Of a stretch of DNA of 64,000 bases, positions 1 to 64,000 are shown piece by piece. This DNA comes from Micromonospora narathiwatensis (GTDB lineage Bacteria > Actinomycetota > Actinomycetes > Mycobacteriales > Micromonosporaceae). The first letter of the stretch is position 1. Each line of letters starts with the position of its first letter. A program made the translations under genes and the position numbers. The notes under the pieces are model-generated. The model was given only the letters and a program-made list of their open reading frames with translations, ran no database searches and was not told the DNA's origin. The stretch is taken from the NCBI RefSeq assembly GCF_900089605.1, contig NZ_LT594324.1, positions 6,014,001 to 6,078,000 on the forward strand, read 5' to 3'.

Positions 1-546
1 GGGGTGGCCGTGCTCGGCGCGGTGCTGGCCACCGGCGCCGACTTCACCGTCTCCGGCCGGGCCTTCGCCGGCGACCTGCTCGCCATCGTGGGTGGCATGT
101 TCGCCGCGGTCTACACCGCCTTCGGCGAGCGTGCCCGCGCCACCATCAGCACCACCACTTACACCACCATCTGCTACGGCGTCTGCGCGGTGATCCTGCT
201 GGTGGTCTGCCTGGTCGGCGGGGTGCCCCTGCACGGCTGGGCGCCCGGCACCTGGTTGGCGATCCTCGGCCTGGTGGCCGGCGCCCAACTGCTCGGCCAC
301 TCGATGTTCAACTACGCCCTGCACCGGGTCTCCGCCACCACGGTCAGCGTGCTGATCCTGCTGGAGGCTCCGGGCGCGGCCCTGCTCGCCTGGGTCTGGC
401 TCGGTCAGCTGCCCCGCCCGCTCGCCCTGCCCGGGCTGGCCCTGCTGCTGGCCGGCGTCGCCGTCGTCGTTCTCGGCGGGGCGCGGGCCGGCCGCCGTAC
501 CGAACCGGTCCCGGTCCCCGCCGACGCCGCCCCGCTGGCCGACTGA
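1..546 (+). CDS. EamA/DMT-family permease, C-terminal part
   Basis: The reading frame is open from the first base, so the gene starts upstream of the window; only about 181 C-terminal residues are visible. They form five or six hydrophobic segments separated by short loops, as in the second EamA repeat of drug/metabolite transporters, and end in a short hydrophilic tail. The motif GHSMFNYALHRVSATTVSV followed by LEAPGAALLAW is typical of the last helices of this superfamily. Substrate cannot be told. It is an inner-membrane exporter by family. An apparent GTG at position 4 is probably internal. Confidence 0.8.
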   Translation, partial: GVAVLGAVLATGADFTVSGRAFAGDLLAIVGGMFAAVYTAFGERARATISTTTYTTICYGVCAVILLVVCLVGGVPLHGWAPGTWLAILGLVAGAQLLGHSMFNYALHRVSATTVSVLILLEAPGAALLAWVWLGQLPRPLALPGLALLLAGVAVVVLGGARAGRRTEPVPVPADAAPLAD

Positions 547-588
547 CCCGCCGCCGAGCCCGCGCCGGGTCGCTCTTTTTCGGCAAGT

Positions 589-2817
589 GTGGCCATTCGG
601 CCTCCCGAGAGCCCGCTTTCCGTGAAAGTGCGGAGGGTGGGGACGGGAGCGAAGCAGCCGCGTGGCCCTGAGCCGGATCGGGGGACGCTGGTCACTCCCT
701 CGGCAGAGTTCCCGCCGCTGGGTCCGGAGGAGCGGGCGGCGCTGGGCCGGATCGGGGAGCGCTGGCGGCCGCCCCGCCGCCCCGACGAGCTTCCCGTCGA
801 CCCGGCCCTGGGCCGTCGCCGGGCCGGCCCGACGCCGAGCCGGTTCGGGCGGCTGACCCCGATCGACATGTTCACCGTCGAGGAGCCGGGCGAGCTGTGC
901 GCCACCGGGCCGGCCCACGAGCCCGGCTCCCGGACCGGGCGGGCGCTCAGCCGGCTGCGCCGGGCGGTGTTCGGCCCGCCGCTGTCCAGCTCCGCCGTGA
1001 TCTACGAGCGGATGCGGAAGCTCGTCGCCCTGCCGATCCTCTCCTCGGACCTGCTCAGCTCGGTGGCGTACGGGCCGGAGGCGATGCTGGTCGTGCTGGT
1101 GCTGGCCGGCAGCGGTGCGCTCGGGCTCTCCCTGCCGCTGGCCGCGGTGCTGGTGGTGCTGATGATCGCCGTGGGGCTGTCGTACCGGCAGACCATTCCG
1201 GCGTACCCGCACGGGGCGGGGTCGTACATCGTGGCCGGGGACAACCTCGGTACGACGGCCGGGCTCACCGCGGCCGCGGGCCTGATGCTCGACTACGTGC
1301 TCACCGTGTCGGTGTCCATCGCGGCCGGGGTGAGCGCGATCACCTCGGCGATACCCCGGCTCGCGCCGGCCACCGTGCTGCTCGGGGTGCTGGTGATCGC
1401 CGTGCTGCTGGCCGGGAACCTGCGCGGGGTGCGCACCGCCGGCAACATCTTCGTGCTGCCCACGTACGCCTTCGTGGGGGCGCTCCTGGCCGTGCTGGCG
1501 GTCGGCTACACCCGCGCGGCGGGCCGGGGCTTCGTGCCGACGCCGCCGCCCCCGGTGCCGGCCACCGAGGGGCTGGGCCTGCTGTTGGTGCTGCGGGCGT
1601 TCTCCTCCGGCGCGGTGTCGATGACCGGCATCGAGGCGGTGTCGAACGCGATCCCGGCGTTCCGCCCCCGGGAGTGGCGCAACGCCCGCACCACGCTCGG
1701 CTGGATGGTCGGCATGCTGGTGCTGCTCTTCGCCGGCCTGATCGGCCTGATCCACCTGAACGGCCTGGTGCCCCGGTCGGACCAGACGATCCTGTCCCAG
1801 CTCGGCCGGCTCACCTTCCCCACCGGGCCCTGGTACGCGCTCCTCCAGGCGTCCACCGCGCTGATCCTGCTGCTGGCGGCGAACACCGCCTTCAACGACT
1901 TCCCCCGGCTGCTGTTCTTCATGGCCCGCAACGGCCACGCACCCCGCCGGTTCCTGCACCTGGGAGACCGGCTGTCGTTCAACAACGGCCTGGTCGCGCT
2001 CGCCGTCGCCGCGGCGCTCATCTTCGTCACGTTCGGCGGGCACACCGCGTCGCTGATCCCGCTCTACGCCGTCGGCGTCTTTCTCGCGTTCACCCTGTCC
2101 CAGGCCGGCATGGTGGTGCACTGGCGCCGCCACCGGGACCGGGGCTGGCGCCGCCGACTGGTGCTCAACGCGGTCGGCGCCGCGCTCTCCGGGATGGTGC
2201 TGCTGGTCGCCGCGGTCGGCAAGTTCGCCGAGGGTGCCTGGGTGGTGGTGGTCGCGGTGCCGCTGCTGGTGCTGCTCGCCCGCCGGATCCACCGCCACTA
2301 CGCCCGGGTGCACCAGGCCCTCGCGCTGCATCCACCGCCCGGCGGTGCCGCCCCGCCCGCCGGTCGGCGTGGTCCCGGCGGGTCCGCCGAGGCCGAGGAA
2401 CTGCCCCAGGAGGTACGCCACCTGGTGGTGGTGCCGATGGCCCGGCTGAACCGGGCGTCGCTGCGGGCCCTGGCGTACGCGGCGTCACTGGGCCAGCCGA
2501 CCCTGGCCGTGCACATCGCTCCCGAGGACGCCGAGGCGGACCGGTTCCGTGAGCAGTGGCGGGCGTGGGGCGACCACCTGCGGCTGGAGACGATCGTGTC
2601 GCCGTACCGGGCGGTGATCGGGCCGCTCGCGCACTATCTGGAGGCGCTGCACGCCGCTCGGCCGGAGCTGACGCTGACCGTGATCGTGCCGGAGGTGGTG
2701 CTGCGCCACCGGTGGCACCGGTTCCTGCACAGCCGCTCCGAGCATCGGCTCCGCGGCGCGCTGCGGGCCCTGCCCGGCGTGGTGGTCACCAGCGTCCCGG
2801 TCCACGTCCCCGAGTGA
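589..2817 (+). CDS. APC-superfamily amino acid permease
   Basis: An integral membrane transporter of the amino acid-polyamine-organocation superfamily. After about 130 hydrophilic N-terminal residues come roughly 12 hydrophobic segments, starting with LPILSSDLLSSVAYGPEAML and containing the conserved G-A-G-S-Y region and the SGAVSMTGIEAVSNAIP segment of APC permeases. About 160 C-terminal residues form a soluble cytoplasmic domain (VRHLVVVPMARLNRASLRAL, then alternating strands and helices) resembling the UspA-like tails of some APC proteins. The start is uncertain: GTG at 589 gives 742 aa, and the poorly conserved N-terminus allows a later start. Substrate unknown. Confidence 0.8.
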   Translation: MAIRPPESPLSVKVRRVGTGAKQPRGPEPDRGTLVTPSAEFPPLGPEERAALGRIGERWRPPRRPDELPVDPALGRRRAGPTPSRFGRLTPIDMFTVEEPGELCATGPAHEPGSRTGRALSRLRRAVFGPPLSSSAVIYERMRKLVALPILSSDLLSSVAYGPEAMLVVLVLAGSGALGLSLPLAAVLVVLMIAVGLSYRQTIPAYPHGAGSYIVAGDNLGTTAGLTAAAGLMLDYVLTVSVSIAAGVSAITSAIPRLAPATVLLGVLVIAVLLAGNLRGVRTAGNIFVLPTYAFVGALLAVLAVGYTRAAGRGFVPTPPPPVPATEGLGLLLVLRAFSSGAVSMTGIEAVSNAIPAFRPREWRNARTTLGWMVGMLVLLFAGLIGLIHLNGLVPRSDQTILSQLGRLTFPTGPWYALLQASTALILLLAANTAFNDFPRLLFFMARNGHAPRRFLHLGDRLSFNNGLVALAVAAALIFVTFGGHTASLIPLYAVGVFLAFTLSQAGMVVHWRRHRDRGWRRRLVLNAVGAALSGMVLLVAAVGKFAEGAWVVVVAVPLLVLLARRIHRHYARVHQALALHPPPGGAAPPAGRRGPGGSAEAEELPQEVRHLVVVPMARLNRASLRALAYAASLGQPTLAVHIAPEDAEADRFREQWRAWGDHLRLETIVSPYRAVIGPLAHYLEALHAARPELTLTVIVPEVVLRHRWHRFLHSRSEHRLRGALRALPGVVVTSVPVHVPE

Positions 2818-2845
2818 CCGTCACCGGTTGCGGCGCGGCTGCTCA

Positions 2846-3688
2846 CTACCCGATCCCGACCGCCTGCGCGCTGGCGGTCCAGAGCCGGGCGGCGAGCGCC
2901 GGATCGGCCGCCTTCGACAGCGGCCGGCGACGCTTCCGGTCGCGGTAGTAGCCGCCGGAGGTCAGCCGGGACGGGTCCTGGTTGGCCAGCCAGACCAGGG
3001 TCTCGGCGCCCCGCTCGGGGCTGCGGAAGGGCAGCAGCCGCATGCCGAGGGCGACCAGCCGGCTCTCGTTGCCGAACCGGGTGCGCACCACGCCCGGGTG
3101 GAACGAGTACGCCGGCACGTCCGGCCAGCGCCGGGCCGCCTCGGCGGCGAAGAGAATGTTCGCCTGCTTGCTGGTGCCGTACGCCCGGTAGGGCCGGAAG
3201 TCGCGCAGCGTGGCGTTCAGGTCGTCCGGGTCGAGGACGCCGCTGCGGTGCGCCCCGGAGGCGGTCACCACCGTCCGGCCGATCCGGTCCTGGAGCAGGT
3301 GGCTGAGCAGGAACGGGGCGAGGTGGTTGGCCTGCATGCTCAGCTCGAAGCCGTCGATGGTGGTGACCGGCTGGAGCACGATCGCGCCGGCGTTGTTGGC
3401 GAGCACGTCGATCCGGTCGTACGCGGCGCGCAGCCGTTCGGCGAGCCGGCGTACGTCGTCCAGGACGGCGAAGTCGGCGCGGAACAGTTCGGGCTGCTCG
3501 CCGGAGCTGTCGCGGACCCGCTCCCCGGCGTCGCGGAGCCGGGCCGGATCCCGGCCGACCAGTACCACCCGGTCGCCCCGGCCCGCCAGGTCGACCGCAG
3601 CGGCCAGTCCGATGCCCGAGCTGGCGCCCGTCACCACCACGGTCCTACGGTCAGTGAGATCTTCCACAGGTCCATTCACCCCGGTCAC
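2846..3688 (-). CDS. Short-chain dehydrogenase (retinol-dehydrogenase-like SDR)
   Basis: A 280-aa NAD(P)-dependent oxidoreductase with a Rossmann fold. Visible motifs are TGASSGIG (residues 20-27), NNAG near residue 98 and the catalytic YGTSK near residue 168. The long C-terminal part with HPGVVRTRFG resembles retinol dehydrogenase/WW-oxidoreductase-like SDRs, often about 280-310 aa. The GTG at 3688 is chosen because a -10-like TAACCT lies only 6 nt upstream, suggesting a leaderless mRNA; GTG codons a few residues further in are alternatives. It converges on the permease upstream and diverges from the CitE-like gene. Substrate unknown. Confidence 0.85.
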   Translation of the reverse strand: MTGVNGPVEDLTDRRTVVVTGASSGIGLAAAVDLAGRGDRVVLVGRDPARLRDAGERVRDSSGEQPELFRADFAVLDDVRRLAERLRAAYDRIDVLANNAGAIVLQPVTTIDGFELSMQANHLAPFLLSHLLQDRIGRTVVTASGAHRSGVLDPDDLNATLRDFRPYRAYGTSKQANILFAAEAARRWPDVPAYSFHPGVVRTRFGNESRLVALGMRLLPFRSPERGAETLVWLANQDPSRLTSGGYYRDRKRRRPLSKAADPALAARLWTASAQAVGIG

Positions 3689-3795
3689 GGCACGAGGTTA
3701 CCGTGGCGTCACAACGCCCTTTGGGATCGTTAAGTTCGCGTACTTCGTCTTTGTCGGCGTCGGCGTGCCCGCCGGACGCTGGAAGGAGCGCATCC

Positions 3796-4752
3796 ATGGC
3801 CGCTGTCGGTCGCCCCCGCCGGTCCTGCCTCGCGGTACCCGGCTCCAGCGTCAAGATGCTCGGCAAGGCGCAGGGCCTCCCCGCGGACCAGGTCTTCCTC
3901 GACCTGGAGGACGCGGTCGCACCGCTGGCCAAGCCGGAAGCCCGCAAGAACATCGTCGCCGCGTTGAACGAGGGTGACTGGGCCGGCAAGACCCGGGTGG
4001 TCCGGGTCAACGACCTGACCACGCCGTGGACGTACCGGGACGTGATCGAGGTCGTCGAGGGTGCCGGCGCCAATCTGGACTGCGTCATGCTGCCGAAGGT
4101 GCAGAACGCCGGCCATGTGCAGTGGCTGGATCTGACCCTCACCCAGATCGAGAAGACGCTCGGCCTGGAGGTCGGCCGGATCGGCATCGAGGCGCAGATC
4201 GAGAACGCCGCCGGGCTGGTCAACGTGGACGCGATCGCGGCCGCCTCGCCCCGGGTCGAGACGATCATCTTCGGCCCGGCCGACTTCATGGCCTCGATCA
4301 ACATGAGGTCGCTGGCGGTCGGCGCGCTGATCCCGGACTACCCGGGCGACCCCTACCACTACATCCTGATGCGCATCCTGATGGCCGCCCGGATGCACGA
4401 CAAGCAGGCCGTCGACGGCCCGTTCCTGCAGATCCGGGACGTGGACGGGTTCCGCGAGGTGGCCGGGCGGTCGGCGGCGCTGGGTTTCGACGGCAAGTGG
4501 GTGCTGCACCCGGGCCAGATCGACGCGGCCAACGAGGTCTACTCGCCCGCGCAGGCCGACTACGACCACGCCGAGCTGATCCTCGACGCGTACGACTGGT
4601 ACACCTCGGAGGCGGGCGGGAAGCTCGGCGCGGTGATGCTCGGCGACGAGATGATCGACGAGGCGTCCCGCAAGATGGCCCTGGTGATCGCCGCCAAGGG
4701 GCGTGCGGCCGGGATGACGCGTACCTCGTCCTTCACGCCGCCCGGGGAGTGA
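3796..4752 (+). CDS. HpcH/HpaI-CitE-family CoA ester lyase
   Basis: A 318-aa cytosolic TIM-barrel lyase of the CitE group (malyl-CoA / beta-methylmalyl-CoA lyase, citramalyl-CoA lyase, citrate lyase beta chain). Motifs are FLDLEDAV near residue 37 (acidic metal ligand), GIEAQIENAAGL near 130 (metal-binding Glu), IIFGPADF near 157 and GFDGKWVLHPGQI near 229. The ATG is preceded by GGAAGGAGCG, a good ribosome-binding site. With the acyl-CoA dehydrogenase at 6917 and MaoC hydratase at 13588 it could act in the ethylmalonyl-CoA pathway, cleaving beta-methylmalyl-CoA to glyoxylate and propionyl-CoA. That role is inferred; ccr and mutase genes are not in the window. Confidence 0.85.
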   Translation: MAAVGRPRRSCLAVPGSSVKMLGKAQGLPADQVFLDLEDAVAPLAKPEARKNIVAALNEGDWAGKTRVVRVNDLTTPWTYRDVIEVVEGAGANLDCVMLPKVQNAGHVQWLDLTLTQIEKTLGLEVGRIGIEAQIENAAGLVNVDAIAAASPRVETIIFGPADFMASINMRSLAVGALIPDYPGDPYHYILMRILMAARMHDKQAVDGPFLQIRDVDGFREVAGRSAALGFDGKWVLHPGQIDAANEVYSPAQADYDHAELILDAYDWYTSEAGGKLGAVMLGDEMIDEASRKMALVIAAKGRAAGMTRTSSFTPPGE

Positions 4753-4754
4753 GC

Positions 4755-4785
4755 CGGTGCCGCCCCGGGGCCCGGGGCGGCACCG
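4755..4785. terminator. Bidirectional hairpin terminator
   Basis: Perfect 14-bp inverted repeat (arms 4755-4768 and 4772-4785, 3-nt loop) between the stops of the converging CitE-like and DUF4190 genes. There is no U-tract, as is common in high-GC actinomycetes. Confidence 0.75.
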
Positions 4786-4789
4786 TCCC

Positions 4790-5344
4790 TCAGAAGGTGG
4801 GCGTGCTGCCGCCGGTGTCGGTGCTGGCGATCGCGAAGATGATCACCACCACGTAGACGGCGATCAGCAGCACCATCAGGCCGGTGAGGATCCAGCCGAC
4901 GATGATGGCGGCCTTCGCCATCCCCTCGCCCTGCTCGCCCGTCTCCCGGATCTGCTTGCGGGCGACGTGTCCGAGGATCGCGCCGATCGGCGCGGTGATG
5001 CAGGAGGCGAAGCCGACCAGCGCCAGCACCAGCGCCACGATGGCCATGGTGTTGGTCTTGGCGGCGGCGGGGGCGTACGCCGGGTAGGCGGGCGGCGGGT
5101 AGCCGGCGGCCGCGTACGGGTCGCCGGCGGGCGGGTAGCCGGGGGGCGGGTAGCCGGGGTCGGCGTACGGGGCCGCGGGCGGGGCGTTCGGTGGCGGCTG
5201 CGCGCCGGCGTACGGATCCGCCGAGGTCGGCTGGCTCGGGATCGGGCTGCCGCCCATCGGCATGGTCGGATCGGCGGGCGGGCTCGACTGCTGGCCGGGC
5301 GCGTACGGGTCGTGCCAACCACCGGACGGCGGGGGATAGCTCAT
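4790..5344 (-). CDS. DUF4190 membrane protein with Pro/Tyr-rich N-terminus
   Basis: A 184-aa protein whose first ~95 residues are rich in Pro, Gly, Tyr and Ala (repeats such as GYPPPGYPPAG) and probably disordered. Two hydrophobic segments follow, typical of DUF4190: NTMAIVALVLALVGFASC, then a GHVARKQIRETGEQGEGMAKA linker, then IIVGWILTGLMVLLIAVYVV. The conserved H-x-A-x-x-Q-I-R linker also occurs in the paralogue at 6356. Function unknown; these are cytoplasmic-membrane proteins common in actinobacteria. It converges on the CitE-like gene across a hairpin terminator. Confidence 0.85.
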   Translation of the reverse strand: MSYPPPSGGWHDPYAPGQQSSPPADPTMPMGGSPIPSQPTSADPYAGAQPPPNAPPAAPYADPGYPPPGYPPAGDPYAAAGYPPPAYPAYAPAAAKTNTMAIVALVLALVGFASCITAPIGAILGHVARKQIRETGEQGEGMAKAAIIVGWILTGLMVLLIAVYVVVIIFAIASTDTGGSTPTF

Positions 5345-5595
5345 CAGGTCATCTCCAGAGCGTGCGGGTTTCGTCAGGGTAGCCAGTGCCGGGCAACACC
5401 GAGAGCCCTCTTTTCGGGTGCCGCGTTGCCCGGAACGTCCACAGCGGGCAGGATCTCGGCATGGCCTTTGACGCGCGCGGCGGTCGGTCGCGACGGAACG
5501 TGAGCCGCCCGGGGTTGGTGCGGCGCACTCGCGGCAGCCACCTGGCCGGGCCCGCCGAGCAGGACCAGCCGGCGTCCCTCGCCGAGCCGGTCACC

Positions 5596-6351
5596 ATGCG
5601 CCTGGACGGCCGGGTCGCGCTGGTCACCGGCGCGGGCAGCCCCGACGGCATCGGGTACGCGACCGCGCGCCGCCTCGCCGACCTGGGGGCCCGGGTGGCG
5701 ATCGTCTCCACCACCCGACGGATCCACGAGCGCGCCGGCGAGCTGGGGGTCACCGGCTTCGTGGCCGACCTCACCGACGAGTCCGAGGTGGGCGCGCTCG
5801 CCGACGCGGTGGCCGAGCAGGTCGGCGACGTCGAGGTGCTGGTCAACAACGCGGGCCTGGCCAGCCGGGCGAGCCCGGAGGTGCTGCGGCCGGTGGCCCA
5901 GCTCAGCTACGACGAGTGGCGCGGCGAGATCGACCGCAACCTGACCACCGCGTTCCTGTGCAGTCGGGCGTTCATCGGCGGGATGGCCGAGCGGGGCTGG
6001 GGGCGGATCGTCAACCTGGCCGCCACCGCCGGCCCGGTCAACGCGCTGCCCACCGAGGCCGCGTACGCGGCGGCGAAGGCGGGCGTGGTGGGCCTGACCC
6101 GGGCCCTGGCGATGGAGATGATCGCCGACGGGGTGACGGTGAACGCGGTCGCGCCCGGCACCATCCACACCGCGGCATCCACCATGGCGGAGATCAAACA
6201 GGGGCTCGGCACCCCGGTCGGCCGGCCCGGCACGCCCGACGAGGTGGCCGCCGCGATCGCCTTCCTCTGCTCGCCGGCCGCCTCGTACATCACCGGGCAG
6301 ATGCTGGTGGTCGACGGCGGCAACAGTGTCCGGGAGGCGCAGTACCGCTGA
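5596..6351 (+). CDS. SDR-family oxidoreductase (FabG-like)
   Basis: A 251-aa classical short-chain dehydrogenase. [10 protein letters not shown] (residues 10-19) binds the cofactor, NNAG lies near residue 84, the catalytic Y-x-x-x-K is YAAAK near 156, and the C-terminus has the family [17 protein letters not shown] signature. The ATG at 5596 gives the usual length and begins with the standard [12 protein letters not shown]; the frame stays open upstream to an ATG at 5461, which would add 45 low-complexity residues. It may reduce 3-oxoacyl or similar substrates, but nothing fixes the substrate. The last codons lie in a palindrome shared with the converging gene. Confidence 0.82.
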
Positions 6352-6364
6352 CGCGTCAGCGGTA
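6343..6364. terminator. Perfect 22-bp palindrome spanning two stop codons
   Basis: A perfect 22-bp palindrome encodes the last Tyr-Arg-stop of the SDR on the plus strand and the last Tyr-Arg-stop of DUF4190 on the minus strand. As RNA it folds into an 11-bp stem with almost no loop, so it may act as a bidirectional terminator built into both coding ends. Confidence 0.5.
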
Positions 6365-6769
6365 GGAGCCGTTGTCGGAGTTCGCCCAGATGACCAGGCC
6401 GATCCAGCCGCAGCAGACGAGCACCCCGATCGCGGTGAAGATGTAGCTGAGGATCAGCCCCCAGCTGGCGAGCTGGTCGCCCTCCTCGCCGGTCTGCCGG
6501 ATCTGCCGCTTGGCCAGGTGGCCGCAGACGATGCCGGCCGGGGCGAAGACGAAGGCGAAGACCAGCGACAGGATCGCCAGCACGTTCGGCCCGCCGCCGC
6601 GTGGTCGCGGTCCCTGCCCGGGCGGCCCGTACTGCCCGTACGGGGGCTGCGGGGCGTACGGCGGCTGCTGGCCCCACGGCGGCTGCTGCGGGTGCCCGTA
6701 CGGCTGCCCGTACGGCGGCGGCTCGTACGGCGACGGCGGCTGGTCCGGCTCGCCGGGTGGTTGGCTCAC
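6356..6769 (-). CDS. DUF4190 membrane protein, second copy
   Basis: A 137-aa paralogue of the protein at 4790. The N-terminal ~70 residues are Pro/Tyr/Gly/Gln-rich repeats (YGQPYGHPQQPPW and similar). Two hydrophobic segments follow (NVLAILSLVFAFVFAPAGIV and LILSYIFTAIGVLVCCGWIG) flanking the conserved CGHLAKRQIRQTGEEGDQLA linker. A single-gene unit that converges on the SDR. Function unknown. The two DUF4190 genes bracket the SDR, both on the minus strand, which suggests an old duplication. Confidence 0.85.
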   Translation of the reverse strand: MSQPPGEPDQPPSPYEPPPYGQPYGHPQQPPWGQQPPYAPQPPYGQYGPPGQGPRPRGGGPNVLAILSLVFAFVFAPAGIVCGHLAKRQIRQTGEEGDQLASWGLILSYIFTAIGVLVCCGWIGLVIWANSDNGSYR

Positions 6770-6893
6770 GCCGCTCGCCCCCTCCGTCGCAGGTCAACGG
6801 ACCTCTCTCTTGCGGACGCTACCCGCAGCGGTGAACCTTTTCACAGCGGTTGTGTGGACTGGTCACCTTGGCCTCGCCGGTCGTGCGGCCGAT

Positions 6894-6911
6894 ACTGACC
6901 GAGCGTTCAGT
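6894..6911. promoter_or_regulatory. Candidate TetR-type operator before acyl-CoA dehydrogenase
   Basis: ACTGACCGAGCGTTCAGT is an imperfect palindrome (ACTGA / TCAGT with a CCGAGCGT core), just upstream of the dehydrogenase ATG at 6917 and overlapping a -10-like GATACT (6891-6896). The ACCGA-n-CG core resembles sites of TetR-family acyl-CoA regulators. No regulator gene is adjacent, so assignment is inferred. Confidence 0.35.
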
Positions 6912-6916
6912 TACCC

Positions 6917-8143
6917 ATGAGTAATGCGCCGACCCCGGAGGCTGAGATGGCCCGACTCGCCCAGACGCCCGGCCTGACCGACGTGCAGCGGTCGATCCTG
7001 GAGACCGTCCGGGAGTTCGCCGACAAGGAGATCATCCCGCACGCCCAGCGGCTGGAGCACGCCGACGAGTACCCCGCCGACATCCTCGACGGGATGCGCG
7101 AGATGGGCCTCTTCGGCCTCACCATCGCCGAGGAGCACGGCGGCCTCGGCGAGTCCCTGCTCACCTACGCCCTGGTGGTCGAGGAACTGTCCCGGGGCTG
7201 GATGTCGATCTCCGGCATCGTCAACACCCACTTCATCGTGGCGTACCTGATCTCCCAGCACGGCTCGGCGGAGCAGCGGGCCCGGCTGCTGCCGAGGATG
7301 GCCACCGGCGAGGTGCGCGGCGCTTTCTCCATGTCGGAACCGGAGTGCGGCTCCGACGTGTCGGCGATCAAATCGAAGGCGGTCCGCGACGGCGACACCT
7401 TTGTGCTGAACGGCCAGAAGATGTGGCTGACCAACGGCGCGTACTCCTCGGTGGTGGCCACCCTGGTCAAGACCGACACCGGCGCCGACTCGGTCTACGG
7501 CAACATGAGCACGTTCCTGCTGGAGAAGCAGCCCGGCTTCGGCGAGACCGCGCCCGGCCTCACCATCCCCGGCAAGATCGAGAAGATGGGCTACAAGGGG
7601 GTCGAGACCACCGAGATGGTGCTCGACGGGGTCACGGTGCCCGCCTCCGCCGTGCTCGGCGGCGAGGAGAAGGTCGGCCGGGGCTTCTACCAGATGATGG
7701 ACGGCATCGAGGTGGGTCGGGTCAACGTGGCCGCCCGCGCCTGCGGCATCTCCATCCGCGCCTTCGAGCTGGCCGTCGCGTACGCCCAGCAGCGCCGCAC
7801 CTTCGGCCAGCCCCTCGCGAAGCACCAGGCCGTCGCCTTCAAGCTCGCCGAGATGGGTACGAAGATCGAGGCGGCGCACGCCCTCATGGTCAACGCCGCC
7901 CGGCTCAAGGACGCCGGCCAGCGCAACGACGTCGAGGCCGGCATGGCCAAGCTGCTCGCCTCGGAATACTGCGCCGAGGTCGTCCAGGAGGCGTTCCGCA
8001 TCCACGGCGGCTACGGCTACTCCAAGGAGTACGAGATCGAGCGGCTGATGCGGGAGGCCCCGTTCCTGCTCATCGGCGAGGGCACCTCGGAGATCCAGAA
8101 GACCATCATCTCCCGCGGCCTGCTCAAGCAGTACAAGCTCTGA
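6917..8143 (+). CDS. Acyl-CoA dehydrogenase
   Basis: A 408-aa FAD-dependent acyl-CoA dehydrogenase, normal family length. Visible are the N-terminal helical domain, the flavin/substrate segment AFSMSEPECGSDVSAIKSKA, the linker GQKMWLTNGAYSSVV, the helix AYAQQRRTFGQPLAKHQAVA and the C-terminal GEGTSEIQKTIISRGL, in which the first Glu (about residue 386) is the expected catalytic base. It oxidises a CoA thioester at the alpha-beta bond and passes electrons to ETF. Together with the CitE-like lyase and MaoC gene nearby, methylsuccinyl-CoA is a possible substrate, but branched or short-chain acyl-CoA is equally open. The ATG follows the operator-like palindrome at 6894. Confidence 0.9.
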   Translation: MSNAPTPEAEMARLAQTPGLTDVQRSILETVREFADKEIIPHAQRLEHADEYPADILDGMREMGLFGLTIAEEHGGLGESLLTYALVVEELSRGWMSISGIVNTHFIVAYLISQHGSAEQRARLLPRMATGEVRGAFSMSEPECGSDVSAIKSKAVRDGDTFVLNGQKMWLTNGAYSSVVATLVKTDTGADSVYGNMSTFLLEKQPGFGETAPGLTIPGKIEKMGYKGVETTEMVLDGVTVPASAVLGGEEKVGRGFYQMMDGIEVGRVNVAARACGISIRAFELAVAYAQQRRTFGQPLAKHQAVAFKLAEMGTKIEAAHALMVNAARLKDAGQRNDVEAGMAKLLASEYCAEVVQEAFRIHGGYGYSKEYEIERLMREAPFLLIGEGTSEIQKTIISRGLLKQYKL

Positions 8144-8155
8144 CCGGCGCGCCGA

Positions 8156-8986
8156 TCACCCGCCGGCCGGCTGTGCGGCCGGTTCCGGCGCGGTGACCGG
8201 CAACCCCACCGCCAGCATCTCCGGCCGTGACCGGAAGTGCTCGATCGCCGCGACCAGCCGTTCCTCGGGCACCGCCGTGTCCCGGCCGCCCACCACCGGC
8301 TCCGGCTCCAGCGGCTTCCGCACGATCTGGCGCAGCCGTACGCCGTCCACCCGGCCGTCCTGCTTCTTCGGACCGACCCGGTCGATGTTTCCCCAGTCGT
8401 ACAGCCGGCGGCCGTGCCGGATCCCGCCGGCGGTGAGCGCCAGTCGCCCGGTGAGCCGGATTTCCTCGTAGACGGCCTGCCCGACGGCCGCGGAGACGCC
8501 GACCGCGAGCAACGAGCGCCCGGCCTCGGCCCACCGCGCCCCCTCGGGGAGCATGCCGATCAGCGTCACCCCGGTCGCGGTCACCGTCATCATGCCGGTC
8601 ACCAGGTCGGCCCAGCCGGCGAGGGACCGCCGTGCCACCAGACCGGGCTCCACCGAGTGCCGGCCCGCCACCCGTGATCGCCACACCAGACGGCCGTCGC
8701 GTCGGGGCCGCCACCGCCGCGACAGCCACCCCGCACACCAGGCCAGCCACATGAGACAGATGGGGTCCAGCTGATCGCGTGGCGGCAGCCGGAGCAGCCC
8801 GGCGGCCATCGGCGCCGCCATCACGGCGGCGGTCGCGACGGCGAGCAACCGGCGTGTCCAGAGGCCGTCGCCGGGCGAGGGCAGCCGGCCCAGCAGGGGG
8901 GTGGGCACCAGCGAAGGGTACGGTCCCTCCGCCACCGAGGGGCCCGCTCGTCGGTCCCCCTCCGCCGGGCTGGCCGGGCCAGCCAC
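8156..8986 (-). CDS. Membrane protein with PH-like C-terminal region
   Basis: A 276-aa protein I cannot assign to a named family. Hydrophobic segments appear near residues 45-66 (RRLLAVATAAVMAAPMAAGL), 77-90 (ICLMWLAWCAGWL) and two around 125-170. A soluble part follows (RLALTAGGIRHGRRLYDWGNIDRV) resembling the W-x-x-I strand of bacterial PH-type domains. The tail is Ala/Pro-rich. It ends 12 nt from the converging acyl-CoA dehydrogenase. The GTG at 8986 is tentative, since the first 40 residues are low complexity. Probably a cytoplasmic-membrane protein of unknown role. Confidence 0.6.
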   Translation of the reverse strand: MAGPASPAEGDRRAGPSVAEGPYPSLVPTPLLGRLPSPGDGLWTRRLLAVATAAVMAAPMAAGLLRLPPRDQLDPICLMWLAWCAGWLSRRWRPRRDGRLVWRSRVAGRHSVEPGLVARRSLAGWADLVTGMMTVTATGVTLIGMLPEGARWAEAGRSLLAVGVSAAVGQAVYEEIRLTGRLALTAGGIRHGRRLYDWGNIDRVGPKKQDGRVDGVRLRQIVRKPLEPEPVVGGRDTAVPEERLVAAIEHFRSRPEMLAVGLPVTAPEPAAQPAGG

Positions 8987-9031
8987 CCGATGCGGAGGGC
9001 TGCACCGCCAGGTGCTCGCGGGCCCGGGCGG

Positions 9032-9439
9032 TCAGCCGAGCCGGGTCAGGCCCGCCGCGGCCCGCTCGACGATGAGGCAGCGGTCCTCGACGTAGTCGAT
9101 CCCCGCCTCCTCGGCGACCTGCCGCGCCTGCGCCGAGACGATCCCGAGCTGCAACCACACCGCCGGCGCGCCGATCGCCACCGCCTGCCGGACCACGTCG
9201 ACCGCGTCCCGGGCCGGACGGAACACGTCCACCAGGTCGACCGGGTGCGGGATGTCGGCCAGCGACGGGTACGCCTTCTCGCCGAACAGCTCGTCCACCG
9301 TCGGGTTCACCGGGATGATCCGCCAGCCGTACCGTCGCATCTCCGCCGGCACCCGGTGCGCGGCCTTGCCCGGGTCGCGGGACGCGCCCACGACGGCGAT
9401 CACGGCGGAGTCGGCGAGGATCTGTTGAGCTGAACGCAC
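9032..9439 (-). CDS. CoA-binding domain protein (YccU-like)
   Basis: A 135-aa stand-alone CoA-binding (Rossmann-like) protein. Motifs are VIAVVGASRDPGKAAHRVP near the N-terminus, PVNPTVDELFGEKAYPSL in the middle and PAVWLQLGIVSAQA later, all typical of the YccU/succinyl-CoA-synthetase-like fold. Members bind CoA or acyl-CoA; the precise role is unknown. The start is GTG. It lies downstream of the radical-SAM gene in the same direction with about 40 nt between, so co-transcription is likely. Confidence 0.85.
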   Translation of the reverse strand: MRSAQQILADSAVIAVVGASRDPGKAAHRVPAEMRRYGWRIIPVNPTVDELFGEKAYPSLADIPHPVDLVDVFRPARDAVDVVRQAVAIGAPAVWLQLGIVSAQARQVAEEAGIDYVEDRCLIVERAAAGLTRLG

Positions 9440-9476
9440 CCGACGAGCCTATCCCTGTCGTACCCCGGGGCGCCGC

Positions 9477-10520
9477 CTAGAGCAGCGTCAACTGGTCCGC
9501 CGGGGTCGGTGGCGGCTCGGGCAGCCGCCGGTTGTCGCCGGCCTCGCCCCGGTGCAGGCCGTGCCGGCGGGCCGCCATCCGCACCCGCGCGGTCACCTCC
9601 CGCTGGTAGGCCTGCGGCGCGTACGCGCCGGAGCGGTAGAGCTGCCGGTAGCGGGGGACCAGGTGCGGGAAGTCGCGGGCCAGCCAGTGCGCGTACCACT
9701 CCCGGGCGCCGGGGCGCAGGTGCAGCGGCAGTGGGGTGACGCCGGTGGCCCCGGACGCGGCGACGGCGGCCACGGTGGCGTCGATCGACTCCTCGTCGTC
9801 GCTCAGCCCGGGCAGGATCGGTGCCATCAGCACCCCCACCTCGAACCCGGCGTCGGTGAGCTGGCGTACCGCCTCCAGCCGGCGGCGCGGGCCGGGGGTG
9901 CCCGGCTCGACCGCCCGCCACAGCGCCTCGTCGACGAACCCCACCGAGTACGACAGCGCGACCCGGGTGACCTCGGCGGCCTGGCGCAGCAGCGGCAGGT
10001 CCCGAAGCAGCAGCGTGCCCTTGGTGAGGATCGAGAACGGGTTCGCGAAGTCCCGCAGCGCCTCGATGATCGGCGGCATGAGGGCGTAGCGCCCCTCGGC
10101 CCGCTGGTAGCAGTCCACGTTGGTGCCCATGGCGATGTGCGCGCCGCGCCAGCGTGGGGCGGCCAGCTCGCGACGGACCAGCTCGCCGGCGTTGACCTTG
10201 ACGATCACCTTCCGGTCGAAGTCCGCGCCGGCGTCGAGGTCGAGGTAGGTGTGGGTGTTGCGGGCGAAGCAGTAGCGGCATGCATGACTACAGCCCCGGT
10301 ACGGGTTGATCGTCCACTCGAACGGGACGCGGGACTGGCCGGGCACCCGGTTGATGATCGACTTCGCCTGCACCTCGTAGAACGTCATGCCGGCGAAGCC
10401 GGGGGTGTCGAAGGTGCGGGCGACGGCGCCGGGGAGCGCCAGCGGCAGGGGTGGAGCCGCCGGCGCTGCCCCGTCGGGAGTCCCCTCGTCCGGGGGAGCG
10501 GAGAGGTTGTCCCAGCGCAT
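9477..10520 (-). CDS. Radical SAM protein, Rv2578c/SplB-like family
   Basis: A 347-aa radical S-adenosylmethionine enzyme. The cluster-binding motif is CSHACRYC (C-x3-C-x2-C, about residues 75-82) in the NPYRGCSHACRYCFARNTHT context characteristic of the Rv2578c group, annotated elsewhere as DNA repair photolyase-like. MGTNVDCYQRAEGRY and the GVTPLPLHLRPGAREWY region follow. The start at 10520 (MRWDNLSAPPDE) is chosen because upstream codons are Arg-rich and unconserved. Substrate is unknown; DNA-lesion repair is a family-level guess. It diverges from the DCC1 gene. Confidence 0.85.
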   Translation of the reverse strand: MRWDNLSAPPDEGTPDGAAPAAPPLPLALPGAVARTFDTPGFAGMTFYEVQAKSIINRVPGQSRVPFEWTINPYRGCSHACRYCFARNTHTYLDLDAGADFDRKVIVKVNAGELVRRELAAPRWRGAHIAMGTNVDCYQRAEGRYALMPPIIEALRDFANPFSILTKGTLLLRDLPLLRQAAEVTRVALSYSVGFVDEALWRAVEPGTPGPRRRLEAVRQLTDAGFEVGVLMAPILPGLSDDEESIDATVAAVAASGATGVTPLPLHLRPGAREWYAHWLARDFPHLVPRYRQLYRSGAYAPQAYQREVTARVRMAARRHGLHRGEAGDNRRLPEPPPTPADQLTLL

Positions 10521-10611
10521 GGAGCCAATTCGAACACGCGTACGAACGCAGCGCAAGTGACGCGCCGGACATCCGCGACCCGAGCGGGCCGATCGGGTGC
10601 AGGATGGTGGC

Positions 10612-11031
10612 ATGGAGACGTCGACCTTCGTCTACGACGGCGACTGCGCGTTCTGCACCCGCTGCGCGCAGTTCATCGAGCGCCGGATCCCCACCGGCGC
10701 GCGGGTGGTGCCCTGGCAGTTCGCCGACCTGGCGGCGCTGGGGCTGACGGAGGCCGAGTGCGAGGAGGCGGTGCAGTGGGTGGGCGCCGACGGCTCCCGC
10801 GCCGCCGGCCCGGACGCCATCGCCAGACTGCTCGGCGACAGCACGCCGCTGTGGCGGACCGCCGGCGCCGGTCTGCGCTTCCCGCCGGTGCGGGCCGCCG
10901 CCTGGCCGGCGTACCGGTGGGTGGCCCGCAACCGGCACCGGATGCCGGGTGGCACGGCCGCGTGCGCGTTGCCCCAGGAGGCCCGGGAACGCCTCTACGG
11001 CCCGACCGGCCGTCCCGCCGCCGGATCCTGA
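10612..11031 (+). CDS. DCC1-like thiol-disulfide oxidoreductase
   Basis: A 139-aa DUF393/DCC1 protein. The family signature DGDCAFCTRC is at residues 9-18, with the redox C-x-x-C at Cys12/Cys15; later are AVQWVGADGSRAAGPDAIA and WPAYRWVARNR. The ATG is preceded 6 nt upstream by a -10-like CAGGAT, consistent with a leaderless message. The next gene, on the opposite strand, encodes an HTTM protein, and DCC1 and HTTM domains are often neighbours or fused in bacteria. The pair may therefore share a membrane redox or carboxylase-like role, which is inferred. Confidence 0.85.
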   Translation: METSTFVYDGDCAFCTRCAQFIERRIPTGARVVPWQFADLAALGLTEAECEEAVQWVGADGSRAAGPDAIARLLGDSTPLWRTAGAGLRFPPVRAAAWPAYRWVARNRHRMPGGTAACALPQEARERLYGPTGRPAAGS

Positions 11032-11047
11032 CCGGCCGCCCCCGCGC

Positions 11048-11072
11048 CTCGCCGCCCGGCCCGCGCGGCGAG
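11048..11072. terminator. Hairpin between converging DCC1 and HTTM genes
   Basis: Arms CTCGCCGC (11048-11055) and GCGGCGAG (11065-11072) with a 9-nt loop, 16 nt after the DCC1 stop and before the HTTM stop. Probably terminates both. Confidence 0.5.
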
Positions 11073-11122
11073 GGTCACAATCTGGATCGTGGCGACGGCG
11101 GGTGGGGCGAATGCCCGGCCGG

Positions 11123-12070
11123 TCAGGTGCCGGCAGCCGGGCCGACGGCCGGCTCGGGGCCCGTCGCCGGGCCGGCGACCGGCTCGGCGTCGGTGGCCGG
11201 GGTGGCCGTCGTGGGCGGGGCCGCTTCGCTGCCGGGGGTGCCGCGACCACGGGTCAGCAGCCGGCGGGCCCACACCACCGGGCGGACCTTCTCCAGCGGC
11301 AGGAAGCTGGTCATCGCCACCAGGTGCGGGGCGAACGAGATGGTGATCGTCGCGATGGTCACCAGGTGGAACGAGTAGAAGAAGCCCACCGCGGCCAGCC
11401 GCCACCGCTGGGGTAGCACGAAGACCAGCGGGCTGAGCAGCTCGAAGGCGAGAATGCCGAACTGCGCGACGACCAGCAGGTGCGGCACCTGGGCGATCAC
11501 GTCGGCCAGTTCGGTGCCGCGGCGGATGATCGCCCGGGCCAGCACGGATCCGGTCGCCCAGTCCAGGCCGCCGAAGCGGAATTTCGCCCAGGCCGCCAGG
11601 AAGTAGGTGCAGATGACCGCGATCTGGGTGACCCGCAACGCCCAGCCGCCAGCCTCCGTGCGGGTGGGGTCGCCGTGCCGGGCGCGCCCGGCGGTGGGCA
11701 GGACGGCCAGCGCGACGAGCAGCCCGAACCGGTCGTGGTCGACCTTGCCGTAGCTCATCGCGACGATCATCCACTCGAAGTAGAGCGCGAAGACCGCCCA
11801 GCCGAGCAGGCGCGGCGCCCGCCCGGTCGCGGCGAGCAGGGAGAGGGCCAGCAGCCCCCAGAAGATCACGGCGACCAGCGCCGGGGTGGGGGTCGGCAGG
11901 CCCAGCAGTCGACCGATCAGCAGCGGCCGGTAGAGGTCGCCGGGCACGTCGACGCGGGTGCGTACCCAGGGGGTGAAGACGACCAGGTCGGCGGCGACGA
12001 AGAGGTAGACGAGGGTACGGAAGGCGGCCACCCGGCCGCGCGGGACCGCCTCGGTCAGCCAGCCGGTCAC
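11123..12070 (-). CDS. HTTM-domain membrane protein
   Basis: About 315 aa with seven or more hydrophobic helices, of the horizontally transferred transmembrane (HTTM) family related to vitamin K-dependent gamma-carboxylase. Recognisable parts are FRTLVYLFVAADLV, FALYFEWMIVAMSYGKVDHD, QIAVICTYFLAAWAKFRFGG, FELLSPLVFVLP and SFHLVTIATITISFAPHLVA. The last ~40 residues are a Pro/Ala/Thr-rich tail. The GTG at 12070 overlaps the stop of the preceding gene as GTGA, which implies translational coupling; the frame stays open upstream to 12109. Enzymatic activity is unproven in bacterial members. Confidence 0.82.
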   Translation of the reverse strand: MTGWLTEAVPRGRVAAFRTLVYLFVAADLVVFTPWVRTRVDVPGDLYRPLLIGRLLGLPTPTPALVAVIFWGLLALSLLAATGRAPRLLGWAVFALYFEWMIVAMSYGKVDHDRFGLLVALAVLPTAGRARHGDPTRTEAGGWALRVTQIAVICTYFLAAWAKFRFGGLDWATGSVLARAIIRRGTELADVIAQVPHLLVVAQFGILAFELLSPLVFVLPQRWRLAAVGFFYSFHLVTIATITISFAPHLVAMTSFLPLEKVRPVVWARRLLTRGRGTPGSEAAPPTTATPATDAEPVAGPATGPEPAVGPAAGT

Positions 12071-12507
12071 GGGGTGGCCATCCAGCGTACGGCGGTCTCG
12101 TCGGTCCACCGGCCGGTGGGACGGCCGCCCTGGATGTCGTACCAGCGGACCACGATGCGGACCTCCACCAGCGCGGGGGCGGTGGGGTGGCGCTCGGTGT
12201 ACGCGTCGGCGACCTGACGCAGCAGGGCCGGATCGCCGACGTAGCGGCTCTGCTGGCCCTCGATCTCGGCCCGGCGGATGCCGGTGGCGTCCTGGCCCAG
12301 CGAGACCACCGCTCCGGTGCGGTCCACGCCCTCGACCCGGGTGTCCGGCGCGGGCGCGTCCGGCGGGTCGGAGGTGGAGTACATCCGGAACGGCCCGAAC
12401 GGAAAGTCGTCGTCGGTGCCCCGGACGGTGCCGGCGAGGAGCAGCGCCAACCCGAGCACGGTGGCACCCAGCCGGACCGCGCGTGCGCGGGTGGTCAAGG
12501 TCTCCAT
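12067..12507 (-). CDS. Membrane-anchored protein coupled to HTTM
   Basis: A 146-aa protein with one N-terminal hydrophobic segment (about residues 11-28, VRLGATVLGLALLLAGTV) and an extracytoplasmic domain containing DDDFPFGPFRMYSTSDPPDA and VEVRIVVRWYDIQGGRPTG. Its stop overlaps the HTTM start, so the two are made together and probably form one unit. I do not recognise a named family. The FPFGPFRMY stretch recalls small proteins next to HTTM genes in other actinobacteria, but that is memory only. Upstream, thioredoxin is separated by a strong terminator. Confidence 0.7.
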   Translation of the reverse strand: METLTTRARAVRLGATVLGLALLLAGTVRGTDDDFPFGPFRMYSTSDPPDAPAPDTRVEGVDRTGAVVSLGQDATGIRRAEIEGQQSRYVGDPALLRQVADAYTERHPTAPALVEVRIVVRWYDIQGGRPTGRWTDETAVRWMATP

Positions 12508-12613
12508 CGGCTGGTCACGATACGCGATGAAAAGCCGGGAGGTGTCCGTCCGTCGTCCAGTTTGCGCTGGCCGTGTCGGCGGGCGGTCGGACCGCGCGGC
12601 GGTCCGCCCGGAG

Positions 12614-12658
12614 ACGACACCGGCCGGGCCCTTGAGTCGCGGGCCCGGCCGGTGTCGT
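12614..12658 (-). terminator. Strong hairpin terminator after trxA
   Basis: A perfect 18-bp inverted repeat (arms 12614-12631 and 12641-12658, 9-nt loop) begins 16 nt beyond the thioredoxin stop. It should separate trxA transcription from the two membrane-protein genes further down the minus strand. Confidence 0.8.
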
Positions 12659-12673
12659 AGTCGGCGGTGCGGA

Positions 12674-13042
12674 TCAGTGCTCGTGGCCTTGCGCGGCCAG
12701 CTGCTGGCGGACCTCGTCCATGTCCAGCTTCTCGACCTGCTCGATCAGGTTCTCCAGCGCGGACTCGGGCAGGGCGCCCGGCTGCGCGAAGACGATCACG
12801 CCGTCCTTGATCGCCATCACCGTGGGGATCGAGCGGATGTTGAACTTGGCCCCGAGTTCCTGCTGCGCCTCCGTGTCGACCTTGCCGAAGACGATGTCCG
12901 GGTGCTTCTCGGACGAGCGCTCGTAGACCGGCGCGAAGCGCTTGCACGGACCGCACCAGTCGGCCCAGAAGTCGAGCAGGACGATGCCGTCGCGCTCGGT
13001 CACCTCTTCGAAGTTGGCCGTGGTCAGCTCAACCGTTGCCAT
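12674..13042 (-). CDS. trxA: Thioredoxin
   Basis: A 122-aa thioredoxin with the active site WCGPC (Cys30, Cys33) in LLDFWADWCGPCKRF, the cis-Pro region IRSIPTVMAIKDG and a normal single-domain fold. About ten extra C-terminal residues (QLAAQGHEH) extend beyond the classical length. It is a cytosolic general disulfide reductase that works with thioredoxin reductase, which is not in this window. Monocistronic by context: a promoter-like region with a palindrome upstream and a strong hairpin downstream. Confidence 0.93.
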   Translation of the reverse strand: MATVELTTANFEEVTERDGIVLLDFWADWCGPCKRFAPVYERSSEKHPDIVFGKVDTEAQQELGAKFNIRSIPTVMAIKDGVIVFAQPGALPESALENLIEQVEKLDMDEVRQQLAAQGHEH

Positions 13043-13162
13043 TGCACTCTCCGATCAGCGCGGATTGCCTACGACCCGTGGAACCAGGGCTGACGCCCTT
13101 TAATTCCCGTGACGTACGCGACGAAACGCTGCGCAGCGCTGCCGTCACGCTCCGACCCATCG

Positions 13163-13191
13163 AGGCTAATCTGTCCGGCCGTTGTGTGAAA
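13163..13191 (-). promoter_or_regulatory. Candidate trxA promoter
   Basis: On the minus strand TTTCAC (13191-13186) and TAGCCT (13168-13163) are separated by 17 nt, about 120 nt upstream of trxA. The fit to housekeeping consensus is moderate. The palindrome at 13191-13215 abuts the -35 box. Confidence 0.35.
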
Positions 13192-13215
13192 CGCAAGTGC
13201 AGGACGCACTTGCGT
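13191..13215. promoter_or_regulatory. Perfect palindrome upstream of trxA
   Basis: ACGCAAGTGC, then AGGAC, then GCACTTGCGT: perfect 10-bp arms with a 5-nt centre in the trxA/maoC intergenic region, touching the candidate trxA -35 box. It could be an operator or activator site. Confidence 0.45.
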
Positions 13216-13524
13216 GACGGCACGTGATGGGAGCGTTTCCAGGGAGATCACTGCGAGTGTGCGCTACGAAACGGTAACTTGTCGCTTGACAAGGAGCTAT
13301 CCGGGCTGTGGAGATCGCCTGCGGGGTGGCCGTTCGTCACCGAGCGTATTGTTACAAAAAGATAAATGTGACATCCGTCTCTGTCGGCGCGGCCTTGTCG
13401 TACGGCAGAATCTCTCACATCAGAGCGTGGGCGGCGGGTGCCGGGGAGGGCCCCGCCGCTCATTGCGTCTCCACCCGGATCGGTCCGGGTGTGACATTTC
13501 CTCGCCCGAAGTGCCCCTGCCGTC

Positions 13525-13544
13525 GCCTTAACAGGCGGTAAGGC
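13525..13544. promoter_or_regulatory. Palindromic operator candidate before maoC
   Basis: GCCTTA (13525-13530) and TAAGGC (13539-13544) are inverted arms with an 8-nt spacer, 43 nt upstream of the MaoC start, where a regulator could block a promoter. Confidence 0.35.
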
Positions 13545-13587
13545 ATGCTGTGCCGAACTCCATCGCCGCCCGTCGAAGGGGACAAGG

Positions 13588-14103
13588 ATGCAGTTCGGCC
13601 GCTACTACGAGGAGTTCGAGGTCGGCGCGGTCTACCGGCACTGGCCGGGCAAGACGGTCACCGAGTACGACGACCACCTCTTCTGCCTGCTCACCATGAA
13701 CCACCACCCGCTGCACATGGACGCCCACTACGCCGGGACGGCGACCCAGTTCAAGCGCAACGTGGTGGTCGGCAACTACATCTACTCCCTGCTTCTGGGC
13801 ATGTCGGTGCCGGACGTCAGCGGCAAGGCGATCGCCAACCTGGAGGTCGAGTCCCTGCGGCACGTCGCCCCGACCTTCCACGGCGACACCATCTACGGCG
13901 AGACGACGGTGCTGGACAAGCGGGAGTCCGCCTCGAAGCCGGACCGCGGCGTGGTGGCCGTGGAGACCCGGGGCTACAACCAGGACGGCACCCTGGTCTG
14001 CGTGTTCCGGCGCAAGGTCATGGTGCCGAAGAAGGAGTACGCGGCGGCGGCCCTGCCCGAGGGGGTCGACCCGGAGCGACCCAGCTTCCCCGAGCCGCGC
14101 TGA
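13588..14103 (+). CDS. MaoC-family hydratase/dehydratase
   Basis: A 171-aa single hot-dog protein of the MaoC family. It has the N-terminal FGRYYEEFEVGAVYRHWPGK, the TMNHHPLHMDAHYA stretch carrying the expected catalytic His/Asp region, and VVVGNYIYSLLLGM. Members hydrate enoyl-CoA substrates; closely similar proteins act as mesaconyl-CoA hydratases. With the CitE-like lyase (3796) and acyl-CoA dehydrogenase (6917) this suggests a dispersed ethylmalonyl-CoA set, but that is inferred. A ribosome-binding AAGGGGA precedes the ATG, and a hairpin terminator follows. Confidence 0.88.
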   Translation: MQFGRYYEEFEVGAVYRHWPGKTVTEYDDHLFCLLTMNHHPLHMDAHYAGTATQFKRNVVVGNYIYSLLLGMSVPDVSGKAIANLEVESLRHVAPTFHGDTIYGETTVLDKRESASKPDRGVVAVETRGYNQDGTLVCVFRRKVMVPKKEYAAAALPEGVDPERPSFPEPR

Positions 14104-14121
14104 CGCCCGACGTACGACGCC

Positions 14122-14150
14122 GGCCCCTTCCGATCCGTGCGGAAGGGGCC
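14122..14150 (+). terminator. Terminator of maoC
   Basis: Arms GGCCCCTTCCG (14122-14132) and CGGAAGGGGCC (14140-14150) with a 7-nt loop, followed by CGTTTCCCGTTTC, 18 nt after the stop. Confidence 0.8.
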
Positions 14151-14193
14151 CGTTTCCCGTTTCGGGGCATATGCTGACGCCGGAGGTCCCCCG

Positions 14194-14277
14194 ATGAGCG
14201 AGCGCCAGCGAGCGAATCATCAGCACAGCGCTGGTGAGCCTCATGACGGCGTCGGGCGAAGCGAGACGCCGGCATGA
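14194..14277 (+). repeat. Dispersed mini-ORF repeat, copy A
   Basis: An 80-bp element runs from an ATG at 14194 to the ATG of the next gene at 14274. It contains a 27-codon open frame beginning M-S-E-R-Q-R-A-N-H-Q and ending in a TGA that overlaps the downstream ATG (ATGA). A perfect GGAGG lies 7 nt before the mini-ORF ATG. About 71 of 80 positions match copy C at 58410-58493, with identical spacing. Nine of 27 codons end in A or T, so it does not look like an old protein gene. It probably couples translation to the following gene. Confidence 0.75.
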
Positions 14278-14762
14278 GCCACTCCGTCGCCGGTGAGCCG
14301 CCCGCCGCCGGGCGTCGTGCCGCACCGCCGACCATCGCCGTCTACTCCCCGGCGGAGTGGGATCTGTTGACCGATCTTCCCGGTCGGGTCCTCGTCGCCG
14401 CCGCCTCGGCGGGACCCGGGCGCCCACCCCGCGGCGTGGCCGCCGGGCTCGCCGGGCTGGACGCCGTCGCGGCCGGCCGGGGGTTCGACAGCGACCTGGT
14501 CCGAGCCGTGGTCTCCGCGATCTACGCCCGGCACGACGGTGCCGCTGAGCGGCACGACCGGCTCACCGACATGGTCGACCTGCTCGCTGCCTGCCGGGCC
14601 ACGGTACGCGTGCTCAGGCGACGCGCCGACCCGGCCGACTCGGCGGCCTACCGGCAGTGGGTGGAGTCCGTCGCGGCCCGGGTCTGCCGGGTCGGCGACG
14701 GGGCCAGCCCGGCCGACCGGCGTTTTCTCGACCGGCTCGGCGGCGCGCTCGACCTGCGCTGA
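14274..14762 (+). CDS. Conserved hypothetical protein behind repeat A
   Basis: A 162-aa, mostly alpha-helical soluble protein with no recognised domain. Clear stretches are TIAVYSPAEWDLLTDLPGRV, DSDLVRAVVSAIYARHDG, DLLAACRATVRVLRRRADP and a C-terminal GDGASPADRRFLDRLGGAL. The regular helices and the D-x-x-x-F-L-D pattern recall TerB-like helical proteins, but this is weak. The ATG is supplied by the repeat's ATGA overlap; the first ~20 residues are low complexity. Codon bias supports real coding. Confidence 0.65.
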   Translation: MSHSVAGEPPAAGRRAAPPTIAVYSPAEWDLLTDLPGRVLVAAASAGPGRPPRGVAAGLAGLDAVAAGRGFDSDLVRAVVSAIYARHDGAAERHDRLTDMVDLLAACRATVRVLRRRADPADSAAYRQWVESVAARVCRVGDGASPADRRFLDRLGGALDLR

Positions 14763-14808
14763 CCCTCGCGGCGGCGGGCGCCGGTCCGGGCCGTACGCTC
14801 TGGAAACC

Positions 14809-15432
14809 GTGACCGACGAGCAGCTCGACGTGGGTGTGGGGCCGTGGCCCGGCGACCCGCCGGACGACCCGCGGTACGACCCGGAGCTGCTCGCCGAGGG
14901 CGACCGGCGCAACGTGGTGGACCGCTACCGGTACTGGCGGCGGGAGGCCGTGGTGGCCGACCTGGACCGGTGCCGGCACGACTTCCACGTGGCCATCGAG
15001 AACTGGCAGCACGATTTCAACATCGGCACGGTGGTCCGCAACGCCAACGCCTTCCTCGCCGCCGAGGTGCACATCGTCGGGCGGCGGCGGTGGAACCGGC
15101 GCGGGGCCATGGTGACCGACCGCTACCAGCACGTCCGGCACCATTCGACGATCGAGGAGTTCGTCGCCTGGGCGGCGGAGCGGCAGCTTCCGGTGGTCGG
15201 CATCGACAACCTGCCCGGCTCGAAGCCGCTGGAGACGAGCGTCCTCCCCCGGCGCTGCGTCCTCCTCTTCGGCCAGGAGGGGCCGGGGCTGTCCGACGTG
15301 GCCCGAGCCGCCTGCGACCAGCTCTTCTCCATCGCCCAGTACGGCTCGACCCGGTCGATCAACGCCGGGGTGGCCAGCGGCATCGCCATGCACGCCTGGG
15401 TCCGTGCCTACGCCGGGCCGCCGCCGGACTGA
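14809..15432 (+). CDS. TrmH/SpoU-family RNA 2'-O-methyltransferase
   Basis: A 207-aa SPOUT methyltransferase that transfers methyl from SAM to a ribose 2'-OH of tRNA or rRNA. All three motifs are present: NIGTVVRNANAF near residue 70, VLLFGQEGPGLS in the middle and IAQYGSTRSINAGVASGIA near the C-terminus, including the knot residues and the conserved Asn/Ser. The GTG start has a TACGCT -10-like box 9 nt upstream, suggesting leaderless mRNA. The exact RNA target cannot be told. Confidence 0.88.
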   Translation: MTDEQLDVGVGPWPGDPPDDPRYDPELLAEGDRRNVVDRYRYWRREAVVADLDRCRHDFHVAIENWQHDFNIGTVVRNANAFLAAEVHIVGRRRWNRRGAMVTDRYQHVRHHSTIEEFVAWAAERQLPVVGIDNLPGSKPLETSVLPRRCVLLFGQEGPGLSDVARAACDQLFSIAQYGSTRSINAGVASGIAMHAWVRAYAGPPPD

Positions 15433-15495
15433 CGCCATCCGACCGATCCGCCCGCTCCGCTTGACGCCCCGCCCGTGCGGGGTGACGGTGGGGAC

Positions 15496-16194
15496 GTGAG
15501 TGTCGCGATGAGCTGCCCGAGGTGCGGTGGGTCGGTCCGGGGGCCGGACCTGATGCACGGTGAGTCGCGGTGCGTGCGCTGCGGTCCGGTGCCGCCGCTG
15601 CACGTACCCGAGCACATCGGCGCCGAGATCCTGGCCAGTGTGGTGGAGCGGGTGGCCGCGGACGCCGACCCGGCCGGCCGGGCGGGCGTACCGCTCTGGT
15701 GCCCGTGGCCGCTGCCCACCGGGTGGACGCTGAGCGGGGTGGCCTGGGCCGGCGACGACCCGGGCGGGGTTCGCGCGACCGCGGTGGCCTGCGCCGGCCC
15801 GGCTCCGCTCGACGGCGGGCCGGCCGACCTCCTCTTCGTGGCCGAGGAGCCGGGCGTCGGGCTGGGCTCCCGGTTCGCCGGGCTGCCCGGTCCCGACCCG
15901 GGGCCACAGGTCGCGGAGGCCCTGTCGGAGCCCGGCCCGGGCCATCCGGAACGGGTGCCGCGCGCGAAGATCCGGGTCGCCGGCCACCCGACTCCACTGT
16001 GGCTCGTCAACTCCCCGACCGATCGAAGCGCGTACGCCGGCGAGGCTCGGGGAATGTGGCTTCATGCGATAGCCTGGCCGGCGAGTGCGGGTCACCTCCT
16101 CGCGGAAGAAGTCGTGCTGCACGACCTCACCGAGTGGACTCCGCCTGAACTCGTGTACGGCGCACCATCTCCGTACCTGCACGGACGGGCCTGA
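15496..16194 (+). CDS. DUF6758 family protein
   Basis: About 232 aa with an N-terminal zinc-ribbon-like part (MSCPRCGGSVRGPDLM, then RCVRCG), then a domain matching the actinobacterial DUF6758 family as I remember it: PLWCPWPLPTGWTLSGVAWA, VAEEPGVGLGSRFAGLPGPD and PTPLWLVN, then RGMWLHAIAWPASAGHLLAEE. Function unknown. The start is GTG at 15496 or ATG at 15508; the frame stays open upstream to 15475. Gene order with PHP and RecB-like genes downstream resembles other actinobacteria. Confidence 0.8.
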   Translation: MSVAMSCPRCGGSVRGPDLMHGESRCVRCGPVPPLHVPEHIGAEILASVVERVAADADPAGRAGVPLWCPWPLPTGWTLSGVAWAGDDPGGVRATAVACAGPAPLDGGPADLLFVAEEPGVGLGSRFAGLPGPDPGPQVAEALSEPGPGHPERVPRAKIRVAGHPTPLWLVNSPTDRSAYAGEARGMWLHAIAWPASAGHLLAEEVVLHDLTEWTPPELVYGAPSPYLHGRA

Positions 16195-16230
16195 TCGGCC
16201 GGCACCGGCGGTTGGAGAACAACACAGATA

Positions 16231-16259
16231 TTCACTGTACGACACCATGCTGATACTCT
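16231..16259 (+). promoter_or_regulatory. Candidate promoter of the small membrane protein
   Basis: TTCACT (16231-16236) and TACTCT (16254-16259) with a 17-nt spacer, in a relatively A/T-rich patch 50 nt before the ATG at 16311. Confidence 0.35.
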
Positions 16260-16310
16260 GGGTGCCACTGCGATAAACGCACCCGGTGCCGCGCGAGAGG
16301 ATGGCCCGCC

Positions 16311-16469
16311 ATGGTCAAGAAGGTCCTCACCTGGGCCGGCATCGCATTCTTGATCTTCTTCGTTGCCTACCGGCCGAACTCCGCCGCCGACGTCTTCAAG
16401 TCCCTCGGCGGCGGCATCATGGACATCGCCCAGGGATTCGGCGACTTCTTCACCAGCCTGGTCGCCTAG
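16311..16469 (+). CDS. 52-aa small membrane protein
   Basis: The protein starts MVKKVLTWAGIAFLIFFVAY: two lysines, then one hydrophobic segment (about residues 5-20), then RPNSAADVFKSLGGG and an amphipathic C-terminal part ending GDFFTSLVA. Every codon but a few ends in G or C, which supports coding despite the size. It ends 7 nt before the PH-domain gene, so the two probably form an operon. Similar short proteins are widespread in actinobacteria, to my recollection without a known function. Confidence 0.8.
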   Translation: MVKKVLTWAGIAFLIFFVAYRPNSAADVFKSLGGGIMDIAQGFGDFFTSLVA

Positions 16470-16475
16470 CCGCCG

Positions 16476-17351
16476 ATGGGAAGCCCCTCCGGTCCGCCCT
16501 TCGACCCCGACGATCCCGACCGGGAGCGCCGGGAGCGCGACACCGAGCCGATCCCCCGGATCGACCCTGACGACGGCCCCGGCTACGGTCCCGGTCCCGG
16601 CTACGGCGCCGGTCCCTCCCTTTCGGATGACGCCGCCTTCGGTGACGGGCCGGGCTTCGCCGGCGAGGGCCAGTCCGGGCGGGCCTGGATCCGCGACCCG
16701 GAGGGCGGCTACCAGCCGCCGCAGATCTCCGAGGACGAGCTGTCCGGGCTGCGTGTCGACGCCTCCGGCATGGCCCCCCGTCGGGTGCTGCCGCTGGAGG
16801 ACGAGCCCAGCTCGCTGGTGGCCCGCTATCTCTTCCCCACCGAGCGCTACCGGGGCGAATGGAAGCGGCACTGGATCCACCTCTCCACGCCGATCATCAT
16901 CGGCGTCGCTGCCACCTTCGTCCTCGGCTACCTTTCCGGCTTCCTGGCCGGGCGGAACGTCGGGGCGCTGACCACCGTCGCGGTGCTGCTCTGGTTCGCC
17001 GTGATGGGCTGGGTCGCCTGGCGGGTCGCGGACTGGTGGTACGACCGGTTCATCCTCACCAACAAACGGGTGATGGTGGTCAACGGCATCATCACCCGCC
17101 GGGTGGCGATGATGCCGCTGGTCCGGGTCACCGACATGAAGTACGAGCAGACCCCGGCCGGGCGGGCGCTCAACTACGGCACCTTCGTGCTGGAGTCCGC
17201 CGGCCAGGAGCAGGCGCTCCGCGAGGTCAAGAACCTGCCCAACCCGAACGAGCTCTACCTGCGTGTCGTCGAGGAGATGTACGAGCCGCAGGCGGTCGAG
17301 GCGCGGTTGGGCAAGGAGGCGGACGAGGCCAAGGCGGACGACGGGGCCTGA
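16476..17351 (+). CDS. Bacterial PH-domain membrane protein
   Basis: A 291-aa protein with an acidic, Pro/Gly-rich N-terminus (about 110 residues, GPGYGPGPGYGAG), two hydrophobic helices (PIIIGVAATFVLGYLSGFLA and VAVLLWFAVMGWVAWRV), then a bacterial PH domain (WYDRFILTNKRVMVVNGI, MMPLVRVTDMKYEQT, LNYGTFVLESAG). The PH part follows the membrane helices on the cytoplasmic side. Function unknown; family members are membrane-associated and sometimes stress related. It directly follows the 52-aa membrane protein and precedes the sigma factor gene. Confidence 0.85.
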   Translation: MGSPSGPPFDPDDPDRERRERDTEPIPRIDPDDGPGYGPGPGYGAGPSLSDDAAFGDGPGFAGEGQSGRAWIRDPEGGYQPPQISEDELSGLRVDASGMAPRRVLPLEDEPSSLVARYLFPTERYRGEWKRHWIHLSTPIIIGVAATFVLGYLSGFLAGRNVGALTTVAVLLWFAVMGWVAWRVADWWYDRFILTNKRVMVVNGIITRRVAMMPLVRVTDMKYEQTPAGRALNYGTFVLESAGQEQALREVKNLPNPNELYLRVVEEMYEPQAVEARLGKEADEAKADDGA

Positions 17352-17454
17352 AACTTTTCGTCCGAACATCGGATGAACTGCGCACCATTTGCCGTCGACC
17401 CGACCCACCCGGACGTGGCAGCCTGCCATGCAAGACGGGGCGCGGAGGTGAGCG

Positions 17455-18120
17455 GTGGCGAGCAGGGACCCGCTGGAGGAGGAGTTCCGCGAGTTCGTCG
17501 CGGCCCGGTCCAGTGCCCTGCTGCGTACCGCGTACCTGCTGGCCGGCGACTGGGCGACGGCCGAGGACCTGCTCCAGACCGCGCTGACCAAGACGTACCT
17601 GGCCTGGAAGCGGCTCGGCGGGATCGAGGCCATCGAGCCGTACGCCCGCCGGGTCCTGGTCAACACCTCGACGAGCTGGTGGCGGCGTCGCTGGCACGGT
17701 GAACGCCCGACCGAGGTGCTGCCCGAGCGGGCCGGCGTCGACGAGATCGAGCAGCAGCTCGACCGGGACGCGCTCTGGCGGCACCTCCAGGCCCTCCCGG
17801 CCCGGCAGCGGGCCGTACTGGTGCTCCGGTTCTACGAGGACATGTCCGAGGCGCAGACCGCGGCGCTGCTGGAGATCTCCCCGGGCACCGTGAAGAGCCA
17901 GACCTCGCGCGCGCTGAACACGCTGCGCCGCCGGCTGGGCTCCGCGGCGGCCCTCGGTCTGCCCGCCGAGCAGGAGGCCGCGCCCGCGCCGCGTACGCCG
18001 TCGGTGCCCCGCGCCGTGCCGCCGCCGGCCGCGCGCCCGCCGGCGGTCCGGCCGGCCCCGCTGCCCGCCGGCCCGGCCATCGCCCGCCCCGCCACCAGCG
18101 TGCCGGTGGAGACCCGATGA
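17455..18120 (+). CDS. SigE-family RNA polymerase sigma factor (pair 1)
   Basis: A 221-aa group IV sigma factor of the actinobacterial SigE-like type. Region 2 is LLRTAYLLAGDWATAEDLLQ with LTKTYLAWKRL; region 4 is [20 protein letters not shown] then LLEISPGTVKSQTSRALNTL, a clear helix-turn-helix. After about residue 160 comes a 60-residue Pro/Ala-rich tail that the paralogue at 51786 lacks. GGAGG sits about 7 nt before the GTG start. Its stop overlaps the ATG of repeat copy B, which leads to the membrane partner at 18182. It probably directs a stress regulon including itself. Confidence 0.9.
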   Translation: MASRDPLEEEFREFVAARSSALLRTAYLLAGDWATAEDLLQTALTKTYLAWKRLGGIEAIEPYARRVLVNTSTSWWRRRWHGERPTEVLPERAGVDEIEQQLDRDALWRHLQALPARQRAVLVLRFYEDMSEAQTAALLEISPGTVKSQTSRALNTLRRRLGSAAALGLPAEQEAAPAPRTPSVPRAVPPPAARPPAVRPAPLPAGPAIARPATSVPVETR

Positions 18121-18185
18121 GCGAGCGAATCGTCAGGGTACGGCGAGGTGGCGCCATGAGCGAGCGCAGTGAGGTGGCGGCATGA
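18117..18185 (+). repeat. Dispersed mini-ORF repeat, copy B
   Basis: A 22-codon open frame begins M-S-E-R-I-V-R-V and repeats M-S-E-R-S-E near its end. Its ATG overlaps the sigma-factor stop (ATGA, 18117-18120) and its TGA overlaps the ATG of the partner gene (ATGA, 18182-18185). This variant is shorter than copies A and C and seems to hold two tandem cores of the ATGAGCGAGCG unit. It places a translational relay between sigma factor and partner. Confidence 0.75.
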
Positions 18186-19447
18186 GCCGTTCGCCGTACC
18201 GCGGTGACAACCAGACGGGCGGTCTGGAGCGTCCACTTCCCGTGACCGACGACGAGCTGGAGCGGGCGCTGCGGGACACCTTCGCCCGCCAGGTCGCCAC
18301 ACCGCGACCGCTCGCCGCCGACCCGGCCGGCGTGGCCGTCGGGCGGGCACGGCGGAGCGGCCACCGCCGTACGCTGGCCGGGCTCGCCCTGGCCGGGGTG
18401 GCCACGGTGCTGGTCAGCACCGGCACGGCCCAGTTCGGCGGATCGTCCGCTCACCAGGACACGCCGACCGTGGTGCTCGGCGATCCACGCGGATTCTCGC
18501 CCTCTCCGCTGCCCACCGAGTCCGCCGTGGCCCCCACGGCCGGCCCGGTCCGCCCCGAACTCGACATGATCGTCGGCCCCTGGCTCTACACGAACGGTGG
18601 CGAGCGGTGGGAGCTGACCGGGGTGAGCAGCGTCGAGCAGGCGCAGCGCGTCTCCGACCACGGGGGCTGGCTGCTCACCTCGGGGGTCACCGCGGCCGGC
18701 CGTACCCTCTGGTGGGTCCCGCCGAACGGCGGGTCGACGCAGGTGCTCCTCGCCGGCGCGGACGCGGTCGCGGTCGCCGCGGACGGACGCCAGGTCGCCT
18801 GGCGCGACGGCCCGGAGATCTTCTTCGCCGGCATGGTTGCCGGCCAATTCCTCGCGAACCGCCGTACGGCGGCCCCCGAGGGGGCCGTGCCGGTCGCCCT
18901 CGCCGGCGACGCCGTGCTGATCCGACTGGCCGACCGGGGCGGATTCAGCGTCTGGCACGCGCCGGTCGACGATCGGCTGGGCATCGCGAACCGGGACGTA
19001 CTCAACGTCTACGGCACGCTGCCCGACGGTCGGGTGGTCGGCGAGATCTCGGCCGGTACGCCCCGGCGGCCCTGCCTGGCCCTGCTCGACCCGGCCCGGG
19101 ACCTCACCCCGGTCCGCACCGGCTGCGGCCCGGACCTCGCCACCGACGGCCGTGGCGAGGTCTCCGTCGACGGGCGGTGGCTGCTGGTCAACGGCGCGCG
19201 GGACGACGCGCTCCTGGTCGACCTGCGCACGCTCGGCTCCGGCACCTCGGCCCGGCCCGCCGGACCGGCGGCGACCGGGGTGGTGAGGTGGACCGGGTCG
19301 GGCGCCGCCCTGCACGTCGACGCCACCGGCGGGCTGATCCGGGTACGCCCCGAGCGGGTGGCGGACGGCGAACGGCCGACCGCCTCGCCGGTCGACGGAG
19401 TGGCCCCCGGCGAGCAACCGGTCGTGGTGGCCGACAGCCGCCCCTGA
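18182..19447 (+). CDS. Membrane partner of SigE-like factor (pair 1)
   Basis: A 421-aa protein with a ~60-residue cytoplasmic N-terminus (DDELERALRDTFARQVATPR), one membrane segment (about residues 60-80, TLAGLALAGVATVLVSTGTA) and a large extracytoplasmic domain with beta-propeller-like repeats (DAVAVAADGRQVAWRDGPE, SVDGRWLLVNGARDDALLVD). Position after the sigma gene and topology suggest an anti-sigma or sensory partner; no ZAS zinc motif is seen. It is paralogous in layout to the gene at 50593. Translation is reached through repeat copy B. Confidence 0.72.
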   Translation: MSRSPYRGDNQTGGLERPLPVTDDELERALRDTFARQVATPRPLAADPAGVAVGRARRSGHRRTLAGLALAGVATVLVSTGTAQFGGSSAHQDTPTVVLGDPRGFSPSPLPTESAVAPTAGPVRPELDMIVGPWLYTNGGERWELTGVSSVEQAQRVSDHGGWLLTSGVTAAGRTLWWVPPNGGSTQVLLAGADAVAVAADGRQVAWRDGPEIFFAGMVAGQFLANRRTAAPEGAVPVALAGDAVLIRLADRGGFSVWHAPVDDRLGIANRDVLNVYGTLPDGRVVGEISAGTPRRPCLALLDPARDLTPVRTGCGPDLATDGRGEVSVDGRWLLVNGARDDALLVDLRTLGSGTSARPAGPAATGVVRWTGSGAALHVDATGGLIRVRPERVADGERPTASPVDGVAPGEQPVVVADSRP

Positions 19448-19545
19448 ACCGACACCCGCCCTGAACCGGCGTCCGCTCGCGGTGCCGGCGGCGGCGTCGG
19501 GCGGCGGGCGGCCGGCGGCGGCACCGGGGCGGTAGCGTCGGCGAG

Positions 19546-20412
19546 GTGACCGTTGCCGCCCGGATCGACCTGCACGCCCACTCCACCGCCAGCGACGGCA
19601 CCCTCAGCCCGGCTGAGCTGGTCCGGGCCGCCGCCGACACCGGCCTCGACGTCGTCGCGATCACCGACCACGACACCACCGCGGGCTGGGACGCCGCGGT
19701 CCGCGCCCTGCCGGCCGGGCTCATCCTGGTCCGCGGCGCGGAGATCTCCTGCCGTTGGTACGGCGTCGAGCCGCCGATCCCGCTGCACCTGCTCGCGTAC
19801 CTCTTCGACCCGAACGAGCCGGAGCTGGTCGCGGAGCTGGCCCGGGTCCGGCGGGCCCGGGAGGAACGTGGCGAGCGGATCGTACGGCTGTTGCAGGCCG
19901 ACGGCATCGACGTGAGCTGGTCGGAGATCCTGGCCGGCGCGGCCGGCGGAACGGTCGGCCGGCCGCACATCGCCCAGGCGCTGATCCGCGCCGGGCTGGT
20001 GGCCACCACCACCGAGGCGTTCGCGCCGGACTGGCTGGGGGAGCGGTACCGGCTGCCCAAGGAGGACATCGACGTGTTCCGGGCGGTGGCACTCATCCGG
20101 GCGGCCGGCGGGGTGCCGGTCTTCGCCCACCCCCGGGCCTCCCGACGCGGGCGGATCGTGCCGGACGAGCTGATCGTGGCACTGGTGGCGGCCGGGCTGG
20201 CCGGCCTGGAGGCCGACCACGAGGACCACACGCCGGCCGAGCGGGCCCACGTCCGGGGGCTCGCCGCCGAGCTGGGCCTGCTGGTCACCGGGTCGTCGGA
20301 CTTCCACGGCACGCACAAGACCGTCCAGCTCGGCGCGCACACCACCCACCCCGAGGTGTACGAACGCCTCGTCGCCCTGGCCAGCGGGGTGACCCCGGTC
20401 GCTTCGGGGTGA
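19546..20412 (+). CDS. PHP-domain phosphoesterase
   Basis: A 288-aa metal-dependent phosphoesterase of the PHP family. The metal-binding motifs are DLHAHSTASDGTLSP at the N-terminus, AITDHDTTAGWD, GAEISCRW, VFAHPRASRRG and GSSDFHGTHK near the C-terminus. Proteins of this length and motif set (YciV/RNase AM-like or trpH-like) hydrolyse nucleoside 3',5'-bisphosphates or short RNA 5' ends. Start GTG, with TAGCGT 7 nt upstream suggesting leaderless transcription. Cytosolic. Confidence 0.88.
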   Translation: MTVAARIDLHAHSTASDGTLSPAELVRAAADTGLDVVAITDHDTTAGWDAAVRALPAGLILVRGAEISCRWYGVEPPIPLHLLAYLFDPNEPELVAELARVRRAREERGERIVRLLQADGIDVSWSEILAGAAGGTVGRPHIAQALIRAGLVATTTEAFAPDWLGERYRLPKEDIDVFRAVALIRAAGGVPVFAHPRASRRGRIVPDELIVALVAAGLAGLEADHEDHTPAERAHVRGLAAELGLLVTGSSDFHGTHKTVQLGAHTTHPEVYERLVALASGVTPVASG

Positions 20413-20452
20413 CCCGCGTTTTGATCCACTGCGACGCGGCTACCGTGTTCGG

Positions 20453-21067
20453 GTGGATCTCAAGCTCTTCGGCGCGGTCTTCGTGACCCTGCTGGTGATC
20501 GTCGACCCGCCCGGCATGTTGCCCATCTTCCTCGCGCTCACCGGGCCGCTGCCCGCGCGCGACCGGAACCGGGCCGCCTGGCAGGCCGTCGCGCTGGCGC
20601 TCGGGGTGATCGTGGTCTTCGCCGTCGCCGGGCAGACCCTCCTGGCCTACCTGCACGTCTCGCTGCCGGCGTTGCAGGCCGCCGGCGGGCTGCTGCTGGT
20701 GCTGGTGGCGTTGGAGCTGTTGACCGGCAAGGCCGACGATCCGAGCCAGCAGAGCACCTCCAACATCGCCCTGGTGCCGCTGGGCACCCCGCTGCTGGCC
20801 GGGCCGGGCGCCATCGTCGCGACCATGCTCTTCGTGCAGCAGGCCGGTGGGTTCACCGACTATCTCGCGATCGCCCTCGCGATCGTCGCGGTGATGGCCA
20901 CCGTCTGGGTGGCGCTGCGCTTCTCCGGCGTGATCGTCAAGGTCCTCCGGCCGGGCGGCATCGAGGTGCTGACCCGGATCGCCGGCCTGCTGCTGGCCGC
21001 CATCGCGGTGCAGCTCATCGCCGACGCGGTGGCCGCCTTCGTGACCCAGTACGTCACCACGCACTGA
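20453..21067 (+). CDS. MarC-family integral membrane protein
   Basis: A 204-aa protein with six hydrophobic segments and the MarC signatures VIVDPPGMLPIFLALTG near the N-terminus and IALVPLGTPLLAGPGAIVAT in the fourth segment. MarC proteins are inner-membrane proteins; earlier links to antibiotic resistance were not confirmed and the substrate is unknown. The GTG start lies 6 nt after a TACCGT -10-like box. Confidence 0.9.
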   Translation: MDLKLFGAVFVTLLVIVDPPGMLPIFLALTGPLPARDRNRAAWQAVALALGVIVVFAVAGQTLLAYLHVSLPALQAAGGLLLVLVALELLTGKADDPSQQSTSNIALVPLGTPLLAGPGAIVATMLFVQQAGGFTDYLAIALAIVAVMATVWVALRFSGVIVKVLRPGGIEVLTRIAGLLLAAIAVQLIADAVAAFVTQYVTTH

Positions 21068-21120
21068 CCCGCCGGCCCGTCGTCGCCGGCGTGTCGTACC
21101 GGGATGGCAGGATCTCAGGC

Positions 21121-22056
21121 GTGCGACGACCCTCCCCGACCGGACGACCGACCGGCGGCCGGCCGCCCCGGCCCCGCCCAGAGCAGGCCGAGCAGCTCGG
21201 CTTCGAGGGGATGCCGGAGCGCCTCTTCGTCTGCACACCCAGCAAGCTCGGCGCGTACGCCGACTGCCCCCGGCGCTACCGCTACTCCTACGTCGACCGG
21301 CCCGCGCCGCCCAAGGGGCCACCGTGGGCGCACAACTCGCTCGGCGCCAGCGTCCACACCGCGCTGAAGAACTGGTACGCGCTCGCGCCGGACCGCCGCC
21401 GCCCCGAGGCGCTGGGCACGCTGCTCAAGGGCACCTGGGTGCGCGAGGGCTACCGCGACGACGAGCAGGAGCGGGACGCCTTCCGCCGGGCGCTGGCCTG
21501 GCTGGAGTCGTACGTGGCGGGGCTCGATCCGGCCGACGAGCCGGTCGGGGTGGAACGGGTGGTCGCCGTCAAGACCGGGGTGCTCGCGTTCAACGGCCGG
21601 GCCGACCGGATCGACTCCCGTCCCGGTCCCGACGGGCGGCCCGAGCTGGTCATCGTCGACTACAAGACCGGCCGCACCGGGCTGGACACCGACGACGCCC
21701 GCGGCTCGCAGGCCCTGGCCCTCTACGCGTACGCGGCCGAGCGGGTGTTCCGCCGGCCCTGCCGCCGGGTCGAGTTGCACCACCTGCCCACCGGCACGGT
21801 CGCCGCGCACGAGCACACCGCCGAGTCGCTGCACCGGCAGTTGACCCGGGCCGAGGAGACCGCCCGGGACATCATGGCCGCCGAGCGGGCGGTCGCCGAC
21901 GGCACCGACCCCGACGAGGCGTTCCCCACCACCCCGGGGCCGCGCTGCGGCTGGTGTGACTACCGGCGCACCTGCCCGACGGGGGCGCAGACGCCCGGCA
22001 AGGAGCCGTGGTCGGCCGTGGAACGGCCCGCCGACCCGATCTCCGGCCTCGACTGA
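21121..22056 (+). CDS. RecB-family PD-(D/E)XK nuclease
   Basis: A 311-aa protein of the PD-(D/E)XK superfamily resembling the C-terminal nuclease of RecB/AddB. It has the N-terminal TPSKLGAYADCPRRYRYSYV, the core VIVDYKTGRTGLDTDDARGS (Asp and Lys of the active site), the QALALYAYAAERVF helix and a C-terminal CGWCDYRRTCP iron-sulfur-type cysteine set whose fourth Cys lies in the N-terminal segment. It probably acts in DNA repair or end processing. The GTG at 21121 follows CAGGAT by 7 nt; the frame stays open upstream to 21091. Confidence 0.88.
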   Translation: MRRPSPTGRPTGGRPPRPRPEQAEQLGFEGMPERLFVCTPSKLGAYADCPRRYRYSYVDRPAPPKGPPWAHNSLGASVHTALKNWYALAPDRRRPEALGTLLKGTWVREGYRDDEQERDAFRRALAWLESYVAGLDPADEPVGVERVVAVKTGVLAFNGRADRIDSRPGPDGRPELVIVDYKTGRTGLDTDDARGSQALALYAYAAERVFRRPCRRVELHHLPTGTVAAHEHTAESLHRQLTRAEETARDIMAAERAVADGTDPDEAFPTTPGPRCGWCDYRRTCPTGAQTPGKEPWSAVERPADPISGLD

Positions 22057-22060
22057 TCCG

Positions 22061-22912
22061 TCAGGCGGTGGTGAGCCGGGCCGCGCGTTCTCTGGCGGCC
22101 TGCTGCAACGGCCCCTCCCGATAGCGGCGCGGCAGCGCCGCCAGGGCCAGCCGCAGCGCCCGGACGCTCAGATCCGCCGACAGCGCGGTGGTGGGCAGGC
22201 CCAGGCCGCCGTACAACCGGCGGGCCCAGGCCGGCAGCAGCGCCAGCGCGGTGCCGGCGATCCCCAGGTACGCCCAGCGCGGCGGGCCGAGGTGCAGGCC
22301 GAGCCGCGCCGGCAGGCTGAGCTTCCACGGGATCGGCGGGGCGGTCAGGAAGAGGGCGGTCTCGGCCGCCTCCCTTGTCATCCGCAGCTGCGGACGGATC
22401 CGCCGGTAGTAGTCGGCCACCTCGGCGGCGGTGCCCGGCACGTCGGCCGGGTCCAGCCCGACCAGGGCCGCCGTCCGGCGCTGCTCGGTGTAGTAGGCGT
22501 CGACCTCGGCGTCGGTGAGGGCGAGCCCGGCCCGACGGGCGGTGCTGACGAACGACTCGACCTCGGCGACGTGCACCCAGCGCAGCAGCTCCGGTTCGTC
22601 GATCCGGAACCGCTCACCGGTGAACGGGTCGGTGGCCCGCATCCGGCCGTGCAGCGTACGCAGCCGGTGGCCGGCCGACTCGGCCTCGGCCACGGTGCCG
22701 TAGACCGTCGTCGCCACGTAGTTGGCGGTCCGGACCAGCCGGCCCCACGCGTCGGTGCGGTAGTTGCTGTTCTGGGCCACGCCGGCCATCGCCCGGGGGT
22801 GCAACGCCTGGAGGTAGAGCGAACGCAGGCCGGCGACGATCAGGATCGGCTCCGCGTGCACCTTCCACGTGACCGATCCCGGACCGAACAGGCCGAGGTC
22901 ATCGGTGTCCAC
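22061..22912 (-). CDS. MpaB/DUF2236-family oxygenase-like protein
   Basis: A 283-aa protein with the DUF2236 (latex-clearing protein/MpaB-like) signatures: VHAEPILIVAGLRSLYLQAL, HPRAMAGVAQNSNYRTDAWG (candidate heme-ligand His) and VEVESFVSTARRAG. Members are heme b proteins, some oxidative; the substrate here is unknown. It ends only 4 nt from the converging RecB-like gene with no hairpin between. Confidence 0.85.
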   Translation of the reverse strand: MDTDDLGLFGPGSVTWKVHAEPILIVAGLRSLYLQALHPRAMAGVAQNSNYRTDAWGRLVRTANYVATTVYGTVAEAESAGHRLRTLHGRMRATDPFTGERFRIDEPELLRWVHVAEVESFVSTARRAGLALTDAEVDAYYTEQRRTAALVGLDPADVPGTAAEVADYYRRIRPQLRMTREAAETALFLTAPPIPWKLSLPARLGLHLGPPRWAYLGIAGTALALLPAWARRLYGGLGLPTTALSADLSVRALRLALAALPRRYREGPLQQAARERAARLTTA

Positions 22913-22958
22913 CGCCCAAGGGTGCCACGCGCCGGACCGGCCTCGTACCGGCCCGCTG

Positions 22959-23387
22959 TCAGTCGTCGGCGGAGCGGCGGGTCTGACAGGTGGGGCAGAG
23001 ACCCCAGAAGGTCACCTCCGCCTCGTCCACCTCGAAGCCGTGCGTCGTGTCCGGATCGAGGCAGGGGGCGCTGCCGGTCGCGCAGTCGATGTCGGCGATC
23101 TCGCCGCAGCCGCGGCACACCACGTGGTGGTGGTTGTCCCCGGCGCGCGCCTCGTAGCGGGCGGGACTGCCGGCCGGCTCGATACGGCGGGAGAGCCCGG
23201 CCCGGGAGAGCGCCGCGAGCACGTCGTACACGGCCTGCGTGGAGACCGAGTCGAGGCGCTCCCGCACCCGGCGGGTGATCTCGTCGACCTCCAGGTGGCC
23301 GCCGTCGGCGAGGACGTCCAGCACGGCGAGGCGCGGTCGGGTGACCCGCAGGCCCCTCGACCGGAGCAGTTCCTCACCGCTGGACAT
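22959..23387 (-). CDS. Fur-family transcriptional regulator
   Basis: A 142-aa metal-dependent repressor. The N-terminal winged helix has TRPRLAVLDVLADGGHLEVD and VSTQAVYDVLAALSRAGLSR. The dimerisation domain has the HHHVVCRGCGEIADID metal and zinc site and a second CPTC zinc pair at the C-terminus. The overall pattern resembles FurA/CatR peroxide sensors that often sit next to catalase, but no catalase is present here. It diverges from the DUF2231 gene and may control it. Confidence 0.9.
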   Translation of the reverse strand: MSSGEELLRSRGLRVTRPRLAVLDVLADGGHLEVDEITRRVRERLDSVSTQAVYDVLAALSRAGLSRRIEPAGSPARYEARAGDNHHHVVCRGCGEIADIDCATGSAPCLDPDTTHGFEVDEAEVTFWGLCPTCQTRRSADD

Positions 23388-23560
23388 GAGCTAATGACAG
23401 CACGCGTTTCCGGAGGCGACAACCGAGCCGGAACCGGGGTGGCCCGGGACACAGGGTGAACCGCACCGGTGAAACGCGCGTGGGTCGGTGTGACGAACGG
23501 CGACGGCGGGAGCCCCGTCGTACGCTGACCGCGCGGTTCGGTCTACTCGTGGGGGTGTCG

Positions 23561-24043
23561 GTGTTCAGGGAGATCAGCGGGCTGCCGGGCCACGTCCTGG
23601 TCATACACGCCGTCGTGGTGCTGGTGCCGCTGCTGGCGTTGGCCTCCGTCGCGTACGGGGTGCTGCCCCGGTGGCGGTCCCGGCTCGACTGGGCGGTGGC
23701 GGGCCTCGCCGTGGTGACTCCGATCGCCACCTTCGTGGCGAAGGAATCTGGCGAGGCGTTCGAGGAGGCGCTGCGGCAGCGGGGCCTCGGTGGCGAGTTG
23801 CTCAGGAAGATCGAGGAGCACTCCGAGTACGGCAGCACCCTGCTCTGGTTCACCATCGGGCTGGCGGTGGCGGCGCTGCTGCTCCTGCTGGTCACCAGCG
23901 GCCTCGCCCGGGTACGCGCCCTGCCCCGCTGGCTGGCCCCGGTGCTGACCGGGGTGGTGATCGTCCTCGCGGCCTTCGCGCTGGTGTACGTCTATCAGAC
24001 CGGCGACACCGGCGCACAGGCTGTCTGGAGCGGAACACTCTGA
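23561..24043 (+). CDS. DUF2231 membrane protein
   Basis: About 160 aa with four hydrophobic segments and the DUF2231 features: GHVLVIHAVVVLVPLLALAS with an in-membrane His, VVTPIATFVAKESGEAFEE, and a fourth helix ending LVYVYQTGDTGAQAVW. Members are probable heme or redox-related membrane proteins of unknown function. Several GTGs (23549, 23555, 23561) are possible starts; the last has a G-rich sequence at fair spacing. Divergent from the Fur regulator. Confidence 0.82.
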   Translation: MFREISGLPGHVLVIHAVVVLVPLLALASVAYGVLPRWRSRLDWAVAGLAVVTPIATFVAKESGEAFEEALRQRGLGGELLRKIEEHSEYGSTLLWFTIGLAVAALLLLLVTSGLARVRALPRWLAPVLTGVVIVLAAFALVYVYQTGDTGAQAVWSGTL

Positions 24044-24050
24044 CCCTCGG

Positions 24051-24614
24051 TCAGAAGATCACCCGCGAGCAGAGCAGGCACGTCAGGATCACCAGCACCA
24101 CCCCGGCGACCGCCCCGATGCCGTAGGTGAGCCGCTGGGACTGCTGCTCCGCCTGGTCCATGGCGGCCATGTTCTGTGGCGGCAGCTGCCGAGGTGGGGT
24201 GGGCCGTACGTGCACGGGCGGTCGCCAGCCGGGCGGGGGAGGAGTGGTCGGCGGTGGACCGGAATATCCGCCGGCCGGGGCACCGCCGCCGGACCAGCCA
24301 CCACCGGCCCCACCACCACCGGGCCAGTCGCCATCAGCGGACCGTGGCTGGCCATTGACGGGGTGCCCGTCCGCGCCCGGTGCGGGCCTTGCCCACGAAC
24401 TGTCCGCCTGACCCGCGGCCGACCACGGACTGGGCGACTGCCCCGGGTCGGGCCGGGGAGCGGCGGGCGGGCCGACATCGGTCGCCGGCTCGCCGGGCCG
24501 GTCGGCGACAGCCGGCTCGTCGGGGCGGCCGCCGCCGAGCCTGCCCTCCGGCTGGTCCGGTGTCGGGTGTCGCCAGAACTCGTCCTCGGGGCTGCCACCG
24601 CTGGGCGTCGTCAC
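24051..24614 (-). CDS. Pro/Gly-rich single-pass membrane protein
   Basis: About 187 aa. The first ~150 residues are disordered Pro/Gly/Ser-rich sequence with repeats such as GGGAGGGWSGGGAPAGGYSG; then comes AAMDQAEQQSQRLTYGIGAV and one C-terminal hydrophobic helix (AVAGVVLVILTCLLCSRVIF) ending at the stop. The orientation suggests a tail-anchored protein. GTG at 24614 is chosen because upstream codons are Arg-rich and atypical. No family recognised; converges on the DUF2231 gene within 7 nt. Confidence 0.65.
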   Translation of the reverse strand: MTTPSGGSPEDEFWRHPTPDQPEGRLGGGRPDEPAVADRPGEPATDVGPPAAPRPDPGQSPSPWSAAGQADSSWARPAPGADGHPVNGQPRSADGDWPGGGGAGGGWSGGGAPAGGYSGPPPTTPPPPGWRPPVHVRPTPPRQLPPQNMAAMDQAEQQSQRLTYGIGAVAGVVLVILTCLLCSRVIF

Positions 24615-24730
24615 GCCGTCCGACGCTACCAACGCCCCGGCCGGTCGGCTCGCCGGACGCGACGGGCGAGCCGACCGGCGGCGCGTCGGACGATCGGGTT
24701 GCTTCCCTCGCACCGGTATCCTTGCCGCTC

Positions 24731-24907
24731 GTGAGCGATCCCGGCATTCGTGGCGCCCGCGGCGACGACGACCGCGTGGTCGACCTCAGCGACGACTTCG
24801 TGGTGCTGCCCGAGCAGACCACCGACGACACGGACCGTGGCTGGGGCGAGCGGTCCGGCGGCAACGACGACTGGCTGTTGGCCGAGCGCCCACCGCACTG
24901 GGACTGA
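24731..24907 (+). CDS. 58-aa acidic conserved protein
   Basis: A very acidic small protein: DDDRVVDLSDDFVVLPEQ, then TTDDTDRGWGE, then NDDWLLAERPPHWD at the C-terminus. The terminal NDD-LLAERPPHWD pattern recurs in small actinobacterial proteins as far as I remember. Third codon positions are almost all G or C. The GTG start has TATCCT 8 nt upstream, which fits leaderless transcription. Function unknown; stand-alone unit. Confidence 0.75.
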   Translation: MSDPGIRGARGDDDRVVDLSDDFVVLPEQTTDDTDRGWGERSGGNDDWLLAERPPHWD

Positions 24908-24917
24908 AACTGGCGGA

Positions 24918-25412
24918 TCATCCGCGTACCACCACCGCGAAGCGGCTGCCCTCGGGCACTCCGACGGCCCGTTGCGCCTGCTCGGGCCGGAGCGCCAGGT
25001 AGAGCGCGGAGGACCCGTCGAGCGCCCCGGCGCCCACCACGTCGAGCACCAACGCCCGCGGGGCGAGCAGGGTCGCCTCCCCGGCCGCCGTGCCGGCCGG
25101 TACGACCAGCAGGTCCACCCGGGCACCCGGACGGAGCACCGCGAGGGCAGCCGGCTCGGCCAGCCGGACCGGCACCCCGACCGATCCGCCGGGCAGTGGC
25201 AGCGCGTCGTTCGGGCGGCCGTCGGCCGGTGACGAGGAAGGCGCGGCCGGGGCGGGTGGGGCCGGGGTCGCGCCGGGCGGGCAACCGGCCGGGGTCTGGA
25301 GGACCGCGGCGGCCAGGCCGAGCAGCGCCGCGACCAGCACCACCCGGAGCAGGCTCCCGCCCCGCGGCAGGCCCCGCCACCGCACCGGCCGCAGTGATCC
25401 TTCGCCCGCCAC
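24918..25412 (-). CDS. SAF/CpaB-like membrane-anchored protein
   Basis: About 164 aa: a short cytoplasmic N-terminus, one membrane helix (LLRVVLVAALLGLAAAVLQ), a Pro/Ala/Ser linker and a domain like the RcpC/CpaB SAF region of Flp pilus assembly proteins (VPVRLAEPAALAVLRPGARVD, LDVVGAGALD, YLALRPEQAQRAVGVPE). No pilus genes lie nearby, so the role is unknown. The GTG at 25412 (or 25415) has GGGAGG at good spacing; the frame stays open upstream to a TTG at 25526. Confidence 0.7.
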   Translation of the reverse strand: MAGEGSLRPVRWRGLPRGGSLLRVVLVAALLGLAAAVLQTPAGCPPGATPAPPAPAAPSSSPADGRPNDALPLPGGSVGVPVRLAEPAALAVLRPGARVDLLVVPAGTAAGEATLLAPRALVLDVVGAGALDGSSALYLALRPEQAQRAVGVPEGSRFAVVVRG

Positions 25413-25498
25413 CACCCGCGCCTCCCGCTCGCCGACTCGCCCGAACGCCGGCAGCCTAGGAACGCGGAGCGAACTTACGCCGGCCGGAGGCGGCACCC

Positions 25499-25526
25499 TG
25501 TGGATAACCCAGCGGCCTGTGGACAA
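25499..25526. promoter_or_regulatory. Two DnaA-box-like sequences
   Basis: TGTGGATAA (25499-25507) is a perfect complement of TTATCCACA, and TGTGGACAA (25518-25526) complements TTGTCCACA, the form favoured in high-GC actinomycetes. They have the same orientation and start 19 bp apart. They lie just upstream of the SAF-protein promoter region, so a DnaA-linked regulatory role is possible. Two boxes do not make an origin. Confidence 0.4.
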
Positions 25527-25595
25527 CCCCCAAACCTCGCCCGCCTCTGCTAGTCACCCCGGGTCCGTTCTCGGCCGTCCGGTGGCTCTTGGCAG

Positions 25596-25633
25596 GAAAA
25601 GGTGGCCATTCGCGCCGGAATGACCACCTTTTC
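25596..25633 (-). terminator. Palindrome/terminator after fmdB gene
   Basis: Arms GAAAAGGTGGCCATTC (25596-25611) and its near-perfect inverse (25618-25633) with a 6-nt loop, about 63 nt beyond the stop of the FmdB-like gene on the minus strand. The terminal A/T-rich pairs provide a run of U in the transcript. Confidence 0.6.
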
Positions 25634-25696
25634 GCAAATCGCGCAGATCTTGAGCGGGTGGGCGCCGGTGGGTGGTGCGGGCGCCAGCGGTGGGTC

Positions 25697-26038
25697 TCAG
25701 GAAGAAGAGGAGGAACTGGTGGAGCTGCTGGCGGCCGGGGCCTTGGCGGACGATCCGCCGGTCGAGGCCGCCGAGCCGTTGCCCGACCCGTTCGACGAAC
25801 TCGACGACGACTCGGACTTGGCCGGCTTGCTCGTGGTGCTCGTCGCGCTGTCGGACCCCTTGGAGCGCGAGTCGGTGCGGTAGAAGCCGGAGCCCTTGAA
25901 CACGACGCCGACCGAGTTGAAGACCTTGCGCAGCCGCCCCTCGCACGCGGGGCACTCGGTCAGCGGCTCGTCGCTGAAGGACTGCACCGCCTCGAGCTGG
26001 TGGCCGCACGCGGTGCAGGCGTACTGGTACGTAGGCAC
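25697..26038 (-). CDS. FmdB-family zinc ribbon protein with Ser-rich tail
   Basis: A 113-aa protein whose first ~45 residues are the FmdB/CxxC regulatory zinc ribbon (YQYACTACGHQLEAVQ, then LTECPACEGRLRKVFNSVGV, then FKGSGFYRTD). The remaining ~60 residues are unusually low complexity, with runs of Ser, Ala, Gly, Thr and Lys and a terminal Ser tract. GTG at 26038 has GGAGG 5 nt upstream; the frame stays open upstream to 26143. FmdB-type proteins are thought to be regulatory; the function here is unknown. Confidence 0.85.
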   Translation of the reverse strand: MPTYQYACTACGHQLEAVQSFSDEPLTECPACEGRLRKVFNSVGVVFKGSGFYRTDSRSKGSDSATSTTSKPAKSESSSSSSNGSGNGSAASTGGSSAKAPAASSSTSSSSSS

Positions 26039-26099
26039 GTTCTCCTCCGGATCTGGCACGGCCGGTTGGCACTCGACGGATTCGAGTGCCAATGGTGCG

Positions 26100-26765
26100 T
26101 CATGGCACCCGGGTTCGTCCAGCGGAAGCGTTCGGTTCCACACCGGGCACCACCGGCAGCGTACGCAGCCGGCCGGCGGGGGTGATCACAGCGCGTACCG
26201 GCCGGTCGTGCGGCTGTGCCGGCACCGCCTCGACCAGCTCCCCGTCGTGCAGCAGGGCCACCGTCAGGGCGGCCGCGGGCACCCGGGCCAGCACCCGGTC
26301 GTACGAGCCGCCGCCCCGTCCCAGCCGCCGTCCCCGGTGGTCGACGGCCAGGGCCGGGACGATCACCAGCTCCGCCGTGGCCACGGCGGAACGGCCCAGC
26401 CGGGGCCCGGTCGGCTCGCGCAGCCCCCGCCCGGCCGCCCGCAGCGACGCCGTGCCGGCGTATGCGGCCCAGTCCAGGTCCAGGTCGTCGCGGAGCACCG
26501 GCAGCAGCAGCTCCGCCTCCGGCGGGAGCGCCGCCCGCAGCACCTCCGGGAGTTCGCCGCCGCCCGGCTCCGAGCCGACCGGCACGTACCCGGTCATCCG
26601 GGCCGGGCGGAGCCGGCGTACCAGGGAGAGCAGCTCGGCCTGAACGCACGCCGCCGCCTCCGCCCGCCGGGCGGCGGACAGCGACCGGCGGTGGGCGAGC
26701 AACGCCACCCGCAGGTCGCGCTTTGCCTCATGTGCGACATCCGCTCCATCAGAAAATTCCGGCAC
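26100..26765 (-). CDS. 5-formyltetrahydrofolate cyclo-ligase
   Basis: A 221-aa enzyme converting 5-formyl-THF to 5,10-methenyl-THF with ATP in one-carbon metabolism. Features are the N-terminal EAKRDLRVALLAHRRSLS, the central GYVPVGSEPGGGELPEVLR, LVIVPALAVDHRGRRLGRGG and the GRGGGSYDRVLARVP substrate/ATP motif typical of the family. The GTG at 26765 has AGGAG at 6-nt spacing, overlapping an upstream ATG (26783) that is probably unused. Diverges from the diguanylate cyclase; galU and moeA lie close by, as in other actinobacteria. Confidence 0.9.
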   Translation of the reverse strand: MPEFSDGADVAHEAKRDLRVALLAHRRSLSAARRAEAAACVQAELLSLVRRLRPARMTGYVPVGSEPGGGELPEVLRAALPPEAELLLPVLRDDLDLDWAAYAGTASLRAAGRGLREPTGPRLGRSAVATAELVIVPALAVDHRGRRLGRGGGSYDRVLARVPAAALTVALLHDGELVEAVPAQPHDRPVRAVITPAGRLRTLPVVPGVEPNASAGRTRVP

Positions 26766-26848
26766 GCAACACTCCTGACACAACGCTTGCCTCCCGGTCG
26801 CTCTGTGTCAGCATCGCAACAAGGGGCGCGGAACTTCCGGGGGGAAGC

Positions 26849-29176
26849 TTGACGCTACGCGGGCGGTTGACGGCGGCCTTCCTCGCGGTGGTGCTCGGCC
26901 CGATACTGCTCGGCGCGTTCTTCGTCGGATCCATGATGTCGGCCGTCGACCGCAGCCGCTCCACCGAACGGCTGGGCCTGGCCGCCGCCGGGGTGCGTAC
27001 CTCGGTGGACGCCCTCTGCCAGCAACTGCGCGCGGCGGCCGACGCGGTCGCGCTGGTCAGCGACCCGGCCGCCCGGCCCCGCGCGGCGGACCAGGTGGTG
27101 GGGCGTGGGCTGGCCGCCGCCGTGCTGATCACCGACAACGCCGGCCGGACCAGCTACGCCACCCCGGATGGTCCGGCCGGGCCCTGGCAGGACTGCGCCG
27201 GCGAGTCGTCGGTCGCCGGCCCGGTCCGCGCGCTCGCCGCCCGGGTCCAGCTCCGCGACGCCGCCGGCGTCGACCTGGGCACGGTCGCCGCCGCGCAGCC
27301 CGTCGACCCGGCCTTCGTCGCGCGGCTCGCCGCGGTGACCGGCGTCGCGGTCACCCTCCTCGACGAACCCTCCGGCACCGACCGGGTCACCCACACCACC
27401 GAAACCCAGGAGGTACGCGAGGCGGTGCTGGCCGCCGCCCGCACGGTCGACGGAGACCGGGTCACCGAGACCACCGACGGCCGGTACGTCCGCCGGCTCG
27501 GCCCGTCCCCGCGGCAGCCGCTGCCGCTGGTCCTCTCGGTCCCCGGCGAGCGCCCACCGGGCCTGTACGCCGTCCTCGTCGGCGCGGTCGCGCTCGCCGC
27601 GGCGCTGGCCGTGCTGGCCGCCGGGCGGCTGGCCCGGGTGACCACCCGTCCCCTGGTGGAGTTGGCCGGCGCGGTGGACCGGGTGGCGCACGGCGACCTG
27701 ACCGCCCGGGTGCCGGTGCGCAGCCGGGACGAGATCGGCCGGTTGGCCCGGGCGTTCAACCGGATGACCCGGGAGACCGGCAGCTACGTGGCGGCCCTGA
27801 CCAGCAGCCGGGACCAGTTGCGCGGTCACCTGGCGGTGCTCGGCGACACCCTGGCCAGCACCCACGACCTGCAACGCATCCTGCGGGTGATCCTGCACAG
27901 CGCGATCGCCGCGACCGGCGCGCGGGCCGGCGCGGTGCTGCTGCTCGACGGTGACGGCGTGCTCGTCGGCCGGTGCGTCGAAGGGCTGGACGGGCGCTGG
28001 CCCACCACCGACCGGTCCGACCCGGCGACGCTGCGGGTCCCGGTCGGGACCGGGGTGGTCGGCACGGTGGCCGCGACCGGCGAGCCGCTGCGCGGCCGGT
28101 GGGAACCGGCGCACGTCCCGAGCGGGGAACCGACCTGCGAGACGTACATCGCGGTGCCGTTCGCCGCGTCCGGGGCGGCGGAGCTGGGCGGGCGCGCCGG
28201 CTCCGACCGGCCCGGCCACCCGCCGGCCGACGATCCGGGGTCGTCGTCCGACCCGGGCGGCTCCGACAACTCCAGTGCGGCCGGCGGCCATAATTCGGCC
28301 TCCGCGCCGCTGGGCGGCGCTCCGGACCGAACGAAGGCCGGTCTGACGCCGCGCCGCGACCTGGAGCCGTCGTCGGGCGCGCTCGGGGTGCTGGCCCTCT
28401 ACGACCGGCTCGGGGCGGACGAGTTCGACGACGACGACCTGTTCACCCTGCGGACCTTCGCCGGGCACGCGGCGGTGGCGGTGGAGAACGTCCGGGTGCA
28501 CGAGGAGGCGCAGCGGCTCTCCCTGACCGACCCGCTGACCGGCCTGTGGAACTACCGCTATCTGCGTGAGTCGATCCGGCGGGAGGTGGAGCGGGCGAAC
28601 CGGTTCGGTCGGATGCTCAGCGTCCTCGCCCTCGACCTGGACCGGTTCAAGGACGTCAACGACACCTGGGGCCACGCCGCCGGGGACGCCGTGCTCGTCG
28701 AGTTCGCCCGCCGGGTACGCGGCGAGATCCGCGAGGTGGACCTGGCGTTCCGGCAGGGCGGCGAGGAGTTCGTGGTGCTGCTGCCGGAGACGGACGCCCG
28801 GGGCGCGGCCATCGTCGCCGAGCGGCTCGGCGCGGTGGTCCGGGAGCATCCGGTGCCGGTCGACGGGCACGGCGGGCTGCGGGTGCCGGTGACCGTCTCC
28901 ATCGGCATCGCCGTCTACCCCGACCACGCCGCCACCGGCCAGCAGGTGCTCGACGCCGCCGATGACGCCCTCTACGCGGCCAAGTCCGCAGGTCGGGACG
29001 GTTACCAGCTGGCCCGGCAGCCAGACCCGGCAGCCACCCGGGAGATCCCGGTGGTGTCCGCCGCGGTCAGCCCACCCGACGGGCTGCCCAGGGCCGGCGC
29101 GGCGGACCCCGCCGGCGCGGGTCAGGGCGGCGCGTCTTCTGGTCCTCACCCGCCGCGGCAGAGCCGTGGCCGATAG
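26849..29176 (+). CDS. Membrane diguanylate cyclase (HAMP-GAF-GGDEF)
   Basis: A 775-aa sensor. The N-terminal membrane helix (LTAAFLAVVLGPILLGAFFV) is followed by a periplasmic domain (~210 aa), a second helix (~238-262), a HAMP domain (LARVTTRPLVELAGAVDRVA), a GAF domain (~340-540) and a C-terminal GGDEF domain (LTDPLTGLWNYRYL, then GGEEF near residue 637). Intact GGEEF implies c-di-GMP synthesis. The GAF domain is split by a ~60-residue Pro/Ser/Gly/Asp-rich insert (~450-510). No EAL domain is fused. TTG start after a G-rich Shine-Dalgarno sequence. c-di-GMP controls development in actinomycetes, but the signal here is unknown. Confidence 0.88.
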   Translation: MTLRGRLTAAFLAVVLGPILLGAFFVGSMMSAVDRSRSTERLGLAAAGVRTSVDALCQQLRAAADAVALVSDPAARPRAADQVVGRGLAAAVLITDNAGRTSYATPDGPAGPWQDCAGESSVAGPVRALAARVQLRDAAGVDLGTVAAAQPVDPAFVARLAAVTGVAVTLLDEPSGTDRVTHTTETQEVREAVLAAARTVDGDRVTETTDGRYVRRLGPSPRQPLPLVLSVPGERPPGLYAVLVGAVALAAALAVLAAGRLARVTTRPLVELAGAVDRVAHGDLTARVPVRSRDEIGRLARAFNRMTRETGSYVAALTSSRDQLRGHLAVLGDTLASTHDLQRILRVILHSAIAATGARAGAVLLLDGDGVLVGRCVEGLDGRWPTTDRSDPATLRVPVGTGVVGTVAATGEPLRGRWEPAHVPSGEPTCETYIAVPFAASGAAELGGRAGSDRPGHPPADDPGSSSDPGGSDNSSAAGGHNSASAPLGGAPDRTKAGLTPRRDLEPSSGALGVLALYDRLGADEFDDDDLFTLRTFAGHAAVAVENVRVHEEAQRLSLTDPLTGLWNYRYLRESIRREVERANRFGRMLSVLALDLDRFKDVNDTWGHAAGDAVLVEFARRVRGEIREVDLAFRQGGEEFVVLLPETDARGAAIVAERLGAVVREHPVPVDGHGGLRVPVTVSIGIAVYPDHAATGQQVLDAADDALYAAKSAGRDGYQLARQPDPAATREIPVVSAAVSPPDGLPRAGAADPAGAGQGGASSGPHPPRQSRGR

Positions 29177-29185
29177 TCTCGCGAC

Positions 29186-30181
29186 ATGTCGGAGCACTCA
29201 GCGAACCCCTCAGCGGCCGCCGCGTCCGGTCGCTCCCGCGCGGTCAAGGCCGTCATCCCGGCCGCCGGCCTGGCCACCCGGTTCCTGCCGGCCACCAAGG
29301 CGGTCCCGAAGGAGCTGCTGCCGGTCGTCGACCGGCCGGTGCTGCAGTACATCGTCGAGGAGGCCACCCAGGCCGGCATCAGCGACGTGCTGCTGATCAC
29401 CGGGCGCGGCAAGACGGCCATGGTGGACCACTTCGACCGCCGCCCCGACCTTGAGGAGCGGCTGGCGAAGAAGCCCGAGCTGCTGGCCGCGGTCAGGCGC
29501 ACCGAGGACCTGGCCGAGATCTACACCTGCCGGCAGCCCGAGCAGCTCGGCCTCGGCCACGCCGTCGGGTACGCCGAGTCGCACGTCGGCGACCAGCCCT
29601 TCGCGGTGCTGCTCGGCGACGAGTTCGTCAAGATGGACGAGCCGCTGCTGCCGGCCATGCTGGAGCTCCAGGCCCGTACCGGCGGCATCGTGCTGGCGTT
29701 CTTCGAGGTCGACCCGGCCGACACCAAGCGGTACGGCATCGCCTCGGTCGAGCCGGCCGAGCCGGAGTTCACCGACATCGCCGAGGTCGTCAAGGTCACC
29801 GGGATGGTGGAGAAGCCGAACCCGGAGGACGCCCCGAGCAACCTCGCCGTCCTCGGCCGGTACGTGCTGCCGGGGCGGATCTTCGACGCGATCCGGCGGA
29901 CCGAGCCGGGCAGCGGCGGCGAGATCCAGCTGACCGACGCGATGGAGCTGCTGCGTACCGAGGGGGTGCCGGTGCACGCGATCGTCTACCGGGGCACCCG
30001 CTACGACACCGGCATGCCGCTCGGCTACCTCCAGACCGTCGTCCAGATCGCGGTCGAGCGCGAGGATCTGGGCGCCGAGTTCCGCAAGTGGCTGGCCGAG
30101 TTCGTCAACCGGGGCGACGAGACGGTCACCTCGGCGATCCTGGACGGGGTACGCAAGGCGTCGGGCGGTCCCAATACATGA
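29186..30181 (+). CDS. galU: UTP-glucose-1-phosphate uridylyltransferase
   Basis: A 331-aa nucleotidyltransferase making UDP-glucose from UTP and glucose-1-phosphate. It begins KAVIPAAGLATRFLPATKAV with the G-x-x-T-R-F-L-P-A-T-K nucleotide motif, then VPKELLPVVDRPVLQYIVEE, and later GKTAMVDHF and EKPNPEDAPSNLAVLGRYVL. Normal length. TAGTCT lies 6 nt before the ATG, so the message may be leaderless. Its stop overlaps the moeA start as ATGA. Confidence 0.95.
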   Translation: MSEHSANPSAAAASGRSRAVKAVIPAAGLATRFLPATKAVPKELLPVVDRPVLQYIVEEATQAGISDVLLITGRGKTAMVDHFDRRPDLEERLAKKPELLAAVRRTEDLAEIYTCRQPEQLGLGHAVGYAESHVGDQPFAVLLGDEFVKMDEPLLPAMLELQARTGGIVLAFFEVDPADTKRYGIASVEPAEPEFTDIAEVVKVTGMVEKPNPEDAPSNLAVLGRYVLPGRIFDAIRRTEPGSGGEIQLTDAMELLRTEGVPVHAIVYRGTRYDTGMPLGYLQTVVQIAVEREDLGAEFRKWLAEFVNRGDETVTSAILDGVRKASGGPNT

Positions 30182-31491
30182 CCGCGACGGCCGACGCCGA
30201 GGCGGCCGCGAACGAGTTGACGCCGCTCGCCGACTACCTGGGCAGTGTGCTGCGCAGGTTACGCGCGCTGCCTCCGCTCGACCTCGACCTCACCCAGGCG
30301 TACGGCAACGTCCTCGCCGAGGACGTCGTCGCGCCGCACTCGTACCCCGCCTTCGACCAGGCGGCGGTGGACGGGTACGCCGCGCGGTGGGAGGACATCT
30401 CCGGAGGGAGCCGGGGTCCGGGCTACGGCCCGGCCCCCTCCGGCGTGCCCGGTGGCCGCGTCATTCGGCTGAACGTGGTCGGCGACCTGGGCGCGGTGAG
30501 CTGGCGACCGGTCCGGCTCACCCCCGGGTCCTGCTTCTCGGTGGCGGCGGGGGCACCGCTGCCCATCGCCGCCGACGTGGTGGTCCCGGTGGAGTGGACC
30601 GACCAGGGCATGGCCGTGGTGGAGATCTTCCGCACCCCCAAGCGCGGTTACGGCGTCCGCCGCGCCGGTGAGGAGCTGCCCGCCGGCAGCCTGCTCGCCC
30701 GTGCCGGCGCGTACGTCTCACCGGCCCTGGTCGCCGTCTTCGCCGCCACCGGCATCGGGCACGTGGTGGTCCGGCCCAGCCCGCGCGTGGTCATCGTGGC
30801 CACCGGCGACGAACTGGTCGACGTCGGCCGGGCCAGCCAGCCAGGCCAGGTGGTGGACACCAACTCGCACGCGTTGACGGCCGCCGCGGCCGAGGCGGGC
30901 GCGCTGGCCTACCGGGTGGGGATCTGCGACGACGACCCGGAGGCGCTGCGCGGCCTGCTGGAGGACCAGACGCTGCGGGCCGACCTGATCATCACCACCG
31001 GCGGCACCGGCACCGGGCCCGGCGACATGGTCCGCCGGATCCTGTCCCGACGGGAGGGCGGCCGGGCCGGGCCGGTGGCCTTCACAGAGGTCGCCCTCTA
31101 TCCCGGAACCGCTCTCGGATTCGGTACGGTCGGCGCCGAGGAGGTGCCGGTGGTCTGTCTACCCGGTGAGCCCGGCGCGGCGCTGATCGGCTTCGAGGTG
31201 CTGGCCCGTCCGGCCATCCAGCTGCTGGCGGGCGCCGAGCCGGTGTTCCGGCCCAGTGTCCGGGCGCACCTGCTGGAGACGGTCTCGTCGCCCGGCGGGC
31301 TGCGCGAGTTCCGCCCCGCGCACGTGGCCGAGCGGCGTGGTGGCGGTTACACGGTCCAGCCGCTCGCCGGCGGGCCGTTCACCCTTTCCGGTCTGGCCGA
31401 GGCGAACGGCCTGCTGGTCCTCGGCGAGCGGGTCACCACCGCCGCGGCCGGGTCCACGGTGGACGTGCTGCTGCTGGACCGACGCAGGTGA
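30178..31491 (+). CDS. moeA: Molybdopterin molybdotransferase
   Basis: A 437-aa MoeA-family protein that inserts molybdate into adenylylated molybdopterin. Visible motifs are PAFDQAAVDGYAARWEDI near the N-terminus, GAPLPIAADVVVPVEWT, VVIVATGDELVDVG, the MPT-binding DLIITTGGTGTGPGDMVRRI and FGTVGAEEVPVVCLPGEPGA in the C-terminal half. The ATG overlaps the galU stop (ATGA), so it is translationally coupled to galU; the two also adjoin in other actinobacteria. A role as gephyrin-like glp paralogue cannot be excluded. Confidence 0.92.
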   Translation: MTATADAEAAANELTPLADYLGSVLRRLRALPPLDLDLTQAYGNVLAEDVVAPHSYPAFDQAAVDGYAARWEDISGGSRGPGYGPAPSGVPGGRVIRLNVVGDLGAVSWRPVRLTPGSCFSVAAGAPLPIAADVVVPVEWTDQGMAVVEIFRTPKRGYGVRRAGEELPAGSLLARAGAYVSPALVAVFAATGIGHVVVRPSPRVVIVATGDELVDVGRASQPGQVVDTNSHALTAAAAEAGALAYRVGICDDDPEALRGLLEDQTLRADLIITTGGTGTGPGDMVRRILSRREGGRAGPVAFTEVALYPGTALGFGTVGAEEVPVVCLPGEPGAALIGFEVLARPAIQLLAGAEPVFRPSVRAHLLETVSSPGGLREFRPAHVAERRGGGYTVQPLAGGPFTLSGLAEANGLLVLGERVTTAAAGSTVDVLLLDRRR

Positions 31492-31528
31492 GCCCGAGCC
31501 CCACGGCCGCGAGCGGAAGGCCGACCCG

Positions 31529-32173
31529 GTGAGCCTGTTTCGACGTCCGCCCGGCTGGCCGGTGGTGCTGGTGGACGGTCCGGTGGTGCTGCGTCCGTAC
31601 CGGCGCTCCGACGCCGCCGCCTGGTCGGAGATCCGGCGCGCGAACCGGGCCTGGCTGTCCCCCTGGGAGTCCCATCTGCCCGGCGGTTGGGACGAGCTGA
31701 ACTCGCCGGCCGCGTTCCGCTTCGTCCACGCCGACCAGCGCCGCTCGGCGCGTACCGGCGACGGGATGCCGTTCGCCGTCTGCCTGCGTGAGGACGGGCA
31801 GGAGCGGCTGGTCGGGCACGTCAACCTCGGCAGCATCGTCCGCCGGGCGTTCTGCTCCGGGTACGTCGGCTACTGGGTGGACTCCCGGGTGGCCGGTCGC
31901 GGCGTGATTCCCACCGCCGTCGCGTTGGCCGTGGACCACGCGTTCGGCCCCGGCGGGCTGCACCGGATCGAGGTGAACATCCGGCCGGAGAACAAACCGT
32001 CCCGGCGGGTGGTGGAGAAGCTGGGCTTCCGCGAGGAGGCGTACCACGTCCGCTACATGCACATCGACGGCGCCTGGCGGGACCACATCGGATACGCGAT
32101 GACCAGCGAGGAAGTGGCCGCCGAGGGCGGACTGCTGGCCCGCTGGCACCGCGTACGTGACAGTCGCGGGTGA
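31529..32173 (+). CDS. GNAT N-acetyltransferase (RimJ-like)
   Basis: A 214-aa acetyltransferase of the RimJ/RimL type. It has VVLRPYRRSDAAAWSEIRR at the N-terminus, then VGHVNLGSIVRRAF, GYWVDSRVAGRGVIPTAVAL (acetyl-CoA binding R-x-x-G-x-G-like loop as VAGRGV), and IRPENKPSRRVVEKLGFREE. It probably acetylates a protein alpha-amino group, possibly a ribosomal protein, and follows moeA as in related genomes. GTG at 31529 starts 37 nt after moeA, so co-transcription with galU-moeA is likely. Confidence 0.88.
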   Translation: MSLFRRPPGWPVVLVDGPVVLRPYRRSDAAAWSEIRRANRAWLSPWESHLPGGWDELNSPAAFRFVHADQRRSARTGDGMPFAVCLREDGQERLVGHVNLGSIVRRAFCSGYVGYWVDSRVAGRGVIPTAVALAVDHAFGPGGLHRIEVNIRPENKPSRRVVEKLGFREEAYHVRYMHIDGAWRDHIGYAMTSEEVAAEGGLLARWHRVRDSRG

Positions 32174-32357
32174 AGCGTCCCACCTGCCACGCCCGGCGCG
32201 GCGTACGGTCAACCCGGTCGGCGGCCCGTAACCTCAAGTAACTGCAAGCTGTGGCAAGCGCTGCGTGACTGCATGATCTGCGCCGTGACCGATGGTTGAC
32301 GGAACAAGTTGCGGTCGTATGGCGCGGGCCCGAATTTTGGTGACGGGAGGGGTGAGG

Positions 32358-33143
32358 GTGCCGACCTCGGTGCTCCTCGCCGTCCTCGCCGCCGCCGGCC
32401 TGCTCGCCCTCGCGCCGGCGCTGGTTCGCCGGTACGACGCCACCGAGCGGCTGGTGGCGGAGCGGGCGCAGTCGACGGCGCGGGTGCTCCAGCGCCACCG
32501 TCGGCGTCGTACCGTGCCGGGACGGCGACCGGTCCGGCCGCCCCGCTCCCTTGTCGTCACGCTGAGTGAGAACGCGGATACGAAGGGTCTGGTCGCACCG
32601 GTCTCCGCGCCGCCCGCAGCCCGCCGGTCCGGGCGGCTCCGATCGGTGCCGCCCACCCCGGCCAGGTCCCGTCGACGGCACCCGCCGAAGCGCCGCCACA
32701 CCCCGGCGATCTACCGCCGGCGCCGGGTGCTGGCCGCGCTGCTGCTGCTCAACTTCGTCGAGCTGATCGGCGTGGTGCTGGTCGGCCCCGGGTTCTGGAT
32801 CAGCGTCTCGGTGACCGGCACCCTGCTCGTGGCGTACGTCGTACACCTGCGGAAGCTGGCGCTGGCCGACCGCCGGCGGCGGCGCGCGGAGGCCCGGGAG
32901 GCGGCCTGGCTGGCCGCCCGCCAGGCCGAGGTGCGCCGCGAGCAGGCGAGGCGCGCCGCGGCCCGCCGGGAGGCCCAGCGGCGGCTGGCCGTCCAGCGCG
33001 AGGCGGTCCGGCGTACGGCGATGGGGCTGGACCTTCCTTCCGACCTGCCCCGGGCCGCGAGCGGGGGCTCGGTCTCCTACCGGCGGGCCGGCGGCCTGCG
33101 CGGCCGGGCCTACGAGGCCGGACGCGGTTCGCACAGCGCCTGA
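32358..33143 (+). CDS. Hypothetical membrane protein with basic domains
   Basis: About 261 aa. One N-terminal hydrophobic segment (VLLAVLAAAGLLALAPALV) is followed by a long Arg/Pro-rich region, then a pair of hydrophobic helices (AALLLLNFVELIGVVLVG and FWISVSVTGTLLVAYVV), then an Arg/Ala-rich helical stretch with coiled-coil character (REQARRAAARREAQRRLAVQ). GGGAGG precedes the GTG at 32358 by 7 nt. No family recognised. The basic tail suggests a cytoplasmic interaction surface with membrane lipid or nucleic acid. Confidence 0.7.
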   Translation: MPTSVLLAVLAAAGLLALAPALVRRYDATERLVAERAQSTARVLQRHRRRRTVPGRRPVRPPRSLVVTLSENADTKGLVAPVSAPPAARRSGRLRSVPPTPARSRRRHPPKRRHTPAIYRRRRVLAALLLLNFVELIGVVLVGPGFWISVSVTGTLLVAYVVHLRKLALADRRRRRAEAREAAWLAARQAEVRREQARRAAARREAQRRLAVQREAVRRTAMGLDLPSDLPRAASGGSVSYRRAGGLRGRAYEAGRGSHSA

Positions 33144-33245
33144 GAAAAATCTTGGGCCGGGTTGTCGAATCCGGCGGGCGCCGTTCGACGGGTTGATGAA
33201 GGCCGGCGCGGAGCCGGCCACGACCGACGAACAGGAGCGCGGGCC

Positions 33246-33806
33246 ATGGCCAAGATCGTTTCGAACTTCTTCATCTCGCTGGACGGCGTCGTGGAGCGGC
33301 CGGACCAGTGGCACTTCCCCTACTTCGACGACGAGATGGGCGCCGCCGTCGGGCGCGGGGTGGAGGCGACCACGGCGTTCCTGATGGGGCGCCGGCAGTA
33401 CCAGGAGTGGGCGGAGTTCTGGCCGAACCACGGCGGGGGCGAGGACGCCGGCTTCGCGACCTTCATCAACTCGGTGCCGAAGTACGTCCTGTCCAACACG
33501 CTCACCCAGGCGACCTGGCAGAACTCGACCCTGCTGTCGGGTGACCCGGCGCAGGTCGCCGCGCGGCTGCGGGAGATCAAGGAGCGGGCCGACGGGGAGA
33601 TCGCCATGTCGGGCAGCGCCACCACGGTCCGGTGGCTGCTGGCCAACGGGCTGCTGGACGAGCTGCGGCTGCTGGTCCACCCGATCGCCGTGGGGCGGGG
33701 CCAGCGGCTGTTCGAGGACACCCCGACGCACCCGCTGCGCCTGGCGAGCCACGAGACCTTCAAGTCCGGCGTCCTCAACCTGACGTACGTCCCCGAGGCC
33801 GCCTAG
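33246..33806 (+). CDS. Dihydrofolate-reductase-like (RibD C-terminal) protein
   Basis: A 186-aa protein of the RibD C-terminal/dihydrofolate reductase superfamily. It starts AKIVSNFFISLDGVVERPDQ (the I-S-L-D-G-V signature), has ATTAFLMGRRQYQEWAEFWP, LREIKERADGEIAMSGSATT (the G-S nucleotide-binding part) and LDELRLLVHPIAVGRGQRLF. NADPH-binding reductase fold; the substrate is unknown and true DHFR activity is unlikely. AGGAG precedes the ATG. Stand-alone, followed by a long palindrome. Confidence 0.88.
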   Translation: MAKIVSNFFISLDGVVERPDQWHFPYFDDEMGAAVGRGVEATTAFLMGRRQYQEWAEFWPNHGGGEDAGFATFINSVPKYVLSNTLTQATWQNSTLLSGDPAQVAARLREIKERADGEIAMSGSATTVRWLLANGLLDELRLLVHPIAVGRGQRLFEDTPTHPLRLASHETFKSGVLNLTYVPEAA

Positions 33807-33821
33807 CGGGCCCCGCATGTT

Positions 33822-33872
33822 GAGATCTTGGTAGGTTCGGGCCCCTCGGGGGCCTGTTCCTACCAAGATCTC
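33822..33872. terminator. Long palindrome after the DHFR-like gene
   Basis: Perfect 14-bp arms GAGATCTTGGTAGG (33822-33835) and CCTACCAAGATCTC (33859-33872), with an inner GGCCCC/GGGGCC stem. It starts 16 nt after the stop and probably terminates transcription ahead of tRNA-Ala. Palindromes of this GATCTTGGTAGG type appear, to my memory, many times in Micromonospora genomes. Confidence 0.65.
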
Positions 33873-33976
33873 CTCATCGGGTGGGGCGGTTCGCGTCGGA
33901 GGTGCCGGACCTGTTAGCCTTAGCGCCGGCCCGCCCGGTGCAAGCCGGGTGGGACCGACGCTGGTACGCCAGCGGA

Positions 33977-34050
33977 GGGGCTGTGGCGCAGACCGGTAGC
34001 GCACCTCGTTCGCATCGAGGGGGTCAGGGGTTCAAATCCCCTCAGCTCCA
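33977..34050 (+). tRNA. tRNA-Ala (anticodon CGC)
   Basis: 74 nt. Acceptor GGGGCTG (33977-33983) pairs with CAGCTCC (34043-34049), discriminator A at 34050. The anticodon stem CCTCG/CGAGG encloses TTCGCAT, giving anticodon CGC (34011-34013), which reads GCG (Ala). The T-arm is AGGGG TTCAAAT CCCCT. CCA is not encoded. A terminator hairpin follows. Confidence 0.93.
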
Positions 34051-34060
34051 CTTCAGTTGA

Positions 34061-34094
34061 AAGGCCGCCTCCCAGTCCGGGAGACGGCCTTTTT
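34061..34094 (+). terminator. Intrinsic terminator of tRNA-Ala
   Basis: Hairpin AAGGCCG-CCTCCC / GGGAG-ACGGCCTT (34061-34090) ends in TTTTTT-rich sequence, one of few terminators in the window with a real U-tract. Confidence 0.85.
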
Positions 34095-34115
34095 GATCTT
34101 CTGGGCGTTTTCGAA

Positions 34116-34310
34116 TCAGCTGCTGAAGTCGTCCCGCGCGTCCCGTGCGTCCTCCTGGACGTGCTCACCGGGCTGCTCGCCCCGGATCTCATCCCGCCGC
34201 GCCACCCGTTCCGCTTCCGACCGCTCGTTCTGGGCCATGTTGCCCATTCGGGCCCGCGCCGCGCCGGCCACCCGCTCGACCTTGTCCTTCGCCCGCTCGG
34301 TAGAGCTCAT
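34116..34310 (-). CDS. CsbD-like small hydrophilic protein
   Basis: 64 aa, strongly charged and helical: STERAKDKVERVAGAARARM, NERSEAERVARRDEIRGEQ, then acidic DARDARDDFSS. The composition and E-R-A-K-D-K-V-E-R start resemble CsbD-type general stress proteins, although the K-W-D-Q core of CsbD is not clear. Preceded by AGGGAG at 5-nt spacing. No partner genes. Probably stress linked, by family only. Confidence 0.6.
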   Translation of the reverse strand: MSSTERAKDKVERVAGAARARMGNMAQNERSEAERVARRDEIRGEQPGEHVQEDARDARDDFSS

Positions 34311-34404
34311 GTCGGCTCCCTGTCGTTGTGGCGAACCGGGGGCGGCGTCCGCCCCCTCTCGGTTCCGGATTCCCCGTTCGTCCGTGGGTGGAAACCCTGG
34401 TCGG

Positions 34405-35070
34405 CTACTGAGCTGGCACCCGCACGACCCTGAGCTGCGGGGGTGGCAGACACACGGACTCGTACGCGTACTGCCAGGGGCGGGGCGGCACCTGGTAGGT
34501 GAGGTCGCGCGGTTTTCCGTCCGCGGGGCGGACGGATATCACGACCGGGACGGACTCGTTCGGCACCGGCGTGGTGCAGTCGACCGTCACCCAGGCGGCG
34601 AACGACCGCAGCCCTGGCCGTACGACGTCGGGGCCGACCGCGCTGAGTGCGAGGCTGCCCTCCACGGCCTGGATGTCGGTGACCTCCACCGGCAGGGGGC
34701 CGGTGTTCGCCACGATCACCGATGACTTGATTCTGGCCAACGGCCCGTCCCGCTCGACGCCGGCTATCTCGGCTTGCGCGAGGACATACACGGAAGCAGC
34801 CGACTCCTCGGCCAGACGCTGATGCCGGGCCTGCCACCGGTAGGTGCCGACAGCAGCCGCGGCTGCCGTGCCCAGCAGGAGGGCAAGGACCAGCGGCAGG
34901 GAGACCTGCCTCGACCGGAGCGCCTGCCAGCCGTGCCGTTGCCCGTCCGGATCGGGACACGCGGGCTGCTCCCGCGTGGCGTCCAGGTCGATCACCGGCG
35001 TATCTCGCTGGTCGGGGCGCTCATGCGTCGACACGAACACCTGCCGCCCGTTGCCCGTCTGCTCCCGCAC
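34405..35070 (-). CDS. Hypothetical single-pass membrane protein
   Basis: 221 aa with a cytoplasmic N-terminus (~65 residues), one membrane helix (VSLPLVLALLLGTAAAAAVG) and an extracytoplasmic domain of beta character (KSSVIVANTGPLPVEVTDIQ, RSFAAWVTVDCTTPVPNESV, VPVVISVRPADGKPRD). The G-P-L-P-V-E-V pattern resembles immunoglobulin-like folds. The GTG at 35070 lies 7 nt from TAGCGT, suggesting leaderless expression; upstream codons are unlikely to be used. No family recognised. Confidence 0.7.
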   Translation of the reverse strand: MREQTGNGRQVFVSTHERPDQRDTPVIDLDATREQPACPDPDGQRHGWQALRSRQVSLPLVLALLLGTAAAAAVGTYRWQARHQRLAEESAASVYVLAQAEIAGVERDGPLARIKSSVIVANTGPLPVEVTDIQAVEGSLALSAVGPDVVRPGLRSFAAWVTVDCTTPVPNESVPVVISVRPADGKPRDLTYQVPPRPWQYAYESVCLPPPQLRVVRVPAQ

Positions 35071-35149
35071 GTAGGGCACGCTACCCCGGTGTCCGGCATC
35101 CCTTGTGGCCACGCATCTCGCCGCGCTGACCGGTCTCGCCGGGCATCGA

Positions 35150-36061
35150 TTACCTGTGCCGCCCCGCGATCGCGTAGAGGTCGCGGGCGGGGCCGATGAG
35201 CTGCGCGCCGGCCGGCCAGGCGGCGCGGAGCCGGCGGTGCAGGGCGAGGCCGGTGACGGGTACGCCGGTCAGGGTGCCCGCCGCGAGTTCGGTGCTGACC
35301 GCCAGCGAGCTGAGTACGGCCGGGCCGCTGCCCGCCGCGACGGCGTGCTTGATGGCCGTGGTCGAGGACAGTTCGAGCAGCGGCGCGGCGAGCACGTCGA
35401 TGTGGTGCTCGCGTAGGGCGGTCTCCAGGGCGCGGCGGGTGCCGGAGCCGGCCTCCCGGGACACCAGCGGGGTGGCGGCGAGTTCGGCCGGGGTGATGCC
35501 GCGCCGGCGACGGGCCCACGGGTGGGTGGGGGCGACGACGACGGTGAGCCGGTCGGCGGCGACGGTGGCGGCATCCAGGCCGGGCGGCAGGTCGGGGCCC
35601 TCGACGAAGCCGAGGTCGACGTTGCCGGCGAGGAGCCGGGCGGCCACCTCCGCGGAGTTGGCGGCCCGCAGCGTGACGGTCAGGTCCGGGTGCCGGGCGC
35701 GCAGCGCCACCAGCCACGCCGGCAGCAGGTACTCGGCGACGGTCTGGCTGGCGGCGATGGTGAGCCGGCTCTCGTGCGAGCTGCGCAGGGTCTGTACGGC
35801 GGCGGCGAGCGAATCGGCGGCCTCCACCACGCCACGGGCCCAGTCGGCGATCAGGGCTCCGGTGGAGGTGAGGACGGTGCCACGGGGAGTGCGGTGCAGC
35901 AGGGTGAGGCCGAGGCGACGTTCCAGGTGACGGAGCCGGGCGCTGGCGGCCGGTTGGGAGACGCGGTGTTCCGCCGCGGCCTGGCCGATGCTGCCGAGGC
36001 GGGCGACGGACAGCAGCAGGTCGAAGCTGGTCAGGTCGGTCACCTGTGGCGGCAGAGGCAT
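35150..36061 (-). CDS. LysR-family transcriptional regulator
   Basis: A 303-aa LysR-type regulator. The N-terminal helix-turn-helix covers LTSFDLLLSVARLGSIGQAA, AEHRVSQPAASARLRHLE and RRLGLTLLHRTPRGTVLTST. The C-terminal effector domain (about residues 92-300) begins RLTIAASQTVAEYLLPAWLV, like CysB/CbbR-type sensors. It diverges from a TDT transporter gene, which it most likely controls. ATAA-N7-TTAT, a T-N11-A LysR box, overlaps its own start. Confidence 0.92.
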   Translation of the reverse strand: MPLPPQVTDLTSFDLLLSVARLGSIGQAAAEHRVSQPAASARLRHLERRLGLTLLHRTPRGTVLTSTGALIADWARGVVEAADSLAAAVQTLRSSHESRLTIAASQTVAEYLLPAWLVALRARHPDLTVTLRAANSAEVAARLLAGNVDLGFVEGPDLPPGLDAATVAADRLTVVVAPTHPWARRRRGITPAELAATPLVSREAGSGTRRALETALREHHIDVLAAPLLELSSTTAIKHAVAAGSGPAVLSSLAVSTELAAGTLTGVPVTGLALHRRLRAAWPAGAQLIGPARDLYAIAGRHR

Positions 36062-36074
36062 AAGGGCAGGTTAT
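36060..36074. promoter_or_regulatory. LysR-type box between lysR and TDT gene
   Basis: ATAAGGGCAGGTTAT has the T-N11-A pattern and symmetric ATAA/TTAT ends. It overlaps the LysR start codon and lies 58 nt before the transporter ATG, the usual place for a site that autoregulates LysR and activates the divergent gene. Confidence 0.4.
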
Positions 36075-36132
36075 GGCTCGGTACGGAATCGATGCCTACC
36101 GGCCCGGTCGCGGCGGCCCGACAGTCGATCAC

Positions 36133-37296
36133 ATGAACACCCTGCCCCAGCCACCTACCCTGCCGCGTCGTCGCCCCGACGTCGTCGGGCGGCCCGCGCC
36201 GCTGTCGGCGCTGGCGCAGCCGCGCGACGTCTTCGCGTACCTGGGGCCGAACTGGTTCGCCTCGGTGATGGGCACCGGCATCGTGGCCACCGCCGCTGCC
36301 GGCCTGCCGCTGCGCCTGCCGGGCCTGCGGTTCGCCGCGACCGTGGTCTGGGCCGCTGCGGCGCTGCTGCTGGTGGCGCTCATCGCGGCGTGGGCGGTGC
36401 ACCTGCGCCGGCACCGGAACACCGCGCTCGGGTACGCGGCCGATCCGGTGATGGCGCAGTTCTGGGGCGCACCACCGATGGCCCTGATGACCGTCGGCGG
36501 CGGTGCGTTGCTGCTGGGCGGTGCGTGGCTCGGCGAATCGGCTGCCGTGGCGATCGACCTCGTGCTGTGGAGCGCCGGGACCGGGCTGGGCCTGCTGACC
36601 ACGGTGGCGATCCCGTACCTGATGATGACCCGGCACCGGATCGGGCCGGACGCGGCGTTTGCCGGCTGGCTGATGCCGGTGGTGCCGCCGATGGTCTCGG
36701 CCGCCAACGGGGCGCTGCTCGTGCCGTACCTGCCGCCCGGGCAGGCCCGGCTCGACCTGGTGATCGCCTGCTACGCGATGTTCGGCATCAGCCTGGCCGC
36801 CACCGTGATCATCCTGCCGCAGCTCTGGGCACGGCTGGTCACCCACCGGGTCGGCGCCGCGCGGATGGTGCCGACGCTGTGGATCGTGCTGGGGCCGCTG
36901 GGCCAGTCGATCACCGCCGCGCATCTGCTCGGCCGGGCCGCCGAAGGGGTCCTGCCCGACCCGTACGCGGCCGGCGCGCAGATGCTCGCTGTGCTCTACG
37001 GCGTACCGGTCATGGGTTTCGCCCTGCTCTGGCTGGCCCTGGCGGCCGCGATCACGGTGCGCACGGCGCGCGCCGGCCTGCCGTTCTCGCTCACCTGGTG
37101 GAGCTTCACCTTCCCCGTCGGCACCCTGGTCACCGGCGTCACCGGCCTGGCCGCCCGGTCCGGCTCGGCCCTGCTGGCCGCCCTCGCCGTGCTGCTGTAC
37201 GCGCTGCTGCTCGCCGCCTGGGCGACGGTCGCGACCCGCACCGTCCGTGGCGCGTGGCACGGCCACCTCTTCCTCCCACCCACCACACCCGCCTGA
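36133..37296 (+). CDS. TDT-family (SLAC1/TehA-like) transporter
   Basis: A 387-aa membrane protein with ten predicted hydrophobic helices: NWFASVMGTGIVATAAAGL first, later GAPPMALMTVGGGALLLGG and ITVRTARAGLPFSLTWWSFT, the last a typical TDT signature. The family includes tellurite-resistance/dicarboxylate transporters, malate permease, sulfite exporters and SLAC1 anion channels. Transcribed away from a LysR regulator. Substrate is unresolved: C4-dicarboxylate, sulfite or anion. The ATG at 36133 is preferred over an upstream ATG (36073). Confidence 0.88.
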   Translation: MNTLPQPPTLPRRRPDVVGRPAPLSALAQPRDVFAYLGPNWFASVMGTGIVATAAAGLPLRLPGLRFAATVVWAAAALLLVALIAAWAVHLRRHRNTALGYAADPVMAQFWGAPPMALMTVGGGALLLGGAWLGESAAVAIDLVLWSAGTGLGLLTTVAIPYLMMTRHRIGPDAAFAGWLMPVVPPMVSAANGALLVPYLPPGQARLDLVIACYAMFGISLAATVIILPQLWARLVTHRVGAARMVPTLWIVLGPLGQSITAAHLLGRAAEGVLPDPYAAGAQMLAVLYGVPVMGFALLWLALAAAITVRTARAGLPFSLTWWSFTFPVGTLVTGVTGLAARSGSALLAALAVLLYALLLAAWATVATRTVRGAWHGHLFLPPTTPA

Positions 37297-37327
37297 CCAG
37301 CTCCCCCGCGCTCACCACCCCCCAAGC

Positions 37328-37403
37328 CGTCGATCATGGAGTTGTGGACCGTGCAAAGCGCCGGTATCCCGACGGATCGGGCGCCACAACTCCATGATCG
37401 ACG
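37328..37403. repeat. Long intergenic palindrome with 20-bp arms
   Basis: Perfect 20-bp arms (37328-37347 and 37384-37403) around a 36-bp centre, between the TDT gene and the converging YcnI gene. The arm core TCGATCATGGAGTTGTGG looks like palindromes I remember as frequent in Micromonospora intergenic regions. It may serve as a bidirectional terminator. Confidence 0.75.
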
Positions 37404-37414
37404 CGAGGGCGGGA

Positions 37415-37921
37415 CTACCAGGCCGCGTTGATCACGTACGGGGCCGGGTTGGGCACACTGTGCCACTCCGCCACGCTGGGCGGGATCTCCACCCAGCGGT
37501 TCTCGCCCACCTCGCACTCCTGGACGGTGGGGAACCACAGCACCTCGGGCGCCTTCCGGTCGATCCGGAAGCCCAGGCCGAAGAGTTGGACGTCATGGTC
37601 GGGCAGCGGCCCGCCGACCCACGCCACCTCGACCACCTGGCCGTAGCCGTGGCCGTTGCCGTGCGCCCGGGTGACCTCGACGGTCCAGCCGGGCACGGGG
37701 TCCGGGTCGACGAGGTGCACGCCCTCGGGAATCCGCACCCGTACGGCCGTCGTCGGGGAGCCGTCACACCCGTGCCCCACCCGGAACGCGGTGTGGAACG
37801 ATTTCGTGTCGGCCGTGTTGGGGGTGGTCACCACGTGCGCGCTGGCCGGCACCGCCGCGACCCCAACCGCCACGGCGGCTGCGACCAGCACGACACCGGC
37901 ACGTCGCATCAGTTTGCTCAT
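37415..37921 (-). CDS. YcnI-like (DUF1775) secreted copper-binding protein
   Basis: 168 aa. A signal peptide (VVLVAAAVAVGVAAVPASA) is followed directly by HVVTTPNTADTKSFHTAFRV, so the mature protein begins with His, the copper ligand of YcnI proteins. Later are VRVRIPEGVHLVDPDPVPGW, VAWVGGPLPDHDVQLFGLGF and CEVGENRW. It lacks the C-terminal membrane anchor seen in some family members and stands alone, without CopC/CopD genes. GGAGGAG precedes the ATG at 37921. Copper or other metal handling at the surface is inferred from the family. Confidence 0.82.
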   Translation of the reverse strand: MSKLMRRAGVVLVAAAVAVGVAAVPASAHVVTTPNTADTKSFHTAFRVGHGCDGSPTTAVRVRIPEGVHLVDPDPVPGWTVEVTRAHGNGHGYGQVVEVAWVGGPLPDHDVQLFGLGFRIDRKAPEVLWFPTVQECEVGENRWVEIPPSVAEWHSVPNPAPYVINAAW

Positions 37922-38242
37922 TCGTCTCCTCCAGACGCTGTGGATGCGCGTAGCCGCCAGCCGGTCGGCTCCCGGCCCTGCACCGGGAGTCAGCATCGTG
38001 AGGGTCCGGGGCTGTGTCTTCGCTCAGATTGCTGCGTTCGCCCGGGATGGTGGTGAACGATCACCAACGCGGTGGGACACCCGCTCCGGCCGCCGCCACA
38101 AGCCCTGCCGATCCGTCTTGACCAGCGCAAACACGACCCGTCCGGGTGATGTCACGGACGCGGCCGACGGTGCCGACCACCCCCAGAAGCAGCCCGTCCA
38201 CACCACGATGCCACCGGGCCGCCGGATAGGGGTGGTGCGGCG
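37922..38242. other. 320-bp gene-poor stretch
   Basis: No convincing gene. It holds the ycnI upstream region and a short perfect palindrome TGGTGAACGATCACCA (38051-38066) that could be an operator. A minus-strand open frame of 60 codons (38024-38206) has weak third-position bias and is not accepted. It may contain decayed sequence. Confidence 0.5.
38051..38066. promoter_or_regulatory. 16-bp palindrome, operator candidate
   Basis: TGGTGA-ACGA-TCACCA: perfect 6-bp arms with a 4-nt centre, about 130 bp upstream of the YcnI-like gene. Confidence 0.35.
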
Positions 38243-38899
38243 TCAGCGGGGTGCCAGCACGGCGGCGGCGCGTACCAGGCCGGTGTCGACCGTGAACCGG
38301 CCGGTGATCGATGCCGGGGGATCGGGCACCGGGGCGGCGGCGACCCGCGCCGGCGCGATCCGGGCGGTGAAGGTGCCCGCCTCCGGGTCGAGCGTCACCC
38401 GGGCGTCGTGGAAGTCCAGCCATGTCCCGACCACCGGGTGCCAGACCTTGTACACGGTCTCCTTGACGCTGAACAGCACCGTCGGCCAGGGGAGACCGGC
38501 GGGCAGCCGGGCGAGGTCCGCCTCCTCCTCGGGCAGGCAGATCGCCCGGCGTACCCCAGGGTTCAGCTCGCGGGGCCGCTCGGCGTCCATGCCGACGGCG
38601 CGGAAGTCGGTGGCGCGGGCGGCGGCGGCCGCGCAGTAGTCACGGGTGTGGGTGATGGTGCCGACGGCACCGGCCGGCCAGACCGGGGAGCGGTCGGCGG
38701 CCGAGGTCACCGGCACGGCCGGCAGCCCGAGCCCGGCCAGGGCCCGGCGGGCGCACACCCGGCCGGCGGTGAAGTCCCGGCGTCGGCTGGCCACCGCCCG
38801 GTCGCCGAGGCAGGCCCGCTCGGCCGGCAGCAGCACGCCGGACCAGTCCTCCGGACCGGCCACGGCCACCGCGACCGCCGGTGGCAGGAGGTCACGCAC
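38243..38899 (-). CDS. 4'-phosphopantetheinyl transferase (Sfp/EntD type)
   Basis: A 218-aa Sfp-type transferase that moves 4'-phosphopantetheine from CoA to carrier-protein serines. Motifs are RACLGDRAVASRRRDFTAGR, then TITHTRDYCAAAAA, the metal-binding VGMDAE and the FSVKETVYKVWHPVVG (K-E-x-x-x-K) signature. Length fits EntD-like members. No NRPS or PKS genes lie in the window, so it may activate carriers elsewhere. ATG at 38899; monocistronic. Confidence 0.9.
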   Translation of the reverse strand: MRDLLPPAVAVAVAGPEDWSGVLLPAERACLGDRAVASRRRDFTAGRVCARRALAGLGLPAVPVTSAADRSPVWPAGAVGTITHTRDYCAAAAARATDFRAVGMDAERPRELNPGVRRAICLPEEEADLARLPAGLPWPTVLFSVKETVYKVWHPVVGTWLDFHDARVTLDPEAGTFTARIAPARVAAAPVPDPPASITGRFTVDTGLVRAAAVLAPR

Positions 38900-39098
38900 C
38901 GGACAGCCGCGTGGGGCGTCGTCGCAGGTGGGAGGGGTTTTCCGCGCCTGCGGCGTGGTTCGTGGCGGCCATGGATGGTGAACGTACCGTAGGGATGTAA
39001 CGCCACAGCGTTGGGTGGCGCTGTTGGGACGTCACGGGGCTGGCCACGTCCATTGGCGACGGCCGACAGGACCCGTCCACTTGCGAGAGGAAGTGCCG

Positions 39099-39368
39099 AT
39101 GACGCCTGGTGCGAAGGCGTCGGGCCCGGGACCGGACGATCACGCGCCGGTGACCCCCGACTGGAACTGCGGCTCGTGCGGCGAGGAGTGGCCCTGTGCC
39201 ACCAAACGCATCCGGCTGTTGGACGAGTATCAGGTGGACCGGGCCGCGCTGAGCGTCTACCTGGGTTCCTGCCTCGCGGCGGCGACGCAGGACCTGCACG
39301 CCGCGCCGGTGGTGTCGTTGCAGGCCCGGTTCATCGGCTGGGTGCCGCGCGGCGGGCGTACCTTCTGA
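39099..39368 (+). CDS. Small cysteine-containing conserved protein
   Basis: 89 aa. A cysteine-bearing region DWNCGSCGEEWPCATKRIRL (C-x2-C-x5-C) is followed by a helical part (DEYQVDRAALSVYLGSCLAA) and a C-terminal ARFIGWVPRGGRTF. GAGAGGAAG precedes the ATG. Similar small proteins in Micromonosporaceae, by recollection, have no established function; metal binding by the cysteines is a guess. A stem terminator follows. Confidence 0.7.
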   Translation: MTPGAKASGPGPDDHAPVTPDWNCGSCGEEWPCATKRIRLLDEYQVDRAALSVYLGSCLAAATQDLHAAPVVSLQARFIGWVPRGGRTF

Positions 39369-39374
39369 CGGTTG

Positions 39375-39416
39375 CTCCGGTGGCCGCCGCGTCCACTCGC
39401 GCGACGGCCACCGGAG
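39375..39416. terminator. Bidirectional hairpin terminator
   Basis: Perfect 12-bp arms CTCCGGTGGCCG (39375-39386) and CGGCCACCGGAG (39405-39416) between converging genes. Confidence 0.75.
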
Positions 39417-39421
39417 GTCCC

Positions 39422-40195
39422 TCAGGGGCGGCGGGGTCGCCGGGTGAGCGCGAAGCCGACCACGCCGGCCACAGCGGCGAGCACGCCGCCGGCGGTGGTC
39501 CAGACCCAGCGCGAGCCGGCCTCCGGGAGCCAGCCGGTGAGGCTGGTCTCCGCCTCGGCGACCGGTTCGGGCGTCGGCTCGGTGGTGAGCACGGTGCCGG
39601 CCCGGGTGTTCGGCACCAGCGGCGCCTCGAGCTTTCCGTCGTCACCGGACGCGCCGCCCTCGCCGTCCACGCCGACCAGCAGGTCCACGTCGATCGGCAG
39701 GCCCAGGTCGGGCTCGGGCAGGTCGGTCACCGCGAGTCGGACGTAGTAGGTGCCGGGCAGCGGGTCACCGGACCACGGCTCCGCCCACGGCCGGACCCGG
39801 CGCAGCGTGCAGCCCAGGGTGACGCTGGTCGCCGCCGCGTCGGCGGTCGGGGTCTGCGCCCCGGCCGTGCAGGCCTGCCGGCGGCGCAGCCCGTCGAAGA
39901 CGTCGACGGCCCAGGTGGACTTGCCGGTGCGGCCCTTCGGGAAGGAGACCGTGGCGGTGATCTGGTGGGTCTGCCCGGCGTCGGCCCGGAACGACCAGTA
40001 GAGGTGGTCGCCGGTCGACGCGCCCACCTGGACGGGCTGCCCGGCGGTGATGGCGGTGGCGGTCAGGAACGAGGTGCCGGACTTGGTGACCGTGGTCGCA
40101 CCGGGGGAGGGCGTCGGGTCCGCCGAGGCGGCGGCCGGGGCGAGGGTCAGCCCGGCGGCGGCCAGCGCCGCCGCGGACCGGATCAGCGTACGCAT
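39422..40195 (-). CDS. Secreted/anchored partner of VWA protein
   Basis: 257 aa. Signal peptide IRSAAALAAAGLTLAPAAAS, then an extracytoplasmic beta-rich domain (QVGASTGDHLYWSFRADAGQ, KSTWAVDVFDGLRRRQACT, PLPGTYYVRLAVTDLPEPD), an acidic linker and a C-terminal hydrophobic helix (WVWTTAGGVLAAVAGVVGFA) with an RRPRRP stop-transfer end. It starts 2 nt after the VWA gene stop, so the two are one operon and probably one cell-surface complex. No family name recognised. Confidence 0.75.
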   Translation of the reverse strand: MRTLIRSAAALAAAGLTLAPAAASADPTPSPGATTVTKSGTSFLTATAITAGQPVQVGASTGDHLYWSFRADAGQTHQITATVSFPKGRTGKSTWAVDVFDGLRRRQACTAGAQTPTADAAATSVTLGCTLRRVRPWAEPWSGDPLPGTYYVRLAVTDLPEPDLGLPIDVDLLVGVDGEGGASGDDGKLEAPLVPNTRAGTVLTTEPTPEPVAEAETSLTGWLPEAGSRWVWTTAGGVLAAVAGVVGFALTRRPRRP

Positions 40196-40197
40196 CC

Positions 40198-41478
40198 TCA
40201 GTTCTCCCTCCAGGTGGCGACCCACCAGCGGGTGAGCAGCCCGGTGACCAGCCCGGTGACGAGCCCGGCCAGGGTGAGCAGGAGCAGCAGGGCCCAGCTG
40301 CGGCCGAGGTCCGGCCCGTCCGGGGCGGGGGAGGCGGCGACCACGTCGACGGTCAGCTCGACGGGCATGCCCGGGGTGGCCTCGGTGCCGGGGCGGGGGG
40401 CGAACGAGTTGCTGACCACCAGGCACACCGTCTGCGCGGTCACGGTGCCGGTCGGGGACGGGGTGGGGGTGTCCTCCTCGACCGCCGACCAGCGCAGGCC
40501 GGCGGAGACCACGTCGGTCCGCCCGCTGCCGGCGTCGACCCCCCGGACCAGCTCGCGCCCGTCCGGCGCGGTGGCCCGCAGCAGTACGCCGTAGTCGGGG
40601 TTGACCGGCCGGTCCAGCGCCACGCTGACCGAGGCGCGCAGTTCCTGGCCGGGCCGCACCGGCACCCGGTACCAGCGGTGCTCGGAGAACGCCTCCCGGT
40701 CGGTGTAGACGCCGGGGCCGAGCAGTGGCGCGTTGGCGCACTCGGCCGACCCGCCGACCACCGTCGGGGCGGCGGTGTACGTGTCCCGGGCCCGGTCCAC
40801 GAGCTGCTTGATCCGGCCGGTCAGCTCGTCGGCGCTCTGCGCCGCCGTGTACGTGCCGCCGGTCGCGCCGGCGATGCAGAGCAGTTGCCGGCGTACCTTC
40901 TCGTCGGGGGCGAGGCCCAGCGTGTCGACGACCAGCTTGGTGCCCTGGGCGGCCAGCTCGCGGGCCACCTCGCAGGGGTCGGGCGGGGCACAGGTGTCCT
41001 CGCCGTCGGTGATCAGGACGATCCGGCGGGCGGTGCTGCCGGTGCCGAGGTCCTGCGCGGCGGAGCGGAGCGCCAGCCCGACCGGGGTGAAGCCGGTCGG
41101 CCGGAGCGTGGCCACGGCTGCCTTGGCCTGCGCCCGGTTCACCGGGCCGACCGGCACGATCTGCTGGGTGTCGAGGCAGCCCTGCTTCTTGTCCTTGCCG
41201 GTGTAGGTGGCCCCGAGCACCCGGATGCCGAGTTGGGTCTCGTCCGGCAGCGCGTCGACGACCTCGTTGAACGCCTGTTGGGCGACGGAGATCCGGCTGC
41301 GTCCGTCGATGTCGCGGGCCCGCATCGAGCCGCTGACGTCGAGGACGAGTTCGACCTTGGGCGGCTCGGCGGGGGTCTCGGTGGGGTTGTCGACGGCCTT
41401 GGCGGGCGCCGGACCGATCAGCGCGGTCGTCGCCAGCAGTCCGAGCAGGACGGCCGTCGATCGTCTCTTGTTGATCAC
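40198..41478 (-). CDS. VWA-domain membrane protein
   Basis: A 426-aa protein with a signal peptide (STAVLLGLLATTALIGPAPA), then a von Willebrand factor A domain (about residues 40-210) containing the MIDAS start VLDVSGSM and RIVLITDGEDTC, a beta-sandwich-like region (FSEHRWYRVPVRPGQELRAS) and a C-terminal membrane helix. The VWA domain faces outward and likely binds a divalent cation and a partner. The GTG at 41478 follows TACACT by 7 nt (leaderless); an alternative GTG at 41502 exists. Co-transcribed with 39422. Confidence 0.85.
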   Translation of the reverse strand: MINKRRSTAVLLGLLATTALIGPAPAKAVDNPTETPAEPPKVELVLDVSGSMRARDIDGRSRISVAQQAFNEVVDALPDETQLGIRVLGATYTGKDKKQGCLDTQQIVPVGPVNRAQAKAAVATLRPTGFTPVGLALRSAAQDLGTGSTARRIVLITDGEDTCAPPDPCEVARELAAQGTKLVVDTLGLAPDEKVRRQLLCIAGATGGTYTAAQSADELTGRIKQLVDRARDTYTAAPTVVGGSAECANAPLLGPGVYTDREAFSEHRWYRVPVRPGQELRASVSVALDRPVNPDYGVLLRATAPDGRELVRGVDAGSGRTDVVSAGLRWSAVEEDTPTPSPTGTVTAQTVCLVVSNSFAPRPGTEATPGMPVELTVDVVAASPAPDGPDLGRSWALLLLLTLAGLVTGLVTGLLTRWWVATWREN

Positions 41479-41589
41479 CGGGCGAAGTGTAGTGAGATCC
41501 ACTTTGGAAGATCATCCGGGTCCGCCGACCGCTGGTCGGCCGGCGCGTCGGCGGATGATCGCCGGTGATGGTCCGGTCACCGTGCGCGT

Positions 41590-41793
41590 CCGGAGGCGGT
41601 AAGGAATTCGTACTGTTCCGACCGTGTCACCCACGGTTAGTTGCCCGCTGTGGGGCAACTGTCGGAAGGGGTATTCGTCGGAAATCTGACTGGAGTCGAC
41701 CCGTTGTGCGACTGCTCGAAGTGTGGTTAAGCTTCATCTGCGCGCCCCAATCGCCCGCTTCCCCCGTGGCAGGCGATCGGGGCGCGTCTTTTT
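41590..41793 (+). ncRNA. Candidate small RNA with intrinsic terminator
   Basis: A plus-strand region between two minus-strand genes ends in a strong terminator (41741-41793). Upstream is a perfect hairpin AGTTGCCC-GCTGTG-GGGCAACT (41638-41659) in relatively A/T-rich DNA lacking a credible ORF. A terminator facing away from both neighbouring genes needs a plus-strand transcript. The 5' end is unknown; TACTGT near 41611 is a weak -10 candidate. I could not match it to a known RNA family. Confidence 0.45.
41741..41793 (+). terminator. Rho-independent terminator with U-tract
   Basis: Arms CGCGCCCCAATCGCC (41741-41755) and GGCGATCGGGGCGCG (41772-41786), one mismatch, C-rich loop, followed by TCTTTTT. 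Oriented on the plus strand, with no plus-strand gene upstream for several kb. Confidence 0.8.
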
Positions 41794-41800
41794 GTGCGCC

Positions 41801-41835
41801 GGGACCGCCCGGTCATCCGTCGACCGGGCGGTCCC
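41801..41835 (-). terminator. Terminator of pmt gene
   Basis: Perfect 14-bp arms GGGACCGCCCGGTC (41801-41814) and GACCGGGCGGTCCC (41822-41835), 7-nt loop, directly beyond the mannosyltransferase stop. Confidence 0.8.
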
Positions 41836-41838
41836 GGA

Positions 41839-43551
41839 TCAGATCCAGCGGCCGTCCAGCCACATCCGGGCGGACCAGTCCGCGTAGGTCATCAACCGGC
41901 CCACGAAGATCGGGTAGAAGTAGCCGAAGCAGAGGGCCACCAGCAGCACGTACGCGCCCGCGATGACGCCACCCACCAGCCGGCGATCGGCGACGTCCTG
42001 CTGACTCGGTGGTGGCGCGCCGGCCGGGGCGGTGGCCGGCGCCGGTGCGGCGATCGCGCCGAGCACGTAGGTCACCGCCAACACCAGGAACGGCACCACC
42101 GGGGCGGTGTAGAAGGAGAACATCGTCCGGTTGTCGAGGGCGAACCAGAACCACGGCAGCAGGCCGGCGGCCACCGTGAGCAGGATCGCGCCGGCCCGCC
42201 AGTCCCGGCGGGCCAGCCCGAGCCAGGCCAGCGCAGCCAGTGCCGGCAGGAACGACCACCACAGCAGCGGGGTGCCGAGCAGCAGGATCTCCGAGGCGCA
42301 GCTCGGCGCGCCGCAGCCGCCGTCGCCGGACCAGTAGAAGGCGACCGGCCGGCCGAGCAGCAACCACTGCCACGGCCAGGACTGGTACTTGTGCGGGTCG
42401 TCGAGCTGGGTGTGGAAGCCGTACGCGGCCCGGTGGTACTCCCACAGGTTGATCAGCGGCCCGATGACCGGGGCGTCACTCAGCCCCGCGTTCGGGTAGC
42501 GGCTGGCCAGGCGGTAGTAGCCGTCATCGCTGAGCAGCCAGCCGGACCAGGTGGCGACGTAGGTCGCGACCATCAGCACCCCGGCCAGCAGCAGCCAGGG
42601 CAGCTCGTCCAGCAGGGCGTCCCGCCACGGGTGGCGTACGCCGGCCGACCGGCGTACGCCGACCTCCCAGAGGATCACCAGCAGCGCGAAGGCGGGCACG
42701 AAGTACAGCGCGCTCCACTTCACCGCGCAGGCGCAGCCGAGCAGCACGCCGGCGAGCAGTCGCCACCACGGCCACTCCCGCCAGGTCGAAGGCGGCCGGC
42801 CGGCCCGCCCCGGCCGAGACGGATCGAGCCCCGCCTCCAGCGCGCGGGTCCAGCGGCGTCGCCGGGCGTCCCGGTCCAGCACCAGGGCGCCGAACGCGGC
42901 CAGCACGAACAGCAGCAGGAAGATGTCGAGCAGCGCGGTGCGGGAGAGCACCAGGTGGAAACCGTCCAGGGCGAGCAGCAGCCCGGCCGCGCAGCCCAGC
43001 GTGGTGGAGCGGAACATCCGCCGGCCGATCCGCACCAGCAGCAGCACCGACAGGGTGCCGGCCACGGCCGCCGCGAACCGCCAGCCGAACTCCGGGGCGG
43101 TGGTCATCAGGTGCCCCGGCACGGAGATGTTCGTCTCCGGGTCCTGGTAGCCGAAGGCCCACTCGCCGAGCCCGATCAGCCACTTGCCCAGTGGCGGGTG
43201 CACCACGTACGAGGGGCCGTTGTCCTTGTAGTTCCACTCGACGCCCCGGTCGATCAGCCCGTACGCGTCCTTGGCGTAGTAGACCTCGTCGAAGATCTTG
43301 CCCTTGGGGCCGCTGAGCCCGAGGAACCGCAGGATCCCCGCGATCGCCACGACGACCGCGGTGGCCAGCCAGGCGTGCCCGTCGAGGCGGGCGTCGACGG
43401 TGGCGAGCCGCCGCCGTACGACGGCCGGGATACCGCCCCCGCCACTCGTCTCGGAACCGGCGGCCTGCTCGGTGGTGGACAGGTCGGCGGCCGGTCGGTC
43501 CGTGCCGGCCCGATCCGCGCTCGCGCTCTGTGCAGTCGACGCACTCGTCAC
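41839..43551 (-). CDS. pmt: Dolichyl-phosphate-mannose-protein mannosyltransferase
   Basis: A 570-aa membrane glycosyltransferase that O-mannosylates exported proteins using polyprenyl-phosphate-mannose. About ten helices; the first extracytoplasmic loop contains KIFDEVYYAKDAYGLIDRG with the essential Asp-Glu, then SYVVHPPLGKWLIGLGEW, and a conserved large C-terminal loop. The order pmt-rsmI-metG matches mycobacteria (Rv1002c, Rv1003, Rv1007c). The GTG start is divergent from rsmI. Secreted proteins of this organism are therefore probably O-glycosylated. Confidence 0.92.
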   Translation of the reverse strand: MTSASTAQSASADRAGTDRPAADLSTTEQAAGSETSGGGGIPAVVRRRLATVDARLDGHAWLATAVVVAIAGILRFLGLSGPKGKIFDEVYYAKDAYGLIDRGVEWNYKDNGPSYVVHPPLGKWLIGLGEWAFGYQDPETNISVPGHLMTTAPEFGWRFAAAVAGTLSVLLLVRIGRRMFRSTTLGCAAGLLLALDGFHLVLSRTALLDIFLLLFVLAAFGALVLDRDARRRRWTRALEAGLDPSRPGRAGRPPSTWREWPWWRLLAGVLLGCACAVKWSALYFVPAFALLVILWEVGVRRSAGVRHPWRDALLDELPWLLLAGVLMVATYVATWSGWLLSDDGYYRLASRYPNAGLSDAPVIGPLINLWEYHRAAYGFHTQLDDPHKYQSWPWQWLLLGRPVAFYWSGDGGCGAPSCASEILLLGTPLLWWSFLPALAALAWLGLARRDWRAGAILLTVAAGLLPWFWFALDNRTMFSFYTAPVVPFLVLAVTYVLGAIAAPAPATAPAGAPPPSQQDVADRRLVGGVIAGAYVLLVALCFGYFYPIFVGRLMTYADWSARMWLDGRWI

Positions 43552-43634
43552 CCGGCGATCGTAGGCTGCGAAGGTGCCCGGTGGCGCCTGTCGTCTCCGA
43601 GATTGGTACGGCTATCGATGAAGGAGCGCACTTG

Positions 43635-44483
43635 GTGGGTGAAATGTCCGAGGCTGGGCGGCTGGTGTTGCTCGGCGCACCGCTCGGCAATCCGGCCGAC
43701 GCCTCGACCCGGTTCCGCGAGGTGCTCGCCACCGCCGACGTGGTCGCCGCCGAGGACACCCGGCGGCTCACCCGGCTGGCCCGCGACCTCGACGTGACCG
43801 TGCCCGGCCGGATCGTCTCCTACTTCGAGGGGAACGAGGAGCGGCGTACCCCGGAACTGGTCGAGGTGCTCGCCGCCGGCTACACGGTCGCCCTGGTCAC
43901 CGACGGCGGCATGCCCAGCGTCTCCGACCCCGGCTACCGGCTGGTCCGGGCCGCCCTCGACGCCGGCGTTCCGGTCACCGCGGCCCCCGGCCCGAGCGCG
44001 GTGACCACCGCGTTGGCGCTCTCCGGGCTGCCCTGTGACCGGTTCTGCTTCGAGGGCTTCCTGCCCCGCACGCCGGCCGCCCGCCGGTCCCGGCTGCGGG
44101 CCCTCGCCGCCGAAGAACGCACCCTGGTCCTCTTCGAGGCGCCGCACCGCATCGCCGGCGCGCTGGCCGACCTGGCCGCCGTGTTCGGCCCGGACCGGTC
44201 CGCCGCGCTCTGCCGGGAGCTGACCAAGACGTACGAGGAGGTGGTCCGCCGGCCGCTCGGCGCGCTGGCCGAGTGGGCCGCGGCGGGTGAGCCGCGCGGC
44301 GAGATCACCCTGGTCGTGGCGGGTGCGCCGCCGGTCGCCGCGGTCCGGCCCGACGACGACACGCTCCGCGCCGCGGTGGCCGAGCGGGAGGCGGCCGGGC
44401 TGTCCCGGCGGGACGCGATCACCGAGGTCGCCACCGAGCACAACCTCCGCCGTCGCGACGTCTACGCCGTCGTGCACAGCTGA
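43635..44483 (+). CDS. rsmI: 16S rRNA 2'-O-ribose C1402 methyltransferase
   Basis: A 282-aa tetrapyrrole-methylase-fold enzyme that methylates the ribose of C1402 in 16S rRNA with SAM. It begins GRLVLLGAPLGNPADASTRF, then DVVAAEDTRRLTRLARDLDV, VALVTDGGMPSVSDPGYRLV, the SAM motif AAPGPSAVTTALALSGLP and LCRELTKTYEEVVRRPL. AAGGAG lies 8 nt before the GTG; TTG at 43632 or ATG at 43644 are alternatives. Divergent from pmt. Confidence 0.93.
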   Translation: MGEMSEAGRLVLLGAPLGNPADASTRFREVLATADVVAAEDTRRLTRLARDLDVTVPGRIVSYFEGNEERRTPELVEVLAAGYTVALVTDGGMPSVSDPGYRLVRAALDAGVPVTAAPGPSAVTTALALSGLPCDRFCFEGFLPRTPAARRSRLRALAAEERTLVLFEAPHRIAGALADLAAVFGPDRSAALCRELTKTYEEVVRRPLGALAEWAAAGEPRGEITLVVAGAPPVAAVRPDDDTLRAAVAEREAAGLSRRDAITEVATEHNLRRRDVYAVVHS

Positions 44484-44518
44484 CGGAAGGGCGCCCCGTC
44501 AACCCCTCCTGACGCCGG

Positions 44519-45388
44519 TCACCAGGCGGCGGCGAGGAAACCGGCGGTGATCAGCAGCGGGCCGGTCACGGCGACGCCCACCGCCCAGCGGCGGTGTCGC
44601 CGGTCCGGCAGCCGGGTGGCGCCGGTCCACCGGGCGATCCCGGCCGCGCAGCCCAGCACCAGTAGCAGCCCGAGCAGCCAGCGCAGGTGCCGGCCGACCC
44701 CGGTGTCCGCGTACGCGGTGCCCCCGCCCGGCCCGGTCATCCGGGCGGGCAGGGCGCTGCCGGTGGCGCTGTGGTCGGCCGGCACGCCGCTGACCCGTAC
44801 CCCGTGCGCGACGAACCGTTCGCCGCCGGCCAGGAAGATCCCCCGGCAGCGCTGGGTCAGGCCGCCGCCGGCACAGTCGGTGATCACCACCGTCCCGCTC
44901 GTGGCGTGCCCCGCGGCCAGCCAGAACGGCTCGGCGCTGACCCAGGCGAAGAACGCCGCGAGCAGGCTCAACACCACCAGCACCACCATCGCCGGCAGCG
45001 GCTCCGGTGGGCGGGACGGGCGCTGCCGGGACGCCGGCCGGAGCCGCTGCCGGCCCGCCCGCCGGGATGGCTCCGCGCGCAGCGGCGTGCCGTCCCAGTG
45101 CACCTCCTCGATGGGTGCCCAGGAGATCCCGCCGACCGGCGTGCCGCCCGGGGTGGGCTGCTGCCAGTGTGGCTGTCGGACCGGCACCCGGCGCGGCACC
45201 GCGTCCACCGGCGCCCCGGTGGTCGGCTCCACCTCCGCGGGCGGGTCGGCCGGCTCGACCCGCGGCTGCGGGGCGACGGACCCGCCGCGCGCCGCCGCCC
45301 CGGTCCGGGGCGCGGCGGCGTCCTCCGCCGGGGTGGCGGCCGGCCCGTCCTGCTCCGGCGCCGCTGGTCTGCTGGTCACGCCGTTCAT
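44519..45388 (-). CDS. Hypothetical membrane protein
   Basis: 289 aa. The first ~130 residues are hydrophilic, Pro/Ala/Arg-rich. Three hydrophobic segments follow: [20 protein letters not shown], then an extracytoplasmic part with [20 protein letters not shown] (two Cys, perhaps a disulfide), then [19 protein letters not shown] and [19 protein letters not shown]. No family recognised. ATG at 45388 is chosen because the upstream extension is atypical. Diverges from metG. Confidence 0.7.
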
Positions 45389-45526
45389 TTCACACCGGTA
45401 CGCGGGGGCGATCGGGCAGCTCAGGCCGCGTGTCGACGACAAATCGGACGACCTGTCCGGGTTGGCTGGCGGGACGTGCCCTATTGGTTCGCGGTCGACC
45501 GGAGGCAATCACTACGCTTGCTGCTC

Positions 45527-47329
45527 ATGAGTCACGTTCTCGCCGCGGTTGCCTGGCCCTACGCCAACGGCCCGCGCCACATCGGCCACGTATCCGGATT
45601 CGGCGTTCCCTCCGACGTCTTCGCCCGGTACATGCGCATGGCCGGCCACGACGTGCTCATGGTCTCCGGCACCGACGAGCACGGCACCCCGATCCAGGTG
45701 CAGGCCGACGCCGAGGGGGTCACCCCGCGCGAGCTGGCCGACCGGTACAACCGGGTGATCGCCGAGGACCTGCGGGCGCTGGGACTGTCGTACGACCTGT
45801 TCACCCGCACCACCACCCGCAACCACTACGCGGTGGTGCAGGAGCTGTTCCTCGGGCTGCACCGCAACGGCTACATCATCCCGAAGGTCACCACCGGGGC
45901 GATCTCGCCGTCCACCGGCCGTACCCTGCCCGACCGCTACATCGAGGGCACCTGCCCGATCTGCGGCTACGACAGCGCCCGCGGCGACCAGTGCGACAAC
46001 TGCGGCAACCAGCTCGACCCGATCGACCTGATCAACCCCCGATCGAAGATCAACGGGGAGACGCCGGAGTTCGTCGAGACCGAGCACTTCTTCCTGGACC
46101 TGCCGGCCCTGGCCGACGCGCTGCGGCAGTGGCTGGACACCCGGCAGGGGTGGCGGCCCAACGTGCTGCGGTTCTCCAGGAACCTGCTGGACGACCTCCA
46201 GCCCCGGGCCATCACCCGCGACCTGGAGTGGGGCGTGCCGATCCCGCTGGACGGCTGGCGCGACCGGTCCGACAAGCGGATCTACGTCTGGTTCGACGCG
46301 GTGATCGGCTACCTGTCCGCCTCCATGGAGTGGGCCCGCCGCACCGGCGACCCCGAGGCCTGGCGCAGGTGGTGGTCCGCCGACGCGGAGGGCAAGGACG
46401 CCCTTGGCTACTACTTCATGGGCAAGGACAACATCGTCTTCCACTCGGTGATCTGGCCGGCGCTGCTCGGCGGCTACTCCGGGGAGGGGTCACGCGACGG
46501 CGAGCCGGGCGAGCTGGGCCGGCTCAACCTGCCCACCGAGGTCGTCTCCAGCGAATACCTGACCATGGAGGGGCGTAAGTTCTCCTCCTCCCGCAAGGTC
46601 GTCATCTACGTCCGGGACTTCCTGGAGCGGTACGACGCCGACGCGCTGCGCTACTTCATCGCGGTCGCCGGCCCGGAGAGCAACGACACCGACTTCACCT
46701 GGTCGGAGTTCCTCCGCCGCAACAACGACGAGCTGGTCGCCGGCTGGGGCAACCTGGTCAACCGGTCCGTCTCGATGGCGGCGAAGAACTTCGGCGCGAT
46801 CCCGCCGGTCGACCCGGCCGGGCTCACCGACGCCGACCAGGCGCTGCTCGCCACCGCCCGGGCCGGCTTCGCCACCGTCGGCGACCTGATCGCCAAGCAC
46901 CGGCAGAAGCAGGCCATCGGCGAGGCGATGCGGGTGGTGGCCGAGGCCAACAAGTACCTGTCGGAGCAGGCGCCCTGGAAGCTCAAGGGCGAGGACGACA
47001 AGCCGCGGATGGGCACCATCCTGCACGTCGCCCTCCAGGTGGTCAGCGACGCCAACACGCTGCTCACCCCGTTCCTGCCGCACTCCGCGCAGAAGATCCA
47101 CGAACTGCTCGGCGGCACCGGCGTACACGCTCCGATGCCGGTGATCGAGGAGGTCAAGGACCTCGACGGCGGGCCGGCGTACCCGGTGCTGACCGGCGAC
47201 TACACCGTCGGCGCGCGCTGGGAGCCCGTACCCCTGGAGGTGGGTCGGCCGCTCGCGGCGCCGAAGCCGGTGTTCCGCAAGCTCGACCCCTCGATCGTCG
47301 ACGAGGAGCTGGCCCGACTGGCCGGCTGA
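45527..47329 (+). CDS. metG: Methionine-tRNA ligase
   Basis: A 600-aa class I aminoacyl-tRNA synthetase. HIGH is at residues 18-21 ([12 protein letters not shown]), the zinc knuckle is [20 protein letters not shown] around residue 142-161, and the KMSKS-equivalent is KFSSS near residue 349. The anticodon domain follows ([15 protein letters not shown]); there is no C-terminal EMAP domain. It charges tRNA-Met. TACGCT lies 8 nt before the ATG, implying leaderless transcription; no T-box or riboswitch is apparent in the short leader. Confidence 0.96.
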
Positions 47330-47339
47330 CCGTACGCGC

Positions 47340-47373
47340 GGCGGCGCGGCCCGGACTCCCGGGCCGCGCCGCC
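47340..47373. terminator. Bidirectional hairpin terminator
   Basis: Perfect 15-bp arms GGCGGCGCGGCCCGG (47340-47354) and CCGGGCCGCGCCGCC (47359-47373), 4-nt loop, between metG and the converging hydrolase gene. Confidence 0.82.
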
Positions 47374-47380
47374 GGCACGT

Positions 47381-48232
47381 TCAGGCGCGCGCCATCCGCG
47401 ACACGCCGATGAATTCCATGATCGCCTGGTTGACCTCTTCGGGGTGGGTCCACGGGATGCCGTGCGGTGCGCCCTTCAGGGCGATCAGCTTCGCGTTCGG
47501 CAGCATCGGCGCCAACCGCTGACCGGTCGCCGGGTGGGGCAGCACCGCGTCCTTGTCGCCCTGCACGATCAGCACGGGTACGTCGATCCGGGGCAGGTCG
47601 TTGCGGAAGTCCGTCTGCCACGCGTCCACGCAGTCGTGGGTGCCCTTGGCCGACGCCCGCGCGCCGATCTCCCAGTGCCCCCGGAACGCATCGTCGCTGA
47701 CCCGCTTGCCCTTGTTCTCGTCGAAGTTGAAGAAGCTCTGGCAGAACTGGGTCAGGTAGGCGAACCGGTCGTCGATGATCGCCTGCTGGAAGCCGTCGAA
47801 GAGGCCCTTGTCGACCCCCTCCGGGTTGTCCGCCGTCTTCAGCAGGAAGGGCGCCAGCGGGGCCAACAGCACTGCCCGGTCCACCCGGTTCGACCCGTAC
47901 GTGCCCAGGTAGCGGGTTATCTCGCCGGTGCCCATCGAGTGCCCGATCAGGATCGCGTTGCGCAGGTCCAGCTCGGTCATCAGCACGTCCAGATCGGACG
48001 CGAAGGTGTCGTAGTCGTATCCCATGACCGGTTGGGCGGAGGAGCCGAAGCCGCGCCGGTCGTACGTGATCGTCCGGTATCCGGCGTTCAACAGCGGGAT
48101 GGACACCTTCTCCCAGGTCGCGCCGTTGAACGGGAAGCCGTGGATGAGCACCACCGGCTGGCCCGAGCCGTGGTCCTCGTAGTACAGGTCGATGGGCGCG
48201 GAGTTCTCCGTGCCGACGGTTACGAAGGGCAT
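47381..48232 (-). CDS. Alpha/beta hydrolase (chloroperoxidase/esterase-like)
   Basis: A 283-aa alpha/beta hydrolase. The nucleophile elbow is GHSMG (Ser99), the oxyanion region HGFPFNGATWEK, the catalytic Asp in VQGDKDAVLP and the His in GAPHGIPWTHPEEVN. The sequence fits the non-heme chloroperoxidase/lactonase group (YDRRGFGSSAQP). Substrate unknown. GGAGA precedes the ATG. Its insertion next to metG is not part of the usual core order, so it is probably accessory. Confidence 0.88.
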   Translation of the reverse strand: MPFVTVGTENSAPIDLYYEDHGSGQPVVLIHGFPFNGATWEKVSIPLLNAGYRTITYDRRGFGSSAQPVMGYDYDTFASDLDVLMTELDLRNAILIGHSMGTGEITRYLGTYGSNRVDRAVLLAPLAPFLLKTADNPEGVDKGLFDGFQQAIIDDRFAYLTQFCQSFFNFDENKGKRVSDDAFRGHWEIGARASAKGTHDCVDAWQTDFRNDLPRIDVPVLIVQGDKDAVLPHPATGQRLAPMLPNAKLIALKGAPHGIPWTHPEEVNQAIMEFIGVSRMARA

Positions 48233-48293
48233 ATCGGGTCTCCTGAGCTGGGATGCCGTCGCGGACCCCGGCGGATTCCCGCACTGCCCCCGG

Positions 48294-49517
48294 TTATGCC
48301 CGCGGGTACGGCAGGTCCACCACCTGGTCGTCGGTCACCTCGGCGCCCGGCGCCCAGGTCTCGTAGACGCCCCGCTCGTGGCACTGCGCCCCGGTGGCCA
48401 CCACCGCGTCCGGGTCCGGCCGGCGCAGCCGCAGCCGCAGCCAGCCCGACTCCTCCCGCAGCACCAGGCAGGGCACCCCGCGCCAGGCGGCGTAGCGCAG
48501 CCGCCGGGCCGCCGCCTCCACCGGGTACCGGGCCGCCCGGGTCATCGCCAGCACCCGGAACCCGCCGGGCTGGTCGGCCACCGCCTCGTACTCGTGGTTC
48601 CGGTACGCGCCGACGAGCCGCGTGGAGCGGGGCGCGTCGCCGGTCGGCACGTACTCCTGGTCGGGGGAGAGCCCGGGCACCGCGGACAGCAGATGCCGCC
48701 ACTGCGGGCCGACCATCCGCAGCCAGCCCCGCTGCTCCGCCTGGTAGGTGTAGAGCACCACCTCCACCCCCTCGGCCGGGTAGGCGACCAGGGCGGCGTT
48801 GGCCGGCATCGGCAGGTCGGCGAAGTCCCGGGTGACGAACTCCGGGACGAGCTGGGCGTTGCTCGGCACGAACCCGGTACCCAGCACCGGTGGCCCGAGC
48901 CGGTCCCGGGGCGGCAGCGCGATGAGCCCCTGGTGCGCCGACCCGACCGGCACGTCGTAGTCGGCCGGATCGGCGGCCCGCCAGCGCAGCGCGTACGCCA
49001 CGTCGCCGCCCTCGCCGTCGCCGCGCAGCACCGCCAGCCCGGCCGGCGTACGCAGGTGCGCGACATCGTGCTCCCGGTAGCAGAAGCCGTGCGGCAGCAG
49101 GCCCCGCACGTAGCCGGCGAGCTGGCGGGCGGACAGCACCTTCACCATCCGGGTGCCCGGCCGGATCACCGCCGAGCCGCGCACCGCGGCCAGCGTCGCG
49201 TCCCCGGCCGCCGCCGGCTGCTGGCTGAGCTGGTGCACGTACGACCAGTCGTGCTCCCGGTGCACCGGCATCAGCAGCGGCGCGTCCGCCTCCTCGGTCG
49301 GCGGGGTCCCGCCGTGCACCGCGCTCACCTCGGTGGCGTGCACGAACCTCCGCCACGGATGCGCCACGCCCGGCCGGGGCGCCCACTCGAAGCCGGGCAC
49401 CTCCTCGGCGCTGAACAACTCGTACGCCGCACCCCGGGCGATCTCGTCCGCCGGATGGACGCGGCCGTCGTACGTCACATGCAGCCCGGTTCCGCTGGCC
49501 TGAGGGGTGACGGTCAC
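48294..49517 (-). CDS. Uncharacterised 407-aa protein
   Basis: A soluble protein that I do not recognise. Distinct parts are VHPADEIARGAAYELFSAEE, WRRFVHATEVSAVHGGTPPT, RGLLPHGFCYREHDVAHLRT, QGLIALPPRDRLGPPVLG and a C-terminal RLRLRRPDPDAVVATGAQCH then YETWAPGAEVTDDQVVDLP. No signal peptide or membrane helix. TACCGT lies 7 nt before the GTG at 49517 (leaderless); the frame stays open upstream to 49715. Divergent from tatD. Codon bias is strong. Confidence 0.72.
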   Translation of the reverse strand: MTVTPQASGTGLHVTYDGRVHPADEIARGAAYELFSAEEVPGFEWAPRPGVAHPWRRFVHATEVSAVHGGTPPTEEADAPLLMPVHREHDWSYVHQLSQQPAAAGDATLAAVRGSAVIRPGTRMVKVLSARQLAGYVRGLLPHGFCYREHDVAHLRTPAGLAVLRGDGEGGDVAYALRWRAADPADYDVPVGSAHQGLIALPPRDRLGPPVLGTGFVPSNAQLVPEFVTRDFADLPMPANAALVAYPAEGVEVVLYTYQAEQRGWLRMVGPQWRHLLSAVPGLSPDQEYVPTGDAPRSTRLVGAYRNHEYEAVADQPGGFRVLAMTRAARYPVEAAARRLRYAAWRGVPCLVLREESGWLRLRLRRPDPDAVVATGAQCHERGVYETWAPGAEVTDDQVVDLPYPRA

Positions 49518-49611
49518 GATCCGCACGGTAAGCGCGACACATGTTGGGGGTGTGAACAGGCGGTGGCGGTCCGGGAACACCGGCCACCGGCGGTGTGTGA
49601 TGCTGGCCGCG

Positions 49612-50538
49612 ATGACCGAGCAGACCGAAACCCGCAGACAGCGGGCCGCCCGCCGGGCCGGGGAGTTCCCGCCCGCCCCCGAGGCGCTGCCCGTCCCCGT
49701 GCTGGACAGCCACACTCACCTCGACATCACCGTGAGCGAATACGGCGTACCTCCGGGCAGCGAGCCGCAGCCGCGTGCGGACGGCGGCGCGAGCGGCGGA
49801 CCCGTCGACGACCCGGTCGCCGTGGCGGTCGCGGTGGCCGCCGCCGTCGGCGTGGACCGGCTGGTCCAGGTCGGCGTGGACGTCGAGTCGTCCCGCTGGG
49901 GCGCCGACGTCGCCGGGCGCCACAGCGCGGTGCTGGCCACCGTGGCGCTGCACCCGAACGAGGCGCCCCGGCTGTCCGACCTGGACGAGGCGCTGCGTGA
50001 GATCGAGTCCCTCGCCGCCCGGGACCGGGTACGCGGGATCGGCGAGACCGGGATGGACTTCTTCCGTACCGGGGACGAGGGGCGGGCCGCGCAGGAGGAG
50101 AGCTTCCGGGCACACATCGCCATCGCCAAGCGGTACGGCAAGGCACTGGTCATCCACGACCGGGACGCGCACGCCGACGTGCTGCGAATCCTCGACGACG
50201 AGGGTGCCCCCGACACCGTCGTCATGCACTGCTTCTCCGGCGACGCCGACTTCGCCCGCGACTGCGTACGCCGGGGCTACCTGCTCAGCTTCGCCGGCAC
50301 GGTCACCTTCGGCAGCGCCGGGACGCTCCGCGAGGCCGCCGTGGTGACCCCGATCGACCAACTGCTGGTGGAGACCGACGCCCCGTACCTGACCCCGATG
50401 CCGCACCGGGGCCGGCCGAACGCGTCGTACCTGATCCCGCTCACCGTCCGGGCCCTGGCCGAGACCACCGGCACCGACCTCGCCACCCTCTGCGCCGCCA
50501 TCTCCGCCACCGGCGACCGCGCCTTCGGCCCCTGGTGA
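49612..50538 (+). CDS. tatD: TatD-family deoxyribonuclease
   Basis: A 308-aa metal-dependent hydrolase of the TatD type (3'-5' DNA/RNA exonuclease in studied members). Motifs are VLDSHTHLDI at the N-terminus, then VATVALHPNEAPRL, IGETGMDFFR with the bridging Glu, LVIHDRDAHADVLRIL, VMHCFSGDADFARDCVRRG and LLVETDAPYLTPMPHRG. The N-terminal ~35 residues are an Arg/Ala-rich extension. In mycobacteria the same position (Rv1008) is followed by rpfB and ksgA. Confidence 0.92.
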   Translation: MTEQTETRRQRAARRAGEFPPAPEALPVPVLDSHTHLDITVSEYGVPPGSEPQPRADGGASGGPVDDPVAVAVAVAAAVGVDRLVQVGVDVESSRWGADVAGRHSAVLATVALHPNEAPRLSDLDEALREIESLAARDRVRGIGETGMDFFRTGDEGRAAQEESFRAHIAIAKRYGKALVIHDRDAHADVLRILDDEGAPDTVVMHCFSGDADFARDCVRRGYLLSFAGTVTFGSAGTLREAAVVTPIDQLLVETDAPYLTPMPHRGRPNASYLIPLTVRALAETTGTDLATLCAAISATGDRAFGPW

Positions 50539-50540
50539 GA

Positions 50541-50585
50541 GGAGGGGCCCTTGTCAACAGACGCCTGTCGACAAGGACCCCCTCC
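50541..50585. terminator. Long imperfect palindrome after tatD
   Basis: Arms of about 20 bp (50541-50560 and 50565-50585; GGAGGGGCCCTTGTC type) with a 4-nt loop, between converging tatD and the sigma-partner gene. I remember similar GGAGGGGCCC-TTGT palindromes as common in Micromonospora. Confidence 0.65.
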
Positions 50586-50592
50586 TTTCCGG

Positions 50593-51789
50593 TCAGACGG
50601 TCTGGCCGCGCACCCGCAACCAGACCACGCCGTCGGCGACGCTGGTGATCACCTCCCGATCGCCGCTGCGCAGGTCGAGTACCTCCACCGCGTGCGGCGG
50701 GGGACCCTGGTAGTGCACCAGCACCGCCCCCTCGGCGAGCGCCGAGACGAGCGACCGGTGCTGGCCCCCGGTCGGGCCGGTCTCGTGGCCGCCGTCCGTC
50801 CGGCCCGGCCGGACGTCCGCGTCCCCGACGGGCAACCGGAACCGGGCGCGGACCGAGCCGTCGGCCAAATCGACGCGGACCAGGTCTCCCGGTGCTGCGA
50901 GCCCGTCCCGCACCCGCATCACCTGGAACAACACGGTCGTTCCGTCGGCGGCGAGCACCGGGCCGCCCGACAGCTCCTCGTCCGGCCCGAACAGGTCGGA
51001 TGTGTCAACCCGGACGGTACGCGTGGCACCAGCGGCGTCGATGATCCGCAAGTCGACCGGTGCGTCGTTCGCCCGTGCCTCGGTGGGCCCGAACACAACT
51101 CCGCCATCCCTGGTCAACCCCGCCAGCGGTCGCTGCTCATCGGCCGGCAGCGTCACCGGCACCTCCCGCGCGTCCGCCGCCGACAGCAGCGCGGTGACGT
51201 CCTCGTCGTCGGCGTCGGCGAGGGCCGCCCAGCGGCTGTCCGCCGACCAGCCAACCACCCGCCGGGTTCCCGTCGGCACTGTCCGGGCGTCCGTGAGGTC
51301 ACGCAGGACGTATCGACCCCCGGCGTCGGGGTAGGACAGCCATCGTCCGTCCGGCGACAGCGTCGGCACCCGGGGCGCCGCCGGCGGCATCGTCTCCGGC
51401 CCGGGAAGCTCGTACTCCCGGCCGTCCTCGGTGATGAGCCGGGGGGCGCAGGGCAGGGCGCACCGCGCGTACAGGACTGAGCCGGCGCCAACGCCCCGGT
51501 TGGTGGGCAACGGCGCGGCCTTCCCGTCGTCCTCGCCCACGGTGGCCGGCAGCCACGGCAGGGAAACGGCCAGCGCGGGGCGGTCGGCGGCGACGATCGG
51601 CACGTCGCCACCGAACGGGGCCGTCGCCGCGACGACCCCGACCACGGCCAACACCCCCGCCAGTGTGGCCACCGGCGCACCCAGCACCACCCGCCGCCGC
51701 CGGCGGGCCGCCCGCAGCACCTGCCCGCCGACGTCGTAGCACGGCACCTCGGCGGCCTTCGTGTGCAACAGCTCCCGCAGCTCGTTCAC
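50593..51789 (-). CDS. Membrane partner of SigE-like factor (pair 2)
   Basis: A 398-aa protein: N-terminal cytoplasmic ~55 residues ([20 protein letters not shown]), one membrane helix (VVLGAPVATLAGVLAVVGVV), then a large extracytoplasmic beta-propeller-like domain (VPTLSPDGRWLSYPDAGGRY, VVGWSADSRWAALADADDED). Its GTG overlaps the sigma stop as GTGA. Layout matches the gene at 18182, so it is the likely anti-sigma or sensor partner. No zinc-binding ZAS motif is visible. Confidence 0.75.
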   Translation of the reverse strand: MNELRELLHTKAAEVPCYDVGGQVLRAARRRRRVVLGAPVATLAGVLAVVGVVAATAPFGGDVPIVAADRPALAVSLPWLPATVGEDDGKAAPLPTNRGVGAGSVLYARCALPCAPRLITEDGREYELPGPETMPPAAPRVPTLSPDGRWLSYPDAGGRYVLRDLTDARTVPTGTRRVVGWSADSRWAALADADDEDVTALLSAADAREVPVTLPADEQRPLAGLTRDGGVVFGPTEARANDAPVDLRIIDAAGATRTVRVDTSDLFGPDEELSGGPVLAADGTTVLFQVMRVRDGLAAPGDLVRVDLADGSVRARFRLPVGDADVRPGRTDGGHETGPTGGQHRSLVSALAEGAVLVHYQGPPPHAVEVLDLRSGDREVITSVADGVVWLRVRGQTV

Positions 51790-52292
51790 GCCACAACCTC
51801 CAGTTCGGCGAGTTCGGGCGCGATGGCACGTAGGCGCGCCAACGCGTGGTGGGTCTGACTCTTCACCGTGCCGACCGAGCAACCGAGCAGGTCAGCGGTC
51901 TCCTGCACCGAGCGGTCCTCGTAGAACCGCAGTACCAGCAGGGCCCGCTGACGGCTGGTCAGCCGGCCCAACGCCTCCCACAGCACCACCCGGCCGACCG
52001 CTTCGGCGGCGTCATCGGGCCGGGTCCGCTCCGGCACTCCCCCGACCGGGTGGATCCTCAACCGGCGCCACCGGCGCCACCGACTGGTGGCCTCGTTCAC
52101 CATCACCCGCCGGACGTAGGCCACCGGATCGTCGTAGCCGGAGACCCGGCGCCAGCGCACCGCGGTCTTCGTCAACGCGGACTGCACCAGGTCCTGGGCG
52201 TCGGCATGATTGCCGGCCAGTAGATAGGCCAGCCGCGACAGCGTCGCCGTGTTGCTTCTGACGAACTCCGACAAGCCTTCGAAGGCATCCAT
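51786..52292 (-). CDS. SigE-family RNA polymerase sigma factor (pair 2)
   Basis: A 168-aa group IV sigma factor, paralogous to 17455. Region 2 is [20 protein letters not shown] with [20 protein letters not shown]; region 4 is [20 protein letters not shown] then [20 protein letters not shown]. It lacks the Pro-rich tail of the paralogue. AAGGAGG precedes the ATG. It lies between tatD and rsmA, where many actinobacteria carry rpfB, so it has replaced or displaced that gene. Confidence 0.9.
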
Positions 52293-52324
52293 CAGCGCCT
52301 CCTTTCGGACCTACACACGATCCA

Positions 52325-52340
52325 CAACCCGATCGGGTTG
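52325..52340. promoter_or_regulatory. 16-bp perfect palindrome in sigma/rsmA intergenic region
   Basis: CAACCCGATCGGGTTG is a perfect 16-bp palindrome 33 nt upstream of the sigma start and 70 nt upstream of rsmA; CCA and TGG flank it. It could be an operator for either gene. Confidence 0.4.
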
Positions 52341-52409
52341 GTGGGGTGCGCCGCTTTCTGCCCCACCTGGCCCGCCCGACCGGGGTCGCTGGCCGTAGGC
52401 TCTGGTTCC

Positions 52410-53279
52410 GTGACCGGTCTCCTCGGCCCGGCGGAGATCCGGGAACTCGCCGCGCGCCTCGGCGTGACGCCGACCAAGAAGCTCGGCCAGAACTTCGTGC
52501 ACGACCCCAACACGGTCCGCCGGATCGTCGCCAGCGCGGGGCTCGCCCCCGACGACGTGGCGCTGGAGGTCGGCCCTGGGCTCGGCTCGCTCACCCTGGC
52601 CCTGCTCCCGGCCGCCGCGCACGTGCACGCCGTGGAACTCGACCCGACGCTGGCCGCCGCGCTGCCGGAGACCGCCGCCCGGTTCGCCGGCCCGGACGCC
52701 GCCCGGCTCACCGTGCACCCCGCCGACGCGCTGCGGGTCACCGCCGCCGAACTGGCCGACCCGGCGCCCACCGCGCTGGTGGCGAACCTGCCGTACAACG
52801 TGGCCGTGCCGGTGGTGCTGCACCTGCTCGCCGAGCTGCCCACCCTGCGGCACGGCCTGGTGATGGTGCAGAAGGAGGTCGCCGACCGGCTCGTCGCCGG
52901 TCCCGGCTCGAAGGTGTACGGCATCCCCTCGGTCAAGCTCGCCTGGTACGCCCGGTCCCGAGCCGCCGGCAAGGTCCCGCCGAACGTGTTCTGGCCGGTG
53001 CCGAACGTCGACTCCGGGCTGGTCGCCTTCACCCGCCGGGAGCCGCCCCGCGCCGACGTACGCCGGGAGGCGGTCTTCGCGGTGGTGGACGCGGCGTTCG
53101 CGCAGCGCCGCAAGACCCTGCGTGCCGCCCTGGCCGGCTGGGCCGGCGGCGCGGACCGGGCGGCTGCCGCGCTCACCGCCGCCGGCGTCGACCCGGGTGC
53201 CCGTGGCGAGTCGCTGACCGTGGAGCAGTTCGCCGCCGTCGCCGCGTCGGCCCCGACCGCGCCCGGCCCGGCCCAGTAG
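52410..53279 (+). CDS. rsmA: 16S rRNA dimethyladenosine transferase
   Basis: A 289-aa KsgA enzyme that dimethylates A1518 and A1519 of 16S rRNA with SAM. Motifs are [19 protein letters not shown], the SAM motif [15 protein letters not shown] near residue 52, [14 protein letters not shown], the catalytic NLPYNVAVP near 126 and the C-terminal [17 protein letters not shown] lies 8 nt before the GTG start, so the mRNA is probably leaderless. Followed by a small leader ORF and ispE. Confidence 0.95.
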
Positions 53280-53290
53280 GCTGGGCGCCG

Positions 53291-53368
53291 TTGCCCGACC
53301 CCGCCGAGGAGTTGATCGTGGAGAAGCCGTTCGACATCCGCCTGTGCCCGCGGGACATCGTCCCGTGA
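53291..53368 (+). CDS. Small leader ORF coupled to ispE
   Basis: A frame of 25 codons from TTG 53291, or 16 codons from GTG 53318, ending in TGA that overlaps the ispE GTG (GTGA, 53365-53368). Every codon of the longer form ends in G or C. TAGGCT (53277-53282) is 8 nt before the TTG, and GAGGAG (53306-53311) is 6 nt before the GTG. The shorter peptide is VEKPFDIRLCPRDIVP. Either it is a real micro-protein or a device that sets ispE translation. Confidence 0.6.
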   Translation: MPDPAEELIVEKPFDIRLCPRDIVP

Positions 53369-54318
53369 CCGAGGCCTGGCGACCGGACGACGAGGGCGAG
53401 CAGCGGCGCGGGGCCGGCGGGCCGGTCAAGGTCCGGGTGCCCGCCAAGGTCAACCTGCATCTGGGGGTGGGGCCGCTGCGCCGGGACGGCTACCACGAGC
53501 TGAACACCGTCTACCACGCGATCTCCATCTACGACGAGTTGACCGCCCGGCGCGGCGACACCCTCACCCTCACCATGGAGGGCGAGGGCACCGGCGAGCT
53601 GGCCCTCGACGACTCCAACCTGGCGATCCGGGCCGCCCACGCGCTCGCCGGTTACGCCGGTGTCCTGCCACACGCCCGGCTGCACCTGCGCAAGCAGATC
53701 CCCCTCGCCGGCGGGCTGGCCGGCGGCAGCGCCGACGCCGCCGCCGCGTTGGTGGCCTGCGACGCGCTCTGGGGCACCGGACTGTCCCGGGAACAGTTGG
53801 GCGGCATCGCCGCCGATCTCGGCTCCGACGTGCCGTTCCTGATCCATGGGGGCACCGCTCTCGGCACGGGCCGGGGCGAGGCGGTCAGCCCGGTGCTCGC
53901 CCGACCCACGTCCTGGCACTGGGTGGTGGCGGTCGCCGACGGCGGCCTCTCCACCCCGGCCGCATACCGGGAGCTGGACCGGCTCCGCGACGCCGGCGCC
54001 GCCGGGGAGCCGCTGGGCAGCACCGACACGTTGCTCGCCGCGTTGCGCCAGCGCGATCCGCGGGTCCTCGCCGCCGCCCTGGGCAACGACCTCCAGGACG
54101 CCGCGCTGGCCATGCGTCCCGCGCTCGCCGAGACCCTGAAGGCCGGCGAGACGGCCGGCGCGCTCGCCGGCATTGTCTCCGGCTCCGGCCCGACCTGCGT
54201 CTTCCTCGCCACCAACGAGGCGGACGCCGGGCGGATCGCCGCCGAACTGGAGGCCGCCGGGGTGTGCCGGGAGGCCCGGGTCGCCCACGGCCCGGTCGCC
54301 GGCGCCCGCGTCGTCTGA
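53365..54318 (+). CDS. ispE: 4-diphosphocytidyl-2-C-methyl-D-erythritol kinase
   Basis: A 317-aa GHMP kinase of the MEP isoprenoid pathway, phosphorylating CDP-ME with ATP. Signatures are VRVPAKVNLHLGVGPLRRDG at the N-terminus, the ATP loop IPLAGGLAGGSADAAAALVA near residue 112, DLGSDVPFLIHGG and the C-terminal GIVSGSGPTCVFLA. The GTG overlaps the stop of the leader ORF, so translation is coupled. rsmA-ispE adjacency is conserved in actinobacteria. Confidence 0.95.
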   Translation: MTEAWRPDDEGEQRRGAGGPVKVRVPAKVNLHLGVGPLRRDGYHELNTVYHAISIYDELTARRGDTLTLTMEGEGTGELALDDSNLAIRAAHALAGYAGVLPHARLHLRKQIPLAGGLAGGSADAAAALVACDALWGTGLSREQLGGIAADLGSDVPFLIHGGTALGTGRGEAVSPVLARPTSWHWVVAVADGGLSTPAAYRELDRLRDAGAAGEPLGSTDTLLAALRQRDPRVLAAALGNDLQDAALAMRPALAETLKAGETAGALAGIVSGSGPTCVFLATNEADAGRIAAELEAAGVCREARVAHGPVAGARVV

Positions 54319-54434
54319 CCGCCGGGACGCCCGGTCCGGCCGGCCCCGCCCAGCCGGGCTCCGGCCCGTCCAGCCGGTTCCGGCCCGTCCGGCCAGGGGT
54401 CGGCACCCGTCCGGCCCAGCAAGATCGGCTCGGC

Positions 54435-54530
54435 GTCGCCGATGTGGCGGTATCCCGGTGACCTGGATACCGCGAGGTCGGCGATCTGGCGGTATCCCCG
54501 TGAGCCGGACACCGCCAGGCCGGCGATCTG
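54435..54530. repeat. Two-and-a-bit copies of a 42-bp tandem repeat
   Basis: Units 54435-54476 and 54477-54518 match closely, plus a 12-bp partial unit to 54530. The first unit contains inverted arms GCGGTATCC and GGATACCGC (near-perfect in the second), so each copy can fold. It lies in the 369-bp ispE/ABC-F gap (54319-54687), whose first part also has tandem CCGGCCCGTCC-like repeats. No gene is seen there. Confidence 0.8.
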
Positions 54531-54687
54531 CGTGCGGAGCGCCCGGCGGGCGGAACAAACCGGGCGGCGGGGGTCGTTGAGCCGCAACGGGGCCTGACGT
54601 CCGTCGGGCGGATCCGCGTACCCTGAGGGGCCAGGCGTCCCCAGGTGCCACCGGCACCGGGACGCCTTGATCATGAAAGGTGGGGGA

Positions 54688-56487
<1,800 letters not shown>

Positions 56488-56582
56488 CCTCGACCTTGGG
56501 GTGGGGGGTGTGCGGCGTCACAACCCGTCGTGCGGGACAATCGCTGGCGACCCCGCATCCGAACGGTCTTGGAGACGCAGAG

Positions 56583-57038
56583 ATGGCCCACACCCCCGTC
56601 AACCACCCCGCGCGGCCGGTCTACCGGGCGATCGGCGGGCTCGTTGGTCTGTACTTCGTCCTCTTCGGCGTGATCGGCCTCATCGCGAGCGCCGGTAACG
56701 ACGTGCTCGCCCAGGACGACACGAAGGCCCTCGGCCAGGGCACCAACCTCGGCTTCTCGCTGCTCTCGATCGTGCTCGGGGCCGTGATCCTGCTCGGCGT
56801 CGTGATCGGCCGCAACCTCGACGTCGCCATCAACCAGTGGCTCTCCTACGCGCTGATGGCCCTTGGCCTGGCCGAGCTGGCCTTCCTGCAGACCGACGCC
56901 AACATCTTCAACTTCTCGATCATGACCGTGGTCGTGGTGCTGACCCTCGCCATGGTGCTCCTGATGGCCGGCATGTACGGCAAGGTCGGCACCGACGAGG
57001 AGAAGGAAGCCTGGCAGAAGGCCCGGCTCGTGCTCTGA
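56583..57038 (+). CDS. DUF4383 membrane protein, copy 1
   Basis: 151 aa with four hydrophobic helices. It starts AHTPVNHPARPVYRAIGGLV, the family hallmark N-H-P-A-R-P, then GTNLGFSLLSIVLGAVILLG, LSYALMALGLAELAFLQTDA and a last helix ending GMYGKVG. Function unknown; common in actinobacteria. Followed by a hairpin terminator and then a paralogue with the same start sequence. Confidence 0.88.
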   Translation: MAHTPVNHPARPVYRAIGGLVGLYFVLFGVIGLIASAGNDVLAQDDTKALGQGTNLGFSLLSIVLGAVILLGVVIGRNLDVAINQWLSYALMALGLAELAFLQTDANIFNFSIMTVVVVLTLAMVLLMAGMYGKVGTDEEKEAWQKARLVL

Positions 57039-57053
57039 CCGCAGTCCTGTCCG

Positions 57054-57077
57054 AAGGCCCGGCTCGTGCCGGGCCTT
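57054..57077 (+). terminator. Hairpin terminator after DUF4383 copy 1
   Basis: AAGGCCCGGC-TCGT-GCCGGGCCTT, perfect 10-bp arms, followed by TGGCGTTTCCGGG. Confidence 0.8.
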
Positions 57078-57151
57078 TGGCGTTTCCGGGTACGCAGCCG
57101 AGTGACACGGAGGACAATCTCCCCGAAACGGTCATTCGGCTGGAGGTCCCC

Positions 57152-57625
57152 ATGGCGCACATCCCGGTGAACCACCCCGCACGGCCGCTCTACCGGGTCC
57201 TGGCCGGACTGATCGGGCTCTACATCCTGACGTTCGGGGTGTACGGGGTCGTCCTCACCTGGGACAGGGGCCTCTTCGGCCGGGGCAGCGACTGGGCGCT
57301 CGGACTCCGGACCAACCTGGCCTTCTCCGTGGTCTCCGTGGTCTTCGGCGCGTTCCTGCTGATCGGGGCGTCCCGGCGCGGCAACCTCGGCCACTACATG
57401 AACCTGACCGCCGGGGCGGTCTTCCTGTTCACCGGCCTGCTCATGATGTCCCTGCTCCAGACGCAGGCGAACTTCCTCAACTTCTCGATGTCCACCGTCA
57501 TCGTGTCGCTGCTGTTCGGGCTGGTCCTGCTCGCCACCGGCCTCTACGACAAGGTCGGTCCCCCCGAGCACGCGACGACGGAACTCGAACGCCGCCTCCA
57601 CCCGGTCGCCGAGCAGCACCGCTGA
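57152..57625 (+). CDS. DUF4383 membrane protein, copy 2
   Basis: 157 aa, clearly paralogous to the preceding gene (AHIPVNHPARPLYRVLAGLI, then RTNLAFSVVSVVFGAFLLIG, LLMMSLLQTQANFLNFSMST). It has its own Shine-Dalgarno sequence GGAGG 6 nt before the ATG and lies beyond a terminator, so it is separately expressed. It ends in a short hydrophilic tail (ERRLHPVAEQHR). Function unknown. Confidence 0.88.
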   Translation: MAHIPVNHPARPLYRVLAGLIGLYILTFGVYGVVLTWDRGLFGRGSDWALGLRTNLAFSVVSVVFGAFLLIGASRRGNLGHYMNLTAGAVFLFTGLLMMSLLQTQANFLNFSMSTVIVSLLFGLVLLATGLYDKVGPPEHATTELERRLHPVAEQHR

Positions 57626-57672
57626 CCCGGCCGCCGCCACACCGTCACTACGCACCCGGCCCGGCCGGATGC

Positions 57673-58413
57673 TCAGCCCGGCTTCCGGAACGTGATCAGG
57701 CCCGGCTTCGCCTCCAGATGCGACAGCCCGTTCCAGGCCAGGTTCACCAGGTGCGCCGCGACAGTCTCCTTCCGCGGCTTGCGTACCTCCAGCCACCAGC
57801 GGCCGGTCAACGCCACCATGCCCACCAGCGCCTGCGAGTACAGCTCGGCCAGCTTCGGGTCGTACCCCCGGCTGGAGAACTCCGCGCCCAGGATGTGCTC
57901 CACCTGGTGCGCCACATCGTTCATCACGCTGCTGAAGTTGCCCGTCGCCGACATCAGCGGAGACTCCCGGACCAGCACCCGGAACCCGCTGGTCTCCTCC
58001 TCGATGTACGTCAGCAGCGTCAACGCCGCCTGCTCCAGCAACTCCCGCGGATGCCCCGCGGTCAGCGCGCTGGTGATCCGGTCCAGCAGCGACCGGACCT
58101 CGCGGTCCACCACCACCGCGTACAGGCCCTCCTTGCCGCCGAAGTGCTCGTACACCACCGGCTTGGAGACCTTGGCCCGGGCGGCCACCTCCTCGATCGA
58201 GGTGGCGTCGAACCCGCGCTCGGCGAAGATCTGTCGGGCGATCGAGATCAGCTGCTCACGGCGCTGCGCCGCGGACATCCGTACCCGGGAAGAGGACTTG
58301 GCCGCCGGGACCGCCCGCCGCCGGGCCTTGCCGGCGTCGTTGCCCGGAACCTCGGCCATCTCGTCCCCTCGCCGGCGCTCGGTGACGCCCTGCCGTGGGA
58401 TCTGCCCGCTCAT
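57673..58413 (-). CDS. TetR-family transcriptional regulator
   Basis: 246 aa from 58413, or 228 from ATG 58359. The DNA-binding region is SAAQRREQLISIARQIFAER then SIEEVAARAKVSKPVVYEHF; the C-terminal part is a TetR ligand domain (VNLAWNGLSHLEAKPGL). The N-terminal extension ends in repeat copy C, whose mini-ORF stop overlaps ATG 58413; GAGGGGA before ATG 58359 suggests the older start. It corresponds in place to Rv1019 of the mycobacterial glmU region. Confidence 0.9.
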   Translation of the reverse strand: MSGQIPRQGVTERRRGDEMAEVPGNDAGKARRRAVPAAKSSSRVRMSAAQRREQLISIARQIFAERGFDATSIEEVAARAKVSKPVVYEHFGGKEGLYAVVVDREVRSLLDRITSALTAGHPRELLEQAALTLLTYIEEETSGFRVLVRESPLMSATGNFSSVMNDVAHQVEHILGAEFSSRGYDPKLAELYSQALVGMVALTGRWWLEVRKPRKETVAAHLVNLAWNGLSHLEAKPGLITFRKPG

Positions 58414-58493
58414 GCCGCCGCCTCGCTTCGCTCGCCGCCGTCATGAGGCTGCCCAGCGCTGCACTGATGATTCGCTCGCTGACGCTCGCTCAT
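58410..58493 (-). repeat. Dispersed mini-ORF repeat, copy C
   Basis: Minus-strand copy matching copy A (14194-14277) at about 71 of 80 positions. It has a 27-codon open frame starting M-S-E-R-Q-R-A-N-H-Q, with GAGG 7 nt before its ATG (58493), and ends in TGA overlapping ATG 58413 of the TetR gene (ATGA). Confidence 0.75.
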
Positions 58494-58624
58494 CGGGATG
58501 CCTCGCCGGTCCGTGGCCCGGCCGGGTCGCCAGCCGGGCGGCGCTGAAGCTCGGTCACCCGGCCATCCTGCCAGGCCGCCGCACGGTTGGCTGGCCGATC
58601 ACCGCCGCGCCCCCGGGCGACCGG

Positions 58625-59605
58625 TCACCGATGCGGCTCCGTCGGCGTGCCCTGGGCCTGCCCCGAGTCCACCAGCTTCGCGGTGATCCGCTCCGGTTTC
58701 GGCCACCGGACCGCCCACACCGCGCCGGTCCGCTCCAGCAGCCAGATCACCCGCGCCGACGGGTCGAACTGACCCCGCAGCACCCCGTGCCGCGCGCTGG
58801 TCGGCTCGGCGTGGTGCAGGTTGTGCCAGCTCTCTCCGAACGACAGCAGCGCCAGCGGCCAGAAGTTCGCGGCCCGGTCGCCCTGGCGTACCGCGAACGG
58901 ACGCTCCCCGTAGACGTGGCAGACCGAGTTGATCGCCCAGGTGACGTGATGCAGCAGCGCGATCCGGACCAGCCCGCCCCAGAAGAACGCGGTCAGCACA
59001 CCCTGCCATGATCCGGTGAGCAGCCCGCCCATCGCCGCCGGCCCGAGCAACGAGACCAGCACCAGCATCGGGAAGATCCGGTCGACCCGGCGGATGGCCG
59101 GATCGGCGAGCAGGTCCGGGGCGAAGCGCTCCCGGTTGGACAACTCCCGGTTGAACAGCCAGCCCACGTGCGCGTGGAACATCCCGCGGGTCAGCCCGCG
59201 TACGCTCTCCCCGAACCGCCACGGCGAGTGCGGGTCGCCCTCCAGGTCGGAGAAGGCGTGGTGCCGGCGGTGGTCGGCCACCCACTGGATGACCTCGCCC
59301 TGCACCGCGAACGAACCGGCCACCGCGAGCGACATCCGCAGCCCGGGCTTCGCCTTGAACGAGCCGTGGGTGAAGTAGCGGTGGTAGCCGACGGTGACGC
59401 CGAGGCCGGAGAGCATGTACCAGAAGACGGCCACGCCGATGTCGCTCCAGGCCAGCCAGCCGCCCCAGGCCACGGGGACGGCGGCGAGCAGGGCGACGAA
59501 CGGGATGACCACGAAGGCCCAGAGTGCGATCAGGATGCCCCGGGACTGGTGACCCTGGGTCAGTGGCTTGGGTCCGGTGTTCGGGTCGGTCAGGGCGGTC
59601 GCCAT
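58625..59605 (-). CDS. Acyl-CoA (stearoyl-type) fatty acid desaturase
   Basis: A 326-aa membrane desaturase. The three His boxes are present: HRYFTH (near residue 74), HRRHH (near 109) and HNLHH (near 258, in FGESWHNLHHAEPTSARHG). Several hydrophobic segments lie between them (WAFVVIPFVALLAAVPVAW, RIFPMLVLVSLLGPAAMGGL). It introduces a cis double bond, probably at position 9, into acyl-CoA or phospholipid acyl chains with O2. GGAGG precedes the ATG. A 28-bp palindrome sits 18 nt upstream. Confidence 0.9.
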   Translation of the reverse strand: MATALTDPNTGPKPLTQGHQSRGILIALWAFVVIPFVALLAAVPVAWGGWLAWSDIGVAVFWYMLSGLGVTVGYHRYFTHGSFKAKPGLRMSLAVAGSFAVQGEVIQWVADHRRHHAFSDLEGDPHSPWRFGESVRGLTRGMFHAHVGWLFNRELSNRERFAPDLLADPAIRRVDRIFPMLVLVSLLGPAAMGGLLTGSWQGVLTAFFWGGLVRIALLHHVTWAINSVCHVYGERPFAVRQGDRAANFWPLALLSFGESWHNLHHAEPTSARHGVLRGQFDPSARVIWLLERTGAVWAVRWPKPERITAKLVDSGQAQGTPTEPHR

Positions 59606-59926
59606 GACACCTCCCAGGAAGACTGGTTACGCCTACGTCACCGTAACCAGCGGGCGGCCACGCCGCATCGGACAGTCCCAATCGTGAATGGCCGACGTGT
59701 CGTACGCCCGTACGGGTTTGCCGCGGCGTTCCCCCGCCCGAGCGGACCCGCGCTCCGCCAAGATCCACACCGAGAACCCCGAAAATGGCCTTTCAGGCAG
59801 GCGGCGACGCCACACCTTCCCGGAAAACGGGTGCCTCGGGAGTGCCGTGGACGGCCTGGCGGCAGGTGCGCCGCCAGGTGCGGGTAGCCCGGGACCGGAC
59901 GTCACGCGCTAAGCTGTCGGCGACCT
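59606..59926. other. 320-bp gene-free stretch before tRNA-Gln
   Basis: Holds the desaturase leader with the 28-bp palindrome (59623-59650), then about 270 bp with no supportable gene. Short open frames here have no coding bias. The promoter of tRNA-Gln must lie near the right end, but I cannot place it. Confidence 0.5.
59623..59650. promoter_or_regulatory. 28-bp palindromic operator before desaturase
   Basis: Perfect 9-bp arms CTGGTTACG (59623-59631) and CGTAACCAG (59642-59650) with a 10-bp centre. It lies in the 5' leader or promoter, where a repressor would block transcription. A TetR gene (57673) is the nearest regulator. Confidence 0.5.
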
Positions 59927-59998
59927 TCGGCCGTGGTGTAATTGGCAACACCCAAGATTTTGGCTCTTGAGTTTCAGGTTCGAATCCTGGCGGCCGAG
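59927..59998 (+). tRNA. tRNA-Gln (anticodon TTG)
   Basis: 72 nt. Acceptor TCGGCCG (59927-59933) pairs with CGGCCGA (59991-59997), discriminator G. The anticodon stem CAAGA/TCTTG encloses TTTTGGC with anticodon TTG (59960-59962), reading CAA. T-arm CAGG TTCGAAT CCTG. The glmU GTG lies about 105 nt downstream. Confidence 0.93.
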
Positions 59999-60103
59999 CA
60001 AGTTCCGGGTGCGAATCCCGCCTTGTCGGGGTATTCGGTGGCCTCCACCGCGGTCTGGTTAGCATGGCCGCGAGACTGTCGCCGTCCCGACGGGAGCCAC
60101 GTC

Positions 60104-61576
60104 GTGTCCCAGCCCCACCTCCGCACCGTTGTCGTGCTCGCCGCCGGTGAGGGCAAGCGGATGAAGTCGTCCCTGCCCAAGGTGCTGCACCCGCTGCTCG
60201 GTCGTACTCTGCTCGGACACGTACTGGCGGCGGCCGATCCGTTGGCGGCGGACCGCACGGTGGTGGTGGTCGGGCACGGCGCCGACCAGGTGCGGACGCA
60301 CCTGGCCGAGGTCGCCCCCGAGGCCACTCCGGTGCTCCAGGAGCGACAGCTCGGCACCGGGCACGCGGTCCGGATCGCGCTCGACGCGGTGCCGGACGTC
60401 ACCGGCACGGTGGTGGTGATCAACGGTGACGTGCCGCTGCTGCGGCCGGAGACCGTGCGGGCCCTGGTCGAGGCGCACGAGGACGCCGACGCCGCCGCGA
60501 CCGTGCTCGCCGCCGAGGTGCCCGACCCGACCGGACTGGGTCGGATCGTGCGGGACGCCGAGGGGCGGCTGGAGCAGATCGTCGAGGAGCGCGACGCCAC
60601 CCCCGCCCAGCGCGCGCTGCGCGAGATCAACGCGGGCATCTACGCGTTCGACGTGGCGCGGCTGCGGGACGCGCTGGGCAAGCTCTCCACCGACAACGAC
60701 CAGGGTGAGGAGTACCTGACCGACGTGTTCGGGCTGCTCCGGGACGCCGGTGAGCCGGTGGCGGTGCACTGCGCCGCCGACCACGTGGAGACGCTGGGCT
60801 GCAACGACCGGGTCGAGCTGGCCGGGCTCCGCCAACTGCTGCGGGACCGGGTGAACGAGGGCTGGATGCGGACCGGGGTGAGCATCCTCGATCCGCACAC
60901 CACCTGGATCGACGTGACGGTGACCGTCGAGCGGGACGCGGTGATCGACCAGAACACCCAGCTCCAGGGCGCGACCGTGGTCGGCGCGGGCGCGATGGTC
61001 GGCCCGGACACCACGTTGATCGACACCACGGTCGGCGCGGGCGCCAGCGTGCTGCGCAGCCACGCGGTGGGCGCCGAGGTCGGTCCGCGGGCCACCGTGG
61101 GGCCGTTCGCGTACCTGCGGCCGGCCGCGCGCCTCGCCGAGAAGGCCAAGGTGGGCACGTTCGTCGAGGTGAAGAACTCCCAGGTGGGGGCGGGCGCCAA
61201 GGTGCCGCACCTGTCGTACGTGGGGGACGCGACGATCGGGGCGAAGGCGAACATCGGCGCGGCGACGATCTTCGTGAACTACGACGGGGTGAACAAGCAC
61301 CACACCACGGTCGGCGAGGGCGCCTTCGTCGGGTGTGACACCAACCTGATCGCGCCGGTCGAGGTGGGCGCCGGGGCGTACGTCGCGGCGGGCAGCGCGA
61401 TCAGCCAGGACGTCCCGCCGGGAGCGCTCGGGGTGACCCGCGCGCCGCAGCGCAACATCGACGGCTGGGTGGCCCGGAAGCGGCCCGGCACGGTCTCGGC
61501 CGAGGCGGCGGAACGGGCCCAGCGGGCCGGCGAGGATGCGTCGGGCGGGGGCGGGGCCGCAAGTGAAGGTGACTGA
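60104..61576 (+). CDS. glmU: Bifunctional GlmU (GlcNAc-1-P uridyltransferase / GlcN-1-P acetyltransferase)
   Basis: A 490-aa enzyme making UDP-GlcNAc for peptidoglycan. The N-terminal nucleotidyltransferase has VVLAAGEGKRMKSSLPKVLH (Lys where Thr is usual in G-T-R-M), then GTGHAVRIAL and INGDVPLLRPETV. The C-terminal left-handed beta-helix has regular hexapeptides (GAGAMVGPDTTLIDTTVGAG) and FVEVKNSQVGAGAKVPHLS then NYDGVNKHHT for acetyl transfer. The GTG is preceded by GGGAG. Transcribed with prs, as in mycobacteria and streptomycetes. Confidence 0.95.
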   Translation: MSQPHLRTVVVLAAGEGKRMKSSLPKVLHPLLGRTLLGHVLAAADPLAADRTVVVVGHGADQVRTHLAEVAPEATPVLQERQLGTGHAVRIALDAVPDVTGTVVVINGDVPLLRPETVRALVEAHEDADAAATVLAAEVPDPTGLGRIVRDAEGRLEQIVEERDATPAQRALREINAGIYAFDVARLRDALGKLSTDNDQGEEYLTDVFGLLRDAGEPVAVHCAADHVETLGCNDRVELAGLRQLLRDRVNEGWMRTGVSILDPHTTWIDVTVTVERDAVIDQNTQLQGATVVGAGAMVGPDTTLIDTTVGAGASVLRSHAVGAEVGPRATVGPFAYLRPAARLAEKAKVGTFVEVKNSQVGAGAKVPHLSYVGDATIGAKANIGAATIFVNYDGVNKHHTTVGEGAFVGCDTNLIAPVEVGAGAYVAAGSAISQDVPPGALGVTRAPQRNIDGWVARKRPGTVSAEAAERAQRAGEDASGGGGAASEGD

Positions 61577-61693
61577 ATCCACGAGGGTGCCGAGTCCGTA
61601 GGCGGCTCGGTGAACCCGGGGGATACTGCAACCGAATAGTCCCCGGCTCCACCGCCGCCGGGAACGACCGACAAAACGGGAGCAGACGGGCCC

Positions 61694-62674
61694 ATGGGCA
61701 GCATCGTCGCCGAAAACCGCAAGAGCCTGATGCTCTTCTCCGGACGGGGCTTTCCGGAGCTGGCCAAGGAGATCGGTGAGGTGCTCGGCGTCGCGCCGAC
61801 GCCCACCGACTCGTACGAGTTCGCCAACGGTGAGCTTTTCGTACGGTACAAGGACTCGGTGCGCGGTTCGGACGCCTTCGTGGTGCAGTCCGTGACGCAC
61901 GGGGTGAACACCTGGGTCATGGAGACCCTGATCATGGTCGACGCGCTGAAGCGCGGCTCGGCCAAGCGGATCACCGTGGTGCTGCCGTACTACCCGTACT
62001 CCCGGCAGGACAAGAAGCACCGGGGCCGGGAGCCGATCTCGGCGCGGCTGGTGGCCGACCTGCTGAAGACCGCGGGTGCCAACCGGATCCTCACGGTCGA
62101 CCTGCACACCGCGCAGATCCAGGGCTTCTTCGACGGCCCGGTGGACCACCTGTTCGCGATGGACGTGCTCGCCGAGTACGTGGAGCACAAGTACGCGGGC
62201 CGTCCGATGACGGTGGTGGCGCCGGACTCGGGCCGGGTACGGGTGGCGGAGCGCTGGACGGACCGGCTGGGCGGTTGCCCGCTGGCCTTCATCCACAAGA
62301 CCCGGGACCCGCTGAAGCCGAACCAGGTGGTGGCGAACCGGGTGGTCGGTGAGGTGGAGGGCCGGGTCTGCCTGATCGTCGACGACATGATCGACACCGG
62401 TGGCACGATCACCAAGGCCGCCGACATCCTGAAGGATTCCGGTGCCGCGGAGATCCTGGTCGCGTCCACCCACGCGCTGCTGTCGGACCCGGCGACCGAG
62501 CGGCTGAAGAACAGCCCGATCAGCGAGGTCGTGGTGACCAACACGCTGCCGCTGCCGCCCGAGAAGCAGCTCGACAAGCTCACCGTACTGTCGATCGCGC
62601 CGCTGCTGGCCCGGGCGATCCGGGAGGTCTTCGACGACGGGTCGGTGACCACCCTCTTCGGTGGCCTGAGCTGA
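61694..62674 (+). CDS. prs: Ribose-phosphate pyrophosphokinase
   Basis: A 326-aa enzyme making PRPP from ribose-5-phosphate and ATP. It begins KSLMLFSGRGFPELAKEIGE, has the catalytic flexible loop PYYPYSRQDKKHRGREPISA, VDLHTAQIQGFFDGPVDHLF and the PRPP-binding VDDMIDTGGTITKAADIL near residue 229. Normal length. 117 nt after glmU. Confidence 0.96.
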   Translation: MGSIVAENRKSLMLFSGRGFPELAKEIGEVLGVAPTPTDSYEFANGELFVRYKDSVRGSDAFVVQSVTHGVNTWVMETLIMVDALKRGSAKRITVVLPYYPYSRQDKKHRGREPISARLVADLLKTAGANRILTVDLHTAQIQGFFDGPVDHLFAMDVLAEYVEHKYAGRPMTVVAPDSGRVRVAERWTDRLGGCPLAFIHKTRDPLKPNQVVANRVVGEVEGRVCLIVDDMIDTGGTITKAADILKDSGAAEILVASTHALLSDPATERLKNSPISEVVVTNTLPLPPEKQLDKLTVLSIAPLLARAIREVFDDGSVTTLFGGLS

Positions 62675-62788
62675 CTCTCCGCCGCCCGGCGGTCGTCGCG
62701 GACGGCCGCCGGCGGTGCGGCGGTTGCCCTGCGGCCCCGTCGGAACGGTGATATGGGGGACTGCCGGAAAGCTCGGAATCGGCTCGGG

Positions 62789-62794
62789 TAGACT
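62789..62794 (+). promoter_or_regulatory. Possible -10 element of rplY
   Basis: TAGACT lies 177 nt before the rplY start with no good -35. It would give a leader of about 170 nt; I see no recognised riboswitch in it. The surrounding 296-bp gap (62675-62970) holds no gene. Confidence 0.3.
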
Positions 62795-62970
62795 GGTGCG
62801 GTTGCCACGGCGAGGGTGCCCTGCGGGCCGCTGAAGAAGCGCCGCACGGAGGCGCCGTCATCGACGCGGTGCTCCGGGCAGTCGATCATGACGCATGAGC
62901 CCCCAGCGAGCCCCTCGCCCAGCACCGCCAGACGACAAGCCGCCAGCAGCGAAGCATCAGGAGTTTCCCC

Positions 62971-63666
62971 GTGTCCGAGGTAAAGATCAGCGCCGAGCCC
63001 CGTACCGAGTTCGGCAAGGGTGGTGCCCGTCGTACCCGCCGGGCCGGCAAGGTGCCCGCCGTGCTGTACGGCCACGGCGAGAAGCCCAAGCACATCGCGC
63101 TCCCGGCGCGTGAGTTCGCCGCCGCGATCCGCAAGGGCGGGGCGAACCAGCTCTTCGCGATCGAGGTCAGCGACGGCACCCAGGTGCTGGCGCTGCCGAA
63201 GGCGATCCAGCGTGACCCGATCAAGGACACCTTCGAGCACGTCGACCTGCTGCTGGTCCGCCGCGGCGAGAAGGTCACCGTCGAGGTTCCGGTCGAGCTG
63301 ACCGGCGAGGCCGCGCAGGACACCCTGATCGTGCACGACCACGACACCCTCTCGGTGACCGCCGACGCCACCAAGGTGCCGGACCACCTGGAGGCCTCGA
63401 TCGCGGGCGCCGAGCCGGGCGTCCAGGTCACCGCCGCTGACGTCCAGCTGCCGGCCGGTGTCGAGCTGGCCGCCGACCCGGAGCTGCCGGTCGCCACGGT
63501 GACCGCCGCCCCGACCGCCGAGCAGCTTGAGGCGACCCTCCCCGAGGTCGAGGAGGCCGCCGAGGAGGCCGAGGCGGAGGTCGGCGAGGAGACCGCCGAG
63601 GCGCCCGAGGGCGTGCCGGCCGCCGAGGCCGAGGAGGCCGCGGCCGAGGCGAAGACCGAGGCCTGA
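62971..63666 (+). CDS. rplY: 50S ribosomal protein L25/general stress protein Ctc
   Basis: A 231-aa bL25 of the long CTC type. Residues 1-95 form the 5S rRNA-binding domain (EVKISAEPRTEFGKGGARRT, then GKVPAVLYGHGEKPKHIALP); residues ~100-185 form the TL5 C-terminal domain (VDLLLVRRGEKVTVEVPVEL). A highly acidic Glu/Ala tail (about 40 residues) is longer than in many relatives. AGGAG precedes the GTG at proper distance. pth follows, as in other bacteria. Confidence 0.94.
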   Translation: MSEVKISAEPRTEFGKGGARRTRRAGKVPAVLYGHGEKPKHIALPAREFAAAIRKGGANQLFAIEVSDGTQVLALPKAIQRDPIKDTFEHVDLLLVRRGEKVTVEVPVELTGEAAQDTLIVHDHDTLSVTADATKVPDHLEASIAGAEPGVQVTAADVQLPAGVELAADPELPVATVTAAPTAEQLEATLPEVEEAAEEAEAEVGEETAEAPEGVPAAEAEEAAAEAKTEA

Positions 63667-63683
63667 TCGGTCCACTGGCTGTG

Positions 63684-63718
63684 CGACAGGCGTCCCCGGT
63701 TCCCGGGGGCGCCTGTCG
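63684..63718 (+). terminator. Terminator after rplY
   Basis: 16-bp arms (63684-63699 and 63703-63718, core CGACAGGCG) with one mismatch and a 3-nt loop, 18 nt beyond the stop. Confidence 0.8.
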
Positions 63719-63753
63719 GCGTATCGGGGACGGCCGCCGGGTGACGGCCCGCG

Positions 63754-63846
63754 CGACGGCTTCCGGCCGTGGCGCGGCGGCGGACGCGCCGGGCCGGGGT
63801 GGTCGGACGACGGCTTCGAGGGCGTGGCGCGGCGACGGACGCGCCG
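63754..63846. repeat. Imperfect direct repeat before pth
   Basis: Two ~38-bp units (63754-63791 and 63808-63846, core GTGGCGCGGCG-GGACGCGCCG) 54 bp apart, in the rplY/pth gap. Function unknown; may be slippage. Confidence 0.65.
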
Positions 63847-63879
63847 AGCTGTCGTCGCAGGTGACGGAAGGGGCGAGGC

Positions 63880-64000
63880 GTGACGGACGAGGCGGGGCCG
63901 TGGCTGGTGGTCGGCCTGGGCAACCCCGGCCGGGAGTACGCGGGTAACCGGCACAACGTCGGCTTCATGGTGGCCGACCTGCTGGCCGGCCGGGTAGGGG
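63880..64000 (+). CDS. pth: Peptidyl-tRNA hydrolase, N-terminal part
   Basis: The window ends after 40 codons. They read [20 protein letters not shown] then [16 protein letters not shown], the diagnostic N-terminus of Pth with the catalytic His in NRHNVGF. Pth releases tRNA from stalled peptidyl-tRNA in the cytosol. The start GTG at 63880 has a purine-rich sequence upstream. rplY-pth order is conserved. Confidence 0.92.

What the first reader, a model, noticed from the sequence alone, without database searches (positions are those of the whole stretch)
14194..14277. Dispersed repeat carrying a mini-ORF fused by ATGA to the next gene (copy A)
This 80-bp element has its own GGAGG 7 nt before an ATG, then 27 open codons (M-S-E-R-Q-R-A-N-H-Q...) whose TGA overlaps the next gene's ATG. 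Copies B and C share the layout. The element thus seems to bring a complete translation-coupling leader to unrelated genes (a helical hypothetical protein, a sigma partner and a TetR regulator). Codon use (9 of 27 A/T-ending) argues against a protein-coding origin, so the frame may be kept for ribosome delivery. I remember similar ATGAGCGAGCG strings before genes in other Micromonosporaceae but cannot verify counts.
Basis: partly seen in the sequence, partly recalled or inferred. Interest (0 to 1): 0.85.

Follow-up and report, generated by a model that had tools for sequence, protein, structure and literature searches.

The report
Mobile repeats inserted at start codons
This short DNA repeat sits exactly at gene start codons in a soil actinobacterium and its relatives, adding a tiny reading frame that probably hands ribosomes on to the gene behind it, so that it can spread between genes without silencing them.

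Summary
Window 14194-14277 is an 84-nt repeat whose 27-codon mini-ORF ends in ATGA on the next gene's start. It belongs to a family of about 40 copies in this complete 6.6-Mb genome. All 23 strong copies lead by RTGA overlap into an ORF of at least 156 codons, two through a second mini-ORF. It is an insertion: of 24 congener loci at this site, 16 have a bare ATGA directly behind the gene's own GGAGG, 4 carry an insert, 4 failed the flank rule. So the GGAGG is the host gene's. What the element brings is its right end: a Shine-Dalgarno match (70 of 75 named copies) and a start codon inside a covarying hairpin. All 15 congener inserts judged at orthologous sites are 2 mod 3 and coupled. Compensating +1/-1 indels show that the open frame is kept while the peptide is not. 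The closest known elements are mycobacterial MIRUs: same architecture, but sequence homology is not shown for copy A, and the hairpin differs. Unrelated repeat families occupy the same RTGA sites in congeners. Translation of the mini-ORF and the mobilising enzyme are unproven.

The parts
14182..14186 (+). Shine-Dalgarno GGAGG of the host gene (not part of the element); now stands before the mini-ORF
   Evidence: Present 5 nt before the gene's ATG in 17 congener alleles without the element; 7 nt in the filled alleles
14194..14277 (+). Copy A: inserted element; 27-codon mini-ORF from ATG 14194 to TGA 14275-14277; 80 nt from left to right ATGA
   Evidence: bare alleles
14241..14253 (+). 5' arm of the terminal hairpin (TCATGACGGCGTC)
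   Evidence: Alignment columns 49-61; present in the MFE and centroid folds
14265..14277 (+). 3' arm of the terminal hairpin (GACGCCGGCATGA); contains the downstream start codon and the mini-ORF stop
   Evidence: Columns 73-85; the column 52/82 pair is T-A in 10, C-G in 8, broken in 0 of 18 copies
14274..14762 (+). Downstream ORF of copy A (162 aa, no Pfam match at E<=0.01)
18117..18185 (+). Copy B: two nested short units (18117-18155 and 18156-18185); frame open through both, 22 codons, ends in ATGA
17455..18120 (+). Sigma-70 family gene whose TGA stop is the TGA of copy B's left ATGA
18182..19447 (+). Gene downstream of copy B (421 aa, no Pfam match at E<=0.01); RTGA-overlapped with the sigma gene in several congeners without the element
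   Evidence: by eye
58410..58493 (-). Copy C: 27-codon mini-ORF ending in ATGA
57673..58413 (-). TetR-family gene downstream of copy C

Best explanation
Copy A is one of about 40 copies of a short mobile repeat that inserts at RTGA (ATGA/GTGA) start codons, in the direction of the gene. After insertion the old start codon, still served by the host gene's own Shine-Dalgarno or by the stop of an overlapping upstream gene, starts a mini-ORF (9-39 codons in this genome). That frame runs through the element and stops in an RTGA at its right end, which is the new start codon of the host gene. The right end usually also brings a Shine-Dalgarno match and, in this family, a hairpin that encloses the new start, so the gene should be translated mainly by ribosomes that have just finished the mini-ORF and melted the hairpin. 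Insertions that keep this chain survive; those that break it are lost. SHOWN by sequence: insertion at RTGA, orientation, open frame, overlap, right-end Shine-Dalgarno match, covarying hairpin, spread. INFERRED: translation of the mini-ORF, reinitiation, purifying selection as the filter. UNKNOWN: the enzyme that moves it.
For: Own genome: 23 of 23 strong copies (>=59 bits) have a frame from the left RTG that reaches, by RTGA overlap, an ORF of 156-820 codons with GC3 0.89-0.99; 18 of these 23 had been chosen on that criterion for the model, 5 had not. Named genomes, sites found by the left end alone: 76 of 90 end in RTGA within 60 codons, 64 of them directly before an ORF >=60 codons; control frame offset 2 gives 19 of 90, 16 of them before such an ORF. 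Orthologous sites: 15 of 15 judged congener inserts (lengths 59, 80, 89, 119, 143, 173, 197) are 2 mod 3 and coupled, as are the 10 own ones, which were partly chosen for it; 53 bare RTGA sites at 7 of 10 places. Compensating indels: each of the 13 rows with a full 5' end carries exactly one of two alternative indels (7 and 6; 5 rows lack the 5' end), so the same DNA is read in different frames with the end frame intact. Hairpin: covariation score 0.258 against 0.168+-0.016 in shuffles, 0 of 500 as high; start-codon pair T-A 10, C-G 8, broken 0. Named copies: own arms 12.15 against 10.05+-0.24 permuted, 75 sequences, 200 permutations. Right-end Shine-Dalgarno 4-mer 70 of 75, internal windows 50 of 362.
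Against: No expression or ribosome-profiling data. 14 of 90 named sites do not fit: 7 read on for more than 60 codons, 4 stop elsewhere, 3 run off the sequence held. Of the 23 weaker own matches at least 5 are in-frame fusions to a long ORF and some look like chance. Congener allele L414 (place 4948006) has an element-like left end, a 48-nt gap and no RTGA at the expected start; the rule dropped it. Copies are related, so counts are not independent events, and shuffles do not remove relatedness. A looser motif count of the start-codon pair in 76 named copies is mixed: T-A 20, C-G 14, C-A 13, T-G 2, none 27. The whole-leader fold of copy A is not unusually stable (z -0.95). At site A the filled alleles also have 2 nt more between GGAGG and ATG (7 against 5), which simple insertion into ATGA does not explain. 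Copy C has no clean bare site; copy B's is judged by eye.
Confidence: 0.85

Rival explanations
1. The mini-ORF encodes a conserved functional micropeptide that spread with the repeat.
For: The frame is open in all 23 strong copies, and the 3' motif is read in one frame in 13 of 16 own copies examined.
Against: The conserved left motif is read in frame 1 in 40 and frame 0 in 36 of 76 named copies, and in frames 1 and 2 among the own copies. Lengths run from 9 to 39 codons. Copy A has 9 of 27 A/T-ending codons, against GC3 0.89-0.99 in the ORFs behind the strong copies.
Confidence: 0.04
2. It is an RNA-level regulator (attenuator, riboswitch-like leader or arrest peptide) acquired to control its gene.
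For: The hairpin encloses the start codon and covaries.
Against: The three host genes in the window are unrelated by Pfam, presence varies between congeners at one site, tandem copies occur, and there is no Rfam match at E<=1 for 14100-14400.
Confidence: 0.07
3. It is only a DNA-level hairpin element (MITE or REP-like) with a taste for RTGA, and the frame is a by-product of its fixed length.
For: One 80-nt spacing is common; the hairpin could be a transposase end.
Against: Many lengths keep the frame (59, 65, 71, 80, 89, 119, 143, 173, 197); compensating indels; sequence-unrelated families at the same sites obey the same rule.
Confidence: 0.04

Closest known systems
MIRU, mycobacterial interspersed repetitive unit (Supply et al. 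1997, ref. 77 of PMC12548453; the 1997 paper itself was not seen)
   Same: Short, apparently mobile repeat at start codons with an internal ORF coupled at -4 nt (review passage); tandem arrays of 77-bp and 53-bp units, both 2 mod 3 (passages of PMC2453075 and PMC4213456); some MIRU-like copies visibly sit between two RTGA sites.
   Different: Different sequence: the model finds nothing in the MIRU-rich genomes G129, G207, G227 and G260, and copy A's alignment to a MIRU unit is no better than shuffles. A covarying start-codon hairpin is present here; MIRUs lack dyad symmetry by my recall. The taxa are far wider than the M. leprae and M. tuberculosis complex range that PMC4213456 gives for MIRUs.
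REP/RAYT and IS200/IS605-type elements (recalled)
   Same: A hairpin next to a tetranucleotide end; small copies without a gene for their mover.
   Different: No Y1 transposase match in the own genome or in the copy-rich congeners G003, G005, G217 and G235; but the copy-rich G183 has 7 and G020 has 1.
Translational-coupling uORFs (reviewed in PMC12548453)
   Same: A short upstream ORF delivers ribosomes to the gene behind it (passage).
   Different: Here the uORF is a dispersed insertion, not a gene-specific leader.

Membership tests
MIRU | Short interspersed repeat with a small ORF whose start and stop overlap neighbouring ORFs, in the direction of the genes | tested here: met
   As a yardstick, 30 MIRU sites gave 8 coupled in the expected frame, 5 and 10 in the other two, so that test does not separate frames for MIRUs themselves
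MIRU | Inserted at (D)TGA start/stop sites (name recalled) | tested here: met
   Bare RTGA in congeners at 7 of 10 places
MIRU | MIRU nucleotide consensus | tested here: not met
   Against one MIRU unit: copy A 117, copy 225306 109, copy 1288424 5 of 300 shuffles as good. Four MIRU-rich genomes have no model match. An 11-nt core GAGCGNAGCGA is shared with copies such as 1288424.
MIRU | No dyad symmetry (recalled) | tested here: not met
   Covarying terminal hairpin
MIRU | Tandem, copy-number-variable arrays | tested here: met
   80-nt spaced pairs in congeners; tandem named copies. Variation within one species was not tested
IS200/IS605 or REP/RAYT | Y1 transposase in the genome able to act in trans | tested here: not met
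   PF01797 absent from the own genome; present in 17 of 61 congeners
IS200/IS605 or REP/RAYT | Guide-paired cleavage at hairpin ends (recalled) | not testable with these tools
   The TCAY/RTGA pairing is suggestive only
Rfam RNA families | Covariance-model match | tested here: not met
   No match at E<=1 for 14100-14400; only two tRNAs in the window at gathering scores

The most novel reading that the evidence does not exclude
Start-codon insertion is a general lifestyle of short repeats in Actinobacteria: several sequence-unrelated families in one genus use the same RTGA sites. In the family studied here each copy carries its own new start codon inside a hairpin whose 5' arm (TCAY) pairs with the RTGA. 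That pairing would serve both as the element's end recognition in a single-strand, guide-paired transposition by an unidentified enzyme and as the lock that couples the gene to the mini-ORF.
Probability: 0.2. Interest if true: 0.85.

Novelty: new variant of a known kind. Interest (0 to 1): 0.62.

Why it matters
A strategy known from mycobacterial MIRUs, hiding in start codons behind a coupled mini-ORF, appears widespread in Actinobacteria and used by several sequence families at once. It supplies natural filled/bare allele pairs for measuring translational coupling, warns that some annotated starts and N-termini in these genomes are repeat-derived, and gives a handle on the unknown enzyme that moves such repeats.

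Tried and rejected
A Y1 (RAYT/TnpA) transposase as mover: none in the own genome, and no consistent link with copy number by inspection (G183 and G020 are copy-rich and have Y1 matches). An Rfam family: none. Sequence homology with MIRU: not significant for copies A and 225306, borderline for 1288424. Total insert length mod 3 as the test: dropped, because tandem units add up (the first tally, hand-listed 22 inserts with one 1-mod-3 case, G005 with 80+26); follows the reading chain instead. Rows dropped because flanks did not align to the site or no RTGA was found: A 4 of 24 loci, B 24 of 24, e1506384 13 of 15, e4723374 2 of 11, e225306 0 of 8, e4948006 2 of 9, e2693909 8 of 8, e3746613 10 of 13, e6572133 1 of 16, e4896394 0 of 4. 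Among these, gaps of 60, 60 and 59 (e3746613) and of 48 (L414) were not judged; L373 carries a 59-nt insert with a TTGA right end; L117 is bare by sequence. Place e2651350 gave no listed match. Copy C was compared in 6 congeners without a clean result. An earlier count said 26 inserts, 16 of them in congeners; the recount gives 25 and 15.

Not in print: ten searches of the open PMC library showed no paper that I recognised as describing this repeat; subscription journals are not held. PMC12548453, PMC4213456, PMC2453075 and PMC7884335 were seen as passages only; all others as search listings.

Full report
WHAT IS THERE. Copy A is as described. The window lies at 6014001-6078000 of a one-contig 6.61-Mb genome. 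BLAST gave 18 copies. The covariance model R1, built from 18 copies, gave 46 matches at E<=1, 40 of them below 0.002. There are ATG-type and GTG-type copies and shorter forms down to 9 codons.

PLACEMENT AND FRAME. From the left RTG of each of the 23 copies with 59 bits or more, the reading chain reaches an ORF of 156-820 codons by RTGA overlap; in two copies (416984, 5205843) it passes a second mini-ORF. For three of them the model had misplaced the left end. In the weaker half several are fused in frame to a long ORF (5845937, 2462376, 2470331, 796029, 3672049) and some are probably chance. Because 18 of the 23 had been chosen for the frame, I tested independently. They hold 90 sites: 76 end in RTGA within 60 codons (64 directly before an ORF of at least 60 codons, 12 before a shorter frame, some of them the next tandem unit), 7 read on for more than 60 codons, 4 stop otherwise, 3 are open to the end. 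Frame offset 2 gave 16 plus 3 RTGA cases; offset 1 is uninformative because it starts on the TGA itself.

THE PEPTIDE IS NOT KEPT. In the alignment of 18 copies, the 13 with a full 5' end carry either an extra base at column 10 and a gap at column 29 (6), or the reverse (7); none carries both or neither. The stretch between is therefore read in two frames, and in named copies the shared motif is read in frames 0 and 1 (36 and 40 of 76). What stays constant is the chain from start to RTGA.

INSERTION SHOWN. A 4.7-kb query found the copy A region in the congeners. Of 24 loci in 24 congeners, 16 have a bare ATGA, 4 carry an 80-nt insert, and 4 failed the flank rule. All 16, and L117 among the four, have GGAGG 5 nt before the ATG; the filled alleles have 7, so two extra bases stand in front of the insert there, unexplained. 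By eye, G005, another of the four, carries an 80-nt unit followed by a 26-nt unit. For nine further own copies I compared congeners with one joined query; copy C gave nothing clean. Over the ten places there are 53 bare RTGA sites at seven places and 25 inserts (10 own, 15 congener), all 2 mod 3 and all coupled; the rule demanded RTGA at both ends but not the frame. At place 4723374 all 7 bare sites read ATGA, the own LEFT codon, while the own RIGHT codon is GTG. This one event suggests that the right start codon came with the element, unless it mutated later. Copy B interrupts the ATGA overlap of a sigma-factor gene and its neighbour, which is unbroken in several congeners (by eye).

THE RIGHT END. 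The last 37 alignment columns form a hairpin of 13 possible pairs enclosing the start codon. 86.8% of cells pair; the covariation score is 0.258 against 0.168+-0.016, with 0 of 500 shuffles as high; slid versions score at most 0.168. The first base of the start codon and its partner are T-A in 10 and C-G in 8 of 18 copies, never broken. The two copies of this alignment whose left and right codons differ (1506384, 4723374) follow the right one. Among 76 named copies 17 have different left and right codons. In named families own arms pair better than permuted arms (12.15 against 10.05+-0.24, largest of 200 10.69), but a looser motif count is mixed: T-A 20, C-G 14, C-A 13, T-G 2, none 27. Relatedness inflates such tests. 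A Shine-Dalgarno 4-mer stands before the right start in 70 of 75 copies, before the left start in 57 of 75, and in 50 of 362 internal windows.

DISTRIBUTION. R1 matches 93 of 249 genomes drawn from the order, with stricter filters and at most 18 candidates scored per genome. 33 genomes of the genus, the own included, are listed with matches and one, G242, without; six genomes of two sister genera (g19, g20) are listed without. Named records with the left end include Micromonospora, Actinoplanes, Catellatospora, Pseudonocardia, Kutzneria, Nocardia, Nonomuraea, Actinoallomurus, Streptomyces, Kitasatospora, Nocardioides and an Acidimicrobiales MAG.

OTHER FAMILIES AT THE SAME SITES. At places 6572133 and 3746613 congeners carry a sequence-unrelated 59-60-nt repeat (GTGAGCGCGAGGAG...), and at 4948006 another (ATGAGCGAACGCACC...). 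The first has 63 matches in the own genome against 1 for the control, often in arrays spaced 59 or 60. In the 16 places read, 59-nt units couple and 60-nt units read on in frame into the next unit or the gene; single units do either.

MIRU. The review PMC12548453 says MIRUs appear mobile, insert at start codons and couple at -4 nt (passage). A MIRU core recalled from memory matched 16 of 397 genomes, all of one genus, which I take to be Mycobacterium without a name to prove it. Of 30 distinct sites there, in the expected frame 8 couple to an ORF of at least 60 codons and 16 read on in frame; the other two frames give 5 and 10 couplings, so this yardstick does not by itself show coupling. The architecture is shared as described in print; sequence homology is not shown. 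I call the element MIRU-like and do not file it as a MIRU.

MOVER. Unknown. Y1 transposases are absent here and present in 17 of 61 congeners; several copy-rich genomes have none, some have them.

Noticed in passing
G000:C1, for example 3395491-3395690 and 4491803-4491940 (L453-L456, L463-L465): A second, sequence-unrelated start-codon repeat (GTGAGCGCGAGGAGYGAGCC...), 63 pattern matches in this genome against 1 for the control, in arrays of 59 nt (coupled) or 60 nt (in-frame extension).
   Followed up: partly
L381, L382, L411: A third repeat (ATGAGCGAACGCACCGAGCGCAGCGAGGGCC...), 57-nt in-frame units, sitting in the same RTGA as own copy 4948006.
   Followed up: partly
G000:C1:2462376, 2470331, 3672049, 5845937, 796029: Left parts of the element fused in frame to long ORFs, so repeat-derived N-termini of proteins.
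   Followed up: no
window 14187-14193: Filled alleles of site A have 7 nt between GGAGG and ATG, bare alleles 5; the two extra bases may be part of the insertion.
   Followed up: no
window 14122-14150: GGCCCCTTCC...GGAAGGGGCC inverted repeat between the MaoC-like gene and copy A, terminator-like by eye.
   Followed up: no
L261: Asanoa copy whose right end has a strong CTGCTCCTCGC...GCGAGGAGCAG stem that does not reach the start codon, so the hairpin differs between families.
   Followed up: no
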